Of a stretch of DNA of 64,000 nucleotides, positions 1-64,000 are shown piece by piece. The stretch comes from a virus. How positions within the stretch are numbered: position 1 is the stretch's first letter; each line of letters starts with the position of its first letter. A program made the position numbers and the translations under genes. The notes under the pieces were generated by a model that was not told the DNA's origin, made no database searches, and saw only the letters and a list, made by a program, of their open reading frames with translations. The stretch covers positions 1-64,000 of IMG/VR virus record IMGVR_UViG_3300023179_000033; one strand, written 5' to 3'.

Positions 1-34
1 TCATTAGCAAATTAACTTATTTGTAAATATTCTG

Positions 35-352
35 TTAGTAAATAGAGTTATTTTCTTTTCGTGCAATTTCATTTATGTATTTCTTTATAAGATTATATAA
101 TCTAATTTCTTCTTTGTTTGCTTCTCTTTCTACTGGGCCAAAATCATAAAATATATATTCTTTTAGTTGATGATGCTTAAATCTATGTATTCCTTTGTCA
201 TCATCTCCTTTAACGAAAACATATCTGAATGGCAAAGGTTCGTTTTTTAATTTATATAGTCTTCCATACTGAGGTAGAGTATCTGGATCTATACCATCAG
301 GCATAATCACTTCTTGTTTATCAAAAAATTGTAATATTTTTTTAAATATCAT
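35..352 (-). CDS. Hypothetical protein, 105 aa
   Basis: Small charged protein with no recognised domain. The ATG at 352 is preferred because it overlaps the stop of the upstream 58-aa gene as ATGA, the usual coupling in this genome. An in-frame TTG at 382 would add ten residues, mostly Lys. The N-terminus is hydrophobic and basic and the remainder is soluble. It is the last gene of a minus-strand run starting at 2019. Function unknown. Confidence 0.6.
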   Translation of the reverse strand: MIFKKILQFFDKQEVIMPDGIDPDTLPQYGRLYKLKNEPLPFRYVFVKGDDDKGIHRFKHHQLKEYIFYDFGPVEREANKEEIRLYNLIKKYINEIARKENNSIY

Positions 353-525
353 TTTTTTCTTTTTGATTTTACTGTTTTCCAAATAATATCATTGGTATCT
401 AAGTCTGAACTCCAAAGCATTAATTTACTATACAGTCCATACCCAAAACCATTAAACCATTGCATTGTGGTTATACTTATAATGTCTCCAATAATATAAA
501 ATATATAAGATAATATTAGTTTCAT
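349..525 (-). CDS. Small membrane protein, 58 aa
   Basis: An ATG-started frame of 58 codons fills the gap between the two flanking minus-strand genes. Residues 1-20 form a hydrophobic segment that could span the membrane, followed by a Trp/Gly/Tyr-rich stretch and a basic Lys/Arg tail. Its TGA stop overlaps the ATG of the next gene (ATGA), which supports real translation. No family recognised. Confidence 0.5.
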   Translation of the reverse strand: MKLILSYIFYIIGDIISITTMQWFNGFGYGLYSKLMLWSSDLDTNDIIWKTVKSKRKK

Positions 526-538
526 TCTATATATAATA

Positions 539-1381
539 TTATAAATTTATAGATTTATCAATAACTTTTAAATATTTAACTCTTGCATCATATAGTCTAT
601 ATATAAAATTTGGATCATCTGATTGATTATAATATATTTCTGGGCCAAAAAATTTATTATGAAGAAATTTTTCTTTAGTAGAAATATTATTTTTTGTCTC
701 ACTTAATTTTAAAGGATTTATATTTTCATCATAACATATTTTCGCCAAGCTAGATTGTTCTATAATTGAACAAAATCTATTTGGATTCAGATTTTGTGGT
801 AAATTAATACTTTTATATTTAGAAGCTAAAGTAATTGATTTTTCAGTCCATTTTTTAAATAAATTTAAATTTTTTCCACCAATAATTGAGCAATTATAGG
901 CGTAACCACAATTTAACTCTTTTAGATCTGTAAAATTTTCTTTCTCAAAAAAATTAAAATATTCTTTATAATGTTTTCCATATCCATAGTAACCATTAAA
1001 ATCTTGATAATCATTCTTTTCGTAATATTCTTGTCCAGTTACAACAACTTCTGGTATTTTATAAAATAAATTTTCTAATAAGAAGAAATCAAAATCTAAA
1101 TGAAAAAATGGTTGATTATATTTTTGAATATTATCTAAAATAGAAAAGAATTTTATCTGAGACCAGACTAATTTATTAATATCCAATTCCATAATCTTAA
1201 TCTCAGTATTTAAGGGAATGTAATTTTTTATTTTTTTATAGAAAGAGTCTGTAGTATACAAGAAAACTTTGCCATAATCTTTGCAAAGATTCATAGATGA
1301 ATAAATATTTTCTTTATTTAAAAATATAAAACTATCGCTAAATAAAGTATCTTGTTCTTGAAATGAAAATATAAAATTCAT
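539..1381 (-). CDS. DUF6734-like putative glycosyltransferase, 280 aa
   Basis: The middle of the protein has a FHLDFDFFL segment, a DxD-type metal/nucleotide-sugar site. Further on, NCGYAYNCSIIGG resembles the acceptor-side loop of DUF6734/GT32-like enzymes. No signal peptide or membrane segment is evident, so it should act in the cytoplasm on a phage or host glycan. It overlaps the upstream sulfotransferase-like gene by 4 nt, so the two are probably co-translated. The family call rests on motifs only; donor and acceptor are unknown. Confidence 0.55.
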   Translation of the reverse strand: MNFIFSFQEQDTLFSDSFIFLNKENIYSSMNLCKDYGKVFLYTTDSFYKKIKNYIPLNTEIKIMELDINKLVWSQIKFFSILDNIQKYNQPFFHLDFDFFLLENLFYKIPEVVVTGQEYYEKNDYQDFNGYYGYGKHYKEYFNFFEKENFTDLKELNCGYAYNCSIIGGKNLNLFKKWTEKSITLASKYKSINLPQNLNPNRFCSIIEQSSLAKICYDENINPLKLSETKNNISTKEKFLHNKFFGPEIYYNQSDDPNFIYRLYDARVKYLKVIDKSINL

Positions 1382-2019
1382 ACTTTATAACCATAATTTA
1401 TTTCATCAATTTTAAAAAATGAATTTAAATATTTTATCAAATCTTTATCATAATAATCTCGATAATTTTTAAGCAAGTTTAAATTAATTTGTTTATAAGA
1501 GATCTGTTTTATATCACAAAATTTTTTAAAATCTGCATTAAAGTATTCTGATCTAATTATAAAATTTGTTAAATTTTTATTTTCATTAGAATGAGTATAA
1601 AATGTATTTGTCTTTAATATGTCTGATATATTTGCTGTATAAATTACCCAATCTTTAAAGTCGAAAAATTTAGCGGGTTTAGATAAATAATTGTCTACCT
1701 CATAATTTCTTAAATTTAAATATATACTGACTAATCTCTCCCAAGGATTACGAATTATTGTAAATTTAAAATAGTCTCTAAATTCATCATTTTTAATTAA
1801 ATCTAAGGCGGTAAAATAAGAATCAACTGATGACACTACTTCATTTTTTAAATTTATATATTTTAAATTTAATTTTGAACAAAGATGAGAAAAAAGAGTA
1901 TTTTGGAAATTATTGTCAGTATTAAACATCCATAATGGCATACATATAAATATAATCTTTTTATCTCTTGATATATAAGAAGCTTTGTTTAAATAATCTA
2001 GATCTGAAATATTATCCAC
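1378..2019 (-). CDS. Sulfotransferase-like protein, 213 aa
   Basis: The segment FTIIRNPWERLVSIYLN matches the 3'-phosphate-binding motif (RNPxxRxxSxY) of PAPS-dependent carbohydrate sulfotransferases. The N-terminal part, IIFICMPLWMF, sits where the 5'-phosphosulfate loop (normally IHIPKTAGT) would be, but it is poorly conserved. A shorter or altered PAPS site, or a non-catalytic relative, is therefore possible. The start is GTG. It is followed with 4-nt overlap by a putative glycosyltransferase, suggesting a sulfated sugar as product. Confidence 0.55.
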   Translation of the reverse strand: MDNISDLDYLNKASYISRDKKIIFICMPLWMFNTDNNFQNTLFSHLCSKLNLKYINLKNEVVSSVDSYFTALDLIKNDEFRDYFKFTIIRNPWERLVSIYLNLRNYEVDNYLSKPAKFFDFKDWVIYTANISDILKTNTFYTHSNENKNLTNFIIRSEYFNADFKKFCDIKQISYKQINLNLLKNYRDYYDKDLIKYLNSFFKIDEINYGYKV

Positions 2020-2039
2020 TATATAATAGTATATTAATT

Positions 2040-2816
2040 ATGATATTAATCCAACAATATTTTTATTCTGAAAATCAAGAGCGTCAAAAAGAGATAAATC
2101 AAACTCTACAAAAAAATATTGAAAACCCCCTAATCAAAGAGATTCATTTACTTAATGAATCAATATATAATTTAAAATATCTTAAAACGAAAGAATTTAA
2201 TATAGGAAAAAGATTAAATTATACTCTAGCAATCAAACACGCTTTAAGTTTAAAAGATGAAATAGTTATTATTTCAAATAATGATATTTATTTTGATGAT
2301 AGTCTTAAAATAATAAAAGATTGGAAAGATGAATGGAATAATAAAGTTATCTGTTTAACTAGATACGAATTAGATAAAAATAATAACCCAGTAGATCAAG
2401 GTCAAAGTGAAGTATTTTATTATAAGAATATTATGATGAATGTTGAACCAAAATGGTCTCACGATAGTTGGATATTTAAATCTAATCAAATGCAACCCAT
2501 AGAATGCGATTTTCATTTAGGAACTTTAGGATGCGAAGGAGCTTTTGCTTGTGCAATTAGAAATAAAAATCTTGATATTATCAATGGATATCCTTATATT
2601 AAGGCTATTCATAATCATAAATCTATGCATCGAACTTACGATCCAAAACATCAAATACATTCCGTAGAAAGTTGCACGAAAATAAAATATGATATTTTTG
2701 GAAATGAAATAAAAACTATTAGAAATATATCTAATCTAAACTCAGATAAAAATAAAAATTCTATTGAAGCTAGATTAGGTTTAACTTTAAAAAATGGAAA
2801 ACTCGTTCCATTGTAA
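2040..2816 (+). CDS. Putative glycosyltransferase-like protein, 258 aa
   Basis: The frame is open from 1968, but the ATG at 2040 is the better start. It begins MILIQQYFYSENQERQKEI, where a nucleotide-sugar transferase fold would begin, and it leaves a TATAAT-like box 12 nt upstream. The protein has a SNNDIYFDDSL segment that could serve as an acidic metal site and a conserved-looking GCEGAFA loop near residue 170. It is transcribed divergently from the sulfotransferase-like gene. GT assignment is inferred from overall pattern only. Confidence 0.45.
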   Translation: MILIQQYFYSENQERQKEINQTLQKNIENPLIKEIHLLNESIYNLKYLKTKEFNIGKRLNYTLAIKHALSLKDEIVIISNNDIYFDDSLKIIKDWKDEWNNKVICLTRYELDKNNNPVDQGQSEVFYYKNIMMNVEPKWSHDSWIFKSNQMQPIECDFHLGTLGCEGAFACAIRNKNLDIINGYPYIKAIHNHKSMHRTYDPKHQIHSVESCTKIKYDIFGNEIKTIRNISNLNSDKNKNSIEARLGLTLKNGKLVPL

Positions 2817-2821
2817 ATTAA

Positions 2822-3031
2822 CTAAGATTTCGGTATAAAATTAATTAGAGCTTCGTCACCATATACTTGAAATGATTGCAATTTATATTGTTTTTTATCT
2901 AGCATATTTTTTAATTCATTAATATATTCGCTTTTTGTATATATAACTAAAGTTTCTCCGTCATTAACATCAACTCCATATTCATCAGCAAATTCTGAAC
3001 ATATTGCTAACGCTTCACTTTGGTTGCTCAT
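2822..3031 (-). CDS. Hypothetical protein, 69 aa
   Basis: Compact acidic protein with no recognised domain. Its ATG follows a TGTGTAAT box by 7 nt, a variant of the AGTGTAAT element that precedes many small and virion-like genes here. It is convergent with the 2040-2816 gene. Confidence 0.55.
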   Translation of the reverse strand: MSNQSEALAICSEFADEYGVDVNDGETLVIYTKSEYINELKNMLDKKQYKLQSFQVYGDEALINFIPKS

Positions 3032-3038
3032 AATATAT

Positions 3039-3046
3039 ATTACACA
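3039..3046 (-). promoter_or_regulatory. Class B element (variant TGTGTAAT)
   Basis: TGTGTAAT on the minus strand, 7 nt before the ATG at 3031. It has the same geometry as the AGTGTAAT boxes elsewhere; no -35 box is seen. Confidence 0.4.
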
Positions 3047-3083
3047 ATATATATTTGGCTTTTTTGTATTAGTAAATAGAGAT

Positions 3084-3171
3084 TGGAACGAGTAGGATTC
3101 GAACCTACGGATGATATTAAACCATCGGAAGTTTAGTAAACTTCTGCTTTAGACCACTCAGCCATCGTTCC
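3084..3171 (-). tRNA. tRNA-Ser-like, class II, anticodon ACU
   Basis: A full cloverleaf can be drawn. The acceptor stem is GGAACGA/TCGTTCC with discriminator A. The D-arm, GATGGCTGAGTGG, is typical of bacterial tRNA-Ser. The anticodon stem is GAAGT/ACTTC with loop TTACTAA, a long variable arm pairs GATG with CATC, and the T-arm is GTAGG-TTCGAAT-CCTAC. The anticodon is ACU, read against AGU serine codons. Bacterial AGY-decoding tRNA-Ser normally has GCU, and discriminator A instead of G is also unusual for serine. CCA is not encoded. It lies 1 nt after the stop of the adenylosuccinate synthetase gene. Confidence 0.85.
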
Positions 3172-3172
3172 A

Positions 3173-4165
3173 TTAAATTTTCTCTTTATTTCCAGAGAAG
3201 GTTATTTCTATCGGCTCTGTCAGAATATGATTTAATTGAGATTTAATAAAAGATTGCATCGCTTGTAATGTATTAAATTTATAAAGATTATTATTTTGAA
3301 ATAATTTATAAGTATGTATTTTTTCTAAAACATCACATTTATTAATAATAAGTTTATTTACTCCAGAAATCTTAATTGCATCAATAAGTTTATTTAAATT
3401 CAACCAATTAGCTATTCTTCTTCTACCAGTAGTTGAACCAAACTCTTGGCCCATATCAATAAGCATATTTAATTCTGGATCTTCCCAAAGACTTTCTGGA
3501 AACAAAGGATCTACTCCACTCTTGGTATCGTATATCTTTGCTACTCCAATAATATCTCGAATCTTTTTAGGAGAAAAACCTAAAGAACAAGCAGAATAAG
3601 GTAAAGTTTCACTACTAGTAACATAAGGATAATCACCATAATTAATATCTAACCAAAAACTTTGTGCTCCTTCGCAAAGTATATTCCCATAAAATTCTCC
3701 GTCCCAAATATATTTCTTATCAAGATAATCTTTTGCTAATTTTCCAACTCTAAGCATTTTATCTGCATAAGCTGGTGCAATTCCTTGACCAGTAGTTCCT
3801 AGTTTTGATTTTAAAAATTTAAGATCGTATTCAATATGTCTTTGAGTAATTAAATGGGTTTTTGGACTAACTTTAATCAAAGATGTATCGAATCCTTCTT
3901 TTTCCAAATATTCTATTTCATCAAAAAATTTATCTATATTAATAACGCAATTTGGACCAATAACACTTAATTTATTTTGAAAAACACCACAAGGTATAAT
4001 ATGAGTTTTATATTTTTTATCACCAATATAAACTGTATGTCCTGCGTTTGGGCCTCCATTCCAGCGACAAACTATATCATAGTTTTTAGATATGGCATTA
4101 CTAATCTTTCCTTTTCCTTCATCGCCCCAAGCCAAACCAAAAATTATATCAACCGCTTTGATCAT
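3173..4165 (-). CDS. purA: Adenylosuccinate synthetase, short (archaeal/phage-like) form, 330 aa
   Basis: Joins IMP and aspartate with GTP hydrolysis to give adenylosuccinate, the step toward AMP. Visible motifs are WGDEGKGK (P-loop with the catalytic Asp), GGPNAGHTV, GTTGQGIAPAYADK, EGAQSFWLDI, YPYVTSS and GSTTGRRRIANWL (aspartate-binding arginines). At 330 aa it is about 100 residues shorter than E. coli PurA, like archaeal PurA and phage PurZ. Unlike PurZ, it keeps the catalytic Asp, so ordinary IMP use is the simplest reading. The Arg of GTTGRG is Gln here. The upstream SEC-C gene overlaps its start by 17 nt; a tRNA follows immediately. Confidence 0.88.
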   Translation of the reverse strand: MIKAVDIIFGLAWGDEGKGKISNAISKNYDIVCRWNGGPNAGHTVYIGDKKYKTHIIPCGVFQNKLSVIGPNCVINIDKFFDEIEYLEKEGFDTSLIKVSPKTHLITQRHIEYDLKFLKSKLGTTGQGIAPAYADKMLRVGKLAKDYLDKKYIWDGEFYGNILCEGAQSFWLDINYGDYPYVTSSETLPYSACSLGFSPKKIRDIIGVAKIYDTKSGVDPLFPESLWEDPELNMLIDMGQEFGSTTGRRRIANWLNLNKLIDAIKISGVNKLIINKCDVLEKIHTYKLFQNNNLYKFNTLQAMQSFIKSQLNHILTEPIEITFSGNKEKI

Positions 4166-4391
4166 TATTTTTTGATTTTAATTCGTTAATATGATTTTCT
4201 AAATTTTCTTTGGCCTTCGTACAGAAATCTTGTCCAGATTTTCCACAACAATTTTTAAATTTTTTATTTTCCAATGGGCAAAAAGCATTTCTTCCAATTT
4301 TGGGTAGAACTCTTACTACTGGAGAAAATGGAGTAGCTCTTGCGTATGGATTATTTGGTAATATAACTTTAGTATTTTTATTTTCTTCCAT
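4149..4391 (-). CDS. SEC-C motif protein, 80 aa
   Basis: The core, IGRNAFCPLENKKFKNCCGK, matches the SEC-C zinc-binding motif (GRNxPCPCGSGKKYKxCCG) known from the SecA C-terminus and many small proteins. The second Cys of CPC is Leu here, so zinc binding may be weakened. A further Cys lies in the helical tail. It overlaps purA and is divergent from the membrane protein at 4453. It may bind ribosomes or proteins, as SEC-C proteins do, but this is inference. Confidence 0.65.
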   Translation of the reverse strand: MEENKNTKVILPNNPYARATPFSPVVRVLPKIGRNAFCPLENKKFKNCCGKSGQDFCTKAKENLENHINELKSKNNDQSG

Positions 4392-4438
4392 ATATATATA
4401 TTATATAATATCTTTTATAAAAGTAAAGATAAATGTAT

Positions 4439-4446
4439 AGTGTAAT
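4439..4446 (+). promoter_or_regulatory. Class B AGTGTAAT element
   Basis: AGTGTAAT lies 6 nt upstream of the ATG at 4453. There is no TTGACA-like hexamer at the -35 distance. One of a recurrent set described in the findings. Confidence 0.5.
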
Positions 4447-4452
4447 TATATT

Positions 4453-5472
4453 ATGTTTAAATATATATTAGGATTTTCAGCTTTTGCACTAGCCTCTTGT
4501 GCGGCTTTCTTTTCTGTAAAAGGAATAGCTCTATTATTTGCCGCAAGTTTTTGGAGTGTAGCAGTTATGGCTGGAAGTATGGAACTAGCCAAATTAGTTT
4601 CGGCTAGTTATCTTTATAGATATTGGAATGAAATAAATAAAATTTTAAAGAGATATATGTTATCTGCCACGATACTTTTAATGGCAATTACAAGTCTTGG
4701 TATATTTGGTTTTCTTTCTGACGCATTTCAAAGAAATTTTTCTCAATATAGTTTAAATATAGTTAAAATAAATAACTTAAAATCTCAACAATCTCTTGTT
4801 ATTTCGCAAATTGATTTTAATAAAAATAAACTTAAAGATCTAATTGAACTTCAAAAAACATATCAAACTTCTTTAGATTCCGCTGTAAAGCAAGATGTCA
4901 CTATTACTAAAACTACTGGTGGTGGTTTATTTAGTTCTGCTAAAACGGAGAAAGTAACTGATGCAAAATTAATTGATAGTAGAAATAAGATTGTTGAAGG
5001 ATCACAGCAAAATATAAATTCTTTATTTGCTCAAATATCAGTAGCAAATCAAGATTTACAGAATCTAGAAAAGCAAGCGTCTGATCTTGCTCAAGAAATT
5101 TTAAAACTAGAAAATGATAATACTAAAGGGGAAATTGGAACATTTAAATTTGTAGCAGAAGCTTTTGGATTAAAAATAGAAACAGCTGTGAGAATCTTTA
5201 TTATATTAATTGTTATTGTTTTTGATCCTTTAGCTGTATGTTTAGTTATAGCTTATAATTCATTAATAAAATCAAATAAAATGCGATCAAACTCTGAACC
5301 TATAATTATAGAAAAAACAATAGAAAAGATAGTTGAAAAACCAGTAGAAATTATTAAAAATGTATTTAAAGAATTTAAAAGAGGCACAAAGCGTATTCAT
5401 AATGAAACATTAGCAGATCCAAATTTACCAGAAAATCAAACTGATAAATATATTAAGAAAACTTACAGATAA
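4453..5472 (+). CDS. Multi-pass membrane protein with coiled coil, 339 aa
   Basis: Hydrophobic segments at about residues 3-23, 27-45, 70-92 and 240-268 flank a long Gln/Lys/Leu-rich coiled-coil region (about 100-225). The segment IVIVFDPLAVCLVIAYN near residue 257 is a landmark shared by membrane proteins of many T4-like and freshwater phages (from memory). The cytoplasmic tail carries EKTIEKIVEKPVEII-type repeats. It is preceded by a class B box. Role unknown; host-membrane remodelling or assembly is possible. Confidence 0.65.
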   Translation: MFKYILGFSAFALASCAAFFSVKGIALLFAASFWSVAVMAGSMELAKLVSASYLYRYWNEINKILKRYMLSATILLMAITSLGIFGFLSDAFQRNFSQYSLNIVKINNLKSQQSLVISQIDFNKNKLKDLIELQKTYQTSLDSAVKQDVTITKTTGGGLFSSAKTEKVTDAKLIDSRNKIVEGSQQNINSLFAQISVANQDLQNLEKQASDLAQEILKLENDNTKGEIGTFKFVAEAFGLKIETAVRIFIILIVIVFDPLAVCLVIAYNSLIKSNKMRSNSEPIIIEKTIEKIVEKPVEIIKNVFKEFKRGTKRIHNETLADPNLPENQTDKYIKKTYR

Positions 5473-5628
5473 TTATTTTTGTTTAATATAAAAATCTTTT
5501 TTGTTCTTTGAAATTTTTGCTATATAATTTTTTGCTTTTTTATATCCATCTTTGTTTAATGGAAAAACTCCGTATAGAAAATTATCATCTTTAGAATAAA
5601 TTCCGTAATATTTCTTTTTACTTTTCAT
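5473..5628 (-). CDS. Small basic protein, 51 aa
   Basis: ATG-started frame too short for most gene finders. It is Lys/Tyr rich (MKSKKKYYGIYSKDDNF start) and soluble. It overlaps the stop of the upstream 57-aa gene by 11 nt and ends 1 nt after the convergent membrane-protein gene. The tight packing in an otherwise gene-free stretch argues that it is real. Function unknown. Confidence 0.5.
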   Translation of the reverse strand: MKSKKKYYGIYSKDDNFLYGVFPLNKDGYKKAKNYIAKISKNKKDFYIKQK

Positions 5629-5791
5629 TATTAAAATAATCTTCGATTAAGTTTTTAAGTAATCTTAAATGATAAACATTCCAACTATCTCCATCTTCTA
5701 ATTTTCCATTTTCTAAGATATCTTCATATAAAGCTTTTTCCGTGAGTTGATTAATTAAATTAATAATTCTAGCTTCTTTTTGTTCTTTCAT
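5618..5791 (-). CDS. Small acidic protein, 57 aa
   Basis: ATG start at 5791, with TATAAT 8 nt upstream. The protein is helical and rich in Glu/Leu (MKEQKEARIINLINQL start) and contains a WNVYHLRLLKNL segment. It overlaps the next small gene and sits between it and the dCMP deaminase gene. No family recognised. Confidence 0.5.
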   Translation of the reverse strand: MKEQKEARIINLINQLTEKALYEDILENGKLEDGDSWNVYHLRLLKNLIEDYFNNEK

Positions 5792-5803
5792 AATATATTA
5801 TAT

Positions 5804-6217
5804 TTAAATATTAAGCTTTTTTAAAGAAACTTTATAAAAATCAAATATCTCATATGCGAGTTGATCTTTATGGTATTCTTCTGTATAATAAACATGCTTT
5901 ATTCCATGAGAGCAAATATTAATTGCACAATTAGCGCAAGGTAATAAAGTAGAAGCTAGAATATATGGCTCATCATATCTTGTTATACAAGCTAAAGCAT
6001 TTGTTTCAGCATGAATAATATATTTTCTTCTTTCATCTCTATCTTCCCAAAAATCATTTGAGATTTGTTGCTTAGATAATAATCCATTATACCCTACGCT
6101 AAGTATCCTACCTTCTTTATTTAAAACGCAAACTCCTACCTTTTTATAAGGATCTTCTGATCTATCTTTTACTACATCTGCGACTTTAATAGCCATTTCT
6201 TCAAAAGATATTCTCAT
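5804..6217 (-). CDS. dCMP deaminase, 137 aa
   Basis: Zinc-dependent deaminase converting dCMP to dUMP, the substrate of thymidylate synthase. The zinc signature is HAETNA (about residue 76) followed by PCANC (about residue 100). The N-terminal FEEMAIKVADVVKDRSEDPYKKVG region matches phage and ComEB-like dCMP deaminases. It overlaps the phosphoesterase gene by 4 nt. It works in the same pathway as the ThyX at 45.7 kb and the dNMP kinase at 9 kb. Confidence 0.85.
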   Translation of the reverse strand: MRISFEEMAIKVADVVKDRSEDPYKKVGVCVLNKEGRILSVGYNGLLSKQQISNDFWEDRDERRKYIIHAETNALACITRYDEPYILASTLLPCANCAINICSHGIKHVYYTEEYHKDQLAYEIFDFYKVSLKKLNI

Positions 6218-6870
6218 AAATAATGTAATTTAACTTTGTCTTTATTTATTGTAACAAATGAAGAAGTCTTCTCGCAAAAACTTCCTATATTAATATATCT
6301 TTCTTCATAACTTGGCATATGAGTATGACCACAGATTACTTTTTGATAACCATTTGAATCTATATATTTTAAGGCATTTTTCTTTATGTCTGAACTTTTT
6401 TCTACAAAATTATTAGTTCTATTTTTAAATAACCTAAAGAAATCATCTGCATAAGGAGTATAGTGCCTAAAGAAATAATAACATTTGATTATAAAATTTG
6501 TTATCCATTTATATTTTGTAAAGTAAATATCAAAAATATCACCATGTACAACTAATATCTTATGATCTTTTAAATTTATTACATGTTCATTTTTACAATT
6601 AAAACCAAGAAGAATACTCATAAATTCAGCTTTAAGAAAGCAATGGTTACCAATTAAATAAATTATTCTACATCTTTTAGAAAGTTTTCTTAACTTTGAA
6701 AGTACCTTCCAATGTGTTTTACATAATCTATGTAAATTATGATGATCAAAAAGATCCCCTGCGATTATAATATTTTTAGCTTTATGTTTTTTTAAAACTT
6801 TTAATAATAAATCGGCTTTACAATCTTTATCACCTAGATGAATATCGGATATAATTAAATAATCATACAT
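6214..6870 (-). CDS. LpxH-like metallophosphoesterase, 218 aa
   Basis: Calcineurin-type phosphoesterase motifs appear in order: SDIHLG (residue 8), GDLFD (39), GNHC (74), HGDIFD (109) and GHTHMP (180). The layout resembles UDP-2,3-diacylglucosamine pyrophosphatase (LpxH-like) proteins. The normally invariant GNHD motif is GNHC. That Asp is usually a second-shell or catalytic residue, so activity may differ. The substrate could be a lipid A precursor or another phosphodiester; the sequence does not decide it. Confidence 0.7.
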   Translation of the reverse strand: MYDYLIISDIHLGDKDCKADLLLKVLKKHKAKNIIIAGDLFDHHNLHRLCKTHWKVLSKLRKLSKRCRIIYLIGNHCFLKAEFMSILLGFNCKNEHVINLKDHKILVVHGDIFDIYFTKYKWITNFIIKCYYFFRHYTPYADDFFRLFKNRTNNFVEKSSDIKKNALKYIDSNGYQKVICGHTHMPSYEERYINIGSFCEKTSSFVTINKDKVKLHYL

Positions 6871-6871
6871 A

Positions 6872-7180
6872 TTATCTTGTCAAATAATCCATTTTTCTTT
6901 GAAGTCTAAAATTTTCTTGCTCCTTCGCGCCTATAACGGCTTGTATTCTTGATCTTTGAATTGATTCGTTTGGCTTCATTACTGATAGTGTTTGCTTCTG
7001 ATTTTCTAGCATTTTTATCATTTGATAATTAGCATTTTTTTGAGCAGTTAATATATGATAATCAACCCCTCTTTCTAAACAAGATTGCTGTGCGTTGCCA
7101 TGTGATATACTCCAAATTGCAATACATATATAAATAATATATTTGAATATATCATATAGATGAACTTCGTTATTTTCCAT
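6872..7180 (-). CDS. Hypothetical protein with one hydrophobic segment, 102 aa
   Basis: One hydrophobic stretch (about residues 9-26, FKYIIYICIAIWSIS) is followed by a Gln/Lys-rich helical region, suggesting a membrane-anchored coiled coil. Its ATG lies inside the last codons of the IMPDH-like gene (11-nt overlap), so translation is probably coupled. Confidence 0.5.
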   Translation of the reverse strand: MENNEVHLYDIFKYIIYICIAIWSISHGNAQQSCLERGVDYHILTAQKNANYQMIKMLENQKQTLSVMKPNESIQRSRIQAVIGAKEQENFRLQRKMDYLTR

Positions 7181-8267
7181 GAGCTATTCCCTCGTACATG
7201 CTATTAGCAGTAACTATAACCGCTTTTATTTTGTTGGTCCAAAGTCCTCCTCGCATATCTTCAAGATTTCTAAATCCAAGATAACTCATCGCACTTCTTA
7301 ATCCATTAGCGAAATCATAAATAATATCTTCTATTGTGACATTTTCATTTATAGGCACAAGCGTATTATCTCCTTCAACAAAAAGATTTTTCTTTGTTCC
7401 ATCATATAGTTCATAATCTTCTACCACATCCTTACTTGCCATTCCCCTGTATTTTGCAAATAATTTACCATCCTTCTGAATTACATTTTCATCATCAACA
7501 ACATCAAGAAGCCCAGCGAAAATTCTGCCACATATTACTGCATCGCAACCACTAGCAATCGCTTTTACAAGATCTTTTGGATATCTAATGCCTCCGTCTG
7601 CTAAAATACTTGGACGATTTTCTGGATTTGGTTGATCTTGTTTGAATAAATCTACTTGAGAAAGCTCCCAATTTCTAATAGCTTTCCATGCATAAAAATT
7701 ACCAGTTAAACTTGGACACCAAATTCCAGTTTTTAACTGAGTTAAACACATTGATCCCGGTCCAATAAGATGTCTAAATCCATCCGCTTTTAGATTCGCT
7801 AAACGATAAACACTTCCTTTTGTAAGAGTATTGCCTACAATGATATCTTGAGAAAATCCAGATGTTTTATACCATCTAAGAAAATCTTCTACATTTTTTG
7901 CTAATCCATTTGCTGTATCTAAAAAGTAGATGTCTGTATATATACTTGTTGCTTTTATTCTAGCTTCGGCATCTTTCAATCCAATAGCTGTAACGCAAAG
8001 ATTACTTTCATCTTTTATAATTTTAGCTTTAGAAGCTTGTTCCTCAATAGACATAAAACGATGCAGTACTCCAGCGCAACCAAGTTTATTCATCTTAATG
8101 CAAGATTTTACTGAAGAAACTGTATCCATTGGAGATAGGATAATTGGAATTTTTATTTTAAAATGTTTTGAAATTTTTGTAGTAGTATCAACTTCTTTTC
8201 TGGAATTAATATCAGAGAAATTTGGAAGTAAAGATATATCATCGTAACCTAAAGCAGTTTTAAACAT
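7170..8267 (-). CDS. IMP dehydrogenase / GMP reductase family protein, 365 aa
   Basis: TIM-barrel enzyme acting on IMP or GMP with NAD(P). The catalytic loop is GPGSMCLTQLKTG (Cys near residue 190); DGGIRYPKD and GRIFAGL bind phosphate; YRGMAS and a final GLRSAMSYLG complete the family pattern. YRGMAS and DGGIRY look IMPDH-like, but the Lys in QLKTG is as in GMP reductase. The CBS regulatory domains of bacterial IMPDH are absent. With PurA nearby it could steer IMP between adenine and guanine nucleotides. A class A promoter directs a probably leaderless message. Confidence 0.82.
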   Translation of the reverse strand: MFKTALGYDDISLLPNFSDINSRKEVDTTTKISKHFKIKIPIILSPMDTVSSVKSCIKMNKLGCAGVLHRFMSIEEQASKAKIIKDESNLCVTAIGLKDAEARIKATSIYTDIYFLDTANGLAKNVEDFLRWYKTSGFSQDIIVGNTLTKGSVYRLANLKADGFRHLIGPGSMCLTQLKTGIWCPSLTGNFYAWKAIRNWELSQVDLFKQDQPNPENRPSILADGGIRYPKDLVKAIASGCDAVICGRIFAGLLDVVDDENVIQKDGKLFAKYRGMASKDVVEDYELYDGTKKNLFVEGDNTLVPINENVTIEDIIYDFANGLRSAMSYLGFRNLEDMRGGLWTNKIKAVIVTANSMYEGIAHGK

Positions 8268-8273
8268 ATGTTT

Positions 8274-8302
8274 ATATTAAACTACTTATACTCTTGTGTC
8301 AA
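8274..8302 (-). promoter_or_regulatory. Class A promoter, leaderless start of the IMPDH-like gene
   Basis: On the minus strand: TTGACA (8297-8302), 17-nt spacer, TAATAT (8274-8279), then only 6 nt to the ATG at 8267. The expected transcription start falls on the start codon. Confidence 0.7.
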
Positions 8303-8584
8303 TTAAAATTGTTTTATAATTGCGTTTGTTTCGTTTTTAAATATTATTTCTGAAGAATTTGTGATTTTTTTGATTTCTTCGACTGCTGATATATTTATAT
8401 TTATAATTTTATTATTATATATATCATAAAAAGCTTGAGTTCTTCTTCCTCTACTACAAGAGCATCCACCTTGGGAGGCATTAAAATAATCAATGATTTG
8501 TACAAGATCTCTTAAGTTTTCATTAGATATATTTGATCTTAAAAATTCAGTAAATGAGTTAGCGGTAAATTCAGTTTTGTTCAT
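8303..8584 (-). CDS. Hypothetical protein, 93 aa
   Basis: Soluble protein with a Cys-rich GGCSCSRGRR patch near residue 40 that could bind metal. The N-terminus FTEFLRSNISNENLRDL is helical. It overlaps the membrane protein gene upstream by 14 nt. No family recognised. Confidence 0.55.
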   Translation of the reverse strand: MNKTEFTANSFTEFLRSNISNENLRDLVQIIDYFNASQGGCSCSRGRRTQAFYDIYNNKIININISAVEEIKKITNSSEIIFKNETNAIIKQF

Positions 8585-8924
8585 ATTTATGCATTAGACT
8601 TAAAGTCATATATTCCATAATAGATATTACATATAATATACCTATATATAATAGTGGAAAATTATAGATAAATAAAATAATTAAATTCAACCAAAATCCT
8701 AAGCATAAGGGACAACTTAATAATTTGTAAAAGAATCCATTTTTCATACCAAGAAAATCAGCAAAATCAAGATAGGTAACTTTAATAAAATCTTCATATT
8801 CTTTAAATATTTTAATATTATTTAATTTAAAAAGTTTAGCATACTCATAAAGAAAATTAGTTTTAAACCAAATAAATAAACCAGCGGCGCTTAAACTACT
8901 TGATAAAACTATATCCAAAATCAT
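8571..8924 (-). CDS. Membrane protein with CPLCLGFW motif, 117 aa
   Basis: Hydrophobic segments lie at the N-terminus (about 4-19) and in the C-terminal half (about 74-108). The CPLCLGFWLNL motif between them is a hallmark of small DUF1360-like phage membrane proteins. Function unknown. A TATAAT box lies 5 nt before the ATG, but the matching -35 is weak. It is divergent from the dNMP kinase. Confidence 0.6.
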   Translation of the reverse strand: MILDIVLSSSLSAAGLFIWFKTNFLYEYAKLFKLNNIKIFKEYEDFIKVTYLDFADFLGMKNGFFYKLLSCPLCLGFWLNLIILFIYNFPLLYIGILYVISIMEYMTLSLMHKYEQN

Positions 8925-8951
8925 ATTTAATTATATTTAATATAAAACTAC

Positions 8952-8980
8952 TTGACGAATATATTTATGTGTGGTATTGT
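8952..8980 (+). promoter_or_regulatory. Class A promoter, leaderless start of dNMP kinase
   Basis: TTGACG (8952-8957), 17-nt spacer, TATTGT (8975-8980), then 6 nt to the ATG at 8987. It fixes the start of the kinase and implies no 5' leader. Confidence 0.65.
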
Positions 8981-8986
8981 ATATCA

Positions 8987-9580
8987 ATGATTATTGGCAT
9001 AACTGGTGTGGCTAGATCTGGTAAAGATACTTTTTATTCTATATTAAAAAAATATTTAAAAGAGAAAAATATAGATTGCCAAAGAATTGCTTTAGCGGAT
9101 GAACTTAAAAAAGAACTTGGAGATTTTGTAGAAAAGAAATTTAAAATTGATTTAAATAAATGCGATGGTTCTGACAAAGAATTAATACGCCCTTTGATGG
9201 TTGCATATGGCAAATGTAGAAGAGTTCAAACTGAAGGTAAATATTGGACATCTTTAGTTGATCCAAAAGTAAAAGAACTTAAAAAACAAAATATACTTCC
9301 TATAATTACAGATATCAGATATATAGAATATAAAGAAGATGAATATTCTTGGTTAAAATCTCATAATGGTATATTAATTCATTTATCTAGAAAATTAGAT
9401 GATGGCAGTTTTGTACAACCCGCTAATATTGAAGAAAAATCTAATGACAATAAATTAAAAGCTGTTGCAGATTTTACTATCTGCTGGGATACATGCCAAG
9501 ATACAAACTTCTTGTATGAATTAATGCAAAAGAATTTAAGGAATATATATGACAGACTTACAATTAATACGAAAAATTAA
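8987..9580 (+). CDS. Deoxynucleoside monophosphate kinase, 197 aa
   Basis: P-loop kinase that phosphorylates dNMPs to dNDPs, feeding DNA synthesis. The start MIIGITGVARSGKDT is a Walker A loop, and KLKAVADFTICWD lies at the C-terminal end. Similarity in layout is to T4 gp1-type dNMP kinases. The frame is open from 8900, but the ATG at 8987 sits directly behind a class A promoter and puts the P-loop at the N-terminus as expected. It overlaps the sigma factor gene by 32 nt. Confidence 0.78.
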   Translation: MIIGITGVARSGKDTFYSILKKYLKEKNIDCQRIALADELKKELGDFVEKKFKIDLNKCDGSDKELIRPLMVAYGKCRRVQTEGKYWTSLVDPKVKELKKQNILPIITDIRYIEYKEDEYSWLKSHNGILIHLSRKLDDGSFVQPANIEEKSNDNKLKAVADFTICWDTCQDTNFLYELMQKNLRNIYDRLTINTKN

Positions 9581-10139
9581 AAATTTAAAATGTGAAAAAA
9601 GTTTAATCGAACTTTACGAAAGACACCAAGGTATCTGTAATAAAATGTTACAAAAGTATTGCAAGGTTTGTTATGATATTGGAGTATCTCTAGAAGATCT
9701 AAATTCTGAAAAGATATATGTTGTATATAAATCTGCTTTATCTTTTAAAAATCGTAAAGGTATAAAATTTTCAACTTGGTTAGGTAATCAAATGAGGTAT
9801 CATTGTTTAAATACTTTTAACAAGCAAAGTAAAGATATCTCTATGGAAAATGAAAATATCAAATATATAACAGAAACTAATCAAGCAAAACAAATAGACA
9901 ATACATTATTAAATAAAGAAAAAGTTGATGTTATTTTTAATATTTTAGATCAAATGCATGATCCAAGAATAAAAAAGATCTTTAATTTAAGATATTTTAC
10001 TGATAGTAAAATTCAACCTTGGAATAAAATAGGTAAAAAAATGCATATTAGTACTCAAACTGTGATTAATATTCATAATAAAGCTTTAAAATTCATTAAT
10101 CAAAAGATGTCTAGCGCAATTTCGTTTGACAAAATCTAA
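9549..10139 (+). CDS. Phage sigma factor (sigma-70 family), 196 aa
   Basis: Directs RNA polymerase to phage promoters. Region 2 is seen in GIKFSTWLGNQMRYHCLNTFN (about residues 76-96), the promoter-melting part. Region 4 is LRYFTDSKIQPWNKIGKKMHISTQTVINIHNKAL (about 147-180), a helix-turn-helix contacting the -35 box or an activator. Region 1 and most of region 3 are missing, as in small phage/ECF-type sigmas. It is the only sigma factor in the window and a candidate reader of the AGTGTAAT promoters, though this is inference. Confidence 0.72.
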   Translation: MTDLQLIRKIKNLKCEKSLIELYERHQGICNKMLQKYCKVCYDIGVSLEDLNSEKIYVVYKSALSFKNRKGIKFSTWLGNQMRYHCLNTFNKQSKDISMENENIKYITETNQAKQIDNTLLNKEKVDVIFNILDQMHDPRIKKIFNLRYFTDSKIQPWNKIGKKMHISTQTVINIHNKALKFINQKMSSAISFDKI

Positions 10140-10154
10140 AATTTAAAATATAAT
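10126..10154 (+). promoter_or_regulatory. Class A promoter for the 10163 gene
   Basis: TTGACA (10126-10131), 17-nt spacer, TATAAT (10149-10154), then 8 nt to the ATG at 10163. A consensus sigma-70 promoter giving a leaderless or nearly leaderless message. Confidence 0.75.
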
Positions 10155-10162
10155 ATAAAAAT

Positions 10163-10450
10163 ATGAATAAACCACAAAATAAAAACCAAAACGAGCTAGG
10201 TGCGCTTTGGAAAAAGAAAAGCAAAACTGGAATGTCATTCCTATCTGGTTATATTAATGATCACGATGGTCAAAGAATTGATATTGTTGTTTTTGCTAAT
10301 GGAAATAAGAAAAACGAGAAAGCTCCAGATTATAGACTATATGTTTCAAAACCATTAGAGTCTAATAATACAAAAGCTCCCGTTGCTGCTAATAAACAGA
10401 CTGTAAAGAGTAAGCCTGTAGTAGAAGAGGTCGAAGACGATATTCTATGA
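10163..10450 (+). CDS. DUF736-like small protein with acidic tail, 95 aa
   Basis: The start, ELGALWKKKSKTGMSFLSGYI, matches the DUF736-like pattern common in phages (LGALWxxxSKxGxxxxSG), a small beta-barrel. A Pro/Lys linker and an acidic end, VEEVEDDIL, follow; such tails resemble those of single-strand DNA-binding proteins. A ssDNA-binding role is possible but not shown. It overlaps the next gene by 4 nt. Confidence 0.55.
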   Translation: MNKPQNKNQNELGALWKKKSKTGMSFLSGYINDHDGQRIDIVVFANGNKKNEKAPDYRLYVSKPLESNNTKAPVAANKQTVKSKPVVEEVEDDIL

Positions 10451-11538
10451 GTTTTACTCTAAACTTGCCCGTAAACTCAGTTAGTTTTGGACAAGTTTCA
10501 ACTCTTCTTTTAAGAGAGTTGTATAAAAAAAATCTTACTGATTTTAACCTTTATCCAATTGGCGATAGACTAGATTTATCTACTCAAGAATTGGATGAAG
10601 GTTTTTTTAAATTCGTTCAAGAAAGAACGAATGGATTTCTTCAAAGAGTAAAAAGGAAAGATTCCTGTTTTAAACTTTGGCATTTAAATGGATCTTTTGA
10701 ATCTGTTTCTGATAAAAGATATTTATTATCATTCTATGAATTAGATAATCCAACCGCAGAAGAAATAAATATCGTTAAAAATCAAGATAAAGTATTTTTT
10801 TCTTCTAATTATACTGTAGATACATTTAAAATGTTTGGTTGTTCTAATGTCGAATATTTGCCATTAGCATTTGATAAATATAATTTTAAACAATTAAATA
10901 AAAAATATTTTTCTGATGATAGAATCGTATTTAATCTTGTCGGTAAATTAGAAAAAAGAAAGAATCATAAGAAAGTAATTCAAGCATGGGTTAAAAAATT
11001 TGGTAATAATCCAAAATATCATCTTCAATGTGCAATTTATAATCCATTCTTAAAAGAAGAAGATAATAAAACATTAATAATGTCTATTTTAGAAGGCGTA
11101 AATTATTTTAATGTTTCTTTTATGAATCATATGCCTAAAAATGGAATGTACAATGACTATCTAAATAGCGCAGATATTATAATTGGTATGAGTGGAGGTG
11201 AAGGTTGGGGATTACCAGAATTTCATTCTATTGCTATGGGTAAATATGGAATTATTTTAAATGCTCATTCATATAAAGATTGGGCAGATGAAAATAATTC
11301 TACATTAGTTCAACCATCTTCTAAAATTGAAGCATACGATAATATGTTTTTCCATAAAGGACAACCTTTTAATCAAGGTAATATTTTTACCTTTAATGAT
11401 GAAGAATTTATATCTGCTTGTGAAAAGACTATAGAGAAAGTTAATTTAAATAAAATAAATAGTGAAGGTCTAAAATTACAAGATAAATTTACTTCTGAAA
11501 AATTTGCACAAAATGTATTAAATATACTAGGAGTTTGA
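10447..11538 (+). CDS. Glycosyltransferase family 4-like, 363 aa
   Basis: GT-B fold retaining glycosyltransferase. The donor-binding half is visible: IVFNLVGKLEKRKNH near residue 160 and GGEGWGLPEFHSIAMG near residue 258, which corresponds to the EGFGLPxLEAMA motif. No membrane segment is present, so it is cytoplasmic. Its place between DNA-metabolism genes, away from the main glycan island, leaves its acceptor open; virion protein or modified DNA are both conceivable. Confidence 0.75.
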   Translation: MSFTLNLPVNSVSFGQVSTLLLRELYKKNLTDFNLYPIGDRLDLSTQELDEGFFKFVQERTNGFLQRVKRKDSCFKLWHLNGSFESVSDKRYLLSFYELDNPTAEEINIVKNQDKVFFSSNYTVDTFKMFGCSNVEYLPLAFDKYNFKQLNKKYFSDDRIVFNLVGKLEKRKNHKKVIQAWVKKFGNNPKYHLQCAIYNPFLKEEDNKTLIMSILEGVNYFNVSFMNHMPKNGMYNDYLNSADIIIGMSGGEGWGLPEFHSIAMGKYGIILNAHSYKDWADENNSTLVQPSSKIEAYDNMFFHKGQPFNQGNIFTFNDEEFISACEKTIEKVNLNKINSEGLKLQDKFTSEKFAQNVLNILGV

Positions 11539-11539
11539 T

Positions 11540-11887
11540 ATGCCAATTTATATATATCAAAACCCTAAAACAAAAGAAATAAAAGAAATCATACAGAGCG
11601 TGCATGATAAACATGAATATTTTGAAAATGGAATAAAGTGGAATAGAGTTTTTACTGCGCCAGAAGTAAATACAAATGATAAACTACATGCTGAATCTAC
11701 ATCTCAACAATTTTCAGAATTAACTGGTAAACAAAAAGGTACAATGGGAGATCTTTGGGATAGAAGTCAAGAACTTTCTGAAAAAAGAAAAAAGTTATAT
11801 GGTGGAGAAGATCCTGTAAAGAAAAAGTATTACGATAATTGGTCTAAAAAACGTAAAGGTAAAGTACACCCAAAAAGTCAGTCTTAA
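11540..11887 (+). CDS. FmdB-like phage protein lacking the zinc ribbon, 115 aa
   Basis: The start MPIYIYQNPKTKEIKEI resembles the first strand of FmdB-type zinc ribbon proteins, but the usual CxxC pairs are absent. The C-terminal half is basic and helical. An AGGAG Shine-Dalgarno sequence precedes the ATG by 6 nt. Similar small proteins occur in many phages; role unknown. Confidence 0.5.
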   Translation: MPIYIYQNPKTKEIKEIIQSVHDKHEYFENGIKWNRVFTAPEVNTNDKLHAESTSQQFSELTGKQKGTMGDLWDRSQELSEKRKKLYGGEDPVKKKYYDNWSKKRKGKVHPKSQS

Positions 11888-11967
11888 TAAAATTGTTAGT
11901 AACTTTCTTGTTTTTTCTTTTCTTAACCTTAAAATCAATGTAATATAAGATTCATAGTCTGAGTCTT

Positions 11968-14223
11968 ATGAATATAAAAGTAAAAAAAAGAAATGGTACA
12001 TCAGAAAAATTTAATATAGAAAAAATTCATAGGGTAATCAACTGGGCAATAAAAGATCTATCAAATGTAAGTTTGACAGATGTAGAGATAAATGCTAAGA
12101 TAAATATCAATGATGGAGTAACAACTAAAGAAATTCATAAGCTATTAATTGAATCTTCTGCTAATTTAATTTCAATAGAAAAACCAAATTATCAATATGT
12201 AGCTGGTAGACTTTTAAACTATCAATTAAGAAAAGATGTATGGAAAGGTAAGCATGCACCAAGGCTATTAGAGTTTTTACAGCAAGGATTAAAAAATAAA
12301 ATCTATGATCCTATTATTTTAGAAAAATATACCGAAGATGAAATTAATAAAATGGGTGAGTTTATTGACCACGAAAGAGATTATAATTTTACTTATGCAG
12401 GTATAAAACAATTATGTGATAAATATCTTATCAAAGATAGAGTCTCTGGCAAGATTTATGAAACACCACAATTTGCGTATATTTTAATTGCTGCTTACGC
12501 ATTTATTAACTATCCAATAGAAACAAGATCAAATTATGTTCGTAAATTTTATGATGCTATAAGTAAGCATAAAATTAATTTACCAACACCAGTTATGGCT
12601 GGAGTTAGAACTCCAAGTAAAAATTATGCAAGTTGTTGTTTAATCGGAGTGGATGATACAAAAGATAGTATAACCGCTAGTGCTACGGCTGTTAGCATGG
12701 CTACTGCCAGTAGATGTGGAATAGGAATTGATGTTTCTAAAATTAGAGCGATTGGTTCTCCAATTAAGAATGGTGAAGTTGTACATACAGGATTAATTCC
12801 ATTTTTAAAAATATATGAAAGTAGTGTTAAAGCTTGGCAACAAAATGGATTAAGAGGTGGTAGCGCAACTTGCAACATTCAATGGTGGCACTATGAAATA
12901 GAAGATATTGTAGTATTAAAGAATAATGCAGGAACAGATGATAATCGTGTTCGCAAATTAGACTATACAGTTGGTATGAGTAAATTATTCTATGATAGAG
13001 TTCTTAAAGATGAAGATATTACTTTATTTAATACTGCTGAAGTTCCAGAATTATATGAAGCTTGGGGAACTAAAGACTTTGATAAAGTATATAAAGAATG
13101 TGAAAGCAAAAAATTAAAAATTAAAAAGAAAATATCTGCTCGTAAATTATTCTCATTAATAATTAAAGAGAGAGTAGAAACTGGTAGGATTTACATTTTA
13201 AATGTTGATCATGCAAATCGTCATGGTGCATGGTTAGATAAAGTTACAATGAGTAATCTTTGCACAGAGGTTATTCATCCTACAATTCCACTTAATGATT
13301 ATCACGATAAAGAAGGCGAAATTGGAATGTGTATTCTTTCGGCAGTCAATATGCTAGAAATTAAAAACTGGCAGGACCTTGAAAAGACTTGCGATCTTAT
13401 CGTAAGATTTCTTGATGAAATCATTGAAATTCAAGATTACTTCAATATTGCTGCTGAAAATTTTGCAAAAAAACGCCGTAGTCTTGGAATAGGTATCACT
13501 AATTTAGCCGCTTATTTTGCTAAGAATGAATTAAAATATACGTCTGATAAAACTCTACCAATCATTGACGAATGGATGGAACATTTTCAATATTATCTTT
13601 TGAAATCAAGTCTCGAATTAGCGAAAGAAAAAGGTAAGTGCGAAAAATTTAATCATACAAAATATTCTAAAGGTATTCTTCCAATTGATACTTATAAAGA
13701 CAAACTCGATGATTTATGTAAAAGAAAGCTATCTTTAGATTGGGAAAAGTTAAGAGAAGAAATAAAACAACATGGTTTAAGACACTCTACTTTATCCTCT
13801 TGTATGCCCTGTGAGAGTAGCTCAGTTATTCAATCCTCTACTAATGGAGTAGAACCAATTCGTAGTCTTATAACTTATAAAATGAGTAAGATGGGTAAAT
13901 TACCAGTTCTAGTTCCGGGAATTGGTAAATATGATAAAAACTATGAATTAGCTTATGATCTAAAAGATAATTCTGGTTTGCTGAAAATTAATGCGATTAT
14001 TCAAAAGTATATTGACATGGCGATATCAACTAATGTATACTACAATTATTCTCATTATGAAAATAATGTTCTTCCAGACGCTAAAGTAATGAAAGAAATT
14101 ATGCAAGCCTATTCTCTTGGTTTAATCAGTCTTTATTATAATAATACAGATGATGGCGATAAGGAGCAGTTAATGAATCAAAAAGAAGATCGTGATTGTT
14201 CTTCTGGTGCGTGTAAATTGTAA
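11968..14223 (+). CDS. nrdA: Ribonucleotide reductase class Ia, alpha subunit, 751 aa
   Basis: Reduces ribonucleoside diphosphates to deoxy forms together with the following NrdB. An N-terminal ATP-cone (residues 1-90, KVKKRNGTSEKF start) is present. Catalytic residues are visible: the YASCCLIG disulfide Cys, the SNLCTEV active-site loop with the thiyl Cys, its partner Cys in GMCILSAVNM, and a C-terminal DCSSGACKL redox tail. Full length for the family. An inverted repeat (ATTCAT...ATGAAT) overlaps the start codon and could influence initiation. Confidence 0.93.
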   Translation: MNIKVKKRNGTSEKFNIEKIHRVINWAIKDLSNVSLTDVEINAKININDGVTTKEIHKLLIESSANLISIEKPNYQYVAGRLLNYQLRKDVWKGKHAPRLLEFLQQGLKNKIYDPIILEKYTEDEINKMGEFIDHERDYNFTYAGIKQLCDKYLIKDRVSGKIYETPQFAYILIAAYAFINYPIETRSNYVRKFYDAISKHKINLPTPVMAGVRTPSKNYASCCLIGVDDTKDSITASATAVSMATASRCGIGIDVSKIRAIGSPIKNGEVVHTGLIPFLKIYESSVKAWQQNGLRGGSATCNIQWWHYEIEDIVVLKNNAGTDDNRVRKLDYTVGMSKLFYDRVLKDEDITLFNTAEVPELYEAWGTKDFDKVYKECESKKLKIKKKISARKLFSLIIKERVETGRIYILNVDHANRHGAWLDKVTMSNLCTEVIHPTIPLNDYHDKEGEIGMCILSAVNMLEIKNWQDLEKTCDLIVRFLDEIIEIQDYFNIAAENFAKKRRSLGIGITNLAAYFAKNELKYTSDKTLPIIDEWMEHFQYYLLKSSLELAKEKGKCEKFNHTKYSKGILPIDTYKDKLDDLCKRKLSLDWEKLREEIKQHGLRHSTLSSCMPCESSSVIQSSTNGVEPIRSLITYKMSKMGKLPVLVPGIGKYDKNYELAYDLKDNSGLLKINAIIQKYIDMAISTNVYYNYSHYENNVLPDAKVMKEIMQAYSLGLISLYYNNTDDGDKEQLMNQKEDRDCSSGACKL

Positions 14224-14226
14224 CCC

Positions 14227-15291
14227 ATGAAAAGTGTTTTAAATTTAAAAAATATAGATTATACAAAACAACCATTATTCTTTGGCGAAGATCTTAATCT
14301 TCAAAGATATGATCGTTTTAAATATCCTATCTTTTTTGAGTTGTTCAAAAAACAAGAAGAATTCTTCTGGTGGCCTCACGAGATAGCTTTAAATAAAGAC
14401 CGTAGTGATTATAAAGATCTAGCTGGTCAAGAAAGATTTGTGTTTGATACTAATTTAAAATTTCAAACTCTTGGAGATAGTATGCTTTCTAGGAGTATAC
14501 ATTCTCTTAAAGATTATGTAAGCAATCCAGAACTTGAAATATGTATGAATACTTGGCAAAGATTTGAAGGTATTCATAGCTATTCTTATTCATATCTACT
14601 TAATAATGTGCATCCAGACGCAAGTAAATTTTTTGATAGTATTATGGAAGATAAAGAAATTGTATCTCGCGCAGAACTTATCAGAAATAATTTTGATAAA
14701 ATTCTTGGTGATGATGATAAAAAAGATTTAAAGCAAAAGATTTTTGATTGTATTCTTTCAGTTAATGTTATGGAAGGGCTTGTATTTTATGTTTCATTTG
14801 CCTGTTCTTTCTATTTTGGATATCGTGGTAAAATGGAAGGCAACGCTAAGATTATTAAATTTATTCAAAGAGATGAAGCTTTACATTTTGCTACAACTCA
14901 AAATCTAATCAAAATTCTTAAAGAAGAAGATAAAGAAGGCTTTACTTCTATCGTCAAAAGAAGCGAGGATAAGATATATGCATTTTATGAACAAGCTGCT
15001 AAAAATGAAATTGAATGGGCAGAATATTTATTTAGCAAAGGCTCTTTACTAGGTTTAAATGCAGAGGTTTTAGGTGGCTATTCTAAATGGCTTTGCGATG
15101 CTCGTTTAAGATCATTAGGGTATAAGAAAATCTTTAATCAAAAAGATAATCCTATTGCTGGTTGGTTAGATAGCTATCTTGATAGTAGTAAAGTACAAGC
15201 TGCGCCACAAGAAACGGAATTGCAATCATATAAAATTGGTGCTAGAGATACAAATTTAAGCGATAAAGATTTGGAGGATATAGATTTATAA
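14227..15291 (+). CDS. nrdB: Ribonucleotide reductase class Ia, beta subunit, 354 aa
   Basis: Supplies the tyrosyl radical to NrdA. Di-iron ligands and the radical Tyr are seen in FEGIHSYSYSYLL (Glu, His and Tyr four residues after His), and RDEALHFATTQ carries the second Glu/His pair. The C-terminal tail needed to dock NrdA is present. It starts 3 nt after nrdA, so the pair forms one transcript. Confidence 0.92.
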   Translation: MKSVLNLKNIDYTKQPLFFGEDLNLQRYDRFKYPIFFELFKKQEEFFWWPHEIALNKDRSDYKDLAGQERFVFDTNLKFQTLGDSMLSRSIHSLKDYVSNPELEICMNTWQRFEGIHSYSYSYLLNNVHPDASKFFDSIMEDKEIVSRAELIRNNFDKILGDDDKKDLKQKIFDCILSVNVMEGLVFYVSFACSFYFGYRGKMEGNAKIIKFIQRDEALHFATTQNLIKILKEEDKEGFTSIVKRSEDKIYAFYEQAAKNEIEWAEYLFSKGSLLGLNAEVLGGYSKWLCDARLRSLGYKKIFNQKDNPIAGWLDSYLDSSKVQAAPQETELQSYKIGARDTNLSDKDLEDIDL

Positions 15292-15305
15292 TAATGTAAT
15301 ACAAA

Positions 15306-15313
15306 AGTGTATT
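15306..15313 (+). promoter_or_regulatory. Class B element (AGTGTATT)
   Basis: AGTGTATT lies 7 nt before the GTG start at 15321. A one-base variant of the recurrent AGTGTAAT box. Confidence 0.4.
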
Positions 15314-15320
15314 ATATAGT

Positions 15321-15515
15321 GTGACGGAAAAAAAGAAAAAAGTAAATCAACTCAATATAAAAGAGTGCGAAGCTATACTTAACAGATTAGCTGGACAAAC
15401 TGAATGTAAATACTATCAGCATGTTTTAAATCACTATAGGAAATTATTACCTTCTCATAGTATGGCTATTGAATTATCTAATGTCCCAAGTGATAATAAC
15501 GCAACTTTGCCATAA
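15321..15515 (+). CDS. Hypothetical protein, 64 aa
   Basis: Small soluble protein starting with GTG behind a class B box. The central ECEAILNRLAGQTECKYYQHVLNHYRKL segment is predicted helical. No family recognised. Confidence 0.5.
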   Translation: MTEKKKKVNQLNIKECEAILNRLAGQTECKYYQHVLNHYRKLLPSHSMAIELSNVPSDNNATLP

Positions 15516-15539
15516 TTTATATAAAAAATATAATCTATA

Positions 15540-15547
15540 AGTGTAAA
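15540..15547 (+). promoter_or_regulatory. Class B AGTGTAAA element
   Basis: AGTGTAAA lies 7 nt before the GTG start at 15555. Confidence 0.45.
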
Positions 15548-15554
15548 TATATGT

Positions 15555-15887
15555 GTGAATTTAGATATCACACTATTATTTAATATCGTTTTAGGGGCAT
15601 TATCCTTCTTAGGTGGATGGTTATTTACTAGAGTATTCTCTATATCTGATCGTCAAGAGAAATTAATTAAAGATTTAAATGATAAAACCTTTAGCGATTT
15701 TATAGCTTTAAGAAAAGAAGTGGAAGTAGAAAGCCGTAAACATCAACAAGAAATTGCAGATTTAGCTTTAAAAGTCAGCACTACTTATGTAACCAAAGAA
15801 TCTTTTGAAGCCTATTTTGATAGAATAGAAGCTAAACTTGATCGTAATTTTGAAACAATACAACAATATTTAATAAATAAAAAATAA
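15555..15887 (+). CDS. Membrane-anchored coiled-coil protein, 110 aa
   Basis: One N-terminal transmembrane segment (about residues 6-24, LLFNIVLGALSFLGGWLF) is followed by a long charged coiled coil. The shape is like small phage membrane proteins near lysis genes, but no lysis motif is seen. GTG start behind a class B box. Confidence 0.5.
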   Translation: MNLDITLLFNIVLGALSFLGGWLFTRVFSISDRQEKLIKDLNDKTFSDFIALRKEVEVESRKHQQEIADLALKVSTTYVTKESFEAYFDRIEAKLDRNFETIQQYLINKK

Positions 15888-15893
15888 AAATTA

Positions 15894-15901
15894 ACTGTAA
15901 T
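15894..15901 (+). promoter_or_regulatory. Class B element (variant ACTGTAAT)
   Basis: ACTGTAAT lies 7 nt before the GTG start at 15909. Same spacing as the consensus boxes, with one mismatch. Confidence 0.35.
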
Positions 15902-15908
15902 AGTTAAT

Positions 15909-16424
15909 GTGACTGTTTCGGAAAGAGATATTGATTTTTTTGCAAAGAAATTAGGTTTATCACCAGAAAAGACTTTCCTGTTGTTGCAAGATCCAGATTG
16001 TCTTCCAGAAATTTTAAATAAAGTAGCAGAAGACAATATAGATGGAATTGTAGATATTAGCTTTCCAGTTTTCGCCGAACTAACTATTATAAAATATAGC
16101 AAAGATTTAAAATATCCATTCGAAGAAAAAGAGTATGTTTCGCAAGCAGTTGGTTCTAAATTCTATGATCTAATAGAAACTCCATTACAAAATAAATATT
16201 TTTTTACCTTACAACATGATGAAGATACAGCTAAATCTGTTCTAGTATTTCTTGGATTTTTTTATAAAAGTTTAGAAAAACTCAGAAGATCATATCCATC
16301 AGAAAATGTTTATTATAATATAGCAAAAAATGGTTTTGAAAATTCAGAAAAAGAAGAAATATCTTATCATCTTAAAGATTGGATTAAAGTATTAAGAATT
16401 ATACATAATGAAGTTTGGTATTAA
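15909..16424 (+). CDS. Hypothetical protein, 171 aa
   Basis: Soluble alpha/beta protein without recognised motifs; the N-terminus resembles a small helical region (ERDIDFFAKKLGLSPEKTF). GTG start. It ends just before a divergent RNA locus. Function unknown. Confidence 0.5.
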   Translation: MTVSERDIDFFAKKLGLSPEKTFLLLQDPDCLPEILNKVAEDNIDGIVDISFPVFAELTIIKYSKDLKYPFEEKEYVSQAVGSKFYDLIETPLQNKYFFTLQHDEDTAKSVLVFLGFFYKSLEKLRRSYPSENVYYNIAKNGFENSEKEEISYHLKDWIKVLRIIHNEVWY

Positions 16425-16439
16425 TACTATATTCTTAAA

Positions 16440-16755
16440 TTATTTAACTTTTCTTTGATATCCAAAAGGGCTTTACCTCCAGATTTTATATATCTGAAGT
16501 TAAGTATTATCAATCCAACTTTTCTTTTGACTCCAAATTTATCACGATCTCAGCGATAAACGGGCCATCGCACTTATTGGTCAGAGGTAGCTTCTACCAC
16601 TACATTCTGCGATGCCTATAGCTACATTCCCTTCAAAAGCCATATTATGTACAAACGAAGGTTTTAATAGTTGTCAGCCCTTTAGACATTGCTATCTCAA
16701 GGATTGATAGTTGATTTTTTGACATCAACAAACTGCTCTAATTGGAAGCTATGTT
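16440..16755 (-). ncRNA. Candidate structured ncRNA with pseudoknot
   Basis: A 350-nt stretch without a convincing gene holds a strong minus-strand promoter and extensive base pairing. TATCAATCC (16701-16709) pairs with GGATTGATA (16508-16516), and AAAGGGCT (16676-16683) pairs with AGCCCTTT (16465-16472). The two helices interleave and form a pseudoknot. Inside lie CTTTTGA/TCAAAAG (16633-16639 with 16524-16530), CATCGCA/TGCGATG (16608-16614 with 16566-16572) and a GGTAG-AAG-CTACC hairpin. It matches no RNA I recognise: the RNase P, SRP, 6S and group I cores are not found. The ends are estimated, and no terminator is clear. Confidence 0.6.
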
Positions 16756-16760
16756 AATTT

Positions 16761-16789
16761 ATATTAGAATACATTTGCTTTTTTGTCAA
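16761..16789 (-). promoter_or_regulatory. Class A promoter of the candidate ncRNA
   Basis: On the minus strand: TTGACA (16784-16789), 17-nt spacer, TAATAT (16761-16766). The start is expected near 16754, and no minus-strand open frame follows, so the product should be RNA. Confidence 0.7.
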
Positions 16790-16809
16790 TTTTTTTTATA
16801 ATATATAAA

Positions 16810-17019
16810 ATGGAAATAATTAAAAATAAAGCCAGATGGTTATTGTATACTGAAAAATGCATAAAGCATTATAACATAGATAATGATAATATTTATGATG
16901 AACCTAGCGAATATCCTTGCATTGTAATACCACAATTAATTTCGGACATAAATGGCGCAAGAGTTAAATTTAATTTTGTTTATAAAAAAGATTGCCAAAA
17001 ATTATTAAAACATTTATAA
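16810..17019 (+). CDS. Hypothetical protein, 69 aa
   Basis: Small soluble protein (MEIIKNKARWLLYTEKC start). The ATG at 16810 lies 7 nt after a TATAAT box (16797-16802), so a leaderless start is likely; the in-frame ATG at 16783 lies upstream of that box. Located between the ncRNA promoter and the tmRNA. No family recognised. Confidence 0.5.
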   Translation: MEIIKNKARWLLYTEKCIKHYNIDNDNIYDEPSEYPCIVIPQLISDINGARVKFNFVYKKDCQKLLKHL

Positions 17020-17020
17020 T

Positions 17021-17028
17021 AGTGTAAC
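17021..17028 (+). promoter_or_regulatory. Class B AGTGTAAC element upstream of tmRNA
   Basis: AGTGTAAC lies 21 nt before the mature 5' end of the tmRNA. Because an RNA gene follows, the element cannot be only a translation signal, which supports a promoter role. Confidence 0.5.
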
Positions 17029-17049
17029 TATTATTAGTTCTTTCTCATT

Positions 17050-17471
17050 GGGCGCGTACTGGTTTCGATTTTAGGAATCGGAATTAAAATGCAGGTAGAG
17101 GTTTAGGTGGGTCTCTTTAAAAAGCCTTAAAAGTATTAACTGCTAAAACAGCTAAATACAAAGGTCATATCTCTGCTAGAGTTTCTCTAGTCGAGGAGAC
17201 CGCTTCTGTAGCTTAAGTTCTACAGCGTGATTACCATGACACATCTACTGGATAATTGCGTAATTAGATGTATTTTTATAAAATCCTTTTCATTTAATTT
17301 TTTATAAAAATTATTAAGGGTAAATTTGACCAAGGTTGAATTTATTATTAAATGAATAGCTAAAAACCAATTGTTTATTCGACTCTTTAGCGAATCAACG
17401 GAATAAACTAAACTTGTAGTATTTTAATTTAAATTCACTAAAACACGAAGGTTCAACTCCTTCCGCGTCCA
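17050..17471 (+). ncRNA. ssrA: Transfer-messenger RNA (tmRNA)
   Basis: Rescues stalled ribosomes by adding a degradation tag. The acceptor stem GGGCGCG (17050-17056) pairs with CGCGTCC (17464-17470), with discriminator A. The T-arm is GAAGG-TTCAACT-CCTTC, directly adjacent. The tag reading frame probably resumes at GCT 17142, in an ACTGCTAAAAC context, and ends at TAA 17214-17216. This gives about 24 residues starting AKTAKYKG and ending ETASVA, a small apolar end as in other tags. The stop lies in the hairpin CTGTAG/CTACAG (17206-17225). The T-arm-to-acceptor geometry and length (about 420 nt) fit one-piece tmRNAs. CCA is not encoded. Confidence 0.9.
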
Positions 17472-17524
17472 AAGAAAATGATCTTACAAAAAAGAAACGA
17501 TAAATTTTATAAATCAAATTAAAA

Positions 17525-18142
17525 ATGAAGAAATTAAATCCAACAGTTATACATTTAAAGGAAAGGTTTGATAGATTAATATTTATAAATAATCTTAAAA
17601 AATATTTTCCAAGATTAAAAATTTTAGAGGCAATTGAACCTAAAAATGCAAACATATATTATGACAAATGTGATTTTGGAGCGGGATGTACAGCATCACA
17701 ACTTATGGCTATAGATCAATCAAATAAAAACGAACCACTTTTAGTTCTTGAAGATGATGCGGTTATTGATATAAAAAAATATGAACAATTTTTATCTTTA
17801 GAAGATCCACCAAAAGACTGCGGAATAATTTTACTTGGTGGAGATTTTTTGCCAAAATCTACCAGTTCTTGGACAGAAGTGACAACTGATTATTGCGGTA
17901 GTCATGCAATGATTTATATGCCAATTATACATAAAACTAAATTTCTTGAAAATGCTTGGAAATATTTATTTTTCTTTCCGAGAGAAGGTCCTGATAGTTG
18001 GATTACAGAAGCGATAATGAGATTAGTAATTAAATCTGTAAATTTAAAAATTTATCGCCCAAATGTTCTTCCATTTACTGCTGGAAAATCAATTTCAAGC
18101 AGATCTAAAAAAATTTTTAATAGAGATAATAAGGAAATATAA
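17525..18142 (+). CDS. Glycosyltransferase family 25-like, 205 aa
   Basis: The start, TVIHLKERFDRLIFINNLKKYFP, and the central ASQLMAIDQSNKNEPLLVLEDDAVI, with its LVLEDDA metal/donor motif near residue 77, match LPS-type GT25 enzymes. No membrane segment. It follows the tmRNA directly. A sugar transfer role in glycan modification is likely; acceptor unknown. Confidence 0.65.
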   Translation: MKKLNPTVIHLKERFDRLIFINNLKKYFPRLKILEAIEPKNANIYYDKCDFGAGCTASQLMAIDQSNKNEPLLVLEDDAVIDIKKYEQFLSLEDPPKDCGIILLGGDFLPKSTSSWTEVTTDYCGSHAMIYMPIIHKTKFLENAWKYLFFFPREGPDSWITEAIMRLVIKSVNLKIYRPNVLPFTAGKSISSRSKKIFNRDNKEI

Positions 18143-18179
18143 ATGTGTATCATATTTATATAATAAGATTGCTAAGAAT

Positions 18180-18374
18180 ATGAAATCAAAATATAAAATA
18201 GGCGACAAAGTAAAATATAAATGCATCTACAATAATGAAATAGCAGTTGGTGAAATAATTAATATAAGACAAGCAAATTTGAATTGGGACTATAGTATTA
18301 GATATGAAGTTTTTGTTAATTTAGTTTATGTTCAATGGGTAAAAGAAGAAGATATACTTGAAAAAGTAAAATAA
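18180..18374 (+). CDS. Hypothetical protein, 64 aa
   Basis: The start MKSKYKIGDKVKYKC and the mixed beta pattern suggest a small SH3-like barrel (KIGDKVKYK is typical of KOW/SH3-type domains). The frame is open upstream to 18063, but that part overlaps the GT25-like gene, so the ATG at 18180 is preferred. Function unknown. Confidence 0.5.
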   Translation: MKSKYKIGDKVKYKCIYNNEIAVGEIINIRQANLNWDYSIRYEVFVNLVYVQWVKEEDILEKVK

Positions 18375-18377
18375 TAA

Positions 18378-18779
18378 TTATCTTATTTCTTTTCTTCCCT
18401 TACCTTTATTTAAATTTCTATGAGAATCAGTTAGTGAGTGGCAATTTGGACATAAAACTTCTAAATTGTTTATATTATTATTTTTAAAATCTCCATCTTT
18501 ATGATGAATTTCTAATGTGCTTTTGCCTGTTGTTGAATTTTTTTTATTCCAACCGCAGATTTCGCATGAGTAGTTTTTTTTGTTTATTAAATAATTTCTA
18601 ATAAAAGGTCTAATTTGCCCATTTGTTGCATACCCTCTATCGTTTCCATTTAACCAGTTTTGTACTTTAACATTGTTTTGATATTTAAACTGGCATGTAT
18701 TATTACAATAATATTTTATAGGTTTATCACATTCTTTGTTACAATTTTTGCATTTTCTTCTTGGCTTTCTAATATTCAT
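18378..18779 (-). CDS. HNH endonuclease with zinc fingers, 133 aa
   Basis: The C-terminal half shows CEICGWNKKN, LEIHHKDGDFKNNNINNLEVLCPNCH: an HNH core flanked by two CxxC zinc knuckles. The N-terminus has another Cys cluster (CKNCNKECDKPIKYYCNNTC). Free-standing HNH enzymes in phages are usually homing endonucleases. It is inserted on the opposite strand to its neighbours. The ATG at 18779 is chosen because it lies 7 nt behind a class B box; a TTG at 18797 is the alternative. Confidence 0.8.
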   Translation of the reverse strand: MNIRKPRRKCKNCNKECDKPIKYYCNNTCQFKYQNNVKVQNWLNGNDRGYATNGQIRPFIRNYLINKKNYSCEICGWNKKNSTTGKSTLEIHHKDGDFKNNNINNLEVLCPNCHSLTDSHRNLNKGKGRKEIR

Positions 18780-18786
18780 ATAAAAT

Positions 18787-18794
18787 ATTACACT
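18787..18794 (-). promoter_or_regulatory. Class B AGTGTAAT element for the HNH gene
   Basis: AGTGTAAT on the minus strand, 7 nt before the ATG at 18779. Confidence 0.5.
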
Positions 18795-18856
18795 CAAAAA
18801 TAGACCATTTAATAAATAATATTAGGTCTAATATAATAATTTTATATATATGATTT

Positions 18857-18864
18857 AGTGTAAA
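18857..18864 (+). promoter_or_regulatory. Class B AGTGTAAA element
   Basis: AGTGTAAA lies 8 nt before the ATG at 18873. Confidence 0.5.
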
Positions 18865-18872
18865 TCTAAAAT

Positions 18873-19181
18873 ATGATAAATAATATAACAAGCAATGATG
18901 GCGGAGAAAAAAGAATAGGATTAGTTTATAATAGTGATAGTGGTTATTATCAAGGTTTTGATTTTAGTAAAATAGATGATATTGAAAGTATTCTTACAGA
19001 TGGAATAGATGTTAATGTAGCAAATTTTGCAGCTCAATCAGCGTATGTTGATGCGTTTGGCCGTCAAAGAATTTCGAATCCATTTACATTAGCAGATTAT
19101 TCTCATGTTTATGGAGAAGAGACAGAACTATTAATTAAAACAAGTGGAAATAATTCTTATATAAAACTAGATAATTTTTAA
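18873..19181 (+). CDS. Virion protein N-terminal-like, short form, 102 aa
   Basis: Residues 60-80 read AYVDAFGRQRISNPFTLADYSH. This resembles the DAFGRLRxSNPxTLFD signature near the N-terminus of large structural (fibre/neck-type) proteins in many phages. Here the protein ends about 20 residues later, so it is either a stand-alone module or a truncated copy. Its class B promoter and the next small glycine-rich gene fit late expression. Confidence 0.5.
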   Translation: MINNITSNDGGEKRIGLVYNSDSGYYQGFDFSKIDDIESILTDGIDVNVANFAAQSAYVDAFGRQRISNPFTLADYSHVYGEETELLIKTSGNNSYIKLDNF

Positions 19182-19188
19182 TATTTTT

Positions 19189-19196
19189 AGTGTAAT
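19189..19196 (+). promoter_or_regulatory. Class B AGTGTAAT element
   Basis: AGTGTAAT lies 10 nt before the ATG at 19207. Confidence 0.5.
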
Positions 19197-19206
19197 ATTA
19201 ATTAAT

Positions 19207-19503
19207 ATGACAGAATTTTTTAGAGACTCAGGATTTGAAAAACTTTCGTTGATAAGCGGAAACGCTAATCCCGGTTTAGTTGCGCCAAGACCAGCAGCAA
19301 ATCAAAGTATATTTTTACTTGGTGTTCATTCCACAGGAGCTACTACTTTAACTCAAGGAAGTGCCACAGGTCCATTAATTATGTATGTTGGCGCAGGAAA
19401 TTCTAATTTTCCATCAACAATTCAAGTTCCGAATAATAGCGGTGTTTATAGTTCTGTTGGTGGCGTTTCTGTATTTTATTACATTTCAGACTCAATAGTG
19501 TAA
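19207..19503 (+). CDS. Small Gly/Ser/Thr-rich probable virion protein, 98 aa
   Basis: The composition (Gly, Ser, Thr, Val) and beta pattern fit a small capsid decoration or tail protein; no motif is definitive. The class B promoter and neighbours with phage structural motifs support a virion role. Confidence 0.45.
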   Translation: MTEFFRDSGFEKLSLISGNANPGLVAPRPAANQSIFLLGVHSTGATTLTQGSATGPLIMYVGAGNSNFPSTIQVPNNSGVYSSVGGVSVFYYISDSIV

Positions 19504-19507
19504 GTTT

Positions 19508-20710
19508 ATGAAAAAAGAACTAGAGATTGATTTTAGTTCCGAGATAACAGCTAAAAAGGGAAAAGCACCTCTTAATAAACCATTTCGTCTTCCCTCTGGA
19601 AGTAAAAAGAAATTTGGTGTTTACGTCAAGAATGATAAAGGCAATATTGTAATGGTCAAATTTGGTGATCCAAATATGTCTATTAAAAGAGATGATCCAG
19701 CTAGACGTAAAGCTTATAGATCAAGACATGGTTGTGATACTGGTCGCCGTGGGCCAAAATGGAAAGCTAATTATTGGTCTTGTAAAATGTGGAGCGCAAA
19801 ACCAGTTAGCAAAATTACAGCTAGTGAAGAAGAGATAACTTTAGAAGCTGATATTCAAGCTAAAAGCAAAGGCCTTTGGTACAATATTCAACAAAAAAAG
19901 AAAAGAATGGGTAAAAACTATCGCCCAGCACCAGAAGGCTCTAAAGATCGTCCAACTCAAGAAGCTATTAAAAAAGCCCAAGCTAGTGATTATTTAAATG
20001 AAGAATATGAATGGGATGGGGAAACAGAATTTGATCAAATTGTATTCTTAGAAGACAAATCATTAGCTCAAGTTGAAGAAATTGAAGATCCAGAAGATGA
20101 ATTAGAAGATTATAAAGAAGATTTTTACGAAATGATAGTTGGTTCAATTAATTCAATTCAACAACATGCAAAAAATATTTTAGATAAACTAAATGATCCA
20201 ATGGTAAAAGAAAATCTTACAGAACCATTTTTACAACAAATGGCTGCGCTCGCAGAAGATTATATGATTACTATTCATAACTTTGTAATGTTCAATAAAG
20301 AAAATGAGATGGAAGTAGAAACAGAAGCTCAAATGCACGGACCAATTGGTGATTATGTATCTAAAGATTCAGGATTCTCTGGGCCAATTAATGAATATGA
20401 AAATGCAAATACAATTTTTAAAGTAGGCGATAAAGTTAAAAATATTAATTCACAATGTAAGCATTATGGTAGCGAAGGAATCGTAAAAGAAATTCGTGAA
20501 CTTCCAGAAGATATGGGATACGCAGTTATCTATGAAGCAACTAATGATGGCTCAACTTGGAAAAAAGGAGATATGATTGGAAAAACAGAAATTCAATTAG
20601 AAAAAATTGAAGCAAAATGGAGTATGAAATATAAAAGAAGCATAGACTGCAATAATCCAAAAGGTTTTAGTCAAAAACAACATTGTAAAAGTAAAGCATC
20701 AGAAAAATAA
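19508..20710 (+). CDS. DUF5872-like phage protein with KOW-like domain, 400 aa
   Basis: Residues about 20-100 contain SGSKKKFGVYVKNDKGNIV, FGDPNMSIKRDDPARRKAYR and NYWSCKMW, the DUF5872-type pattern of phage head-associated proteins. An acidic helical middle (about 165-265) follows, then an SH3/KOW-like domain (FKVGDKVKNINSQCKHYGS) and a C-terminal CNNPKGFSQKQHCKSK motif, also seen in phage virion proteins. It is probably a structural or prohead component; the exact role is not clear. An AGTGTAAG box ends 3 nt before the ATG, partly overlapping the previous stop. Confidence 0.6.
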   Translation: MKKELEIDFSSEITAKKGKAPLNKPFRLPSGSKKKFGVYVKNDKGNIVMVKFGDPNMSIKRDDPARRKAYRSRHGCDTGRRGPKWKANYWSCKMWSAKPVSKITASEEEITLEADIQAKSKGLWYNIQQKKKRMGKNYRPAPEGSKDRPTQEAIKKAQASDYLNEEYEWDGETEFDQIVFLEDKSLAQVEEIEDPEDELEDYKEDFYEMIVGSINSIQQHAKNILDKLNDPMVKENLTEPFLQQMAALAEDYMITIHNFVMFNKENEMEVETEAQMHGPIGDYVSKDSGFSGPINEYENANTIFKVGDKVKNINSQCKHYGSEGIVKEIRELPEDMGYAVIYEATNDGSTWKKGDMIGKTEIQLEKIEAKWSMKYKRSIDCNNPKGFSQKQHCKSKASEK

Positions 20711-20727
20711 ATTAAATATAATCTCCT

Positions 20728-20735
20728 AGTGTAAT
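20728..20735 (+). promoter_or_regulatory. Class B AGTGTAAT element inside a hairpin with the SD
   Basis: AGTGTAAT lies 11 nt before the GTG at 20747. It lies within the loop side of an inverted repeat, CTCCTA...TAGGAG, whose 3' arm is the Shine-Dalgarno AGGAG. If transcribed from further upstream, the hairpin would hide the ribosome site. Confidence 0.45.
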
Positions 20736-20746
20736 CTTAGGAGAAT

Positions 20747-21277
20747 GTGAATAAGCTTAAGAATTTGTTCAATTGGTTTGGATGGAAAAGTAAACTAATA
20801 TTAGTACTTTTAATAAATGCAGCAATAGCTTATTACTCTCTTAAGGCAGGATTTAATTTAGCTAAAACTTATAGTATATCAAAACTTCCTAATTCTTGTT
20901 TTGTTGATTCTGTAGTATTTGCTTCAAATGCAAATTATATATTATCAAATGAAAATACATGGGCGCAAATTTATGCTTTTCAATATCATTATAAAGATGA
21001 ATTAAAAACAGAAATAGAGTTTGATAAAACTGCAATAGAATATACGGTCAAAATACCAAAATATCATGGTCATGCAGTTTGTGTTTTTGAGCATAAAAAG
21101 ATGCTATGGATTTATGATAGTAATTATGGAACAATGCCTATTGGAGCTAGTGGAAATAGAGGAGAATATCACTTAAGAATAACCAATTGGATAGAAGATA
21201 AATATAATGCAGTAGTTTTTAATAGTATACTTATTGATGATGATAATAAAAAAACATTAGAATGGATAAAAGAATGA
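20747..21277 (+). CDS. Membrane-anchored cysteine-peptidase-like protein, 176 aa
   Basis: One transmembrane segment (about residues 16-36) is followed by a globular domain with a possible Cys-His-Asp triad: Cys51 in LPNSCFVDSVVFA, His109 in YHGHAVCVFEH and Asp124 in WIYDSNYGT. The order and spacing fit papain/transglutaminase-fold enzymes. No known family is certain. It should face the periplasm or exterior if the N-terminus is inside. It lies just upstream of the PEP-CTERM operon, so processing of those proteins is an attractive guess but unproven. GTG start with AGGAG. Confidence 0.5.
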   Translation: MNKLKNLFNWFGWKSKLILVLLINAAIAYYSLKAGFNLAKTYSISKLPNSCFVDSVVFASNANYILSNENTWAQIYAFQYHYKDELKTEIEFDKTAIEYTVKIPKYHGHAVCVFEHKKMLWIYDSNYGTMPIGASGNRGEYHLRITNWIEDKYNAVVFNSILIDDDNKKTLEWIKE

Positions 21278-21334
21278 ACGAAATTAAAGTTCAACTGTCT
21301 GTAAATATATGACCTTGCAAAGGAACAAGGATAA

Positions 21335-21385
21335 ATGAAAATTTTAGCATTCATAATGCTAAGTAAAAATCAAATAACCGCGTAA
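21335..21385 (+). CDS. Possible 16-aa leader peptide
   Basis: AAGGATAA-ATG gives MKILAFIMLSKNQITA and a TAA that sits in the loop of the following terminator hairpin. An inverted repeat TTAGCAT/ATGCTAA lies in its first codons. The overlap of a short frame with a terminator is the layout of attenuators, but no run of regulatory codons is present. Weakly supported. Confidence 0.3.
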   Translation: MKILAFIMLSKNQITA

Positions 21386-21396
21386 GCGGTTTTTTT
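21376..21396 (+). terminator. Intrinsic terminator before the PEP-CTERM operon
   Basis: The stem AACCGC/GCGGTT with a GTAA loop is followed by a run of seven T. It lies between the peptidase-like gene and the first PEP-CTERM gene. Confidence 0.75.
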
Positions 21397-21413
21397 ATTA
21401 TAAGCAGATAAAT

Positions 21414-22148
21414 ATGAAAATAAACTCATTGAAAATATTAGCTAAAAAAGTATCCGCAACTTTATTTGCGGTTTTTTTGTCTTTAAATATAGCAAAATCA
21501 GAAGTAATTTTTACTGAAAATTTTGAAGATGGATCATGGGATGGATTCACCGCGTATCCCTCTGCGAACACATCAGTATTAAATTCTGGTGATACAATCT
21601 ATGGCGCTCCAACAACAGGAGAAATTGGGACATATATTATAGCTCCAGAAGGATCAAAACTAGGTAAAATGTGGCCATTATATTGGTCTCCCGGAAATGT
21701 AACTACATCTATCTTTGTAAAATATGATGATTATTGGGCAACACCAGAAACTGGATGGGTTCCTTATTTACAAGGCAAACAAGTCAAACTATCAATGGAC
21801 GTTTATATATCTAGTTATGATCCAATGCAAACTACTACTAATGTAAGTATATTTGCAAAATTCTTTAATCAAGACTATTCATACTATTATGATTGGGCAT
21901 CAGTAATTACTTCTGTAAAAGATTCATTGTTAGATACATGGGTAGCTAGGGAAATAGTTGTAACAGTTCCAAATGATGTTTCAGTTATTCAATTTGGATT
22001 AGAGATGACTCAACAAAATTATAGTTCTGGTTCTATAAATGTTGATAATATGGCAATTCAAATCGTGCCAGAACCATCATCTTCTTCTTTGCTTCTAATT
22101 GGTTCCATATCTTTAATTGCACTTAGGAGATTAAAGAGAAATGGATGA
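21414..22148 (+). CDS. Secreted PEP-CTERM protein, CBM-like, 244 aa
   Basis: Residues 1-29 are a signal peptide (basic start, hydrophobic ATLFAVFLSLNIA, AKS cleavage site). The mature part is a beta-rich domain starting EVIFTENFEDGSWDGF, similar in style to carbohydrate-binding jelly-roll domains. The last 27 residues are a PEP-CTERM signal: VPEPSSSS, a hydrophobic helix, then RRLKRNG. Such proteins are cut and anchored by host exosortase. The phage gene therefore seems to make an exported, host-sorted surface or matrix protein. It overlaps the next gene by 8 nt. Confidence 0.8.
   Translation: MKINSLKILAKKVSATLFAVFLSLNIAKSEVIFTENFEDGSWDGFTAYPSANTSVLNSGDTIYGAPTTGEIGTYIIAPEGSKLGKMWPLYWSPGNVTTSIFVKYDDYWATPETGWVPYLQGKQVKLSMDVYISSYDPMQTTTNVSIFAKFFNQDYSYYYDWASVITSVKDSLLDTWVAREIVVTVPNDVSVIQFGLEMTQQNYSSGSINVDNMAIQIVPEPSSSSLLLIGSISLIALRRLKRNG
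21454..21478 (+). terminator. Terminator-shaped hairpin inside the signal peptide coding region
   Basis: The stem CCGCAA/TTGCGG with a 6-nt loop is followed by seven T, within codons 14-22 of the PEP-CTERM gene. It has the form of an intrinsic terminator and could lower expression unless ribosomes follow closely. It may also be a chance product of Ala and Phe codons. Confidence 0.45.
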
Positions 22149-22380
22149 TAATTTGAAAACTTTATTAAAAAAAAATTACTATCAATCAGACCCTAAACAA
22201 ACTGAAAATTTTATAAAAAATTTTCATCAATATAGAATTAAAAAACAATCTGAAAGAAAAACTAATTTGCTTGCAATTTTATTATTAATTGTTGTAGCAG
22301 TCTGTGGATTTTCCATAGTCTTAAAAGAAACAAACAATAAATTAGATATACAAACATCATCAGGAGAAATAAAAAAATGA
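22141..22380 (+). CDS. Single-span membrane protein, 79 aa
   Basis: A basic soluble N-terminal half (about 40 residues) is followed by a transmembrane segment (about 43-60, LLAILLLIVVAVCGFSIVL) and a short polar tail. It overlaps the PEP-CTERM genes on both sides (8 and 4 nt), so it belongs to the same operon. The topology resembles a small adaptor or anti-sigma-like protein; no family recognised. Confidence 0.5.
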   Translation: MDDNLKTLLKKNYYQSDPKQTENFIKNFHQYRIKKQSERKTNLLAILLLIVVAVCGFSIVLKETNNKLDIQTSSGEIKK

Positions 22381-23147
22381 AAAAAATACTAAAAATATTA
22401 GCCGCATTGTTATTAATTAACATAAGCGCTCACGCTGAACTTATTTTAGTTGATTTTGGTGCTTCTGGCGCAGGATGGTATGGTGGAGCATCTGTAGTTG
22501 GCGCAGATGCTAATGGTAATTATTGGAATAGTGTTACTTCGGGATCATACTATTCTAATCTATTAAATACTGCTGGAAATCAAACTTCTATTGGAGGATT
22601 TGGATTTATAACTGGTATGGCATTTAATAGTTATAATGGACCCGCAGGACCAACATCTAATCCCCTTATTCAATCTCAAATAAATGCAACTGCATTTACA
22701 TCTGCTGCAGGTATATTTGGAGTAAAAGAAGCATTAGTAGATTATATTGCAACAACTTCTAGCGTACCAAGTGTGAAATGGAGTATAAATGGTTTAGATT
22801 CATCAGTTTTATATACTATAAAATTTTATGGATCAGCAAAATATCAAAATGATTATGCTACAAAACTTAATGTATATAGTGATAATACATTTAATTCAAG
22901 TAGTCTAATTGCTACGGCTACAGCTAATTATCAAAGTCCTACTCAGTCATGGGTAATTAATACAACAGATATCGGCGTACTACCTAATTTAACAACAACA
23001 GGTTCATTATATTTTGAAATGCGTGGCGCAAACGGAGGAACAGGTTTAATAAATGCTATGAGTATCGAATCATTAGCGGCTATTCCAGAACCTTCTACTA
23101 TGCAATTAGTTTTATTAAGTTTGTTAGCACTTAGAAAAAGAAAATGA
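22377..23147 (+). CDS. Secreted PEP-CTERM protein, 256 aa
   Basis: Signal peptide at residues 1-20 (MKKILKILAALLLINISAHA). The mature part begins ELILVDFGASG...YWN, a pattern frequent in secreted PEP-CTERM proteins, followed by a beta-rich fold. The C-terminus is IPEPSTMQLVLLSLLALRKRK, a complete PEP-CTERM signal. It is the second such protein in the operon, unlike the first in its main domain. A role at the host surface or in extracellular polymer is inferred. Confidence 0.8.
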   Translation: MKKILKILAALLLINISAHAELILVDFGASGAGWYGGASVVGADANGNYWNSVTSGSYYSNLLNTAGNQTSIGGFGFITGMAFNSYNGPAGPTSNPLIQSQINATAFTSAAGIFGVKEALVDYIATTSSVPSVKWSINGLDSSVLYTIKFYGSAKYQNDYATKLNVYSDNTFNSSSLIATATANYQSPTQSWVINTTDIGVLPNLTTTGSLYFEMRGANGGTGLINAMSIESLAAIPEPSTMQLVLLSLLALRKRK

Positions 23148-23488
23148 AAAATATATTACTTATTATTTTAGTCGCAATAGCTTTAACAACGTATTCTTAT
23201 ACAGAGAATCAAATTAAAATTAATTTAGCAAGAAATAATAAAGGACAAATCTTATTAAATATAACAGGACATACATCTCCAGTAGTAATAGAAATGAATG
23301 GAAAATCTCTTGCATTTAATGTTGGAGATAAAGAAATAAATTTAGATGAAGCTTTAGATGAAGCTTTAGATGTTGATTTAGAGTCCGTAGAGACAGCCAG
23401 CGGAGTAGAAAGACCAAATATAAATAATCAAGTGCCACCAGTTTCTAATAATATTAATCCTAATCCACCAAAAGCTACGCCATATTAA
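23144..23488 (+). CDS. Small secreted protein, 114 aa
   Basis: Residues 1-18 look like a signal peptide (KNILLIILVAIALTTYS), then a beta-rich stretch, a short LDEALDEALD repeat and a Pro/Asn-rich tail. It has no PEP-CTERM signal or lipobox. Its ATG overlaps the stop of the PEP-CTERM gene as ATGA, making it the last gene of this export-related operon. Function unknown. Confidence 0.5.
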   Translation: MKNILLIILVAIALTTYSYTENQIKINLARNNKGQILLNITGHTSPVVIEMNGKSLAFNVGDKEINLDEALDEALDVDLESVETASGVERPNINNQVPPVSNNINPNPPKATPY

Positions 23489-23496
23489 AGTGTAAG
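23489..23496 (+). promoter_or_regulatory. Class B AGTGTAAG element
   Basis: AGTGTAAG lies 9 nt before the ATG at 23506. Confidence 0.45.
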
Positions 23497-23505
23497 ATAT
23501 GACAT

Positions 23506-23763
23506 ATGCTAATAAAATGGTGGAAAAATTTAAAATATTACGATAAATTCTTTTTTATAGTTTTTATTCCAGCTATACTTTTTACTCTTTGGGGTATAAG
23601 TGATCTTTATATAAATTATTTCGATGAATTAACTTTTCAAGATCATATGCAATTTTTTTTAAGAATATTCTTTCCTATTAGTTTGGCTACATTTATAACA
23701 ATTTTAGAACGCAGAAAAAGAAATAAATTAATAAAAGATATTAAAAATTATCTAGATAAATAA
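23506..23763 (+). CDS. Small two-span membrane protein, 85 aa
   Basis: Hydrophobic segments lie at about residues 13-33 and 47-64, with a basic C-terminal tail (ERRKRNKLIKDIKNYLDK). The class B promoter suggests late expression, and a holin-like size and topology is notable. No lysis partner is visible, so the role stays open. Confidence 0.5.
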   Translation: MLIKWWKNLKYYDKFFFIVFIPAILFTLWGISDLYINYFDELTFQDHMQFFLRIFFPISLATFITILERRKRNKLIKDIKNYLDK

Positions 23764-23838
23764 TTATTTTAGTCTTTCAATAAGATAAAATATATAAATA
23801 AAAACTGCACCACAAATTAACCAAGAAGCAATACTCAT
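23764..23838 (-). CDS. 24-aa hydrophobic peptide
   Basis: An ATG 8 nt behind a class B box opens a 24-codon frame, almost entirely one membrane span, ending ERLK. It would be dismissed on length alone; the promoter element in the right place is the main support. Confidence 0.4.
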   Translation of the reverse strand: MSIASWLICGAVFIYIFYLIERLK

Positions 23839-23846
23839 ATAAAAGT

Positions 23847-23854
23847 ATTACACT
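23847..23854 (-). promoter_or_regulatory. Class B AGTGTAAT element
   Basis: AGTGTAAT on the minus strand, 8 nt before the ATG at 23838. Confidence 0.45.
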
Positions 23855-23890
23855 TAGCGCCAAGGATTGAACTTGACGCTAAGACTATTA

Positions 23891-24247
23891 TTAGTCTATT
23901 TTGATTTTATTTTGTAGTTTTTTATTCTCTTTACCAAAAGTAATAGTAAGCAAACCATCTTCGTGCTTTGCCTTTACTTCGGAAAGGTCTACTTTTCTAG
24001 GTAAGTAAAAAGATTTTTCATATTTTACTTTGCCTTCTTTTCTTGTAGCCCTAATTGTTAGATATTCTTGATTTGCAGTAATCTCAATATTTTCTTTCTT
24101 AAATCCTGCAAGAGGTATTTCAAGAGAATATTGATCATTTTCTAAAACAAAGTCAGAATATCCTTTATCATAATTAAATATAGAATCATTAAATATATTT
24201 TCAAATATATCTAATGGTCTACTTCCATTTCTTAGTGTCAATAGCAT
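23891..24247 (-). CDS. Small heat shock protein, Hsp20 family, 118 aa
   Basis: ATP-independent chaperone that holds unfolded proteins. The alpha-crystallin domain spans about residues 33-115 (YSLEIPLAGFKKENIEITANQ, YEKSFYLPRKVDLSEVKAKHEDGLLTITF). The N-terminal arm is short. Hsp20 genes are known from several large phages. It has an unusually strong AAAGGAGG Shine-Dalgarno 10 nt before the ATG and a sigma54-like -24/-12 match, both unlike its neighbours, which may mean transfer from a host. Confidence 0.88.
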   Translation of the reverse strand: MLLTLRNGSRPLDIFENIFNDSIFNYDKGYSDFVLENDQYSLEIPLAGFKKENIEITANQEYLTIRATRKEGKVKYEKSFYLPRKVDLSEVKAKHEDGLLTITFGKENKKLQNKIKID

Positions 24248-24277
24248 AGGTTTTATGCCTCCTTTGTTTTATTTATA

Positions 24278-24294
24278 TGCAAGATCTATGCCAA
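24278..24294 (-). promoter_or_regulatory. Sigma54-like -24/-12 promoter for hsp20
   Basis: On the minus strand, TTGGCATAGATCTTGCA has GG and GC 12 nt apart, as in YTGGCACGrNNNTTGCW. The start would lie near 24267, just before the AAAGGAGG ribosome site. No enhancer-binding protein is seen in the window. Confidence 0.4.
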
Positions 24295-24409
24295 CCTTTT
24301 ACAGAGACAAAAAGAGTAAATTGAGACAAAATGACATAATATTATAATTTGTAACATTGACAAAATAGCACATTTCTACTTGTAAATATTTTATGTGTAT
24401 ATATTATAT

Positions 24410-25240
24410 ATGCCTATTCCAAATCCCAAGGAAAACGAGAAACAAAACGACTATATGGGTCGTTGCATGGACTTTTTAAGTAAAGAAGATAGAACTAAAA
24501 GACCTCAAAAACAAAAAGTTGCAATTTGCTTAAATACTTATCGCAATCCAAAAAATAAATCAAAGGCAAATGAAGTTGAAATAGATTTTTCTGAAGATAT
24601 TAAAAATATGAACAAAATAGAAGAAACTCCTAAAGTTGAAGCAACTATTCAAGCTCCAACAAATAATGCCGTAACTGCTCCAACACCAGAAATTCAAAGT
24701 GAAGCAGTTAAAATTGAAGTTCCAAAAACTGAAACTCCAAAATTGCCAGAGGAACCAAAAAAAGTTGAAACATCAAAATTTGAAGCTCAACAAAAAACAG
24801 AACATGCAAAAGGCCCAGTATGGATGGAAAAGGGTAGCGCTGAAACACAAGTTAAAGCTGAAACCGATGGTAAAGGTGAACTTATTCAAACAACAATGTT
24901 GCAAATGCAAAAACAATATCAAATTTTTCATTGGCAAACAACTTCATTTTCACAACATAAAAGTTTTGGAAAAATCTATGAAAGTTTAGATGAAAGCATA
25001 GATACCTTTATTGAAACATATATGGGTAAATATGGCAGAGTAATTTCTGCTTCTAAATTCAATCTTGAAATGTCAAATTATTCTGATTTGAATTTTAGTA
25101 CCGCAACAGATTCATATATTGAATTTTTAATTAATTTAACAAATATGCTTGACTCAAGTAGAGATACAGATCTATTAAATATTAGAGATGAGATTCTTGG
25201 TAATTTAAATAGATTAAAATATATGTTAACATTGGTATAA
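24410..25240 (+). CDS. Phage head-associated protein with Dps-like (DUF5856) domain, 276 aa
   Basis: The N-terminus MPIPNPKENEKQNDYMGRCM...KQKVAICL carries the RCM/AIC motif seen in phage head-morphogenesis proteins. A Pro/Lys/Glu-rich linker (about 50-145) follows. The C-terminal third, LQMQKQYQIFHWQTTSFSQHKSFGKIYESL, matches the ferritin-like DUF5856 family of phages. The ATG at 24410 is preferred over the upstream GTG at 24395 because of the MPIP start typical of these proteins. Function unproven. Confidence 0.6.
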   Translation: MPIPNPKENEKQNDYMGRCMDFLSKEDRTKRPQKQKVAICLNTYRNPKNKSKANEVEIDFSEDIKNMNKIEETPKVEATIQAPTNNAVTAPTPEIQSEAVKIEVPKTETPKLPEEPKKVETSKFEAQQKTEHAKGPVWMEKGSAETQVKAETDGKGELIQTTMLQMQKQYQIFHWQTTSFSQHKSFGKIYESLDESIDTFIETYMGKYGRVISASKFNLEMSNYSDLNFSTATDSYIEFLINLTNMLDSSRDTDLLNIRDEILGNLNRLKYMLTLV

Positions 25241-25244
25241 AATT

Positions 25245-25544
25245 ATGAGAAAACAATTAGTTCTAGAATTAGATATTACAGAAACAGATGCCTATCAAAA
25301 AAGTTATAAAGGCAAAAAAAGAAGCGAATTAAAAGATAGTGATTTTCTTTTTCCAGAAACTCGTACTTTCCCAATTGTTACTCCTCAAGACATAAAAGAC
25401 GCAATTAGTAATTTTGGTCGCATGAAAAGTAATATGACTTATGATGCTTTTGTTAAGAAATTATATAAAAAAGCTAAAAGCAAGGGTGCTGATTTCGTAG
25501 CCGCTATTCCAGAAAAAACTAAAAAAGAACACAATCTTTCTTAA
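25245..25544 (+). CDS. DUF6582-like phage protein, 99 aa
   Basis: The central SDFLFPETRTFPIVTPQDIKDAISNFGR fits the DUF6582 pattern (xFxxPxxxxYPIxxxxxxxxAxxRF), which in other phages occurs attached to prohead or structural proteins. Basic C-terminal half. It follows the head-associated gene by 4 nt. Confidence 0.55.
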   Translation: MRKQLVLELDITETDAYQKSYKGKKRSELKDSDFLFPETRTFPIVTPQDIKDAISNFGRMKSNMTYDAFVKKLYKKAKSKGADFVAAIPEKTKKEHNLS

Positions 25545-25573
25545 TTGACTTTTGATTAAAGTTCATTTATAAT
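25545..25573 (+). promoter_or_regulatory. Class A promoter heading the glycan island
   Basis: TTGACT (25545-25550), 17-nt spacer, perfect TATAAT (25568-25573), then 6 nt to the GTG at 25580, implying a leaderless GTG start. Confidence 0.75.
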
Positions 25574-25579
25574 CAATAA

Positions 25580-26491
25580 GTGGACTCTGCAATTATTAAT
25601 ATCGGCGGTCATGGTCTTGGAGATTGCATATTATCTTTGCAAATTTCGTATCTTTTAAGACTTAAGAATGTTCAACATATAAATTTAATTTCTACTAGAC
25701 AACAGGTATTTGAGCCTCTATACTCAATATTCCATAGTGGTTTTGATCTTTATAAAATAGACGAAAAATTTTCTCATGAAAACGCAATTATAAGTAACCA
25801 AACATTAAAAGATGAAATAACTAATCATTATAAGTCAAATAATATTACATATAACGTGCCAGATCTTCTTTTTAGAAATCCATTGGCTCTAGACTATAAG
25901 AAATACGGCCTTACTCCTTCTGTAATTAAAAAAACAAGAACAATGACAGCCTACTTCTCAAGCAAAGAAAATATAATATATTGTGGTCTATGTTCTACAA
26001 CTGATGGCTATGTATACAAAAATATACCAGCATTATTGAAATTGCTAGCCGAATTTTTACCAGATTATACAATATATTTTCCTATAGTTAAATCTTGGGA
26101 CAAAGAGATAAATAATCTTGGTAATTTTGATATATCTTTTCCATCAAATGTATTTATACACAATAATCCATCTTTTGAAGATTCACTTGAATATTTAAAG
26201 AAAAGCTCGTATGGAATATTTACTTGCAACGGCCCAAGTCATATTGCATATCAGATTGGTATGCCTAGATTAGTTCTTGATCCACAATTCAATAAGATTC
26301 CTTGGATGAGTAGATGGAAAGAGGATTACGAAGAATGCATTGATATTAATACAAATTATAATGATATAGTTAAACTTGTAGAAGCAAATTTAAGATATCC
26401 AGAAACAACTTTAATAGATAGAAAAAAATTATTAGAGTTAATTCAAAATGGATATAATAACTGGAAGGATATATTCTTTTTTAAATATTAA
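25580..26491 (+). CDS. GT9-like (heptosyltransferase-fold) glycosyltransferase, 303 aa
   Basis: The N-terminal IINIGGHGLGDCILSLQISYLLR and the C-terminal GIFTCNGPSHIAYQIGMPRLVL are the two ends of the GT9/ADP-heptosyltransferase fold. It acts on a nucleotide-sugar donor in the cytoplasm; which sugar is not evident. GTG start fixed by the promoter. First gene of the island. Confidence 0.65.
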   Translation: MDSAIINIGGHGLGDCILSLQISYLLRLKNVQHINLISTRQQVFEPLYSIFHSGFDLYKIDEKFSHENAIISNQTLKDEITNHYKSNNITYNVPDLLFRNPLALDYKKYGLTPSVIKKTRTMTAYFSSKENIIYCGLCSTTDGYVYKNIPALLKLLAEFLPDYTIYFPIVKSWDKEINNLGNFDISFPSNVFIHNNPSFEDSLEYLKKSSYGIFTCNGPSHIAYQIGMPRLVLDPQFNKIPWMSRWKEDYEECIDINTNYNDIVKLVEANLRYPETTLIDRKKLLELIQNGYNNWKDIFFFKY

Positions 26492-26492
26492 T

Positions 26493-27191
26493 ATGAGTAA
26501 AAAAATATTAGTTTTTTCATATCATGACGAAAATTGCCATGAAGGACCAAGTTTTAAAACTATTGGAGAAATTACTCGGCAATCGAAAGAAGAATATTGT
26601 AAAATTCATGGATATGATTTTTATTTAAAAGACAAAGATTTTGATAAATCTTGGACCGCAAAAAGTGAAAGAATAAATATTCTAATAAACAATATAGATA
26701 ATTATGATTGGATTTGGTATTTAGATACTGATGTTATGATAATGAATCAAACTATTAAAATAGACTATTTAATAGATGATAATTATGATGTAATTTTAGC
26801 TAGAACACCAAATCAACAATTAATAGATATAAACGATGGATCAATGCTGATAAAAAGATCAGAATGGTCAAAAAACTTTTTAAATCATATTAATGATGTA
26901 GTAAAAAAGTCTTCTCACTCTTGGCCATGCCAACAAGCAGTTATTGATTATGTAAATATCACTCATCCCGAAGAAGCCAAAAAGCACATAAAAATAGTTC
27001 CTTTAAGATTTTTTAATAGTTATTATCATATATGGTATCCAGAACAAAATTTTCAAATAGGAGATTTTGTTTTGCATGCCGCAGGTTCGTCAAATGATTA
27101 CAGGATTAGGCTTTTTAATGAAATGAAAGATAAGATTATCAAAAAACCTAAAGATTTATTTACAATACAGCCATTTAATGGATATAATTAA
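26493..27191 (+). CDS. GT34-like glycosyltransferase, 232 aa
   Basis: The pattern is that of GMA12/MNN10 (GT34) galactosyl/mannosyl transferases: KEEYCKIHGYDFYLKD, then WIWYLDTDVMIMN (DxD metal site, about residue 78), then NDGSMLIKRSEWS. The ATG at 26493 follows the previous stop by 1 nt; an upstream in-frame ATG would overlap the preceding gene. Cytoplasmic; acceptor unknown. Confidence 0.7.
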   Translation: MSKKILVFSYHDENCHEGPSFKTIGEITRQSKEEYCKIHGYDFYLKDKDFDKSWTAKSERINILINNIDNYDWIWYLDTDVMIMNQTIKIDYLIDDNYDVILARTPNQQLIDINDGSMLIKRSEWSKNFLNHINDVVKKSSHSWPCQQAVIDYVNITHPEEAKKHIKIVPLRFFNSYYHIWYPEQNFQIGDFVLHAAGSSNDYRIRLFNEMKDKIIKKPKDLFTIQPFNGYN

Positions 27192-27193
27192 AC

Positions 27194-27943
27194 ATGAATC
27201 AATATTTAAATTATAGAGGAATCTTAGTGCCATTTTTTAATTTGGAACAAGGAGGAGTAGATACGGCTATTAGATGCGGTATTTATCCTTTGGAAGAAGA
27301 TGTTACATTAAATAAATTATATAAACCAAGAGATGTTGTATATGACATTGGAGCATATATAGGTTCTCACTCGATACTATTCGCTTTAAATGGAGCAGAA
27401 GTTTTTGCTTTTGAACCATCACCATTTAATTATCATAGATGCGTAGAAAATTGTAGAAATTTTAGACAAATACATGTTTTAGATTATGCATTACACGAAA
27501 AAGAATATGAAGTTGAAACATTATTTAAAGATTGCAATAACCAAGACGGAATAGATAAAAAACAAAAAATTAAATATAAAATATTATCAAATATAATAAA
27601 AGAAAAAAATCTTCCACTACCTAATTTTATAAAAATGGATATAGAAGGCATGGAAACATTAGTATTAAAAACTATGGAGGATATATTTATTAATGTGCGA
27701 CCTATTATTTTCATCGAACTTCATAAAAAACCTATAGAAAATAAAACTCAAGATTATGAAAATAATCCCCATTGGAGGCATATTTCTGAAGGAGGATTTG
27801 ACTTTAATATTTTGAAAAAATATAATTATAAATTTATTTGGAGAGATGGTAAAGAAAATTTTATAGATAAAAATGAAGAATTAGATTGGAATAATGAAAT
27901 TGGTCCATCAGTTATATTAATACCAAAAGAAAAAATTAAGTGA
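27194..27943 (+). CDS. FkbM family methyltransferase, 249 aa
   Basis: SAM-dependent O-methyltransferase. Motif I is VVYDIGAYIGSHSILFA, followed by VFAFEPSPFNYHRC, and the FkbM landmark FIKMDIEGMETLVL lies near residue 153. It probably methylates a sugar hydroxyl made by the surrounding enzymes. It overlaps the next gene by 4 nt (GTGA). Confidence 0.8.
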   Translation: MNQYLNYRGILVPFFNLEQGGVDTAIRCGIYPLEEDVTLNKLYKPRDVVYDIGAYIGSHSILFALNGAEVFAFEPSPFNYHRCVENCRNFRQIHVLDYALHEKEYEVETLFKDCNNQDGIDKKQKIKYKILSNIIKEKNLPLPNFIKMDIEGMETLVLKTMEDIFINVRPIIFIELHKKPIENKTQDYENNPHWRHISEGGFDFNILKKYNYKFIWRDGKENFIDKNEELDWNNEIGPSVILIPKEKIK

Positions 27944-28563
27944 AATATTTAAAAAATCAAATAAATTTTTTAGAATCAATACATAATAAAGAACCTTATT
28001 CAAGCGCAGGAGTTGATATTAATCATATAATACTCTTATTTGGAATAATTTTATCTCAAAAACCAATCAATATATTAGAATTAGGAATTGGTTCTGGATT
28101 AGTCTCTCAAACAATTTTAAATGCAATAAAATATAATGGGATAAAGTGCAAATATGATGCTTTAGATTTTTGTATATCTGATATTAATTGGCAAAATGGA
28201 GGTTGGGAATATCCAACTATTGATTTAATAGATAATTTAAAAAAAGAAAATGTAAATCTTATTTCTGAAGAAGAAGGAGTTTTTGTTAAACAATGCGAAT
28301 CAAATAAATATGACTTAATTATAAGTGACGCAGATCATTATAATGCTGGCGAATGGGTTGATGATATTATTAGAATTTGTAAGCCAAATGGAATTATTTT
28401 CTGTCATGACGTTTTATTTTTTAGGAAGGGTTCATTTCAAAGTCTAAAAAAATATATAGATTATGTAGAAAATAATTCAATACCTCATTATCTCTTTGAA
28501 AAATCCTCCAGACATGATGAAAAATGTGAAAGAGGATGGTTAATGATAATTAATAAAAAATAA
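27940..28563 (+). CDS. Class I SAM methyltransferase, 207 aa
   Basis: Rossmann-type methyltransferase with motif I ILELGIGSGLVSQTIL near residue 47, YDLIISDADHYNAGEW near 125 and GIIFCHDV near 147, as in Methyltransf_24. GTG start overlaps the stop of the FkbM gene. Substrate unknown, presumably a sugar. Confidence 0.7.
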   Translation: MKYLKNQINFLESIHNKEPYSSAGVDINHIILLFGIILSQKPINILELGIGSGLVSQTILNAIKYNGIKCKYDALDFCISDINWQNGGWEYPTIDLIDNLKKENVNLISEEEGVFVKQCESNKYDLIISDADHYNAGEWVDDIIRICKPNGIIFCHDVLFFRKGSFQSLKKYIDYVENNSIPHYLFEKSSRHDEKCERGWLMIINKK

Positions 28564-28564
28564 A

Positions 28565-28921
28565 ATGATAAAAGTCTCTTTAGATGAAGCTTATATATTT
28601 GATTTGCTTTCTATTCTAGATTTAAAAAAAGATAAATCTAAAAATATAGAATCATATAATACGCATATAGAAAATTATCATAATTTATATCTAGAAATAT
28701 TAAATCAAATTGGTATTGAAAAACTTACTGAAATATTAAATAGCGAAGAATATAAAGAATTAAAAGAAACAAATATAAAAGTATTTGATTTAGTTGATAT
28801 AGGATTAAAGGATGATGGTTTAGCAGGAAAAACAGCTAAAGAAAACTATCAAAGATTTATATTAAAAAATAAATTACAAAAAAAATTCTTTAAAAATAAT
28901 TTAAAAGAGACTAAAATATAA
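28565..28921 (+). CDS. Hypothetical helical protein, 118 aa
   Basis: The start MIKVSLDEAYIFDLLSILDLK and a mostly helical, Lys/Glu-rich sequence. Similar short proteins occur in sugar clusters of other phages (from memory, not verified). No catalytic motif. Confidence 0.5.
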   Translation: MIKVSLDEAYIFDLLSILDLKKDKSKNIESYNTHIENYHNLYLEILNQIGIEKLTEILNSEEYKELKETNIKVFDLVDIGLKDDGLAGKTAKENYQRFILKNKLQKKFFKNNLKETKI

Positions 28922-28924
28922 TAT

Positions 28925-30160
28925 ATGCTGAAATATAGACAAACTTGCAGATCTTGCGGTCATAGTCATCTAGAGAATATTATTGATTTAGGTTATCAAC
29001 CAATTCAAGGATCTTTTGTTTATCCAAATAAACCTAAACCACCAACAAGGGCGATAGATGCAAGTATTGTTATCTGTCAAACGAAAACAGGTGGATGTGG
29101 ATTAGTACAAAATAAAGTGTCTATCTCTCCAGAAATTCTTTATTCAAATTATGGTTATAGAAGTTCTGTATCAAATACCATGAGAAATCATTTGAATGAT
29201 ATTGTTAATAATATTTTATCTTACCTAAAAAATAAAAATATTAATCCTTCTAGAGTTCTCGACATTGGCGCAAATGATTTATATATGTTAAAGCAATATC
29301 CAAAGAATATAAATAGAGTTGGAGTTGATCCAAGTGATGTTATCAATCAAGTAGAAAAAGATGGAATAGAGACAATCAATGATTGTTATCCAACAAATAA
29401 AGTTCTCGGTACATTTGATATCATATCTTCTATTGCTTGTTTTTATGATATTGAAGATCCTACAAAATTCTGTCAACAAATAGAAAAATCATTAACACCA
29501 AATGGTGTTTGGGTTGTAGAATTTGCTTATCTTTCAGAAGTATATGATAAATTAGCATATGACGGAATGGTTCATGAACACGTTTGTCTTTATTCAATTG
29601 CTACATTTGAGCATATCCTAAAAAGAACAGGACTAAAGATAATTAAACTAGAGGAGAATGATACCAATGGAGGATCTGTACAAGCTTGGGTAGTAAAAGA
29701 AGATAATTCTTATCTTGAAGAAGATTCATTTAAACAAGATATTCTTAAAATTAAAATTAAAGAATTTCAAATGGCCCTTGAAGATGATGAAACCTATATC
29801 CCATTCATGGAAAGAATAGTTGAACATAAAAAAGAGCTTGTTAAAATTTTGAAAGATCTAAAACAGCAAGGTAAAAAAATTCATATCTACGGAATGTCTA
29901 CAAAATTAAATACAATTCTATCATATTGTGGAATTGGTCCAGAATTAATTGAATGTGCTGCTGAAAGAAGTCCAGAAAAATTTGGCGCAACTACCATTAG
30001 TGGGATACCAATGGTTAGCGAAGAGCAAAGCCGAAAAAATGCAGATGTCTATTTGGTTGGACCATATCATTTCAAAGAAGAAATTCTCAAGAGAGAAGAA
30101 GAAACAATTAAAAAAGGCGTGAAATTTTTATTTCCATTACCAGAAATAAATATAATTTAA
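28925..30160 (+). CDS. Sugar C-methyltransferase-like protein, 411 aa
   Basis: Three-part layout of NDP-hexose C-methyltransferases (TylC3/TcaB9-like). An N-terminal zinc site, CRSCGHSHLENIIDLGYQPI, precedes a SAM domain (SRVLDIGANDLYMLKQYP near residue 115; VHEHVCLYS near 217). A C-terminal Rossmann-like domain (GKKIHIYGMSTKLNTILSY) completes it. It would add a methyl branch to a keto-deoxysugar, in line with the Gmd and 3-dehydratase genes downstream. Confidence 0.75.
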   Translation: MLKYRQTCRSCGHSHLENIIDLGYQPIQGSFVYPNKPKPPTRAIDASIVICQTKTGGCGLVQNKVSISPEILYSNYGYRSSVSNTMRNHLNDIVNNILSYLKNKNINPSRVLDIGANDLYMLKQYPKNINRVGVDPSDVINQVEKDGIETINDCYPTNKVLGTFDIISSIACFYDIEDPTKFCQQIEKSLTPNGVWVVEFAYLSEVYDKLAYDGMVHEHVCLYSIATFEHILKRTGLKIIKLEENDTNGGSVQAWVVKEDNSYLEEDSFKQDILKIKIKEFQMALEDDETYIPFMERIVEHKKELVKILKDLKQQGKKIHIYGMSTKLNTILSYCGIGPELIECAAERSPEKFGATTISGIPMVSEEQSRKNADVYLVGPYHFKEEILKREEETIKKGVKFLFPLPEINII

Positions 30161-30161
30161 T

Positions 30162-30980
30162 ATGATAAAAGCGATTGGCTTTAACCAAGGTCAAATTGGT
30201 GATCTTGTAATCAACTTAATTCCCTGCAGAGCTTTTAAAGAAAAATTTCCTAGTTCTCATTTAACATTTGGAATAAATAAAAAATACGAATCAATACTTC
30301 CAATTTTTAAAAATAATGAACTAATTGATGATTTTAAAATTTGGGAAAATTACGATAATTGGCCAAGTGAAAATGATAAAAAATATTTAGAAGAAAAAAA
30401 TTTTGATATTGTTTTTAATCCAATGCCAAAACATAAATATGAAGATTGGTACTTAAGATGTCATCATACTGAAGCAGTATGTTTAATGCATGATTTAGTT
30501 CCTCCTAAAAATCTTCAAATTAATTTAAATCGATGGTTTGATTTAAATGAAGAATATAAAGATTGCGTTGCGATCACATCATTTTCTAGCGGAGGAGCAA
30601 TAAGAGATATTCCTATGGATTTTACAAATAAAATTATTGAATACATTCATTCTTTAGGGCTTAAAACTATTCAGCTAGGATTAAAAAATCATCCAAAATT
30701 AAATACAACTTATGCACCTTTGGGTGGAGAAATTTTTGATGATATTAAAATTGCATTATCTTGTAAATTTTTATTAACAGCAGATACGGGAATGAATTAT
30801 ATTATGTCGGGATATCAAGCGAAAGTACTATCTTTATATTCTTGTTTATCATATCCTGTTTATGCGCCATTAATTAATAGAACGCCAAGAAATCCAAATG
30901 CAATTGCTTTAGAAAATTATAATATAAGAGACATAAATTTTGAACTTATTAAAGATTCAATTCATAAATTATTAAAATAA
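30162..30980 (+). CDS. GT9-like glycosyltransferase, 272 aa
   Basis: The N-terminal GFNQGQIGDLVINLIPCRAFKEKFP and C-terminal FLLTADTGMNYIMSGYQAKVLSLYS match the two halves of the heptosyltransferase fold; the Asp-Thr-Gly-Met loop corresponds to the donor-binding GPxH region. Overlaps the next gene by 1 nt. Confidence 0.65.
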   Translation: MIKAIGFNQGQIGDLVINLIPCRAFKEKFPSSHLTFGINKKYESILPIFKNNELIDDFKIWENYDNWPSENDKKYLEEKNFDIVFNPMPKHKYEDWYLRCHHTEAVCLMHDLVPPKNLQINLNRWFDLNEEYKDCVAITSFSSGGAIRDIPMDFTNKIIEYIHSLGLKTIQLGLKNHPKLNTTYAPLGGEIFDDIKIALSCKFLLTADTGMNYIMSGYQAKVLSLYSCLSYPVYAPLINRTPRNPNAIALENYNIRDINFELIKDSIHKLLK

Positions 30981-31852
30981 TGAATTTTACAATTAAAACT
31001 TTTGGTTGGAGAAATACAATTTTAGATCAAGTATCTAGAATAGACCAAGGATTAAAAACTCTTGGATGCGAGTTTGTTGAAAAATCTCCCGATATTGTTT
31101 ATTCGAATAATGATATGTATGATGATATTCTAGAGTACGCCAAAAATCAAAAAAAGAAACCTTTTATCATTTTAAATGTTTTAGATTTGCAAATCGGTAA
31201 TCCAACATATAATCTTAATAAAGTAAAAGACCAGTTATCTCAAGCAGATGTCATTACTTGTATTTCAAAAACTGTACAAAAACAAATAAATGAAGTCTTA
31301 GATTTAGACGCGGAAGTTATATATAATCCAGTTAAAGATATAAAACATGATCCAAAAGTAGGGAAAAGTATACCATTTCTTTATGTTGGCAGAGCGAATG
31401 ACCCTAGAAAAAGATTTTCTTTAATTAAAGAAACCTTTAAAAATTATCCAGAAATTAATCAGACTTTAGTAATTTGTGGTTCTGAAAATCCAAATCTTGG
31501 TATTTATACGGGTATTTTATCTGATGAAGATTTAAATTTGGTCTATAATTCTTGTAAATTTTTATTACTTCCTTCTGCTTTTGAAGGTTTAGGACTACCA
31601 ATGATAGAAGCTATGTTAGCTGGATCTATTCCAATCACTTGTAGCGATAATCCAACCGCCGTAGAATTATCTCCTAAAGAATTTATATGTGATCCAGATC
31701 CAAAATGTTTTATGACAAAACTTATCGAAATCAGCAAAGATTATGTAAAATTTCAAAAAATTTCATTAGAATATGCAGAAAAATATAAAATATTAATGAA
31801 TAAAAATACTGTTGCAAAAAATATAATTGATATATATAAAAGAAATAAATAA
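30980..31852 (+). CDS. GT4-like glycosyltransferase, 290 aa
   Basis: The donor-binding half is clear: FLYVGRANDPRKRF near residue 130 and LPSAFEGLGLPMIEAMLAGSIPI near 193, with the EGxGLPxxEAM motif. The N-terminal acceptor domain is short. Retaining transferase, cytoplasmic. Part of the overlapping run of the island. Confidence 0.78.
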   Translation: MNFTIKTFGWRNTILDQVSRIDQGLKTLGCEFVEKSPDIVYSNNDMYDDILEYAKNQKKKPFIILNVLDLQIGNPTYNLNKVKDQLSQADVITCISKTVQKQINEVLDLDAEVIYNPVKDIKHDPKVGKSIPFLYVGRANDPRKRFSLIKETFKNYPEINQTLVICGSENPNLGIYTGILSDEDLNLVYNSCKFLLLPSAFEGLGLPMIEAMLAGSIPITCSDNPTAVELSPKEFICDPDPKCFMTKLIEISKDYVKFQKISLEYAEKYKILMNKNTVAKNIIDIYKRNK

Positions 31853-32784
31853 TGAAACCATTTTTATTAACAATGACACAAGAACGGAAAGAACATATAT
31901 CTTTAATGTTAAAAAATATTTATCCAACTTTTGACGGAGTTATTGCGCTAGTTAATTTACCATCAAATGATGGAACGATAGAATTATTACAAGCAAATAA
32001 AGGTAATGGTAAAATTATAACTCAAAATTGGACGCCTAATCATGGTTTTTTAATGAATCATCTTCTTTTTTATGGCGGAATACAGAATGGACAATATTGC
32101 ATTTATCTAGATTCGCCCGAATCAATGACAGATTTGTTTATAAAAGAATTGCCTCAAATGTTAAATGATTTTAATAATAATAATATTGGTGCGCTTTATT
32201 GGGATCAAAGACCATATATTTTTAAATATAATCCATACATGGAATTTTATGGAGCAGTTCATTGGGGGTTAACAAATATAACAGGAAAAATTATTACATT
32301 ACCAGAAAAAGATAAATATATTATTAATCGGAGAAAGGAAACTCCAAAATATTTTGGATCTATTAATGGGTCAAAATATTATTTATGTTATTTTTTAGGC
32401 AATGATATGCAATTATTATACGGAAAATATGGTCAAGATGTTGTAAATCATCATGAAGCTTTAAGGAAAAAATTTCAAATGTATTGCGTAAATGTTTTAA
32501 AATTAAATATATCTACATTGGATGACATGATTAATTACATGAAAAAAATAAAAAATAAAGAAATTGCACCAGATGAATATTTTGTAGACATGGTAGAACT
32601 AGAAATAAGATTAAGCGAATTATTTCAAATAGAAGTACTTGGGCAAGATTTTATGAAAGACGTTGTTCCTATGAGAGATCGGTTTTCTTTTAAAGATTAT
32701 TTAGCCGGAAATTCTGGATTTCCGAAAGATTATTTGGGCACGAGACTTCAGTATAATCGCCAATTTAATATAAAAGATGATTAA
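31852..32784 (+). CDS. Putative glycosyltransferase (GT-A-like), 310 aa
   Basis: The start PFLLTMTQERKEHISLMLKNIYPTFDGVIALVNLPSNDGT is the opening of a GT2-like Rossmann half, and CIYLDSPESMT lies where a DxD would be, with only one clear Asp. A family number is not secure. Position and packing in the cluster support a sugar-transfer role. Confidence 0.5.
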   Translation: MKPFLLTMTQERKEHISLMLKNIYPTFDGVIALVNLPSNDGTIELLQANKGNGKIITQNWTPNHGFLMNHLLFYGGIQNGQYCIYLDSPESMTDLFIKELPQMLNDFNNNNIGALYWDQRPYIFKYNPYMEFYGAVHWGLTNITGKIITLPEKDKYIINRRKETPKYFGSINGSKYYLCYFLGNDMQLLYGKYGQDVVNHHEALRKKFQMYCVNVLKLNISTLDDMINYMKKIKNKEIAPDEYFVDMVELEIRLSELFQIEVLGQDFMKDVVPMRDRFSFKDYLAGNSGFPKDYLGTRLQYNRQFNIKDD

Positions 32785-32787
32785 ATT

Positions 32788-33552
32788 ATGAAAATCGGGA
32801 TTATATATTGTGCATATAATTGTTTTTCTTATGTAAAAGATAGTTTATATTCTTTTGGAGAATGTAAAAGACAAGGCGTAATTTCCGAAATTTCTGCGGT
32901 ATCCATACCATTTGCAGAATATTTTGATTTGAATCAAAACAAAGATGAAACTACAAATTTTTTAATTCATTTACATAAAAAACAACTAATTGATCAACTT
33001 TTTACTGAGCCAAACTATATTCAAGAACATATAGCTAGAGATTTTTGTTTGCAATATTTAAAAAATAAAGATTGCGATATCATTTGGATGGTTGATGGAG
33101 ATGAATTTTATTCAGTAGAAGATATTAAAAATATAATAAATTTTATTAATAATAGTCCAAGTTATTATTGGTATAGTATTAATTTTAAAAATTACATATT
33201 TGATGGCAAACAATGGATTGATGATTTCTGTCCTCCAAGAATATTTAGAACAAAATCTAATACATTAACTATAAATAAATTTTATTGGGATAATGATTTA
33301 TCTTATAAAAATAAAAATAATGAAATTTTTAATTATAAATTATTAAATAATTTAATGATTCCAAAAGATATTGCTCATATAAAACATTTTACATGGCTAC
33401 ATGAAAATGGAAGATCAAAATACGAATATCAAATGAAACATTTTGGTAGCTGTGGATATTTATGGAATTATGAAGAAAAAAAATTAGAATTTAATGAAGA
33501 TTATTATATTAAAAATAATATTCAAAAACCTAAAGTAAATATAGATAATTAA
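32788..33552 (+). CDS. GT2-like glycosyltransferase, 254 aa
   Basis: The start KIGIIYCAYNCFSYVKDSL and WMVDGDEFYSVEDI near residue 96 (DGDE, metal and donor site) match GT2/GT-A transferases. The C-terminal half is rich in aromatic residues and Asn/Lys. Likely cytoplasmic. Confidence 0.65.
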   Translation: MKIGIIYCAYNCFSYVKDSLYSFGECKRQGVISEISAVSIPFAEYFDLNQNKDETTNFLIHLHKKQLIDQLFTEPNYIQEHIARDFCLQYLKNKDCDIIWMVDGDEFYSVEDIKNIINFINNSPSYYWYSINFKNYIFDGKQWIDDFCPPRIFRTKSNTLTINKFYWDNDLSYKNKNNEIFNYKLLNNLMIPKDIAHIKHFTWLHENGRSKYEYQMKHFGSCGYLWNYEEKKLEFNEDYYIKNNIQKPKVNIDN

Positions 33553-33553
33553 T

Positions 33554-33582
33554 TTGACTTTTAAAATAAAATAATATAATAT
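33554..33582 (+). promoter_or_regulatory. Class A promoter inside the glycan island
   Basis: TTGACT (33554-33559), 17-nt spacer, TAATAT (33577-33582), then 7 nt to the ATG at 33590. Implies a second, leaderless transcript. Confidence 0.7.
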
Positions 33583-33589
33583 AAAGTAA

Positions 33590-34198
33590 ATGTCAAAGTA
33601 TTATGAACATATAGCTGGATGGTTTGATTTTCAAGATATTTATACTGAAGCTGTAGAAAAATCGCAAGAAAATGATATTTTAGTAGAAGTTGGTTCGTTT
33701 TTAGGAAAATCTACATCTTATATTTTAGATGAAATACAAAAATCTAATAAAAAATTAAAATTTTACGCTGTAGATACTTGGGATTTAACAAAAGATGATC
33801 AATTTCATTTTACAGCAGAAATGCCTTGGGGAGAAAAATATATAGATTTTAGTAAAAGATTAGGAGATAAAGCATTTTATAATTATTTTATAGATAATAT
33901 TAAATATTGTCCCGGAGGACATAATTTGACCAAATCAATTCAGTCATATTCTTGGGATGGAGCAAATTATTTTTTAGATAATACTTGTCATTTTGTTTTT
34001 ATTGACGCAGGACATTCTTATGAATCTGTAATCAAAGATTTAAATGCTTGGTATTCAAAAGTTAAAATAGGAGGAATTTTTGCAGGCCATGATTTAATTG
34101 GAGAAGGAGTTCAAAAAGCTCTTAAAGAATTTTGTTATAAAAATAATATATCGCAAATTTATCAAAGAAATGCTAGTTGGTTAATGTATAAAAAATAA
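33590..34198 (+). CDS. Class I SAM methyltransferase, 202 aa
   Basis: ILVEVGSFLGKSTSYILDEI is motif I of the Methyltransf_24 type, FVFIDAGHSYESVIKDL follows near residue 138, and GGIFAGHDLIG near 164. The same architecture appears in the next methyltransferase gene, so the two may have arisen from a shared ancestor. Small-molecule or sugar substrate inferred. Confidence 0.72.
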   Translation: MSKYYEHIAGWFDFQDIYTEAVEKSQENDILVEVGSFLGKSTSYILDEIQKSNKKLKFYAVDTWDLTKDDQFHFTAEMPWGEKYIDFSKRLGDKAFYNYFIDNIKYCPGGHNLTKSIQSYSWDGANYFLDNTCHFVFIDAGHSYESVIKDLNAWYSKVKIGGIFAGHDLIGEGVQKALKEFCYKNNISQIYQRNASWLMYKK

Positions 34199-34212
34199 TT
34201 CAAATCATTATT

Positions 34213-34260
34213 ATGATATTTGATACCTTCATGTATAATGGAGAAGAGGATATTATTTAA
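34213..34260 (+). pseudogene. Truncated copy of the 5' end of the GT17 gene
   Basis: The frame MIFDTFMYNGEEDII-stop repeats the first 14 codons of the GT17 gene at 34816 with several silent base changes, then hits a stop. It lies directly upstream of a promoter and the 34304 methyltransferase gene, so the module 34213-34815 is bounded by two copies of the GT17 start. This looks like a remnant left when a cassette was inserted by recombination. Confidence 0.7.
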
Positions 34261-34268
34261 AATATAAA

Positions 34269-34297
34269 TTGACTTTTATATATATTGTTAATATAAT
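34269..34297 (+). promoter_or_regulatory. Class A promoter of the inserted cassette
   Basis: TTGACT (34269-34274), 17-nt spacer, TATAAT (34292-34297), then 6 nt to the ATG at 34304. Confidence 0.75.
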
Positions 34298-34303
34298 TTT
34301 AAC

Positions 34304-34813
34304 ATGAAAGAAAATTTTAAATCATATAAATATATTGTAGACGGAATTATAAAACAAATAGATGCTGAATATATATTAGAAATTGGCTTAGGCCCCGGAT
34401 GGACAGCAGAACCATGTTTAAAATTTTTAACATCAAAACAAAAAGGTAAATATACTGCAATAGATATGGCGCCTCCACAAGAAGGACTGAATATATTAAA
34501 CCAATATGATAAAAAATTTTGGGAATTAAGAATTGGAGATACAACAAAAGATGATAATTTATTTCAAAATTTTCATGAAAATAGAAATGATATTATTCTT
34601 GTAGACGGATCTCATTGGTATTCACATGTCGCGATGGATATTCAAAAATTAGTAATTTATGGTTGCGCAAAACCCGAAACAATATTTGTTTTTCATGATT
34701 CTGAAGGTAGTCACACGAGATATGGTATTTCAGAAGCATGTCAAAAAGTTGGTATAAAATTATTTGAAATAATACAAGGAAATATTATAATTGGAAAATT
34801 TAAAGATTTATAA
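34304..34813 (+). CDS. Class I SAM methyltransferase, 169 aa
   Basis: YILEIGLGPGWTAEPCLKFL is motif I, DIILVDGSHWYSHVAMDI follows near residue 97 and ETIFVFHDSEG near 125. It is short but complete for this type. It sits in a cassette flanked by duplicated GT17 start sequences and has its own leaderless promoter, suggesting later acquisition than its neighbours. Confidence 0.7.
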   Translation: MKENFKSYKYIVDGIIKQIDAEYILEIGLGPGWTAEPCLKFLTSKQKGKYTAIDMAPPQEGLNILNQYDKKFWELRIGDTTKDDNLFQNFHENRNDIILVDGSHWYSHVAMDIQKLVIYGCAKPETIFVFHDSEGSHTRYGISEACQKVGIKLFEIIQGNIIIGKFKDL

Positions 34814-34815
34814 AA

Positions 34816-35658
34816 ATGATTTTTGATACCTTCATGTATAATGGTGAAGAAGATATCCTTGATATTCGTTTAAATACTTTAGGAGAAATTGTAGATAAAT
34901 TTATAATACTTGAATCTCCAAGATCTCATAGTCTTTTACCAAGAGAGCTAGAATATCCAAAACAAAAAGAAAGATTTGAAAAATTTAAAGATAAAATTTC
35001 TTACTACTCATTAGATTATTGTAAAAGTAATAATTTTGTATTAAATGATTGGTCTGGAAGAGAAGTTTTAGAAAATATTTTAATAGAAAAGGAAAATTTA
35101 ACTACAAAAGACATAATAATACATGGAGATTTAGATGAAATCCCAAGGACTAATGTTTTAAAAGATTTTATTGCTTCAAATTCATTATTAAAACCATGTA
35201 CATTTATGATGGATAGAAGGCTTTTATGTTTAGATTTAGAGCTATCAAATATAGAACATGATAGAGCTCGAGGCAATTGGTTTGGGTTAAGTTTATTTTT
35301 AGGCGCACATTTAAATAAATGCAAACTACATTGGTTAAGACAAATTAGGTGCAATACCATAATAAATGGGATAGATTATAAAGATTGCTATACTTTAGTA
35401 GAAAATGCGGGATGGCATTTTAGTTATTGCGCTGGACTAGAAAAAACAATTGATAAATTTAAATTCTTTTGCCATGCAAATGAGATGCATAACTGCGTAA
35501 AAGATAAAGAAGGTTTAATTCAATGTATTAAAAATAAGCATTCTTTTGATCCACAAAAAACTCAGTTAATTAAAGTTGAATGGAATAATCAAAACATTCC
35601 CGAATATGTTTTTAATAATTCAAATCTATTTAAAGAAATACTAAGTTTTAATTATTAA
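34816..35658 (+). CDS. GT17-like glycosyltransferase, 280 aa
   Basis: The start IFDTFMYNGEEDILDIRLNTLGEIVDKFIILESPRSHS and the IIHGDLDEIPR metal site near residue 98 match family 17 (beta-1,4-N-acetylglucosaminyltransferase III-like). The later GWHFSYCAGLEKTIDKF is also typical. It probably transfers GlcNAc or a related sugar. The preceding intergenic remnant copies its first codons. Confidence 0.78.
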   Translation: MIFDTFMYNGEEDILDIRLNTLGEIVDKFIILESPRSHSLLPRELEYPKQKERFEKFKDKISYYSLDYCKSNNFVLNDWSGREVLENILIEKENLTTKDIIIHGDLDEIPRTNVLKDFIASNSLLKPCTFMMDRRLLCLDLELSNIEHDRARGNWFGLSLFLGAHLNKCKLHWLRQIRCNTIINGIDYKDCYTLVENAGWHFSYCAGLEKTIDKFKFFCHANEMHNCVKDKEGLIQCIKNKHSFDPQKTQLIKVEWNNQNIPEYVFNNSNLFKEILSFNY

Positions 35659-36503
35659 TGAATTTTATAAATAAAAATAAAAATCAAGAGGATCTAGAAA
35701 TTCTTGGCAAAATTTGTTTTGATACATTAACTTCAAATTTAGATATTAAACAAAAATCAGACAATTTTTGCGGTATTTATTTTGAAGGTAGAAATAGAAA
35801 TATAAATGCTGTAGAAGATTTTTCTGTCGTACATAGTTTTAAAAATTTTTCTGAATATAATTATCCTATTTTTATATTTAGTCCTAATTCAGATAATTTA
35901 TTAAATAATGATTCAAGATATAAAAATGCTAGGGTAGAACATATCAAAATACCAATACAAGATAGTCATGATAAATATTCTCAATTTATGATTAAAGATA
36001 TTTGGGAATATCTTCCTAAAGGATTTGAAAACTTACTTTTTTTTCATCCAGATGGTTTTTTAATTAAAAATGGCTGGGAAAGTTTTGTATTAAATAATAA
36101 ATTAAAATATATTGGTTCTGCTTGGTGTCATAGCCCAAGCATTGAAATTAATAATAATGGAAATTGGCAAAGCATGGGATTTCCTAGTATTCGATGTGGT
36201 AATGGAGGATTTAGTTTTAGATCAAGATATGCTTGTGAAGAAGCAAGTAAACGATATTCGAGATCAATAATAAGAGAACAGGGCACAAATGGAACAAGAG
36301 TAGCAGAAGATTTATTTTATAGTCACATTATAAATGGTATTTTTGAACAGGGTTCAGTAGCAAATATTCAACAATGCATGCAATTTTCACTTGACCCAAT
36401 AACATTAAATGAGTATAATAACAAATTAAGCTTTGGATTTCATTATCCCAAGAAGATAAATGAATTTCAAAACTATAGAGATTTTTATTTAAATATAAAA
36501 TGA
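35658..36503 (+). CDS. DUF5672-like glycosyltransferase, 281 aa
   Basis: LLFFHPDGFLIKNGW near residue 130 and RCGNGGFSFRSRYACEEA near 180 match DUF5672, a family next to GT-A enzymes found in many capsule and phage clusters. An AEDLFYSHI segment follows. Acceptor and donor unknown. Overlaps the next gene by 4 nt. Confidence 0.68.
   Translation: MNFINKNKNQEDLEILGKICFDTLTSNLDIKQKSDNFCGIYFEGRNRNINAVEDFSVVHSFKNFSEYNYPIFIFSPNSDNLLNNDSRYKNARVEHIKIPIQDSHDKYSQFMIKDIWEYLPKGFENLLFFHPDGFLIKNGWESFVLNNKLKYIGSAWCHSPSIEINNNGNWQSMGFPSIRCGNGGFSFRSRYACEEASKRYSRSIIREQGTNGTRVAEDLFYSHIINGIFEQGSVANIQQCMQFSLDPITLNEYNNKLSFGFHYPKKINEFQNYRDFYLNIK
36391..36419 (+). promoter_or_regulatory. Possible internal class A promoter
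   Basis: TTGACC (36391-36396), 17-nt spacer, perfect TATAAT (36414-36419), inside the DUF5672-like gene, 81 nt before the 3-dehydratase start. Exact spacing is notable, but it lies in coding sequence and could be chance. Confidence 0.35.
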
Positions 36504-37801
36504 GCGAACACAGACAAAAAATTAAAGATTTTATAAATAAGTTACAAGAAGAATATGGTAGATTGCCTAAGTTCTGTCATAATTTAAATGCACCAGATAA
36601 TAAAGTATACTATTCTGGCGCATTTTTTGATGATAACGAAATTGTAGCAGCAATAGAAACCTTATTATTTGGTAAATGGTCATCTAGTGGAGAAGTTTGT
36701 GCTCAATTTGAAAGACAATTCAGCAAAGCAATAAATCAAAAGTCTTCATTCTTTACTAATTCGGGTTCTTCAGCTAATCTATTACTAGTTGCTGCTTGTA
36801 AAGAATACTATAAATGGAAAGATGGAGATGAGATTATAGTATCAGCAGTAGGATTTCCAACAACTGTTTCAGCTATTATCCAAAATGGGCTAAAGCCAAT
36901 ATTTGTTGATATTGAATGGAATACATTAAATTACGATATCTCTAAAATAGAAGAAAAAATAACAAATAAAACGGTAGCAACCTTTTTATCTCCAGTATTA
37001 GGTAATCCACCCGACATGGACAAGTTACTTAATATCATCAAATCTTACAATATAAAATTACTTTTAGATAATTGTGATTCTTTGGGATCAAAATGGAATA
37101 ATAAATATTTGAATGAATATGCAGAGGCGTCATCTTGTTCATTTTATCCTGCACACGAAATTACCACTTTAGAAGGAGGAATGGTTTCATCTAATAATGA
37201 AGAAATCATCCAGTTAGCCCGAAGTTATGGAACTTGGGGCCGTGATTGCTACTGCGTAGGTACTTGTAATTTATTAGCAAATGGTTCTTGCGGAAAAAGA
37301 TTTTCTAATTGGCTTACAGATTTTCCAGAAACAATTATAGATCATAAGTATGTATTTAATAGAATTGGGTATAATTTAAAACCATTGGATTTGCAAGGGG
37401 CAATTGGAATTGAACAACTTAAAAAGCTTGATTTTATTTGTAAAAAAAGAAAACATAATCTTGATAAAATACTTTCAATTTTTAAAGAAAATTTAAATTT
37501 TGTAAGAAGTGTAAGCATTTTTAATAAAACTGATTGGGTTCCGTTCGGTGTTCCTCTTATATGTAAATCAAAAGAGGAAAAAATAAAATTGGTAAATTAT
37601 TTAGAAAATAACGGAATTCAAACAAGAAATTATTTTGCGGGAAATCTTTTAATGCATAAAGGATATAAGCATTTAGACGATTATAAAAAATATCCAGAAT
37701 CAAATAAAGTTTTAGATTTAGTATTTTTTATTGGGTGCGCTCCAACTATTGACGATAAAAATATTAATTATATAGAAGAAAAAATAAAACAATATGAATA
37801 A
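36500..37801 (+). CDS. Fe-S, PMP-dependent 3-dehydratase of 3,6-dideoxyhexose synthesis (RfbH/E1-like), 433 aa
   Basis: DegT/DnrJ/EryC1-fold protein in which the PLP-binding Lys is His: SFYPAHEITTLEGG, as in CDP-4-keto-6-deoxyglucose-3-dehydrase E1 and ColD. It also has the E1 [2Fe-2S] cysteines. The Cys of DNCDSLGS is followed 57 residues later by CYC, then GTC, and seven residues on by SCGKRF. This matches the known C-x57-C-x-C...C-x7-C pattern with a short insert. It should remove the C3 hydroxyl of a 4-keto-6-deoxy sugar. The reductase partner (E3) is not seen. Confidence 0.82.
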   Translation: MSEHRQKIKDFINKLQEEYGRLPKFCHNLNAPDNKVYYSGAFFDDNEIVAAIETLLFGKWSSSGEVCAQFERQFSKAINQKSSFFTNSGSSANLLLVAACKEYYKWKDGDEIIVSAVGFPTTVSAIIQNGLKPIFVDIEWNTLNYDISKIEEKITNKTVATFLSPVLGNPPDMDKLLNIIKSYNIKLLLDNCDSLGSKWNNKYLNEYAEASSCSFYPAHEITTLEGGMVSSNNEEIIQLARSYGTWGRDCYCVGTCNLLANGSCGKRFSNWLTDFPETIIDHKYVFNRIGYNLKPLDLQGAIGIEQLKKLDFICKKRKHNLDKILSIFKENLNFVRSVSIFNKTDWVPFGVPLICKSKEEKIKLVNYLENNGIQTRNYFAGNLLMHKGYKHLDDYKKYPESNKVLDLVFFIGCAPTIDDKNINYIEEKIKQYE

Positions 37802-38609
37802 AATTAGCGTTTTTGGCTCTACAGGTTTTATTGGTAAAAAGTGGATAGAATTGTATTCAAAAGAATCTTTTTCTGAAGATAGATCTTCAATTAAATCAGA
37901 AAATAAAGATATTCTTTATTTTAGGGCAACAAATTCTAATTATAATGTTTTTTCAGATCCTTCTTTAGATGTAAAAACGAATTTAACATTACTAACAGAA
38001 TTATTTAAAAATATTGATTCTAGTTATAATTTTAATTTAATATCTAGTTGGTTTGTTTATGGAAAAAATAATTGTGAAATTAATAAAGAGATTGATTATT
38101 GCAATCCGAAAGGTTTTTATTCTATAACTAAATATACTCAAGAACAATTAACAGAATCTTATTGTGAAACAAATAATATTAAATATAAAATATTAAGACT
38201 TTGTAATGTTATCGGTGGAGATCAAAAAGCTACAGCCAAAAAGAATGCTCTAGAATTTCTAATAGATAAATTAAAAAAACACGAAGAAATCAATATTTAT
38301 GAAGGAGATAATTATAGAAATTATTTAAATGTAGAAGATGTCTGCAAGGCAATTAAATTAATAATTGAAAAAGGAAAAAGTAATGAAATATATAATATTG
38401 GAGATACAAAAAGCACAAAATTAATAGATATTATTGATTATTGTAAAAATAGATTAAATTCTAAAAGCATCATCAAAATGATAGAAACGCCAAAATTTCA
38501 TCAACAAGTTCAAACTAAAAATTTCTGGATGGATACATCTAAATTACAATCTTTACATTTTAAACCAAAATATTCCTTAGAAGAAACTTTAAATAAATTA
38601 TGCAAATAA
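37794..38609 (+). CDS. NAD-dependent epimerase/dehydratase (SDR), 271 aa
   Basis: The N-terminal KISVFGSTGFIGKKW is the nucleotide-binding GxxGxxG loop, and YSITKYTQEQL near residue 107 carries the YxxxK catalytic pair. It is an extended SDR acting on a nucleotide sugar, likely a 4-keto-reductase or epimerase completing the dideoxy sugar begun by the upstream dehydratase (inference). Overlaps both neighbours. Confidence 0.75.
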   Translation: MNKISVFGSTGFIGKKWIELYSKESFSEDRSSIKSENKDILYFRATNSNYNVFSDPSLDVKTNLTLLTELFKNIDSSYNFNLISSWFVYGKNNCEINKEIDYCNPKGFYSITKYTQEQLTESYCETNNIKYKILRLCNVIGGDQKATAKKNALEFLIDKLKKHEEINIYEGDNYRNYLNVEDVCKAIKLIIEKGKSNEIYNIGDTKSTKLIDIIDYCKNRLNSKSIIKMIETPKFHQQVQTKNFWMDTSKLQSLHFKPKYSLEETLNKLCK

Positions 38610-39169
38610 AAAAAATATTCGAAATAGGAGTTGGTGAGGCATATACTTGTAGAACTAAAAGATTTTGGGGTTCTGATATAGAATGCCATTTATTTGAACC
38701 AAATCCAATCTTATATAAAGATTTAATAGATCAAACAAAAGAGTATAAAAATGTTTATGTATATAATATAGCAATAACAGATAAATCTGGAGAAGAAGAA
38801 ATATCATTAATGGGCAACTGTTCTTATATTAATGGGATTATATCTCCGGTGATATTGCATCAAGGTTTTGATTCTGATGCCATAAAAAATGCGTCAAAAA
38901 TAAACATTAAATCCGAAACAATAGATAAATTTGATAAAGGAGATATCGATGTATTATTAATAGATACAGAAGGGTGCGAATGGTTTGTTTTAGAAAAACT
39001 TATTAGTAGACCAAATCAAATAGTAATTGAAACAAGCACAATTGCCGCAGATGGATTACCAACACCAAATAAAAATATAAATAAAATTTTATTTTGGATG
39101 TGGAAAAATAATTATCAATTAGCCTTAAAAGATGAGAATGATAGCCATTTTATGAAGATGAAAACATGA
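38600..39169 (+). CDS. FkbM-like methyltransferase, 189 aa
   Basis: The start FEIGVGEAYTCRTKRFWGSDIECHLFEPNPILYKDL and VLLIDTEGCEWFVLEKL near residue 115 match FkbM enzymes. Shorter than usual, with the N-terminal part reduced. Probably methylates a sugar in the same pathway. Confidence 0.7.
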   Translation: MQIKKIFEIGVGEAYTCRTKRFWGSDIECHLFEPNPILYKDLIDQTKEYKNVYVYNIAITDKSGEEEISLMGNCSYINGIISPVILHQGFDSDAIKNASKINIKSETIDKFDKGDIDVLLIDTEGCEWFVLEKLISRPNQIVIETSTIAADGLPTPNKNINKILFWMWKNNYQLALKDENDSHFMKMKT

Positions 39170-39957
39170 AATATAAAAAAATAAATATTTATAATCGTCA
39201 CTTTAGTCGCAATAAAATTAACCCATTAAGACCAAAATGGTTTGATTACGAAAAAACTTTTGTAAATTTATTAAAAACTACAAATGGAAATCTTTGTAAT
39301 TTAAATATTATATTTGAAAAAGAAGAAGATTACGATAAATATTTTATAAAAAAATATGAAAATCATGCCAAATTTAATGTTAAATTTATTAATACTAACC
39401 GAGAAAAATGGCTTAATAAAACTAGCGAGGATATTGCTTGGAGCAGAAGCATTGCCGCAGCCGCAGAAGTTATAAAAAATGATAATTTACCATCTGATGA
39501 ATTAATTTATATAACAGATGATGATTTTCTTCATGTGCCTTATTGGGCAGAAATAAGTAAAGATTATATTGAAAATTTTATTAATCATGAAAATTTTTGG
39601 TTATGTCCTTGCGATTATGGTGATAAATATTATTTTATAGATGAAAAAGAAACTATTGATCCTTGGGGCACAAATCTTGGGATGTATAAAGACTTAACTT
39701 CAAAGATTAGATTAAGTAATTATTGTCATTGGCGATCTGTTCCTAACTGCTTAACTTCTAGTATGATGCCTGTAAATACTTTTAATCGAGATTTTGATCC
39801 TTATTGGAAAACTGGATACTCAGATGGTTCATTATGTAATGAATTAAAACAAAAGTATAATACTGAATTTTGGACACCAATCAAATCTTTAAGTTGTCAT
39901 GTAGTTCATCCATTTCTTCCCCCATTTATAGATTGGGAAAAAATAAATAATTTATAA
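39166..39957 (+). CDS. Putative glycosyltransferase, 263 aa
   Basis: ELIYITDDDFLHVPYWAE near residue 112 gives a TDDDF metal site typical of GT-A folds, and IAWSRSIAAAAEVI precedes it as in GT2/GT64-like enzymes. A CHVVHPF segment ends the protein. Family not certain. Confidence 0.6.
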   Translation: MKYKKINIYNRHFSRNKINPLRPKWFDYEKTFVNLLKTTNGNLCNLNIIFEKEEDYDKYFIKKYENHAKFNVKFINTNREKWLNKTSEDIAWSRSIAAAAEVIKNDNLPSDELIYITDDDFLHVPYWAEISKDYIENFINHENFWLCPCDYGDKYYFIDEKETIDPWGTNLGMYKDLTSKIRLSNYCHWRSVPNCLTSSMMPVNTFNRDFDPYWKTGYSDGSLCNELKQKYNTEFWTPIKSLSCHVVHPFLPPFIDWEKINNL

Positions 39958-39990
39958 AATAAATATAAATAACTAAAATATATAATAAGC

Positions 39991-41031
39991 ATGAAAAAAG
40001 TTATAATTACAGGAGTTACAGGTCAAGATGGATCATATTTGGTTGATTTTCTATTAAAAAATACAAATTATGAAATATATGGAGTTGTAAGAAGAAGTTC
40101 TAATCCAAACCTTAAAAATATTCAACATAATTTAAATAATCAAATGTTTAAATTAATTACCGCAGATCTATCTGATAGTAATTCTATAGATGAAATTGTA
40201 AAAGATATTAGACCAGATTATTTTATTAATTTTGCTGCTCAATCATTTGTAGGAAGTAGTTGGCAACTTCCACTTCAAACATTTGATGCAACTGCTTTAG
40301 GGGCTTTAAGATGTCTTGAAGCTATTAGAAAATATGCACCACATTCTAGATTTTATTCTGCTGGTTCTAGCGAAGAAATGGGCGATGTAATTTATAGTCC
40401 TCAAAATTTAAATCATCCTATAAGGCCAAGAAGCCCTTATGGAGCAGCCAAAGCCGCAGCTAGACACATCACAAAAGTTTATAGAGATTCATATAATCTT
40501 TTTGCAATTCATTCTATTCTCTATAATCATGAAAGCGAAAGAAGAGGCGAAGAATTTGTTACAAGAAAAATTACAAAAAATGTTGCAAGAATTTATCATG
40601 CAATTAAAAATAATCAAGAATTTTTGCCATTAGAACTTGGTAACCTTGACGCAAAAAGAGATTGGAGCCATGCTCAAGATTTTATTGAAGGTATTTGGCT
40701 TATGATGAATCAAGATAAACCTAAAGAATTTATTTTATCATCTAATGAGACTCACTCTATTAGAGAATTTGCAGAAAAAGCATTTGGATACGCTGGAATT
40801 AATGGTCATTGGATTGGCGAAAAACATAATGAAAAATTTATAGCTAATATTAATAATAAAGATATAGAAATTATTAGAATTAATCCTAAATTTTATAGAC
40901 CAGCAGAAGTTGATTTATTGCTTGGAGATTCAACCGAAGCAAGAACTGAATTAAGATGGATACCAAAAATTTCATTTGACAATCTTATTGAAAAGATGGT
41001 AAAGTCAGATATTGAAAACCATCAATCATAA
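39991..41031 (+). CDS. GDP-mannose 4,6-dehydratase-like, 346 aa
   Basis: Extended SDR with KVIITGVTGQDGSYLVDFLL (NADP loop), NFAAQSFVGSSW, the catalytic SSEEMG and YGAAKAAARH (YxxxK), NHESERRGEEFVTRKIT, and DWSHAQDFIEGIW near the end. These are hallmarks of Gmd. It makes GDP-4-keto-6-deoxymannose, a precursor for fucose, perosamine, colitose or C-methylated sugars. With the 3-dehydratase and the C-methyltransferase it suggests a self-made deoxysugar. Confidence 0.85.
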   Translation: MKKVIITGVTGQDGSYLVDFLLKNTNYEIYGVVRRSSNPNLKNIQHNLNNQMFKLITADLSDSNSIDEIVKDIRPDYFINFAAQSFVGSSWQLPLQTFDATALGALRCLEAIRKYAPHSRFYSAGSSEEMGDVIYSPQNLNHPIRPRSPYGAAKAAARHITKVYRDSYNLFAIHSILYNHESERRGEEFVTRKITKNVARIYHAIKNNQEFLPLELGNLDAKRDWSHAQDFIEGIWLMMNQDKPKEFILSSNETHSIREFAEKAFGYAGINGHWIGEKHNEKFIANINNKDIEIIRINPKFYRPAEVDLLLGDSTEARTELRWIPKISFDNLIEKMVKSDIENHQS

Positions 41032-41356
41032 GCTTTGTCAATTAATAGTTAAAAAATATATAAAAGGCCAAGTAAATTGGCCAAGAGAAATTAAAATAGC
41101 GCAAAAATTAGTAAAAAAGTTTAATTCATTTGATTTTTGGGATAATCTTCAAGAATTAGGAAGTCCGCCTCCATCACTTGCTTGGTTTCTAAAAGCAGAA
41201 GGCAAAGCTTTTCTTTTAAAAGAATATGAACTATTTAATTTAAATTTAAATCAAAATATAATTAAATTACAAGAAAATAAAATAGAAGAAGATAAAAACA
41301 TTTGCAAAAAACCTAAAAGCCTGCTAGAATTTATAAGATATGGGAAGAAAACCTAA
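41012..41356 (+). CDS. Hypothetical protein, 114 aa
   Basis: Basic, helical protein starting at TTG and overlapping the Gmd stop by 20 nt and the recombinase start by 17 nt. It has an FDFWDNLQELGSPPPSLAWFLKAEG segment. No family recognised. Such coupling to UvsX suggests co-regulation only. Confidence 0.5.
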   Translation: MKTINHKLCQLIVKKYIKGQVNWPREIKIAQKLVKKFNSFDFWDNLQELGSPPPSLAWFLKAEGKAFLLKEYELFNLNLNQNIIKLQENKIEEDKNICKKPKSLLEFIRYGKKT

Positions 41357-42482
41357 AGAAGAAATCGTTCAATCTACTGGCCCAAGTGCATCAGATAGAT
41401 TATTGTCATTTTTAAAAGATAATAAAGAAGACCATTATAATTTTGAAGATGAGATTTATTATAAAGTTTCTACGGGTAGTTTAAATCTAGATATTGCTAC
41501 TAGCGGCGGTCTTTGTCCCGGTTTGCATAGATTTATCGGAATGAATGAAGGCGGCAAAACTTCAGAAGCATTAGAAGTAGCAAAGAACTTTTTGAAAACA
41601 GTAGATAATTCTAGAGCGCTGCTTTTTAAAGCCGAGGGTCGTCTTAGCAAAGAAATCAAAGAAAGATCAGGAATGAAATTTGTTACAGATCCCAAGGATT
41701 GGGTAGACGGAACTTGCTTTGTATTTGAATGCAATATTTTTGAAACAGTTTCTGAATTAATGAAAGATCTAATTCAATCAAATGATGAAAATAAAAGGTA
41801 TATCTTTATTCTTGATTCAGTTGATGGACTTATTACCAAAGGCGATAAAGAGAAAACTTTGAGTGAAGCAACTAAAGTCGCAGGTGGAGCAGTCATCTCT
41901 TCAATGCTTATGAAGAAAATTTCTCTTGCTCTTTCTAAACGCGGTCATATGGCAATTTTTATTAGCCAAGTGCGTTCTGATATTAAACTTGATCCATATG
42001 CAGCAAATAAAGAAGTAAGACAAACAACCGCTACTGGCGGTAATGCATTATTGCATTTTGCTAATTGGATTCTTGAATTTGAACCTCGTTACAATAAAGA
42101 TCTTATTCTTGAAAAACCAAATGAAAAATACGATCCAATTAAAAATAAAATTATTGGACATAATGTAAAAATTGGTATTAAAAAATCAACAAATGAATCA
42201 ACCAATTCTAAAGTTCAATATCCAATTAAATATGGCAGAAAAGAAGGTTCATCTGTTTGGAAAGAATATGAAGTTATAGATCAAATTTTATCTTGGGAAT
42301 TTGCAACAGCAAAAGGCGCATGGGTTACTTTCTCAGATGAAATCATAGAAGAACTTAAAAAATCAAATATTGAACTTAAAAAGCAACATCAAGGGATAGA
42401 TAATCTAAGATTATACCTAGAAGAAAATAAACAAATTACAGATTATTTTTACGATAAATTTATTAAGACGCTTGCATCATGA
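41340..42482 (+). CDS. RecA/UvsX-like recombinase, 380 aa
   Basis: ATP-dependent strand-exchange protein for recombination-dependent replication. Walker A is GMNEGGKT (about residue 66), Walker B is YIFILDSVDG (about 155), and AIFISQVRSD and QTTATGGNALLHFANWILEFE follow as in RecA/UvsX loops. C-terminal helical part. It stands at the head of the replication block, overlapping the next nuclease gene as ATGA. Confidence 0.82.
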   Translation: MGRKPKEEIVQSTGPSASDRLLSFLKDNKEDHYNFEDEIYYKVSTGSLNLDIATSGGLCPGLHRFIGMNEGGKTSEALEVAKNFLKTVDNSRALLFKAEGRLSKEIKERSGMKFVTDPKDWVDGTCFVFECNIFETVSELMKDLIQSNDENKRYIFILDSVDGLITKGDKEKTLSEATKVAGGAVISSMLMKKISLALSKRGHMAIFISQVRSDIKLDPYAANKEVRQTTATGGNALLHFANWILEFEPRYNKDLILEKPNEKYDPIKNKIIGHNVKIGIKKSTNESTNSKVQYPIKYGRKEGSSVWKEYEVIDQILSWEFATAKGAWVTFSDEIIEELKKSNIELKKQHQGIDNLRLYLEENKQITDYFYDKFIKTLAS

Positions 42483-42898
42483 GATTGTTAAATATTAACG
42501 GCAAGCTCGTTAATAAAAATGTAAGAAATAATCTAATAAATTGGGAAGGTAAAAGTCGCAGTAAATTACAATTTAAATTTAAGCAATTTTTTCATCCTTA
42601 TTGGAAAAATCATATTGTATATGAAGAATTTCCTGTTTATGGAACAATGCTTAAAGTAGATATATTAAATGCAACAAAAAAGATTGCTGTTGAGATACAA
42701 GGCGATCAACATGAATCATTTAATAAATTTTTTCATGATAACTCTAGATTAAAATATTTAAATAGTATAAAAAGAGATGTAAAAAAAGAAAAATGGCTTG
42801 AATTAAATGGATTTAAATTCTTGGAATTGTATGAAAATGATTTAAAAAATTTGTCACCACAATATATAGAAGAAAAATGCGGAATTCTTATTATTTAA
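42479..42898 (+). CDS. PD-(D/E)XK-type nuclease, 139 aa
   Basis: KVDILNATKKIAVEIQGDQHESF has the Asp...ExQ core of restriction-type nucleases related to DUF559/Vsr. The N-terminus, GKSRSKLQFKFKQFFHPYW, forms the preceding helix. Likely DNA repair or recombination, given its overlap with UvsX. Confidence 0.6.
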   Translation: MRLLNINGKLVNKNVRNNLINWEGKSRSKLQFKFKQFFHPYWKNHIVYEEFPVYGTMLKVDILNATKKIAVEIQGDQHESFNKFFHDNSRLKYLNSIKRDVKKEKWLELNGFKFLELYENDLKNLSPQYIEEKCGILII

Positions 42899-42907
42899 GT
42901 GTAAAAA

Positions 42908-43189
42908 ATGGTAGTGACTAATAAGAAAAAATTTAATTTTCCAGAATCTTTGTTAAAGCAAATTGACGAATGCAGTTTTGGCGGATATATTTTATTTAAC
43001 TTTTCAAGTAAAGGTGAACCTCAAGTTTTCACAAAATTTGATAATCAAATAAATGCTATGGCTCTTTTATATTATGTAAATACTTGGAGTCAAAGTATAG
43101 ATCAACTCAATTTAGAAGCTACCACAGATTTAATTGCAAGAAAAAGTTCAGAAGATGACGATTTAGATTCTCCAGAAGAAGAAAATTAA
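42908..43189 (+). CDS. Hypothetical acidic protein, 93 aa
   Basis: Mixed alpha/beta small protein with a strongly acidic C-terminal tail (EDDDLDSPEEEN). An AGTGTAAA box ends 2 nt before its ATG, too close for the usual geometry. Function unknown. Confidence 0.5.
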   Translation: MVVTNKKKFNFPESLLKQIDECSFGGYILFNFSSKGEPQVFTKFDNQINAMALLYYVNTWSQSIDQLNLEATTDLIARKSSEDDDLDSPEEEN

Positions 43190-43194
43190 AACAC

Positions 43195-43223
43195 TTGACT
43201 TTTAATTTTTACTCTGGTATCAT
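43195..43223 (+). promoter_or_regulatory. Class A promoter of the dnaB gene
   Basis: TTGACT (43195-43200), 17-nt spacer, TATCAT (43218-43223), then 10 nt to the ATG at 43234, giving at most a few leader bases. Confidence 0.65.
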
Positions 43224-43233
43224 GTATTACTGA

Positions 43234-45684
43234 ATGATATATTCACTACAAGTAGAAAGACATGTATTAAGCGGGCTGTTAAAACATCAAGATTTGTTTG
43301 CTGATATTGATGTATTTTTAACCGAGAACGATTTTTATAATGACGTTCATTCGTCAATATATACTGTATTTAAAAATATTAAACATAAAGGCGAAAATGT
43401 AGATAAGATTCTATTAGCTGAAAAGATCAAGAATCTAGGTATATCATTTAAAGATGAAATTAATATTTTTGACTATATTGATAATTTAAGTTTTTCACAG
43501 ATCACAGAAGAAGCTACTTTAAATGCTTGTAAAGAATTAATCAAATTAAGAATCCGTAGAGAAATATCTCAAACAGCAGATAAATTAAAAGAATATGTTA
43601 ATAAAAATTCAGAAGATTCAATTGACGATATCATTGGCAAAATAGATCAGATATATAATAAGAAGATTTCAGCATATTCAGAAAATGATATGCCAGTTAA
43701 TATTTTTTCTGAAGTAGAAGACCTTATTGAAGAAATTGGTAATTCTCCAAAAGAAGATACAGGATTGATTACGCCATATTCTGAATTTAATAGAATGTAT
43801 GGTGGTTTAAAAAATAGTAATATTTATGCAATTGCTAGTAGACCGGGGCAAGGTAAAGCTTTAGAAGAAAATACTATTATTTTAACACCAAATGGATTTT
43901 TAAAAATAAAAGATATAAAAGTTGGAGATTATGTATTTTCTATAGATGGCAAACCTACAAAAGTACTAGGAGTAAGAAAATGGGAAAATAGACAAATTTA
44001 TAAAGTATCTACAGATGATAATCAATATATTTTAGCAGATGAAAATCATGAATGGACAGTTCAACAAAGAAGTGATTATAAATGGAAAACTTTAACAACG
44101 AAATATCTTTTTGAAAATAAGTTTAATAAAAAGCCCAAAATTCCTAATTATAAACCTATTCAATTAACTCAACAAAGATTGTTAATTGATCCATATATAT
44201 TAGGAGCTTGGCTAGGTGACGGCAATAGTAACTCAAGTGTATTAACATCAAATGATGCATTTATAATTAATAAATGGAAAATTTTTGGAAAAAAAATTGG
44301 TTTGAAATGCAAAAAATATTCAAGATATGGATATAGATTATGCTCTAATAATAAAAAGAATATATTTACATCATATATAAAATATTTAAATATATTCAAT
44401 AATAAACATATACCTCAAATATATTTAATGGGATCTATAAAACAAAGAAGAGCTTTACTCCAAGGCTTAATTGATACGGATGGATACGTAGCACCAGATG
44501 GTCAAGTTGAATTTTGTAATACAAATAAAAAACTTGCGGAAGATGTTTTATTCTTAATACATTCTTTGGGTATTAAAGCGTCTATGTATGAATCTGATTC
44601 CTTTTTATATAATAAATTTTGTGGTAAAAAATATAGAATAAGATTTTATTATCAATATGCTGCTAAATTACCAAGAAAACGAAAAAATTGTATTAATAGT
44701 AAAAAATATAATCATAGATATTTATCTATAGAAAAATATGGCGTGGGAAATACTGTATGTTTACAAGTAGATCATCCATCTCATTTATTTTTAGCTGGTA
44801 AAGCTTTAATAACGACTCACAATAGTACATGGTTAAATGATATCTGTTTTAAAACTTCTATCAATCCTAAGAATAAAACCAAAACTTTAATTTTAGATAC
44901 GGAAATGCAAACTGTAGATATCCAATTAAGAATGGTTGCATCGCTAACTGATGTACCAGTATGGTATTTGGAAACAGGAAATTGGCGTAAAAACGAAGAG
45001 ATGACCAAAAAAGTTCGTGCGGCTTGGGCAAAAGTAAAAACATATGAATATTTTCATTATCATGTAGGAAATAAAAATATTGATCAAGTTTGCTCTATCA
45101 TTCGTAGATGGTATCTCTCAAAGGTTGGTCGTGGAAATCAAGCTATGATTGCTTATGACTATATCAAACTAACTGGAGAAAAAGTTGGTCAAAATTGGGC
45201 AGAACATCAAGCTATTGGAGAAAAGATTGATAAACTAAAAAGAATATCAGAAGAAATACATTGTCCAATTATTACTGCAATGCAATTAAATAGAACAGGC
45301 GAAAATTTTAATAGAAATTCTAATAATGTAGTTGATGATAGTTCTGTAATTTCACTCTCCGATAGACTTCAATGGTTTGCGTCATTCGTAGCCATCTTTA
45401 GAAGGAAAACTCTTGATGAAGTTACGCTTGATGGACAAGCATTTGGAACGCACAAATTAATTCCAACAAAAACAAGATTCCAAGGTAAAGATGCGGCTGG
45501 ACACCAAGATCTAGTTAGAAGATTAGATTCTGCGGGAAAAGAAGTATGGGCGCAAAACTATTTAAATTATCAAGTTACAAATTTTAATATTGAAGAGCGT
45601 GGTTCACTCAGAGATGTTGCAGAAAGACAAAGAGAGCAATATGAACTCACCGATCAAAATAGAAATGATGGAGAATTGCTATGA
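43234..45684 (+). CDS. dnaB: Replicative DNA helicase DnaB with intein, 816 aa precursor
   Basis: Unwinds DNA ahead of the fork. The extein N-domain (1-120) starts MIYSLQVERHVLSGLLKH, as in DnaB. The RecA-like domain has Walker A SRPGQGK-ST, interrupted exactly between K208 and S531 by an intein; removal restores GQGKST. MIAYDYIKLTG is the Walker B region, and KTRFQGKDAAG lies near the end. Mature length is about 494 aa. The gene overlaps thyX by 4 nt (ATGA). Confidence 0.9.
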   Translation: MIYSLQVERHVLSGLLKHQDLFADIDVFLTENDFYNDVHSSIYTVFKNIKHKGENVDKILLAEKIKNLGISFKDEINIFDYIDNLSFSQITEEATLNACKELIKLRIRREISQTADKLKEYVNKNSEDSIDDIIGKIDQIYNKKISAYSENDMPVNIFSEVEDLIEEIGNSPKEDTGLITPYSEFNRMYGGLKNSNIYAIASRPGQGKALEENTIILTPNGFLKIKDIKVGDYVFSIDGKPTKVLGVRKWENRQIYKVSTDDNQYILADENHEWTVQQRSDYKWKTLTTKYLFENKFNKKPKIPNYKPIQLTQQRLLIDPYILGAWLGDGNSNSSVLTSNDAFIINKWKIFGKKIGLKCKKYSRYGYRLCSNNKKNIFTSYIKYLNIFNNKHIPQIYLMGSIKQRRALLQGLIDTDGYVAPDGQVEFCNTNKKLAEDVLFLIHSLGIKASMYESDSFLYNKFCGKKYRIRFYYQYAAKLPRKRKNCINSKKYNHRYLSIEKYGVGNTVCLQVDHPSHLFLAGKALITTHNSTWLNDICFKTSINPKNKTKTLILDTEMQTVDIQLRMVASLTDVPVWYLETGNWRKNEEMTKKVRAAWAKVKTYEYFHYHVGNKNIDQVCSIIRRWYLSKVGRGNQAMIAYDYIKLTGEKVGQNWAEHQAIGEKIDKLKRISEEIHCPIITAMQLNRTGENFNRNSNNVVDDSSVISLSDRLQWFASFVAIFRRKTLDEVTLDGQAFGTHKLIPTKTRFQGKDAAGHQDLVRRLDSAGKEVWAQNYLNYQVTNFNIEERGSLRDVAERQREQYELTDQNRNDGELL
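43858..44823 (+). mobile_element. Class 3-type intein with LAGLIDADG endonuclease in DnaB, 322 aa
   Basis: Residues 209-530 of the DnaB frame. The first residue is Ala instead of Cys/Ser; the C-terminal end is ITTHN followed by Ser. Class 3 inteins carry a W-C-T set: Trp in ENHEWTV (block B), Cys in NTVCLQVDHPSHLFLA at the block F position, and Thr before the final His-Asn. All three are seen. LLIDPYILGAWLGDG and ALLQGLIDTDGYV are the two LAGLIDADG motifs of the homing endonuclease. Confidence 0.82.
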
Positions 45685-47360
45685 ATGTAGAATTAATCTC
45701 AATTACAAAACCAGAAATTAAAGGAATTAAAAATGCAGAAGATCTTGTAGCATTTTGCGCTAGAGTTAGCAATCCATCTAATCAGATGAATACAGAGACT
45801 GCGCCAAAACTTTTAAAGTTTTTAATAAAACATAAGCATTGGAGTCCATTTGAACTAGTAGATATGTGCGTTGAAATTAAGACTAGTCGTGGTATTGCTG
45901 CGCAGATTCTTAGGCATAGATCATTTAGTTTTCAAGAATTTTGTATATCTGGCGATTCATTGATAACATGTATTATTCCTTCTAATAAATTACCTAATTA
46001 TATTCCTATTGAAAAATTATTTAAAAGACAAAAATGGAAAAATTATAAAAATATATTAGTTAGAGTTTATGATGAAAATAGAAAAGAATTTACGACATCA
46101 AAAATAAAAGAAGTTTTTTATACTGGTAAAAAACCTGTATATAAAATTACTTTATCAGATGGTAAAGAAATAAAATGCACAAAAGAACATAAATTTTATA
46201 CAGATTCTGGATTTAGGAGTTTAGAAGATATAATCGGTTTAGATACTAAACATCATGCTATGACAAAACAAGGATATATTGCTGTTAATGGTATTCCTTG
46301 TTATCAAAATTACGAATGGATGCGTCAATCAAAACAAGAAGCCCTAATTAATAAATTAGGTTTAAAATATATATCACAGAAAGCAAATTGTTCTTATCAT
46401 ACTATAAGAAAATGGCTAACTAAACATAAATTAAATTTTACTAAAAAAGAAGTGGCAATATGTTTTCCTATTTGGAATAAAGATAAATTTGGATATAAAA
46501 CTAATTTAATTGTTTCTGAAAAACATAAAGAAGCTATAAGAAAAGCTAGAAGTAAAGAAAAATGTAATTTTTGGAAAGGTGGATGTGATAGATCAGAACG
46601 ATTAAAAATTGCAGATTGGTGTCAAAAAATAAGAAAACAAAAATTACAAGAATTTAATTATAAATGTAATATTTGTGAATCAAACTCAAAACTAGAGCTT
46701 GACCATATAATACCGGTATATAAAGACAAAACAAAAGCATATAATTATGATAATATTCAAGTTTTATGCTCTAATTGTCATGATAAAAAACATAATATTA
46801 ATGGCGATCCAAAAGAATACAGGCTTCTTAGCGGGGGAAATACTTTATCAATTAAATATGTTTTAATTGAAAAGATAGAATATTTAGGAAAAGAAGACAC
46901 GTATGACATGGAGGTATATCATAATAGCCATAATTATATAGCTAATAAAATTTTAGCACATAACTCTCAAAGATATAGTATTGCAAATGAGTTTGAAGAT
47001 ATTGAACTTCGTTTGCAGGGAGATAAAAACAGACAGGTTGGCGAAAAGTTAATGCCAATAGGTACAGATGCTTACGATAAAGTAAATGAATTACTAGTAG
47101 AATCATTATCTTTGTCACAGCATTGTTATGAAACGATGATAGAGAATGGTGTTGCAAAAGAAGTCGCCAGAATGATATTACCATTAACAACACAAACAAC
47201 TATGTATATGAAAGGTTCATTAAGAAGCTGGATTCATTATATCGAATTAAGAACCGAACAAAATACTCAAAAAGAACATAGAGAAATCGCGGAAAGATGT
47301 AAAAAAATATTTATTAAGGAATTTCCTACAATAAGTGAGGCTTTAGAATGGAACAAGTAA
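45681..47360 (+). CDS. thyX: FAD-dependent thymidylate synthase ThyX with intein, 559 aa precursor
   Basis: Makes dTMP from dUMP with methylene-THF and FAD. After intein removal the signature RHRSFSFQEF-SQRY (RHRxxSxxxxSxRY) is complete. The extein is 87 + 131 = 218 aa, normal length. The N-terminal FCARVSNPSNQMNTETAPKLLKFL is as in ThyX; the C-terminal GSLRSWIHYIELRT is the conserved substrate segment. Works downstream of the dCMP deaminase. The start overlaps dnaB. Confidence 0.9.
   Translation: MNVELISITKPEIKGIKNAEDLVAFCARVSNPSNQMNTETAPKLLKFLIKHKHWSPFELVDMCVEIKTSRGIAAQILRHRSFSFQEFCISGDSLITCIIPSNKLPNYIPIEKLFKRQKWKNYKNILVRVYDENRKEFTTSKIKEVFYTGKKPVYKITLSDGKEIKCTKEHKFYTDSGFRSLEDIIGLDTKHHAMTKQGYIAVNGIPCYQNYEWMRQSKQEALINKLGLKYISQKANCSYHTIRKWLTKHKLNFTKKEVAICFPIWNKDKFGYKTNLIVSEKHKEAIRKARSKEKCNFWKGGCDRSERLKIADWCQKIRKQKLQEFNYKCNICESNSKLELDHIIPVYKDKTKAYNYDNIQVLCSNCHDKKHNINGDPKEYRLLSGGNTLSIKYVLIEKIEYLGKEDTYDMEVYHNSHNYIANKILAHNSQRYSIANEFEDIELRLQGDKNRQVGEKLMPIGTDAYDKVNELLVESLSLSQHCYETMIENGVAKEVARMILPLTTQTTMYMKGSLRSWIHYIELRTEQNTQKEHREIAERCKKIFIKEFPTISEALEWNK
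45942..46964 (+). mobile_element. Class 1 intein with HNH endonuclease in ThyX, 341 aa
   Basis: Residues 88-428 of the ThyX frame, starting CISGDSLI (Cys1) and ending ANKILAHN before Ser+1. The insertion point lies inside the FAD/dUMP signature of ThyX. An HNH nuclease sits within: CNICESNSKLELDHIIPVY and NIQVLCSNCHDKKH with zinc-knuckle Cys. It thus differs from the DnaB intein in class and nuclease type, so the two were acquired independently. Confidence 0.88.
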
Positions 47361-48253
47361 ATGTTTATCAAATCCTAACGGACTTAGGATATAAATTAAA
47401 AGATTATGGTAAAGAATATAGAACTAAACCCTTATACAGGGAAAGTGATAATGATACTGTATTAAAAATATATAAAGACTCAGGACATTGGTTTGATTTT
47501 AAAGAAAATATTAGTGGAGATTTTAATTCTTTGGTTAGCATGACTCTTAAACTAGAGAATCCAGAGAAAGCAAAAGAATGGCTTAAAGATAAAAATTTCT
47601 CATTTAATCGTGCTTTTGAACCAACAAAACCATTATTAAAATCTACAAAGAAATTTGATATTGATCTTTTAAACAATTTAGATCAAGACAATAAATATTG
47701 GAATAAAAGAGGAGTAGATAATCAAACCTTATTAGATTTTAAAGGTGGGGTTGCAAAAGCAGGAAAGATGAAGAATAGATATGTTTTCCCAATATTTGAT
47801 ACTAAAAAGAATATTATAGGATTTTCTGGCAGAGATATTACTGCAATTTCTAAAATAAAATGGAAGCATTTAGGAGAAAAGAATGATTTTCTTTATCCAT
47901 TATTTTTAAACTCAAATGAAATAGAAAAGCAGAAAGAGATAATACTTGTTGAAAGTATTGGCGATATGTTAAGTTTATATCAAGCTGGAATTAGAAATGT
48001 TTTAGTTACATTTGGTACAAATCTTAGTTTATCAATTTTAAATTATTGTTTAAAAACTGATATGAAAAAAATCTATATAAGTTTAAATAATGATTCTAAT
48101 AAAAATAATGCAGGTAATATTGCAGCAGAAAAAACTTACGCCAGACTTAAAAGATATTTTGACGATAAGCAACTAAAAATATCTCTACCAACAAAAAAAG
48201 ATTTTGGTGAAATGACTAAAGAAGAAATTTTACAATGGAAAGCAAATCTTTAA
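47348..48253 (+). CDS. DNA primase, Toprim type, 301 aa
   Basis: Synthesises RNA primers. The Toprim part shows EIILVESIGDMLSLYQAGIRNVLVTFGTNLS (catalytic Glu) and IYISLNNDSNKNNAGNIAAEK where DxDxxG would be. The first Asp is Asn, so the acidic site is partly altered. The N-terminal WFDFKENISGDFNSLVSM is a zinc-free relative of the DnaG N-domain. It overlaps thyX and the following nuclease gene. Confidence 0.75.
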   Translation: MEQVNVYQILTDLGYKLKDYGKEYRTKPLYRESDNDTVLKIYKDSGHWFDFKENISGDFNSLVSMTLKLENPEKAKEWLKDKNFSFNRAFEPTKPLLKSTKKFDIDLLNNLDQDNKYWNKRGVDNQTLLDFKGGVAKAGKMKNRYVFPIFDTKKNIIGFSGRDITAISKIKWKHLGEKNDFLYPLFLNSNEIEKQKEIILVESIGDMLSLYQAGIRNVLVTFGTNLSLSILNYCLKTDMKKIYISLNNDSNKNNAGNIAAEKTYARLKRYFDDKQLKISLPTKKDFGEMTKEEILQWKANL

Positions 48254-49224
48254 AAGTATTATCTGCTTCTAGAATTAAAACTCTTGAGACTTGCTCTTGG
48301 GTTTATTGGAATAACTATCATACTAAAGTTCCTCAAACTCAAAATGATGGCGCGGCTAGAGGTGTTATTTGCCATACTATTTTTGAACTTCTCTTAAATC
48401 CAAAACACAAATCGCATTATACTAAAATCATAAAAAAGAATTCTATTAAAGGTAGTAAAGCAATTACAAAATTAGTCAAAAAATTAAAAGCTAAAGTTGG
48501 ACTAGATGAGTCGAACTTTGATATTTTAGATCAGATGATTATGGTTGGTCTAAAACATGACTTTTTTGGTGAGAAAGATGGTGAGATTGTTTCTCCAGAA
48601 TATGCCTTTGAAATTAAGAATGATAACCCTAAATATCATATTAAGGGCTTTATTGATAAGCCTATTAAATCAAAAAACAAAATGGTTATAATTGACTATA
48701 AAAGCTCCAAGGCTAAATTTAGGGGAGATGACCTTGAAGCTAATATTCAAGCTATGATGTATAGTTTAGCTAGTAAAAAATTATGGCCTAAACTTAAACC
48801 TATTGTGCGCTTCTTATTCTTAAGATTTCCAAAACAACCTATACAAGAACTTGAGTTCACCGAAGATCAAATCAAAGGATTTGAATACTATCTAGAACAT
48901 ATAAATGACTATATCAATAAATTTGATGAAAATGCGGCCAAAGCTAATTTTGCTATAGATAATGATAAGAGTAAATGGATGTGCGGAGTAGGTAACTGGA
49001 GATGTCCATACAGAGATTCCTATGAATATTATGTAAAATTAAATGATAAAGGTGATATTATTGAGACTAGTCTAGATGGTAAATTTAAAGATATTAAAGG
49101 ATTTGAAATTCAAAAAAGAAAATATATGGGTTGCCCAAAGTTCAATAATATAACAAAAGATGAATTTTTAGATAAAAAACAAGACGAATTTTTAGATAAA
49201 AAACAAGACGAATTTTTAGATTGA
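48235..49224 (+). CDS. RecB/Cas4-like PD-(D/E)XK nuclease with Fe-S cysteines, 329 aa
   Basis: VICHTIFELLL (His), MVIIDYKSSKAKFRGDDLEANIQAMMYSLA (Asp...DYK and QxxxY) are the RecB/Cas4 nuclease core. ETCSWVYWNNY at the start and MCGVGNWRCPYRD and GCPKF at the end supply four Cys, as in Fe-S cluster AddB/Cas4 enzymes. The C-terminus is a threefold DEFLDKKQ repeat, in DNA a 24-nt unit at 49159-49224. Likely processes DNA ends in replication. Confidence 0.78.
   Translation: MESKSLKVLSASRIKTLETCSWVYWNNYHTKVPQTQNDGAARGVICHTIFELLLNPKHKSHYTKIIKKNSIKGSKAITKLVKKLKAKVGLDESNFDILDQMIMVGLKHDFFGEKDGEIVSPEYAFEIKNDNPKYHIKGFIDKPIKSKNKMVIIDYKSSKAKFRGDDLEANIQAMMYSLASKKLWPKLKPIVRFLFLRFPKQPIQELEFTEDQIKGFEYYLEHINDYINKFDENAAKANFAIDNDKSKWMCGVGNWRCPYRDSYEYYVKLNDKGDIIETSLDGKFKDIKGFEIQKRKYMGCPKFNNITKDEFLDKKQDEFLDKKQDEFLD
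49159..49224 (+). repeat. Short tandem repeat, 24-nt unit, encoding DEFLDKKQ
   Basis: The unit gacgaatttttagataaaaa plus caa appears nearly three times at the 3' end of the nuclease gene (the first copy has one base change). The last copy carries the stop codon. Recent slippage is likely. Confidence 0.8.
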
Positions 49225-50003
49225 TTACATATAAAACTTCAGCTATACTAAATAAAATGATACCATTGTTTAAGTCGCACTATTCTTTGGGCAGATCAAT
49301 CTTAACTATTGAAAATAAAGATGCAGCAGACGATTATCCAGATTCAATTATTCAAATAGCAAAAGAGAATAATCTTAAAGAAATTTATCTTGTAGAAGAT
49401 AATATGTCTTCTTTTCTAGAAGCATATACTAATACTAAATTAAATAATATCAAATTAAATTATGGATTAAGAGTATCAATTACAGAATCTATTAATGATA
49501 AAACTGAAGAATCTAGACAAAAGAACTCTAAAATTATTATATTCTTTAAAAACAAAAAAGGCCACGAACTTTTAACAAAATTATTCAGTATTGCCGCAAA
49601 AACAGGATTCTATTATGAGCCAAGATTAGACTATGATACTTTAAGTAAAAACTGGAGTGATGATCTAATATTAGCAATACCATTCTATGATTCATTTATA
49701 TTTAATAATACTTTAAGAAATTCAATCTGTATACCTCAATTTAATTTCACAAAACCAGTTATATTTATTGAAGATAATGATTTACCATTTGATTTAATTA
49801 TCAAAGATAAAATGCAAAAATATGCAAAAGAAAATGAACTTGAGGTTTACAAAGTTAAAAGTATCTATTATAATAAAAGAAAAGATTTTAAAACATACTT
49901 AACATTCAGATGCATTAATAATAGAAGTATTTTAAATAAACCAGAACTAGAACATATGTCCAGTAATGAATTTTCTTTTGAGAGTTATTTAGGAGCAAAA
50001 TAA
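49221..50003 (+). CDS. Separate PHP-like domain of Pol III alpha, 260 aa
   Basis: The start MIPLFKSHYSLGRSILTIEN followed by SIIQIAKENNLKEIYLVEDNMSSFLEAYTNTK and NYGLRVSI follows the order of the PHP domain at the start of DnaE/PolC (HxHSxYS, ALTDH, GxE). Most metal ligands are lost: only one His of the first motif remains. So it is likely structural and not a nuclease. The rest of the polymerase is encoded two genes downstream. Starts at TTG, overlapping the nuclease stop. Confidence 0.68.
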   Translation: MITYKTSAILNKMIPLFKSHYSLGRSILTIENKDAADDYPDSIIQIAKENNLKEIYLVEDNMSSFLEAYTNTKLNNIKLNYGLRVSITESINDKTEESRQKNSKIIIFFKNKKGHELLTKLFSIAAKTGFYYEPRLDYDTLSKNWSDDLILAIPFYDSFIFNNTLRNSICIPQFNFTKPVIFIEDNDLPFDLIIKDKMQKYAKENELEVYKVKSIYYNKRKDFKTYLTFRCINNRSILNKPELEHMSSNEFSFESYLGAK

Positions 50004-50641
50004 TGGACGAGCATCTCTTAAGATACGACAAAAAGAAAACGCTAGTTTTTATAGATTGTGAGACATTCAATCTTTGTTTAAATTTTTGCCACAATCTTCC
50101 TTGGCAAATTGCAATGATCAAAGTGCAAGGTGATAAAAAAATTGATGAAAAAAACTTTTATATTAAATGGCAAACAGAATTAAAGATAAGTCAAGACGCT
50201 GCGAGAATTACTAGATATGATCATAAGAAAGTGCAAAAAGAAGGCCAAGATCCTAAAGAATTATTTCCAACAATTAAAGATTGGCTAGATCATGCAGATT
50301 ATATTATCGGCCATAATACTTTAGGTTTTGATATTTACTTAATAAAAGAATATTATAAATATATGGGTTGCAATTGGCATCATTTAGTAAATAAATTTAT
50401 TGATACAAATGCTATTGCTCGTGGAATTAAATATGGAACACAATATAATCCAAAAGAAAGTCTAATTGAATATCAATATAAAATATATCATACAAGAAAG
50501 AAAAATGTAAAAAGTTCATTAACTGCACTAGGTAAAGAAAATGGAATTGAACATGATTATGATAAACTGCACGATGCAATTAATGATCTTGACTTAAATT
50601 TAAAAGTATGGAATAAATTGAAATGGCAAGTAGAGGTATAA
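50003..50641 (+). CDS. DnaQ-like 3'-5' exonuclease, 212 aa
   Basis: DEDDh proofreading nuclease: VFIDCETFNLCLN (Asp-x-Glu, residue 12), YIIGHNTLGFDIYLI (Asp, about 100) and KLHDAINDLDLNLKVW (His and Asp, about 190). It lies between the PHP-like gene and the polymerase core with 1-nt overlap, so it is almost certainly the proofreading subunit. Confidence 0.83.
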   Translation: MDEHLLRYDKKKTLVFIDCETFNLCLNFCHNLPWQIAMIKVQGDKKIDEKNFYIKWQTELKISQDAARITRYDHKKVQKEGQDPKELFPTIKDWLDHADYIIGHNTLGFDIYLIKEYYKYMGCNWHHLVNKFIDTNAIARGIKYGTQYNPKESLIEYQYKIYHTRKKNVKSSLTALGKENGIEHDYDKLHDAINDLDLNLKVWNKLKWQVEV

Positions 50642-50642
50642 T

Positions 50643-50858
50643 ATGGCATCATTAGATGATATTTATGATATGGTTCAAAAATTAGATGATTCTAATATAG
50701 AATATCTTTTAATTACAATACAAAAAGGTAAAAAGACTGGAAAAGCAGATGTGTTTTATTGCTTAAAAGATAAAAACTCAATGAGGATATTAACTCATGG
50801 ATTAAATCAATTTAGTAAAGAGATAGATAGGTTAGAAGATGAAGGAAAATTTGAATAA
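50643..50858 (+). CDS. Hypothetical protein, 71 aa
   Basis: Small mixed alpha/beta protein (MASLDDIYDMVQKLDD start) overlapping the polymerase start by 20 nt. Translational coupling to the polymerase suggests an accessory role; no motif recognised. Confidence 0.5.
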   Translation: MASLDDIYDMVQKLDDSNIEYLLITIQKGKKTGKADVFYCLKDKNSMRILTHGLNQFSKEIDRLEDEGKFE

Positions 50859-53445
50859 TATTTTAGAAGATAAAAAGTTTTCCTCTAAATTTCAAGATTT
50901 AGATTTAGGCTTACATGGCGTAAGACTTCCAGAATTTAACATTGAATCTTCAACAAAACGACATCTTAACCTTAGCGAAGATGTTTCAAATTATGATTTC
51001 CTTAGAGCATTAGCTCTAAATGGATTTAAAGATCTAAAAATAGATAAAAGTCTACCAGAATATAAAAAATATGTAGATCGCGCAAAATATGAGTTAGAAA
51101 CATTAAAAGAATTAGGCTTTATTGATTATGTACTACTTGTTTGGGATGTTATTAATTTTTGTAAAACAAGTAATATTCCTGTTGGTTTAGGTAGAGGTTC
51201 TGCTGCAGGATCTTTAATCCTTTATCTCATTGGCGTAACAAGAATTGATCCAGTTAAATATAACCTTTATTTTGAAAGATTTATATCCAAGATTCGAGCT
51301 AAAAAGCAAGTTGTTAATGGGATAACCTATTTGGATGGTAGTTTAATGTGTGACGTAGATCTTGACATTTGTTATTACAATCGTCATAAAGTATTGGAAT
51401 ATCTTGAAAATAAATTTAAAGGTAAAACAAGTAAAATCTTAACTCTTAATACTCTTAGCGGAAAATTACTTATAAAAGAATGCGGTAAAATCGTAGGCGA
51501 AAAAACTGAAGAGGAAATGACTACAATATCTTCTTTAATTCCAAAAGTATTCGGACAAGTTAAAGATATTACAACTGCTTATAAAGAAATATCTAAATTC
51601 CAAGAATGGTGTGATGAAAACAAAGAGGTTTATGAGATAGCTTTAAAACTTAGAGATTTAATTAAAAATAAAGGCGTACATCCATCTGGAGTATTACTTT
51701 CATATGATGATTTAGAGAAAGTATGTCCAACAGAATTTTCTTCTGATAAAGAGCCTGTTTCAAGTTTTGATATGAATTGGGTAAGTTTATTTAATATTAA
51801 ACTAGATATTCTAGGCTTAAGAAGCGTCTCTGTCGTACATGACGTATGTAAAAATATAGGAATAAAAGTTGAAGATATTAATCTAAATGACGAATCAATC
51901 TACAGAAATCTTCAAGATCTAAAAACTCCACATGGATTATTTCAAATTGAAGCAGATACAAATTTTAAAGTATGTCAAAAAGTAAAACCAAAGAATCTAG
52001 AAGAACTTAGTGGCGTTCTTGCTCTAGCTAGACCGGGAGCACTTCAATTCGTAGATAAATATGCAAGATACACAAATACAGGAGAATACGAAAGTATTCA
52101 TCCATTCTTTGATGAGATCTTAAAACAAACTGGTGGAGTCGCACTTTATCAAGAGCAGTTGATGCAAATGGCGCACAAGATTGGATTTACTCTCGATGAA
52201 GCAGAAATCTTAAGAAGAATTGTAGGTAAGAAAAAGATTGAAGAAATTAAAGCATGGCAAAAGAAAATTGATGCAAAGATAAAACAAAGTAAATTACCAA
52301 AAGAAGTCGGAGATATTCTATGGAAGATTATGGAAGACTCTGCGAATTATTCATTTAATAAATCTCATTCACTTGCATACGCAGCTTTAGCCGCAGTTAC
52401 AATTTATCTTAAGTTTAATTATCCTCAACAATTCTTTTTATCCTTATTAAAAATGAGTAGAAATGAGCCAGATCCAATTGGTGAAATATCTAAAATCCAA
52501 AAAGAGATGCATGAATTTAAAATTGAACTTTTACCACCTCATATTATTAAATCAGACATGGACTTTTCAACAGAAGATACAAACATTCGTTTTGGTTTAC
52601 TATCTATTAAAGGAATTTCCGATAAATCAATAGAAAAATTAAATAGCTTTAGGAACAAATATTCTAATAAATTTGAAATATTTCAAGCCGCAGAAGAAGC
52701 AGATCTTAACATCGGAGTATTGTCCGCATTAATTCAAGCGGGCGCATTAAGTGGATTTAGTCAGTCTAGATCAAAGATTGTATTAGAAGCTCAACTCTGG
52801 AATATTCTTACATCTAAAGAAAAAAGATATGCAATTTCATTTGCTGAAAAATTTGATTATGATTTAATTAAAATTATTAAACATCTTAATCAATTTACTG
52901 ATGAAAAGAATCATACTGTCATTAAAGATAATAGATTAAAGACAATTAAGAATAAATATGATCCATATTTAAAAATCTATAATCAAAATAGTAAAAGTGA
53001 AAGTTTCGCTAATTGGTATTATGAAAAGAAGCTTCTAGGATATACATATAATAAATCTCTTAAAGAAATCTTTTCTGAAAAAAGAGAAAATTTAAATTAT
53101 GTTTCAGATATTACAGATATTCCAATAAATACTAAAATAGCATTTGTTGGTCAAATTGATGAAGTATTTTCTGGTGTATCCAAGAATGAAAAGAAAACAA
53201 GATATGTCCGTTTAAAAATATCAGATGAAACAGGATATATTAATGTTTTAATATTTAATGACAATATTGAAAACAATAAATTATTAAATAACAAGAATTT
53301 TGAAGAAGGTAATATTGTTATAGTAAAAGGGTTAAAAAGAGATGATTGTATATTCGGTGATCTAGTAGCAATTCAAGATCAACAAATCTATATGAAATTA
53401 AATGATTTAAAGAAAATAATTGACAACAATAATAATAAAGAATAA
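50839..53445 (+). CDS. DNA polymerase III alpha-like core (family C) without PHP, 868 aa
   Basis: Replicative polymerase. IPVGLGRGSAAGSLILYLIGVTRIDP, MCDVDLDIC (two catalytic Asp) and NIKLDILGLRSVSVV (third Asp) form the palm site. GGVALYQEQLMQMAHKIGF and FNKSHSLAYAALA follow in the fingers, and an OB-fold domain lies at about 760-855 (TKIAFVGQIDEVFSGVSKNEKKTRYV). The PHP part is encoded separately upstream, and a DnaQ exonuclease lies between, an uncommon split. Confidence 0.88.
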   Translation: MKENLNNILEDKKFSSKFQDLDLGLHGVRLPEFNIESSTKRHLNLSEDVSNYDFLRALALNGFKDLKIDKSLPEYKKYVDRAKYELETLKELGFIDYVLLVWDVINFCKTSNIPVGLGRGSAAGSLILYLIGVTRIDPVKYNLYFERFISKIRAKKQVVNGITYLDGSLMCDVDLDICYYNRHKVLEYLENKFKGKTSKILTLNTLSGKLLIKECGKIVGEKTEEEMTTISSLIPKVFGQVKDITTAYKEISKFQEWCDENKEVYEIALKLRDLIKNKGVHPSGVLLSYDDLEKVCPTEFSSDKEPVSSFDMNWVSLFNIKLDILGLRSVSVVHDVCKNIGIKVEDINLNDESIYRNLQDLKTPHGLFQIEADTNFKVCQKVKPKNLEELSGVLALARPGALQFVDKYARYTNTGEYESIHPFFDEILKQTGGVALYQEQLMQMAHKIGFTLDEAEILRRIVGKKKIEEIKAWQKKIDAKIKQSKLPKEVGDILWKIMEDSANYSFNKSHSLAYAALAAVTIYLKFNYPQQFFLSLLKMSRNEPDPIGEISKIQKEMHEFKIELLPPHIIKSDMDFSTEDTNIRFGLLSIKGISDKSIEKLNSFRNKYSNKFEIFQAAEEADLNIGVLSALIQAGALSGFSQSRSKIVLEAQLWNILTSKEKRYAISFAEKFDYDLIKIIKHLNQFTDEKNHTVIKDNRLKTIKNKYDPYLKIYNQNSKSESFANWYYEKKLLGYTYNKSLKEIFSEKRENLNYVSDITDIPINTKIAFVGQIDEVFSGVSKNEKKTRYVRLKISDETGYINVLIFNDNIENNKLLNNKNFEEGNIVIVKGLKRDDCIFGDLVAIQDQQIYMKLNDLKKIIDNNNNKE

Positions 53446-53448
53446 TAT
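53420..53448 (+). promoter_or_regulatory. Class A promoter of the 53455 gene
   Basis: TTGACA (53420-53425), 17-nt spacer, TAATAT (53443-53448), then 6 nt to the ATG at 53455. The -35 lies in the last codons of the polymerase. Confidence 0.72.
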
Positions 53449-53454
53449 ACTTAT

Positions 53455-53997
53455 ATGATATCATTTTATAAACCAAATAGTAAAAATACAGGTACAGCTT
53501 GTAGTTTCAGCGTAAATTCAAAAGAAGGATCAGTATGGAGTTCATTAATTAAGCAAAGTTCTTGGAATGAATCTACAAAAACTGGCTCATTCTCTGATAA
53601 TAAAGATAATCCACAAAAAAGTGCAAGGATTAAGTTTTCACAAACAGAAGTTGCAGGTCTACTAGAAACTCTCGATAAAAATACTGAGTTTTCTGCATAT
53701 CATTCTTCAGATAAACAAATAACTAAAATTAAATTTGCACCTTATATTAAAGATGATAAGCAAGTTGGCTTTTCTTATAGCGTTCATAAAGAACAAAAAG
53801 ATAATATCGAAAATAAGCAATCATTTTTGCTTGGTTTTTATTTTAACGAAGCTAGACTTTTGAAAGAATTTTTAACTCATTCATTGCATTCTATCTTCAA
53901 ATCACAAGAAGTAGAAGCAATTAAAAAGATTAAAAATTCAAAACAGAATCAAGTATCAAATAAAAATAGCGCCGAAGAAGATGGCGAACTTTGGTAA
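53455..53997 (+). CDS. Possible single-strand DNA-binding protein, 180 aa
   Basis: Beta-rich N-terminal 140 residues, then a Lys/Gln/Asn linker and an acidic end, SAEEDGELW. Acidic C-terminal tails ending in an aromatic residue are typical of ssDNA-binding proteins that recruit partners. No OB-fold motif is certain. Its own leaderless promoter behind the polymerase suggests high expression, fitting an SSB, but this is inference. Confidence 0.4.
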   Translation: MISFYKPNSKNTGTACSFSVNSKEGSVWSSLIKQSSWNESTKTGSFSDNKDNPQKSARIKFSQTEVAGLLETLDKNTEFSAYHSSDKQITKIKFAPYIKDDKQVGFSYSVHKEQKDNIENKQSFLLGFYFNEARLLKEFLTHSLHSIFKSQEVEAIKKIKNSKQNQVSNKNSAEEDGELW

Positions 53998-53999
53998 TT

Positions 54000-55931
54000 G
54001 TGTCTCGAAAAAAGAAAATAGTTTATCAATCTGATTTTGCTCTTGCCAAAACTGGATTTGGTAGAGCAGCAAAAGCGCTTTTAACTTTTCTTTATAAGAC
54101 AGGTAAATATGATATTGTTCATTATTGTTGCGGGATGCAGTATTCAAATCCAGAACTTAAAAAAACTCCTTGGAAATCAGTAGGTTCATTACCAGATAAT
54201 CCGCAAGAGATCGAACAGTTAAATAAAGATCCTAATGTAGCTAGATTAGCAAGTTATGGCGCGCATTACTTGGATAGAATCATTCAAGAAGAAAAACCAG
54301 ATGTTTATATTGCAGTTCAAGATATTTGGGGAATTGATTTTGCTATTGATAAAAAGTGGTTTAATAAAATTTCATCTGTGCTTTGGACTACTTTAGATTC
54401 ACTTCCAATTTTACCTACAGCAGTAGAAAAAGCTCCAAAAATTAAAAATTATTGGATTTGGAGTGATTTCGCTACGCAAGCATTACATAAATTAGGACAT
54501 AATCATGTTGAAACTATGCATGGTCCAATTGAGGCATCTAGTTTTTTTAGACTAGAAAATTCAGAAAGAGATAATCTTAGAAAAAAATTTAATATTCCTT
54601 TAGATGCATTTATCGTTGGATTTGTATTTAGAAATCAATTAAGAAAAAGTGTTCCAAACCTGCTTGAAGGATATGCTCTTTGGAAGAGATCAAATCCACA
54701 AATTAAAAATACATTTTTATTATTACATACTCATTGGAGTGAAGGATGGAATATCCATAAATTAGCTAAAGAATATGATATTGATCTAAGAGAAATTTTA
54801 ACTACATATATATGTAAAAATTGTGGAAATTATGAAATTAAACCTTTTCATGGACAAGATGTAGATTGTAGATTCTGTGGCAGTCAAAAGAGTCAATTAA
54901 CAACAAATGTAGGAATTGGAGTTACTGAAGAACAATTAAATGAAGTTTATAATTTAATGGATGTTTATTGTCATCCATTTACAAGTGGTGGACAAGAAAT
55001 ACCAATTCAAGAAGCAAAACTAACTGAATTAATCACCCTAGTAACGAATTATAGTTGTGGAGAAGAAATGTGTACCGAAGGAGCAGGAACTCTTGAATTA
55101 GAATGGAGCGAATATAGAGAACATGGCACAGAATTTATTAAGGCTTCTACAAAACCAAACTCTATAGCAAAACAATTAAATAAAGTTTATAATTTACCAA
55201 TACAAAAAAGAAGAGATATGGGCAAACAAGCAAGAGAGTGGACGATAGAAAATTTCTCTGTAGAAAAAGTAGGTCAAAAAATTAGCGAGTTTATTGATAA
55301 TTGCCCATTTACAGACTATGACTTTTCTTTGCAAGAAGAAGAAAAGAATCCATTTTGTCAAATCCCAGAGATTAAAAATGATGCAGAATGGCTAACATTT
55401 ATGTATCATAATATTCTTAGGATGAAAGATGTAGATAATAATGACGATGGACACAAATACTGGATGAATGAAATTTCAAAAGGTGCAAAACGTCAGGATA
55501 TTGAAAATTACTTTAGACAAGTTGCTACTCAAGAGAATCAAAAAAATAAAAAAATTGATTTTGTAGACCTACTTGATAAAGATGACGAAGGCAAAAGAAT
55601 TTTATATGTTATGCCAGAGAGCATTGGAGATATTTATATCTCAACTGCACTTTTTGAGAATATTAAAAAACAATATCCTAACCATAATTTATATGTTGCA
55701 ACAAAACCAGAATACTTTGAAATTTTGCAAGGAAATCCATATATACATAAACTATTACAATATATGCCACAGATGGATCAATTACTTTGGCTTGAAGGAG
55801 TAGGTGATCATAAAGGCTATTTTGAAGTAGCGTTTCTTCCACACGCAGGAACGCAAAGATTTCTTGATTATTTACATAATGGTAAAACTAATATACAATT
55901 TGATATAAAGGATCAACATGCATTTAATTGA
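54000..55931 (+). CDS. GT4 glycosyltransferase fused to GT9 N-terminal half, 643 aa
   Basis: Residues 1-430 are a GT4 enzyme (FALAKTGFGRAAKALLTFLYK start; HPFTSGGQEIPIQEAKLTELITLVTN donor motif) with an inserted zinc ribbon, CKNCGNYEIKPFHGQDVDCRFCG. From about 560 a GT9 N-half begins: KRILYVMPESIGDIYISTALFENIKKQYP. The frame stops at TGA in mid-domain, and the rest of the GT9 fold continues in the next gene in the +1 frame with 14-nt overlap. GTG at 54000 is chosen; TTG at 53991 overlaps the previous gene. Confidence 0.72.
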   Translation: MSRKKKIVYQSDFALAKTGFGRAAKALLTFLYKTGKYDIVHYCCGMQYSNPELKKTPWKSVGSLPDNPQEIEQLNKDPNVARLASYGAHYLDRIIQEEKPDVYIAVQDIWGIDFAIDKKWFNKISSVLWTTLDSLPILPTAVEKAPKIKNYWIWSDFATQALHKLGHNHVETMHGPIEASSFFRLENSERDNLRKKFNIPLDAFIVGFVFRNQLRKSVPNLLEGYALWKRSNPQIKNTFLLLHTHWSEGWNIHKLAKEYDIDLREILTTYICKNCGNYEIKPFHGQDVDCRFCGSQKSQLTTNVGIGVTEEQLNEVYNLMDVYCHPFTSGGQEIPIQEAKLTELITLVTNYSCGEEMCTEGAGTLELEWSEYREHGTEFIKASTKPNSIAKQLNKVYNLPIQKRRDMGKQAREWTIENFSVEKVGQKISEFIDNCPFTDYDFSLQEEEKNPFCQIPEIKNDAEWLTFMYHNILRMKDVDNNDDGHKYWMNEISKGAKRQDIENYFRQVATQENQKNKKIDFVDLLDKDDEGKRILYVMPESIGDIYISTALFENIKKQYPNHNLYVATKPEYFEILQGNPYIHKLLQYMPQMDQLLWLEGVGDHKGYFEVAFLPHAGTQRFLDYLHNGKTNIQFDIKDQHAFN

Positions 55932-57060
55932 AAGATATGCAGCTTCTTGCGGCGTTAAGATAGGTAAACCATATATCTATGATACTTATTTCCCCTTAAC
56001 TGCAGAAAAATATATATCATTTCAACCATTTAGTAAGTATCCATCAAAGAATTATGATTATTGGGATGAAGTTATTGCTATTCTTCATCCATTTTTACAA
56101 AAAGAAAATATCCAACTTGTTCAGATTGGCGCAAAAGATGATAAAGCAATTAATAACACAATTAATCTATGCGGTCAAACAAAAATTTCTCAAGCTGCTT
56201 ATATAATAAAAAATGGATTAATGCACCTTGGCGCGGATAGTTTTGCTTCTCATATTGCTTCTGGATATGGCAAAAAAATTGTAGCATTATATTCAAATAA
56301 TAATATTAATAATGTAAAACCATACTGGACAAAACCAGAAGATATGATCTTACTAGAACCAAAATTAAATAAAAAGCCCCAATATTCAGTAAATGAAATA
56401 CCTAAAAGTATTAATAATATTAAACCCGAAGCAATTGCTGAAGCTATTCTTAAATTACTTAATATTAAATATGAAAATCTTCCAGAAACAAAATATATTG
56501 GACCAGAATATATAAATAAAACATTTGAAATAATTCCAGATAAACCTTTAAATATATCTCAAATACCTATAGATCCAATTGTAGTACGAATGGATTACTT
56601 CTTTAATGAGCAAGTATTAGAATTTTATCTTCAACATAAAAAATGCATTATATTCACAAACAAACCAATAAATGAACAATTATTGAAAAAATACAAAACA
56701 AATATACCTCAATTAGTTTATATTATTGAAAAAGACAATGATCCATCATTCGCTAAAACGTTAAAAAATAATACAATAAACGCTGGATTTATATCTTATT
56801 TACCAGAACAGGAGCTTAATCTATTTAAATTAAATTATATGGATTATGGATTAATTGCCAGAAGAGATTATCCTACAGATAAAATTAATTTTAATGATAA
56901 AACTTATTATAAATCATCAAGAATAATACTATCTTCTGAAGGTCAATTTAATACTAAATATCAATGGGTTACAAAAGATCTTTCTAATAAGTATAAAAAT
57001 GAAGAACTCTTAAACCAAGAACTACATAATTTCTACATATTTTCACTTGACCAGAAATAA
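55918..57060 (+). CDS. GT9 C-terminal half plus unknown domain, 380 aa
   Basis: IERYAASCGVKIGKPYIYDTYFP, ISFQPFSKYPSKNYDYW and GLMHLGADSFASHIASGYGKKIVALYSN are the C-terminal half of a GT9 heptosyltransferase fold, without the N-terminal half, which is in the preceding gene. A second domain (about 190-380) has no recognised motif. Either the two chains pair, or a +1 frameshift joins them at the AAT-TGA-A site. Confidence 0.65.
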   Translation: MHLIERYAASCGVKIGKPYIYDTYFPLTAEKYISFQPFSKYPSKNYDYWDEVIAILHPFLQKENIQLVQIGAKDDKAINNTINLCGQTKISQAAYIIKNGLMHLGADSFASHIASGYGKKIVALYSNNNINNVKPYWTKPEDMILLEPKLNKKPQYSVNEIPKSINNIKPEAIAEAILKLLNIKYENLPETKYIGPEYINKTFEIIPDKPLNISQIPIDPIVVRMDYFFNEQVLEFYLQHKKCIIFTNKPINEQLLKKYKTNIPQLVYIIEKDNDPSFAKTLKNNTINAGFISYLPEQELNLFKLNYMDYGLIARRDYPTDKINFNDKTYYKSSRIILSSEGQFNTKYQWVTKDLSNKYKNEELLNQELHNFYIFSLDQK

Positions 57061-57075
57061 AAACTATAGTAAGAT
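57047..57075 (+). promoter_or_regulatory. Class A promoter of the 57083 gene
   Basis: TTGACC (57047-57052), 17-nt spacer, TAAGAT (57070-57075), then 7 nt to the ATG at 57083. The box explains why a TTG at 57047 is not the true start. Confidence 0.65.
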
Positions 57076-57082
57076 TTATAAA

Positions 57083-57895
57083 ATGAGTTTAAAATTAAAA
57101 CAAAATCAAGAAACAATTTCTATTGGAAGCTCTGAATTAGTAGAAAATCCAAGTATATTTTCAGGAATCCCAGTTGAAGAACAAAAGCAAGATTTGCAAG
57201 TTCCACCAAATATCATCACAAGAAACCAATATGGTCTTTTAGAAAATGCAAGTATTAAATATATATATAATGATGATGGAACAATCAATTGGCGTAAAAT
57301 GGTAAAGACGGAGTATCTTGTGCCTAATCGTCAAAAGACACAAGAAATAGATGTTTCTAAATTAGAAGATAAAGATTTATTAATCCTCTTGGGCGGAATC
57401 AAAGAATTAGCTCAAATTCGTGGATATACAACTGTAGAATATAAAGTAGTTGCCGCCACAGAAAATTATTTCGCTACAAGCTGTAGGATAACTTGGATTC
57501 CTAACTATGAAACAAATGGCAAGGAAATTGTATTTGAATCTCTTGCAGATGCCACAACAAATAATACTAAATCTTTTGCTCGATTCTTTCTTGCTGCGAT
57601 AGCAGAAAATAGAGCATTTGTTCGTTGTGTTCGTAATTTCTTAAAAATTAATATTGTATCTCAAGAAGAGCTTGGTGATGCTAAATTGCTTGATGAGGCA
57701 GTTTCATCTCAAGAAAATCCCACTTCACCACATGCATTACTTGAAAAAGTCATGAAAGATAAGGGAATTACTTTTGAAATTTTAAAGAAAAAATTAATAA
57801 AAGAAAAAATTGATAATGCTGAAAATATTAATGCTGTAACCGATATACCTAAAAGTAAAATATTTGAATTAATAGAAAGAATTAAAAAGATTTAA
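57083..57895 (+). CDS. Rad52-like single-strand annealing protein, tentative, 270 aa
   Basis: YTTVEYKVVAATENYFATSCRITWIP and SLADATTNNTKSFARFFLAAIAENRAFVRCVRNFLKI follow the Rad52/DdrA pattern, in which an Ala/Glu/Arg-rich helix ends AExRAxxRxxR. The C-terminal helical part is separate. It would anneal single strands during recombination, together with UvsX. No experimentally based match could be checked. Leaderless start at 57083. Confidence 0.5.
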   Translation: MSLKLKQNQETISIGSSELVENPSIFSGIPVEEQKQDLQVPPNIITRNQYGLLENASIKYIYNDDGTINWRKMVKTEYLVPNRQKTQEIDVSKLEDKDLLILLGGIKELAQIRGYTTVEYKVVAATENYFATSCRITWIPNYETNGKEIVFESLADATTNNTKSFARFFLAAIAENRAFVRCVRNFLKINIVSQEELGDAKLLDEAVSSQENPTSPHALLEKVMKDKGITFEILKKKLIKEKIDNAENINAVTDIPKSKIFELIERIKKI

Positions 57896-57897
57896 TA

Positions 57898-58671
57898 TTA
57901 AGCTAATGGTTTCTTAGAGTTAGGTTGCCAATTTAGAAATATAGATAGATTACCATTCTTGTTATCTAAAGCTTGTACTGCGACAAAATCTGCGGGGACA
58001 TCATATCCAGCAAATTTTATCTTCGCAGTTCCATTAAAATTTATCCCATTTTCTCCTACTCTTGAATCTAAATTTCCTAAACCTTCCCAAGTTGCACGAA
58101 TATAGTTCCCACCAAATGTTAAGTTAGGCCAAACAGTTAAAGTATTTGGGTCAAGATATGAAAGGCCTAAACCAAAAGCTACACTAAAAGATCTTGAAAA
58201 TTCTAAATTGTAATCGTAAAAATTAGTAGGATATTCTTGTCCGGGACAAATTACTTGTTTTTCTGTTGCACCGCCCGGATCAATTCCATCATTCTGTATT
58301 TTATAAATACTTGTACCATTTGCTTCTAGATCAGGATATAAAGGTAATGAATTTAAAATAGTATCTTCATACGCGGGCGAAGATACTACAACATCTGTTG
58401 ATAATGGAGTAGTTGTTGTATCATTATTTGGACAAGCTTCATTCTCAAAAGTTGTCCATTCACCAACTTCAGTTACATTTAAAGTCCAATTTGTTGCTAT
58501 ATTTTTTAAAAAATAAAACTTATTTAAAGGCATTGAAAATGATTTCCTTGCGCTCCAATAGATATTTAAATTTTCATCTGTTATACCTTGTATCTTTTCA
58601 CTATCAGGTATAGCGTCTGGAATTGGACCTAAACGAAAGAAACCAAAAGGAGAATAAATTATATTACTCAT
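57898..58671 (-). CDS. Probable virion protein, 257 aa
   Basis: Beta-rich, Asn/Pro/Thr/Trp-rich sequence starting SNIIYSPFGFFRLGPIPDA, without catalytic motifs, in a run of similar late genes. Probably a tail or baseplate component. It meets the Rad52-like gene head-on with a 2-nt gap; no terminator is seen there. Overlaps the upstream gene by 4 nt. Confidence 0.5.
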   Translation of the reverse strand: MSNIIYSPFGFFRLGPIPDAIPDSEKIQGITDENLNIYWSARKSFSMPLNKFYFLKNIATNWTLNVTEVGEWTTFENEACPNNDTTTTPLSTDVVVSSPAYEDTILNSLPLYPDLEANGTSIYKIQNDGIDPGGATEKQVICPGQEYPTNFYDYNLEFSRSFSVAFGLGLSYLDPNTLTVWPNLTFGGNYIRATWEGLGNLDSRVGENGINFNGTAKIKFAGYDVPADFVAVQALDNKNGNLSIFLNWQPNSKKPLA

Positions 58672-59123
58672 ACATACATGCGTCCAACATCTATTGCCTG
58701 AAACCCTACAGACGCCCCTCCTAATATTGTCATTAAATGATAAACAATATTATTAGATGTAGTAAAATATGTTATTCCATTTATTGTAGTAATATAAAAA
58801 CCTCCAATAAATATTATTTTTGTTAGAAGTTTATACCGATTATCAATGATAGATATTTCATCTGAAGGTAATGAGGTTGAAACTTTTATCTCTGCGCTTA
58901 TAATCGTTACATTTTTAGCCACATTGCATTCTAAGTAAACATTATTTAAAATATCTTTTGTATAAGATAAATTTTTACCAATATTTTTTATATTCACTGG
59001 TGTTCCTGTATATGAATCATATAGAATAGACGAAGGTTCTATGCTGATCCCTTGGCCATTATAAAAAATTTTAAATGGATGCGTATTGGTTAAATTTTCA
59101 AATGATGGATATAAAGTACTCAT
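58668..59123 (-). CDS. Probable virion protein, paralogue of the next gene, 151 aa
   Basis: The segment VYLECNVAKNVTIISAEIKVSTSLPSDE closely mirrors YVYLECDINQSFQITSASIKGSSVFLPSIE of the adjacent 173-aa protein. Both have an ILYDS/IIYDS stretch before it and a Gly-rich end. They look like tandem copies of one beta-domain, perhaps fibre or spike pieces. Function unknown. Confidence 0.5.
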   Translation of the reverse strand: MSTLYPSFENLTNTHPFKIFYNGQGISIEPSSILYDSYTGTPVNIKNIGKNLSYTKDILNNVYLECNVAKNVTIISAEIKVSTSLPSDEISIIDNRYKLLTKIIFIGGFYITTINGITYFTTSNNIVYHLMTILGGASVGFQAIDVGRMYV

Positions 59124-59125
59124 AT

Positions 59126-59647
59126 TTATTCAATTGTACTCGTAATTCCAAGATATACAATTGGTGAACCATTTGCGAGTGCAAAAAAAGTCCTAATAAT
59201 TGAATATCCTGTACCTATAAATGTATAATTAGTTATACTGCAATCCTTATTAGATACATCTTCAATAAATGGTCTGGACATAGATTTTCTTCCTCCTTGT
59301 CCAATCAAAGCTAATAAAGCTCTGACTTTAGATTGAGTAAATCCTTCCGCTCCATCAGATCCCTCTATACTAGGTAAAAAAACAGAAGATCCTTTTATAG
59401 ATGCACTCGTTATTTGAAAAGATTGATTAATATCACACTCTAAATAAACATAAAATTTAGAATCAACACTATTTAAATTTGCATTAATTTTTTGACTTTT
59501 ATTTGCATCTGTTATATTCGTAATATGTTTTCTTTGAACAGAATCATAAATAATACAATTATCAACATAGAAATAAAAATCATTTCCTTTTTTAGAAATA
59601 TCTACAAGATATAATTGATTTGGTTGTTTTTCAAAAATATTTGTCAT
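59126..59647 (-). CDS. Probable virion protein, 173 aa
   Basis: Shares the YLEC...ITSAxIKxSxxLPSxE core with the downstream 151-aa protein. Beta-rich, with a Gly-rich C-terminal half (LALIGQGGRKSMSRPFIEDVS). No enzymatic motif. Overall the genes from 57.9 to 64 kb are co-directional and nearly abutting, as in a tail operon. Confidence 0.5.
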   Translation of the reverse strand: MTNIFEKQPNQLYLVDISKKGNDFYFYVDNCIIYDSVQRKHITNITDANKSQKINANLNSVDSKFYVYLECDINQSFQITSASIKGSSVFLPSIEGSDGAEGFTQSKVRALLALIGQGGRKSMSRPFIEDVSNKDCSITNYTFIGTGYSIIRTFFALANGSPIVYLGITSTIE

Positions 59648-59648
59648 T

Positions 59649-60185
59649 TTATATTACAGGATAATCTATACCAAAAAATTTATTTGATAAAATACTTAAA
59701 TTATTAGTCCTAACTAATTGTATAACTTTAGATCTTCCAGCAAAAGGTAATATGGCAAAAACTCGTCTTAATTTCGTTGTAGAATAATAACGAAAATTTT
59801 TGTACGCTTGATTCTTAGCATAAACTTTTACGAGCATGTCTGACTCAAAATTAGTTATTGTATCTATATTATCAATGACTTGAAATTGACCCTTTGTAAT
59901 TTTATATTTTATCGTACTATTTGAATCCTCTTCTGAAGCCACTGTCAGAAGCAAAATAAGATACATGTCTTTATTATTAAAAGAAAAATTTGTCCAAGTA
60001 TCAAAAGATGGGGTAAAACTATTAAAAGATGATCCATATGAATCTGTTATTGATCCTCCAGATTTTATTTTATATTGAAAAGATTTTTCATTTGAATTAC
60101 TTGGATCTTTTCTCATTTCTACTTTAAATCCAGATTCATATAAATCTGGAAATGCATCAAAATCTTTAGCAAATGAATTACTCAT
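59649..60185 (-). CDS. Probable virion protein, 178 aa
   Basis: Beta-rich, Ser/Asn/Thr-rich; begins MSNSFAKDFDAFPDLYESGFKV. The middle (KDMYLILLLTVASEEDSNSTIKYKITKG) may be a distant copy of the paralogous pair downstream, but similarity is weak. AGGAG precedes the ATG by 9 nt. Confidence 0.45.
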   Translation of the reverse strand: MSNSFAKDFDAFPDLYESGFKVEMRKDPSNSNEKSFQYKIKSGGSITDSYGSSFNSFTPSFDTWTNFSFNNKDMYLILLLTVASEEDSNSTIKYKITKGQFQVIDNIDTITNFESDMLVKVYAKNQAYKNFRYYSTTKLRRVFAILPFAGRSKVIQLVRTNNLSILSNKFFGIDYPVI

Positions 60186-60189
60186 AAGA

Positions 60190-62421
60190 TTATACTCCTG
60201 TTATATAGGTTGTATATGTAGTATTACCTGTTCCAGATAATGTAAGTTTTCCAATCATACCACTATAATCCAAGAAAGACTGATAATTAAAACGAATATT
60301 AAATAATGTTCCAGTATCATACATAAAAGAGCCAGAATATCCAGTTATTGCTTTATTATAATATAATCCTGTATATGCTACATCATTTATTCCTGTATCA
60401 AAAACTCCAGTAAATATATTAAATGAACCGCTAAATGATTTTTCGTAGATTGGAACATTTGGAATAAAACCAGTTACTAAAATATCTCCAGTAGTAAAAT
60501 TATAAATACCAGTTGCATATTTTAATGGTTGACCAAATTCAGTTACGCCTAGATTACCAGTTACATTTTGATAATTTCCGCTAGTTATAAATATTAATTG
60601 ATTAATTAATATCGTTCCATCTGAATCAATTTGATTTATATCGCCGCTTTGTAGACCTGTATATAAACCACTAATTATTTTTGAACCAGTAATATTTATT
60701 CCTGTAACATTAAAAATTCCATTACTAGAAAATAACTTTCCTGTAGACAAAATACCAGTTAATTGCGTAGCTGTTCCTTGATCTATTTGAATTTGCCCAG
60801 TAAATAATCCTGTCCATGAAAATGGATCTCCACTAATACTTGTTGAAGCGTAAGCTAGTCCACTTAAATATCCATTCCCAATTACTAGCGATTGACTTTG
60901 ATATTCTGTTGAGTCTATGTATCCAGTTAAATCACCAGTAAATACCCCTGTGACATTCCATCTGCCGCTTTGTCTAACTAAAGTTTCCGCACCAGTTATT
61001 ATACCACTTCCTGTTATTAATATAAAACTCGCATTACCATTATATTCTGAAAAATATGCTATCGTAGGATATCCAGTTGGCAATAATACATCACCAGTAA
61101 TTAATCTATAATTTAAATCTTCTCTTAGATATCCACTCATAAATCCAGTTATAGATTCAACAAGATAAAATGGATTATCAGGAGGATTAACGTTCATTGT
61201 AGCACCATCTCTATAGAATACAAATCCTGTACCAGTAAGATATCCTGTCCACCAAGAAGTATTAAAACCAGTTGCTTGAGATGCACCTTCGCCAGTAAAC
61301 CTTTGAGTATAGAAAAAATATCCTGTTGCAAATCCAGTTATAAATCCACTTGCTGTATATGTTAGATCTGGATAATTAAATATTCCTGTTGCTGTCACAT
61401 TTCTTACACCAGTAACTAATACTGTATCTGTATACAAATTATTTCTAAAGTTATAACCAGATATAAGAGCTAAACCTGTAAAATTGAAATCTCTACTACC
61501 CAAATCTGCTTCTGTAATTCTTCCTGTACCAAGAAGATTATAACCATATCCAGTTCCAGTTAAAAGACCAAGGGTATCTCCAGTTGCACCAGAAAAATAT
61601 TGAAATTTAATTTCAAGAGGTAAATTATTATATCCTGTTAATACTATCTCTCCAGAAGTTACCTGTTTAGAATAAGTAAGATTCATATAACCTTCATTTA
61701 AAACTTCTCTCTGTCCGCTAAGTAAAAGACCATCTGGATTAGTAAATAGAGTAACAATATCCTCAATGTTATATAATCCTGTTATATTAATAATTTGATT
61801 TATTTTACCAAAATTTGTAAATAAATTTAAAGTCAAATTATAACCACCAACATCATTGACTGTGTTTAGAACAATCTGACCACTTTTTAATCCACTAACA
61901 ATACTATTTATTCCATTAATACTAAATTGACCAGTTGGAGTTAAACTACCAGAAAATATTTTAAATGCAAGATTAGTTTGATTATTTAAAATAAAACCCG
62001 TATAAAGTTTTCCAGCTTTGAAATTCTCTGGTAATACAAAATTATAAATAGCAGGATTTGCACTATTTATTTTTAAATCTGTGTTTAAAATACAATTTGA
62101 AGCATTATAAAAGAAGTTATCAACTTTAAAATTATTTTTAATTCCATTAAAACAAAGAGGTATATTATTGATATAATAAGAATAATTAGCATTCTCTAAA
62201 TCGCCAGAAATTTTAAAATTTGTATTAGCTAAATAAGAATGCACGTATCTATTTTCAAAATCAAAAACTTTTCCGCTTTGAAATGTGAATTGAATTTTAT
62301 TTCCTTCTCCAGAAAAACCAAATGCACCAGAACCTGTTACATTATTAATAGATAAATTTAAGTCAAAACTTAAACCAGTTTGTTCAAAAATAGATCTATA
62401 ACTATAGCCAGAGATTAACAT
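60190..62421 (-). CDS. Repetitive TG-rich fibre-like protein, 743 aa
   Basis: The sequence is dominated by short beta-strand repeats ending in (F/I/L/V)(T/S)G, for example FITGFATG, YLTGTG, VFTGDLTG, GLFTGQ, GLYTGLQSG, over about 600 residues. No enzymatic motif, no signal peptide. This fits an elongated tail fibre or long virion filament made of beta repeats. It lies between two other virion-like genes. Confidence 0.6.
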   Translation of the reverse strand: MLISGYSYRSIFEQTGLSFDLNLSINNVTGSGAFGFSGEGNKIQFTFQSGKVFDFENRYVHSYLANTNFKISGDLENANYSYYINNIPLCFNGIKNNFKVDNFFYNASNCILNTDLKINSANPAIYNFVLPENFKAGKLYTGFILNNQTNLAFKIFSGSLTPTGQFSINGINSIVSGLKSGQIVLNTVNDVGGYNLTLNLFTNFGKINQIINITGLYNIEDIVTLFTNPDGLLLSGQREVLNEGYMNLTYSKQVTSGEIVLTGYNNLPLEIKFQYFSGATGDTLGLLTGTGYGYNLLGTGRITEADLGSRDFNFTGLALISGYNFRNNLYTDTVLVTGVRNVTATGIFNYPDLTYTASGFITGFATGYFFYTQRFTGEGASQATGFNTSWWTGYLTGTGFVFYRDGATMNVNPPDNPFYLVESITGFMSGYLREDLNYRLITGDVLLPTGYPTIAYFSEYNGNASFILITGSGIITGAETLVRQSGRWNVTGVFTGDLTGYIDSTEYQSQSLVIGNGYLSGLAYASTSISGDPFSWTGLFTGQIQIDQGTATQLTGILSTGKLFSSNGIFNVTGINITGSKIISGLYTGLQSGDINQIDSDGTILINQLIFITSGNYQNVTGNLGVTEFGQPLKYATGIYNFTTGDILVTGFIPNVPIYEKSFSGSFNIFTGVFDTGINDVAYTGLYYNKAITGYSGSFMYDTGTLFNIRFNYQSFLDYSGMIGKLTLSGTGNTTYTTYITGV

Positions 62422-62422
62422 A

Positions 62423-64000
62423 TTATGTTGGTCGGTAAGTATTTAATTTTATTGTTGGTTGTATTTTTTGGGCAATCGCTTCTCTTTTTGGTAATACTTT
62501 TGGTCTATTCGCAAAACTTATTTGAGAGGTCGCTCCGTTTTCATTTAAATTTATACTAAATGAAGTTAATCCTTTATCAGGGCTAATATAATCTACAAGA
62601 TCTCCAAAATTTAATCCAATAATTGAAAGAGATAAATTTTTTCTTGGCGAAGTAACAGAATTTACAATTTTTTTACTAAGATCTGCGTGATATTGGGCAG
62701 GAGTAACAGTTTTGAAATTTTTTGTGGCGCCATCTGGCACAAACATATTTATTATAGTAGATCCATCCACAGGATCAAGATCATTTGTTATATCAGATTC
62801 TGCAACATGTAATGATAATGTATTATCATCAATGTCATTTATATTTCCAAAAACTAATTTTTGTCCCGGTACAGTAAATTTTACAGAGCTAGAGACTGTT
62901 TCATAACCATAATATGGCGTTTCCGCAGGTGCAATAAGATTAATAGATCTTTCTCCATTGTAAATTAACGATACAGTTCTAGCGGTTGGACTGTTTAATC
63001 CAACAAATGGAGTATTCTGATCTGGACATTTTCCACAAACTTGCTGTAATAAATCTGCTTCACAAACAGTAATACATTCACTACTTTTTTCACTATTTTC
63101 TTGTCCCTTTACTACTTCTTTTGTATTTTTCATTGTAGTTGTAGTAACTTGCATAATCTTGTTAAGAACACCTTTGGGAGGTAGAAATACAAATACAACT
63201 TTTCTTTGACCATCTTGTACATTTGAATCTTTTAGATTATTTATTAAAGTTATAACCTTATTTGCTTGTTCGGCTAACTTAGTATCTCCAACGCATTCTG
63301 CGGTATTTTTTGCTCCATCAAGTCTTACGTAACCAAGTCCATCTAAGTCTTGAATTGCTTCTTTATATTTTAAAAAAGGATCATCTTTGTTATCATCTAA
63401 CATTGCTTTATCATATTCATCTTGCGTTGTTCCATACGCTGTACTTCTTGAAAATAAATAAAATGTAGGAATATTCCATTCTATCCCGCTATTTTCTGGT
63501 ATAGGTCCTTCTATAACTTTGGCAAATGGAAGATCATATTTATTCTTATTTGTATAAATTTCTGAAGTTGGATTAATAGTAGTTTTTCTTTCTGCAAATA
63601 AACTTGTACTACAAGAACGACTATCTATGGAAGGCGCATTAGCACCTTCATAATATTTTCCAATCATATCTGCGATAGCCGCTTCCCAGTCTTGATAAAG
63701 TTTTAATTTATCTGGATCATATAATGCTACAAAAACTTGCGCTCCATTATACTTAGCAATAAAATCTGTAATCGCTGGATTATTATAACCATAATCATAT
63801 ATTTTTGTCCAAAAATTATCATTTACTTGGCCTTTTTCAATCGTTTCAAAAGAACTAAGCGCAGTATAACCAAGTGGCTCATAATCATTATTCATGATAG
63901 CGTAAACATTTCTTGCAGCAGGACTATATTTTCCAAGAATTGCTCTTGTAACATCATAGTTTGAAACTTTAAGTTTCTCAGGTTTAATACAATTAAACGT
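62423..64000 (-). CDS. Large virion-like protein, partial, at least 525 aa
   Basis: The frame stays open from the stop at 62423 to the window end, through and beyond the Met at 63895, so the start lies outside. Mixed alpha/beta sequence with acidic and Cys-containing stretches (CITVCEADLLQQVCGKCPDQ) and an Ile/Pro-rich C-terminal tail (IQPTIKLNTYRPT). No known family recognised. Position suggests a baseplate, tail or large structural protein. Confidence 0.5.
   Translation of the reverse strand, partial: TFNCIKPEKLKVSNYDVTRAILGKYSPAARNVYAIMNNDYEPLGYTALSSFETIEKGQVNDNFWTKIYDYGYNNPAITDFIAKYNGAQVFVALYDPDKLKLYQDWEAAIADMIGKYYEGANAPSIDSRSCSTSLFAERKTTINPTSEIYTNKNKYDLPFAKVIEGPIPENSGIEWNIPTFYLFSRSTAYGTTQDEYDKAMLDDNKDDPFLKYKEAIQDLDGLGYVRLDGAKNTAECVGDTKLAEQANKVITLINNLKDSNVQDGQRKVVFVFLPPKGVLNKIMQVTTTTMKNTKEVVKGQENSEKSSECITVCEADLLQQVCGKCPDQNTPFVGLNSPTARTVSLIYNGERSINLIAPAETPYYGYETVSSSVKFTVPGQKLVFGNINDIDDNTLSLHVAESDITNDLDPVDGSTIINMFVPDGATKNFKTVTPAQYHADLSKKIVNSVTSPRKNLSLSIIGLNFGDLVDYISPDKGLTSFSINLNENGATSQISFANRPKVLPKREAIAQKIQPTIKLNTYRPT

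Follow-up and report, generated by a model that had tools for sequence, protein, structure and literature searches.

The window analysed in this study covers 64,000 nucleotides from the beginning of a virus record 118,245 bp in length, and according to its ORF list the interval 16425-16809 is intergenic and flanked by a 171-aa and a 69-aa ORF. The question raised by this locus is what the interval encodes. The original prediction placed here, next to a tmRNA gene, a new structured RNA of the phage that contains a pseudoknot and is transcribed from a promoter of its own; the coordinates given for it were correct, and the RNA does lie by the tmRNA, with the 69-aa ORF in between. Neither of the two ORFs matched a Pfam or PHROG family, and both are kept across the phage clade.

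Folded as a single sequence, the interval was modestly better than chance on the minus strand (z = -2.45) and on the plus strand (z = -2.04), and since these values are only mild and alike on both strands, relatives were needed as proof. The 171-aa ORF is encoded by 35 viral contigs, most of which carry the RNA alongside it, and further members were collected from IMG/VR with two queries, a 17-nt motif of the RNA (GGAGTYAAAAGAAAAGT) and a pattern combining two motifs. In this way, 51 distinct full-length members, plus some contig-edge fragments, were assembled from phage contigs and divided into type A (n = 37, including the window), type B (n = 9) and type C (n = 5), with about 65-70% identity between types. 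The RNA is present as a single copy per genome.

The fold of the RNA comprises 11 helices and two crossing long-range pairings, all of which covary (Table 1). In pseudoknot 1, LR1 and LR2 cross each other, and the loop of P4 supplies the 5′ strand of LR1. LR1 amounts to 8 bp in the window when one additional A-U pair is counted, and its strands read AAGGGCU:AGCCCUU in type A, GAAGACU:AGUCUUC in type B, and AUAGGCU:AGCCUAU and GAAGGCU:AGCCUUC in type C. Compensatory changes in LR2 gave CAAUCU:AGAUUG and CGAUCC:GGAUCG in type A and UAGUCCUUUGUC:GACAAAAGACUA in L024; types B and C have a longer version of this helix (12-15 nt), the type C strands having been checked by eye only. In pseudoknot 2, a strand upstream of P7 is joined by P6 to the loop of P8, the pairing being GUAGCU:AGCUAC in type A, GUGGCU:AGCCAC and GUGGAU:AUCCAC in type B, and GUAGGU:ACCUAC in type C. 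The 5′ strands of P5 are CCUUC, CCUUA, CCUUU, UUCCC, CCUCA, AUUGC and GUUGU, and P9 occurs with more than 10 different stems, almost every one of them paired throughout. The 9-bp and 8-bp helices that had been proposed in crossing order (LR2 and LR1) were borne out by compensatory changes; the pseudoknot of the earlier structure stands, and a second pseudoknot (P6) and several helices had been overlooked.

Table 1. Features of the locus in the window (for helices, the two paired strands are given in parentheses or separated by a slash)
Feature	Position	Strand	Sequence or remark
171-aa ORF	15909-16424	+	ends just before the intergenic interval; convergent with the RNA
69-aa ORF	16810..17019	+	divergent from the RNA; neighbour at most type A and B loci
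Phage tmRNA gene	17050..17472	+	ARAGORN and RF00023, 87 bits; separate neighbour, outside the RNA
-35 element	16784..16789	-	TTGACA; exact in 50/50 members with upstream sequence
-10 element	16761..16766	-	TAATAT; TANNAT with spacer 17 in 50/50 members with upstream sequence
Structured noncoding RNA	16447..16754	-	alignment of 51 members; ~310 nt
P1 hairpin	16735..16749 (16749-46 / 16738-35)	-	GCUU:GAGC, GUCC:GGAC, GCCU:AGGC, GCUU:AAGC
P2 hairpin	16710..16729 (16729-25 / 16714-10)	-	covariation in all three types
LR2, long-range 9-bp helix	16508..16709 (16709-01 / 16516-08)	-	UAUCAAUCC:GGAUUGAUA in the window
P3	16667..16695 (16695-92 / 16670-67)	-	AUAG:CUAU to AUGG:CCAU; encloses P4
P4 hairpin	16688-85 / 16675-72	-	UGUC:GACA, CGUC:GACG, CGC:GCG
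LR1, long-range helix	16466..16682 (16682-76 / 16472-66)	-	AAGGGCU:AGCCCUU in the window
P5 hairpin	16630..16661 (16661-57 / 16634-30)	-	seven 5′ strands, each with a matching partner
P6	16587..16625 (16625-20 / 16592-87)	-	3′ strand in the P8 loop within P7
P7	16563..16616 (16616-08 / 16572-63)	-	AUCGCA:UGCGAU, ACGGCA:UGCCGU, ACAGCA:UGCUGU, AUGGCA:UGCCAU; encloses P8
P8	16598-95 / 16582-79	-	GAUC:GAUC, GGUC:GACC, GAGG:CCUC, GGAA:UUCC
P9 hairpin	16538..16560 (16560-53 / 16545-38)	-	most variable helix
Motif 1	16518..16534	-	GGAGUYAAAAGAAAAGU; unpaired; nearly invariant in the three types
P10 hairpin	16475..16500 (16500-496 / 16479-475)	-	ACUUC:GAGGU, ACCUC:GAGGU, CCUCA:UGAGG
Motif 2	16447..16463	-	GGAUAUYAAAGAAAAGU; unpaired; near-repeat of motif 1; nearly invariant in the three types

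The covariation was quantified over 63 pairs in the 51 sequences (3,213 cells), of which 98.6% were canonical; both sides had changed at 42 of the 63 pairs, and all 51-sequence figures include out-of-register type C LR2 strands and are thereby slightly lowered. Double-change cells numbered 437, against a mean of about 97 and a maximum of 128 when partner strands were shuffled between sequences, a control that leaves relatedness in. For 17 type A sequences, 37 double-change cells were counted against 9.2 in shuffles (0/500), and when the partners were slid, with relatedness kept, paired cells in type A fell from 99.3% to 28-51% and double-change cells from 37 to 0-6. The covariation was far stronger with all three types together than in type A alone. 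Among the 51 members, G·U cells (92) exceeded A·C cells (5), which shows the RNA to be read from the minus strand. The covariation in homologues that had been named as a check was thus strong, compensatory changes across the alignment speak for both pseudoknots, and we regard it as virtually certain that the locus belongs to a structured, free-standing noncoding RNA family.

No conserved reading frame was found on either strand, and none is common to the subtypes, so a protein-coding gene was rejected; a conserved open frame had also been named beforehand as the finding that would speak against an RNA. The only recurring frame, an antisense one of 55 aa, is seen in some type A members but not in the window, and most type B and C members lack it; stems and loops carry indels between types. 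Comparison of the relatives thus demonstrates a minus-strand product that acts as RNA and not as protein and whose fold has 11 helices joined by two pseudoknots.

The window and types B and C were searched with Rfam 15 (4227 models) at gathering and relaxed thresholds, and nothing credible was obtained for the RNA, in agreement with the earlier statement that it matches no recognised class. The best score was that of Termite-leu (13.8 bits against a cut-off of 51, E = 3.8), and the gathering cut-off was reached only by the tmRNA and tRNA neighbours. A group I intron and RNase P RNA were rejected because no family model matched at the relaxed threshold; the order of pairing of LR2 and LR1 also differs from that of P3 and P7 in group I introns. 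A tmRNA or a part of one was rejected as well, since ARAGORN and Rfam found only the separate gene at 17050-17472. The RNA resembles tmRNA in its several pseudoknots, in being phage-encoded and in the adjacent position of the two genes, but no tRNA-like ends or tag frame were detected in it, and RF00023 matched the neighbour only.

Like GOLLD, the RNA is noncoding, highly structured, phage-borne and devoid of an assigned function, and like ROOL it is phage-borne, with multiple pseudoknots and no known protein partner (PMC12286853). However, GOLLD is often longer than 800 nt and near tRNA islands, and its helices differ; ROOL is also longer (its disordered linker alone covers nt 414-464) and often near tRNA islands, whereas the present RNA lies near a single tmRNA or none. 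Neither Rfam model matched; the comparison drawn in the original prediction holds as an analogy, and kinship is unsupported given the differences in size, sequence and structure. The raiA-motif RNA (ModT) is likewise a conserved structured noncoding RNA (PMC11706538), but it occurs in thousands of bacterial species, and the present RNA was not found in bacterial genomes with the two-motif pattern. No description of it was found in open-access papers, and one is possible in subscription papers, in supplements outside the search or in older work. The family is new to Rfam 15, and the broad kind to which it belongs, that of phage structured noncoding RNAs with no assigned function, is already known.

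In all 50 members with upstream DNA, TTGACA-N17-TANNAT precedes the first conserved base by 6-10 nt, and sequence conservation sets in at this predicted start site. The conserved start reads ACAUAG (AAAUAG in L037). The predicted 5′ end in the window is 16754, and the 3′ bound of 16447 is the last invariant base and not a mapped end. No intrinsic terminator 3′ of the RNA is conserved among the members, an A/T-rich hairpin being present there in a few of type A. From the promoter we infer that the RNA gene is transcribed by a host-type sigma-70 RNA polymerase starting at about 16754, and with such a start the RNA could be made without a phage polymerase. The minus-strand consensus promoter announced earlier was confirmed, its description as strong being a prediction backed by conservation; covariation, promoter and the negative Rfam result together support the new structured phage RNA.

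Its distribution was examined in several databases. The two-motif pattern was also run against 84,980 bacterial and archaeal species, where none of its 4 matches was accompanied by the remainder of the RNA; blastn with 50,697 named phage records as the database gave chance pieces only at that sensitivity, and further scans for distant types gave just type A contig-edge fragments and chance matches. Judging from these scans, the RNA is a phage-specific family. Among 36 records searched, it was found in 31 and a tmRNA above the cut-off in 32. The RNA was undetected in G001, G004, G005, G006 and G007 (L002, L014, L015, L016 and L019) by the partial covariance model R1, which covers half of the RNA only and gave chance matches there, one within an ORF. 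These five records, which may be fragments, carry the 171-aa ORF, with a tmRNA elsewhere in the record. The RNA is likely truly absent from them, so that not every member of the clade can depend on it.

Several other features of these records were noted. The phage tmRNA of the window (~422 nt; ~388 nt in most type A records) has a 24-aa tag according to ARAGORN (AKTAKYKGHISARVSLVEETASVA), conserved across the clade (L061, L064, L068, L075, L102 and others) and different from the short ALAA-ending tags that are usual; in type B records the tag is AKxAKLKGSFSLRVSHNKKHLIAA. Judged from translations only, the DnaB-like helicase and ThyX-like proteins at 43234-45684 and 45681-47360 carry apparent inteins, that of the ThyX-like protein including an HNH-like region. 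Secreted-looking proteins at 21414-22148 and 22377-23147 end in PEP-CTERM-like tails (VPEPSSSSLLLIGSISLIALRRLKRNG; IPEPSTMQLVLLSLLALRKRK), which are unusual for a phage and perhaps a pointer to the host.

As to function, motifs 1 and 2 are nearly unchanged even though the whole RNA diverges to about 67%; motif 1 served as a search pattern, so part of this invariance follows from selection of the members, and those found independently via the 171-aa ORF also retain both motifs. We tentatively propose that the RNA is a scaffold that displays the two A-rich elements to a partner of dimeric or repeated make-up, a reading that, in its broad form, falls just short of probable. The knotted core would form a rigid scaffold holding the two near-identical unpaired 17-nt elements, GGA..UYAAA(A)GAAAAGU, beside both long-range helices. 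The likeliest partner would be an RNA-binding protein from host or phage that is dimeric or repeated; it would bind both elements, and the resulting RNA-protein particle would modify or titrate a host function during infection.

Alternatively, the duplicated elements may serve as strands for tertiary contacts, either inside one copy of the RNA or from copy to copy. Assembly from RNA only, in which copies would join via loops and A-minor contacts into dimers or larger functional particles like GOLLD and ROOL, which form nanocages (PMC12286853), seems rather unlikely to us. It would suit the phage location, the dense pseudoknotted structure and the lack of an identified protein partner, but the RNA is far shorter than GOLLD, many examples of which exceed 800 nt. 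The large P5 loop, UUGURCAUWAUAUGGCU, is conserved in types A and B, and its palindrome UGUACA, which in most type B members and one of type A reads UGUGCA and stays self-complementary if wobbles are allowed, would favour such joining, yet in type C this position lacks the palindrome. The P9 loop is the 7-nt UGARAUY, which presumably fits the T-loop pattern, in all type A members and a tetraloop of the GCAA/GAAA type in most of type B; this exchange for GNRA-type loops, as docking loops make it, is consistent with a docking role.

An improbable reading is that of a decoy titrating a host RNA-binding protein such as Hfq. Each motif contains AAGAAAAGU, which can be parsed as three ARN triplets, the pattern presumably recognised by the distal face of Hfq, a protein that the host may or may not possess. 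Retention of the two near-identical A-rich unpaired elements in all subtypes would agree with a decoy, as would a sigma-70 promoter, which fits early expression, but the fold is more elaborate than a decoy requires.

In types A and B, the RNA is usually divergent from the 69-aa ORF, past which lies the tmRNA, in most records no more than about 1 kb from the RNA. A role as helper or regulator of the phage tmRNA or the trans-translation pathway would explain this frequent adjacency, and type B records do have a different tag family; in type C, however, the tmRNA lies, where found, ~7-16 kb away, the five records named above have a tmRNA with no detectable RNA, and base complementarity between the two RNAs was no better than in shuffled controls. 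A tmRNA link is not established, and we consider such a role quite improbable. Among the genes of the window, antisense targets showed no pattern and none was convincing, the matches (up to 14 nt) being scattered in A/T-rich sequence and those to the tmRNA being at chance level.

The 3′ neighbours vary among loci (the convergent 171-aa ORF, a convergent 110-aa ORF, nrdA and others), so the RNA is not the leader of one gene; a cis-acting leader or riboswitch, to which type C lends itself with nrdA on the same strand 113-133 nt downstream, is very improbable and largely refuted, as the downstream gene is convergent at most type A and B loci and no constant same-direction gene follows. From the varied contexts and the invariant promoter-RNA unit, we infer that the RNA acts in trans.

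Conservation is higher in the RNA than in either the genes beside it or the phage tmRNA. Within type A, identity to the window RNA is 88-97%, whereas the 171-aa ORF, where adjacent, reaches 78-87% at the same loci and the tmRNA 71-80%, and conservation above that of the phage tmRNA suggests strong selection. L011, L020 and L024 combine a type B RNA (67-68% identical) and a diverged 69-aa ORF (62-67%) with a 171-aa ORF of 79-81% identity, which is close to type A, and comparison of L011/L115, L020/L103 and L024/L111 with 15909-17019 of the window suggests that the RNA block was replaced by recombination. Directly downstream of the RNA, L011 (type B) and L095 (type A) share a near-identical sequence of ~70 nt (GAGAAATAATCGATATAAGTAAAATATATACC...), perhaps a shared inserted gene.

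Beyond the proposed scaffold for two A-rich elements, the RNA may be a phage RNA machine of a new class, a possibility that we regard with reserve: a host-transcribed, doubly knotted RNA of ~310 nt, exchanged between phages as a cassette, which would act, as RNA or as an RNA-protein particle, on some host process for which no RNA-based counterpart is known. Complex structured phage RNAs without assigned roles are few (GOLLD, ROOL), and their structures surprised. The present RNA is compact, with about 50 aligned relatives, a covariation-tested fold, a defined promoter and a pair of candidate binding sites that hardly vary, and its size, relatives, tested fold and candidate sites should make structure determination and pull-down of a partner feasible.

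Follow-up and report, generated by a model that had tools for sequence, protein, structure and literature searches.

Why would a virus carry proteins tagged for a bacterial surface-sorting pathway? The question is raised by a 64,000-nucleotide stretch of viral DNA (hereafter the window; positions 1 to 64,000 of IMG/VR record IMGVR_UViG_3300023179_000033), in which a first-pass annotation described two exported proteins with PEP-CTERM signals, interleaved with a single-span membrane protein, followed by a small secreted protein and preceded by a membrane-anchored, cysteine-peptidase-like protein. All five open reading frames lie where that annotation had placed them (Table 1), and the phage origin it claimed is borne out by tape-measure and terminase genes in the 118,245-base record, which also carries ribonucleotide reductase and DNA polymerase genes. 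The phage further encodes a tmRNA (17050-17471; tag AKTAKYKGHISARVSLVEETASVA), a tRNA-Ser (3083-3172), a thymidylate synthase (45681-47360) split by an HNH-endonuclease region, which suggests an intein, and an ORF (43234-45684) with mixed helicase and terminase profile matches.

Table 1. The cassette and its surroundings, in positions of the window.
Feature	Position	Strand	Remarks
Left-flank phage gene (400 aa), conserved	19508..20710	+	weak phrog_7595 match
CysP	20747..21277	+	N-terminal transmembrane anchor and papain/transglutaminase-like domain, Cys51-His109-Asp124
Intrinsic-terminator-like hairpin and U run, between CysP and cassette	21376..21391	+	z -3.1
PEP-A	21414..22148	+	signal peptide, beta-rich CBM-like domain, PEP-CTERM tail; TIGR02595 over cut-off
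Terminator-like hairpin in PEP-A signal-peptide codons	21454..21471	+	conserved in main-clade lead cassette genes
PEP-CTERM tail 1, VPEPSSSSLLLIGSISLIALRRLKRNG	22065..22139	+	TIGR02595 24.2 bits, E 1.1e-5
TM79, single-span, C-terminal LDIQTSSGEIKK	22141..22380	+	start codon overlaps PEP-A end by 8 nt
DIxT[AS][AS]G motif of TM79	22345..22365	+	cassette proteins only, among 1608 ORFs
PEP-B	22377..23147	+	signal peptide, FDFG/NYWN domain, PEP-CTERM tail
PEP-CTERM tail 2, IPEPSTMQLVLLSLLALRKRK	23082..23144	+	17.5 bits in frame scan, 13.6 as whole protein
SEC, small secreted protein	23144..23488	+	TASG motif, conserved C-terminal ATPY
WWN, right-flank membrane protein, conserved	23506..23763	+	present with or without cassette
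Small heat-shock-like protein, right flank	23891..24247	-	named Hsp20 from sequence inspection only

Relatives of the locus were collected from IMG/VR. Single-query scans returned three loci for PEP-B, seven for PEP-A and nine for CysP, whilst wider scans with a CysP alignment and with TM79 returned 69 and 40 loci, respectively; 45 whole viral records were then picked from loci with and without visible PEP-CTERM tails. CysP, PEP-A and PEP-B each found no match among 50,697 GenBank phage records, and the host is therefore not given by any cultured relative.

PEP-A and PEP-B each combine a hydrophobic N-terminus with a tripartite C-terminus of PEP motif, transmembrane helix and basic end, as read from their composition. 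The first-pass annotation had proposed a TIGR02595-type HMM search, allowing that the tails might score as ordinary membrane anchors. Both instead exceed the curated cut-off of 16 bits in a frame scan, at 24.2 bits for PEP-A and 17.5 bits for PEP-B; as whole proteins they score 19.9 bits and, below the cut-off, 13.6 bits, which makes tail 2 the weaker of the pair. Pfam PF07589 is below threshold for both (16.9 and 15.9 versus a cut-off of 20.7). Over the entire record TIGR02595 detects exactly two tails, both in this cassette. Amongst the 45 related viral records, 30 carry tails over the curated cut-off and 15 carry none, proportions that do not measure prevalence, since the records were picked from loci of both kinds. 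Moreover, 23 of 42 cargo proteins match TIGR02595 by themselves at E <= 0.1, and this recurrence of the tails excludes chance. The PEP motif itself is almost invariant over all 42, which are dissimilar in other respects. The tail after the motif is degenerate and less hydrophobic in L062:9514-11475, L067:9505-11466 and L017:1722-2528, and at L016:7440-8987 and L017:2532-4913 two PEP-CTERM proteins are fused in frame, a tail running into the next signal peptide.

The cargo borne by these tails varies strongly among loci: PATR repeats occur in 16/42 proteins and GH16 domains in 2/42, the others being mostly without a family. The structural model of PEP-A is of low confidence (pLDDT 48.5) and resembles carbohydrate-binding modules of the CBM4/16/22 type. 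The PEP-B domain is homologous to a domain of a multi-domain GH16/SGNH protein (family names from Pfam) encoded nearby in relatives (hhalign probability 95), and together these two resemblances favour a glycan-related function. A second modular variable site lies directly downstream of the WWN gene, where proteins with a short MR[VI][KQ]GTxQLG-like N-terminus in common (L005:9615-11885, L011:8980-11010, L007:11796-12176, L066:12297-12872 and L067:13166-13555) continue into unrelated domains (GH16+SGNH, PA14/GLEYA and others).

Does the phage also bring the enzyme that processes such tails? Neither TIGR02602 in the window's own record nor PF09721 in the 45 related viral records detected an exosortase; all of these records may be fragments, and on the phage side the result agrees with the earlier premise of sorting by the host. 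Carrying the tag without the enzyme to process it suggests that the virus uses host sorting machinery. The host phylum is probably Verrucomicrobiota, judging from the relatives of CysP, the PATR and PEP-CTERM cargo and the frequency of exosortase; the enzyme, whose absence from plausible hosts would have spoken against the first-pass annotation, was detected in 103 of 145 Verrucomicrobiota genomes, a figure for the probable host phylum and not for the host itself. An exosortase in the host is thus likely. Searches of 289 Verrucomicrobiota genomes, run with no positive control, gave no match for the PEP-A family at 1e-8 and none for SEC, and the phage tmRNA aligned to 338 genomes of the phylum in short patches of 76-93% identity only, giving no host call.

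In the recurring gene order, CysP is followed by between one and four PEP-CTERM genes and by TM79; some loci then have small additional ORFs before SEC, or a FecR-domain protein in its place, and WWN comes last. The first-pass annotation had described the genes as all overlapping, which holds for the ORFs from 21414 to 23488 (successive overlaps of 8, 4 and 4 nt) but not for CysP, separated from them by ~137 nt and a terminator-like hairpin; in most loci the first cassette gene begins 7-10 nt after CysP. A divergent clade (L016/L082, L017/L085, L077/L079) has PEP-CTERM, TM79 and SEC genes and encodes CysP on the other strand, and L136 has a PEP-CTERM cassette without an adjacent CysP gene. The surroundings are more constant, the left-flank gene being 62-79% identical across loci with and without the cassette, and the Hsp20-like protein 67-95% identical in several loci of both kinds. 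Identity to the window is 63-79% for the left gene, CysP and WWN of L025, L028, L033 and L037, and 67-94% for Hsp20 where these loci have it, yet BLAST finds no counterpart of PEP-A, TM79, PEP-B or SEC in any of the four. In L043 and L062, CysP is only ~40% identical to that of the window, against 78 and 56% for TM79 and 68 and 71% for SEC. Since the identities of flank and cassette diverge in this way, the cassette moves as a unit, largely independently of CysP; on these alignments it is an exchangeable, all-or-none block between conserved flanks.

By the rule used, the two hairpins of Table 1 are the only terminator-like hairpins on the + strand of the window. They take the form of intrinsic terminators or attenuators, a stable GC stem followed by a U run. 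The signal-peptide hairpin is found in 29/29 of the lead genes listed for main-clade cassettes, most but not all of which keep a clear PEP-CTERM tail, and is absent from loci without PEP-CTERM. RNA folding z-scores range from -2.7 to -4.0. Depending on the gene, about 0.7-17% of synonymous shuffles weighted by codon usage recreate the hairpin. No single gene is therefore decisive, and the case rests on the conservation of the hairpin, on its exact position and on the U run. Five of the eight pairs never vary, which leaves covariation short of significance, and an Rfam search of the cassette locus gave nothing above chance. In the lead signal peptide the hairpin probably attenuates transcription when translation lags.

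The constancy of these features bears on the possibility that the PEP-CTERM genes are captured host genes, their products ordinary inner-membrane-anchored proteins with no sorting and no selected role. Such an origin would suit the bacterial look of the cargo families, the short tails resembling simple membrane anchors and the degeneration of some of them. However, the operon frame, the motif and the hairpin remain constant across dozens of contigs despite diverse cargo, which indicates selection, and the near invariance of the PEP motif in the 42 cargo proteins also argues against it. We regard capture without function as unlikely.

What, then, is the role of CysP? The possible Cys51-His109-Asp124 triad of the first-pass annotation proved invariant in 33/33 aligned homologues. 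An AF2 model (mean pLDDT 79.9) shows a fairly confident domain and one N-terminal helix; its best Foldseek match is vasohibin (probability 1.00, E 0.01, ~11% identity, TM-score 0.37). CysP has in common with vasohibin/transglutaminase-like cysteine peptidases the Cys-then-His order and the local fold, but the E-value is not significant and the phage protein is membrane-anchored. Sequence searches gave no confident Pfam or PDB match, and Foldseek against viral models nothing informative. CysP was rejected as an exosortase itself, having one transmembrane helix rather than eight and with no PF09721/TIGR02602 match in the window's or related records. The sole match in the genome collection is a lipoprotein-like ORF of Geminisphaera colitermitum (Opitutaceae, Verrucomicrobiota), and a CysP profile found four further weak relatives in 388 Verrucomicrobiota genomes, three apparently exported and one broken by stops. 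L099, L100 and L101, exported Verrucomicrobiota proteins of no known family, contain the motif of CysP and what looks like a second, degenerate repeat. None of the bacterial relatives lies in a PEP-CTERM operon, the nearest case being one PEP-like ORF ~4 kb off in one genome.

The location of CysP invites the idea that it is the phage's own single-span papain/transglutaminase-like peptidase or transpeptidase, which would cleave PEP-CTERM, TM79 or SEC proteins together with a host exosortase or as a substitute for it. Its triad, its N-terminal anchor, its close spacing to the lead cassette gene and its weak likeness to vasohibin, a cysteine carboxypeptidase, are all compatible with this, yet 13 related contigs have CysP and no PEP-CTERM gene at all, the L136 cassette has no CysP beside it, and CysP falls to ~40% identity where TM79 and SEC are 56-78% identical to those of the window. 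Furthermore, the enzymes known to process PEP-CTERM proteins are of the 8-TM Cys-Arg-His type (PMC1569441). We consequently doubt a processing role. The operon does not count the cysteine-peptidase-like protein among its dedicated genes, since the cassette is exchanged without it; by its genomic distribution CysP is a conserved neighbour, neither the core of the cassette nor a proven partner.

TM79 is tied far more closely to the tails. Of 40 hits in its search, 39 are readable as TM79, and a PEP-CTERM tail lies upstream in 37 of these, counting L119 and L142, whose contigs start inside a PEP gene, L140/L046, where the tail is seen by TIGR02595 and not by the reading rule, and L145/L072, where it occupies a separate short ORF. 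In the other two (L130, L131) the contig ends less than 700 nt upstream; TM79 is flanked by PEP-CTERM genes in every locus long enough to test, and in most its start codon overlaps the end of a PEP gene by 8 nt. The linkage is recovered from both search directions, though the counts are not independent events because the contigs are related. A 61-aa relative, which profile comparison links to the N-terminal part of TM79 but which has no motif tail, is seen in L025, L028, L033 and L037; PEP-CTERM was found in 0/13 contigs carrying this relative (10 records searched whole). The basic N-terminal part of TM79 is predicted to be cytoplasmic. Its C-terminal motif, in the form D[IV]xT[AS][AS]G, was confined to TM79 and the FecR-type protein in a set of 1608 ORFs, with a related form in SEC. 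This FecR-type protein, of 303 aa, takes the place of SEC in some relatives (PF04773, 32.6 bits versus a cut-off of 24); it differs from FecR-domain proteins in its DIDTAAG motif and ATP[IY]-type C-terminal region, and no FecI/FecA partner was noticed nearby. The idea that CysP cleaves at DIxTAAG loses ground, since the regions read in the clade with CysP but no PEP genes do not contain the motif.

These partners raise a more self-contained scheme, to which we give little credence, in which TM79 and SEC/FecR form a dedicated acceptor or processing module for the PEP-CTERM cargo, possibly served by CysP. TM79 would present DIxTAAG on a short extracytoplasmic end and SEC/FecR would carry DTASG or DIDTAAG; sorted products would be joined to a phage-made anchor, under control of the terminator in the signal-peptide codons. 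If true, this would be a virus-specific surface-display pathway, and we know of none such as described here.

An operon acting in lysis or envelope disruption, its single-span proteins serving as holin or spanin parts beside cell-surface hydrolases, would account for the run of small membrane proteins (TM61/TM79, WWN) and the GH16 enzymes, but there is no lysis family match or muralytic domain and the PEP-CTERM cargo is dispensable as a block, making this improbable. That the PEP-CTERM proteins are virion decorations rather than host surface proteins is very improbable. PEP-B's FDFG domain does recur in a GH16/SGNH protein that is encoded downstream and begins with a conserved phage N-terminus, which might hint at such a role; but proteins with a signal peptide and a hydrophobic, basic C-terminal tail do not suit virion assembly in the cytoplasm, and the neighbours' MR[VI][KQ]GT N-terminus is missing from the PEP proteins.

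Our preferred reading, which we hold to be moderately probable, is of an exchangeable phage cassette whose PEP-CTERM surface proteins, sorted by host exosortase, remodel the surface of the infected cell. The cargo, bearing signal peptides, would be exported via the host Sec pathway; the host exosortase would then recognize and cleave the PEP-CTERM tail and hand the protein on to the cell's outer surface or to the matrix, as suggested by the known system, the tail, the lack of a phage exosortase and the exosortases of the host phylum. As the cargo appears to be glycan-binding or glycan-degrading and adhesin-like, remodeling of the infected cell's surface polysaccharide is likely, with a receptor perhaps masked or trimmed against competing phages, or the matrix or aggregation altered. 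TM79 and the SEC/FecR protein, marked by a short motif in common, would assist as dedicated partners, perhaps by chaperoning or accepting the sorted proteins or by regulating sorting. Counting against this reading are the degeneration of a few cargo tails (L062, L017), the poor model of PEP-A, the weak and indirect case for the host phylum and, weakly for want of a positive control, the missing PEP-A family match in 289 Verrucomicrobiota genomes. We infer that surface-glycan remodeling or superinfection exclusion is the likely function; exclusion, aggregation or matrix change, as the first-pass annotation proposed, may be the effect, the sequence being compatible with both exclusion and matrix change. 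With varied cargo, a compact operon and constant partners, such cassettes are small test systems for exosortase sorting and the extra proteins it needs, and the conserved in-ORF hairpin adds a testable regulatory idea.

As described so far, PEP-CTERM/exosortase belongs to bacteria and concerns their surface and exopolysaccharide: exosortases are reported to traffic PEP-CTERM proteins to the exterior (PMC12188702), and floc formation is reported to involve a PEP-CTERM gene (PMC9850573). In keeping with the earlier claim of novelty, the titles and abstracts of the open-licence literature on PEP-CTERM, phage and exosortase report no phage-encoded PEP-CTERM protein, nor does Haft 2006 (PMC1569441) mention phage. 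The substrates of the system are now seen as a phage cassette, a module exchanged across dozens of phage contigs, and this suggests that sorting is exploited by viruses to rewrite the infected-cell surface. The cassette has in common with the bacterial (EpsH) system of TIGR02595/TIGR02602 the signal peptide, PEP motif, transmembrane helix and basic C-terminus, the diverse cargo and the links to surface polysaccharide. However, bacterial PEP-CTERM genes are mostly single-gene operons after large intergenic regions (PMC1569441), whereas the phage operon is compact, overlapping and multi-gene, lacks exosortase, and has dedicated DIxTAAG partners and an in-ORF hairpin, which we found described nowhere. 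LPXTG/sortase and GlyGly-CTERM/rhombosortase (PMC3237569) likewise pair tripartite C-terminal sorting signals with varied cargo, but their motifs and enzymes differ. By its possible function, the cassette can also be likened to exclusion proteins of the Llp type, phage-encoded envelope proteins that alter the host surface. Llp of phage T5, a superinfection-exclusion surface lipoprotein, achieves this with no need of PEP-CTERM sorting.
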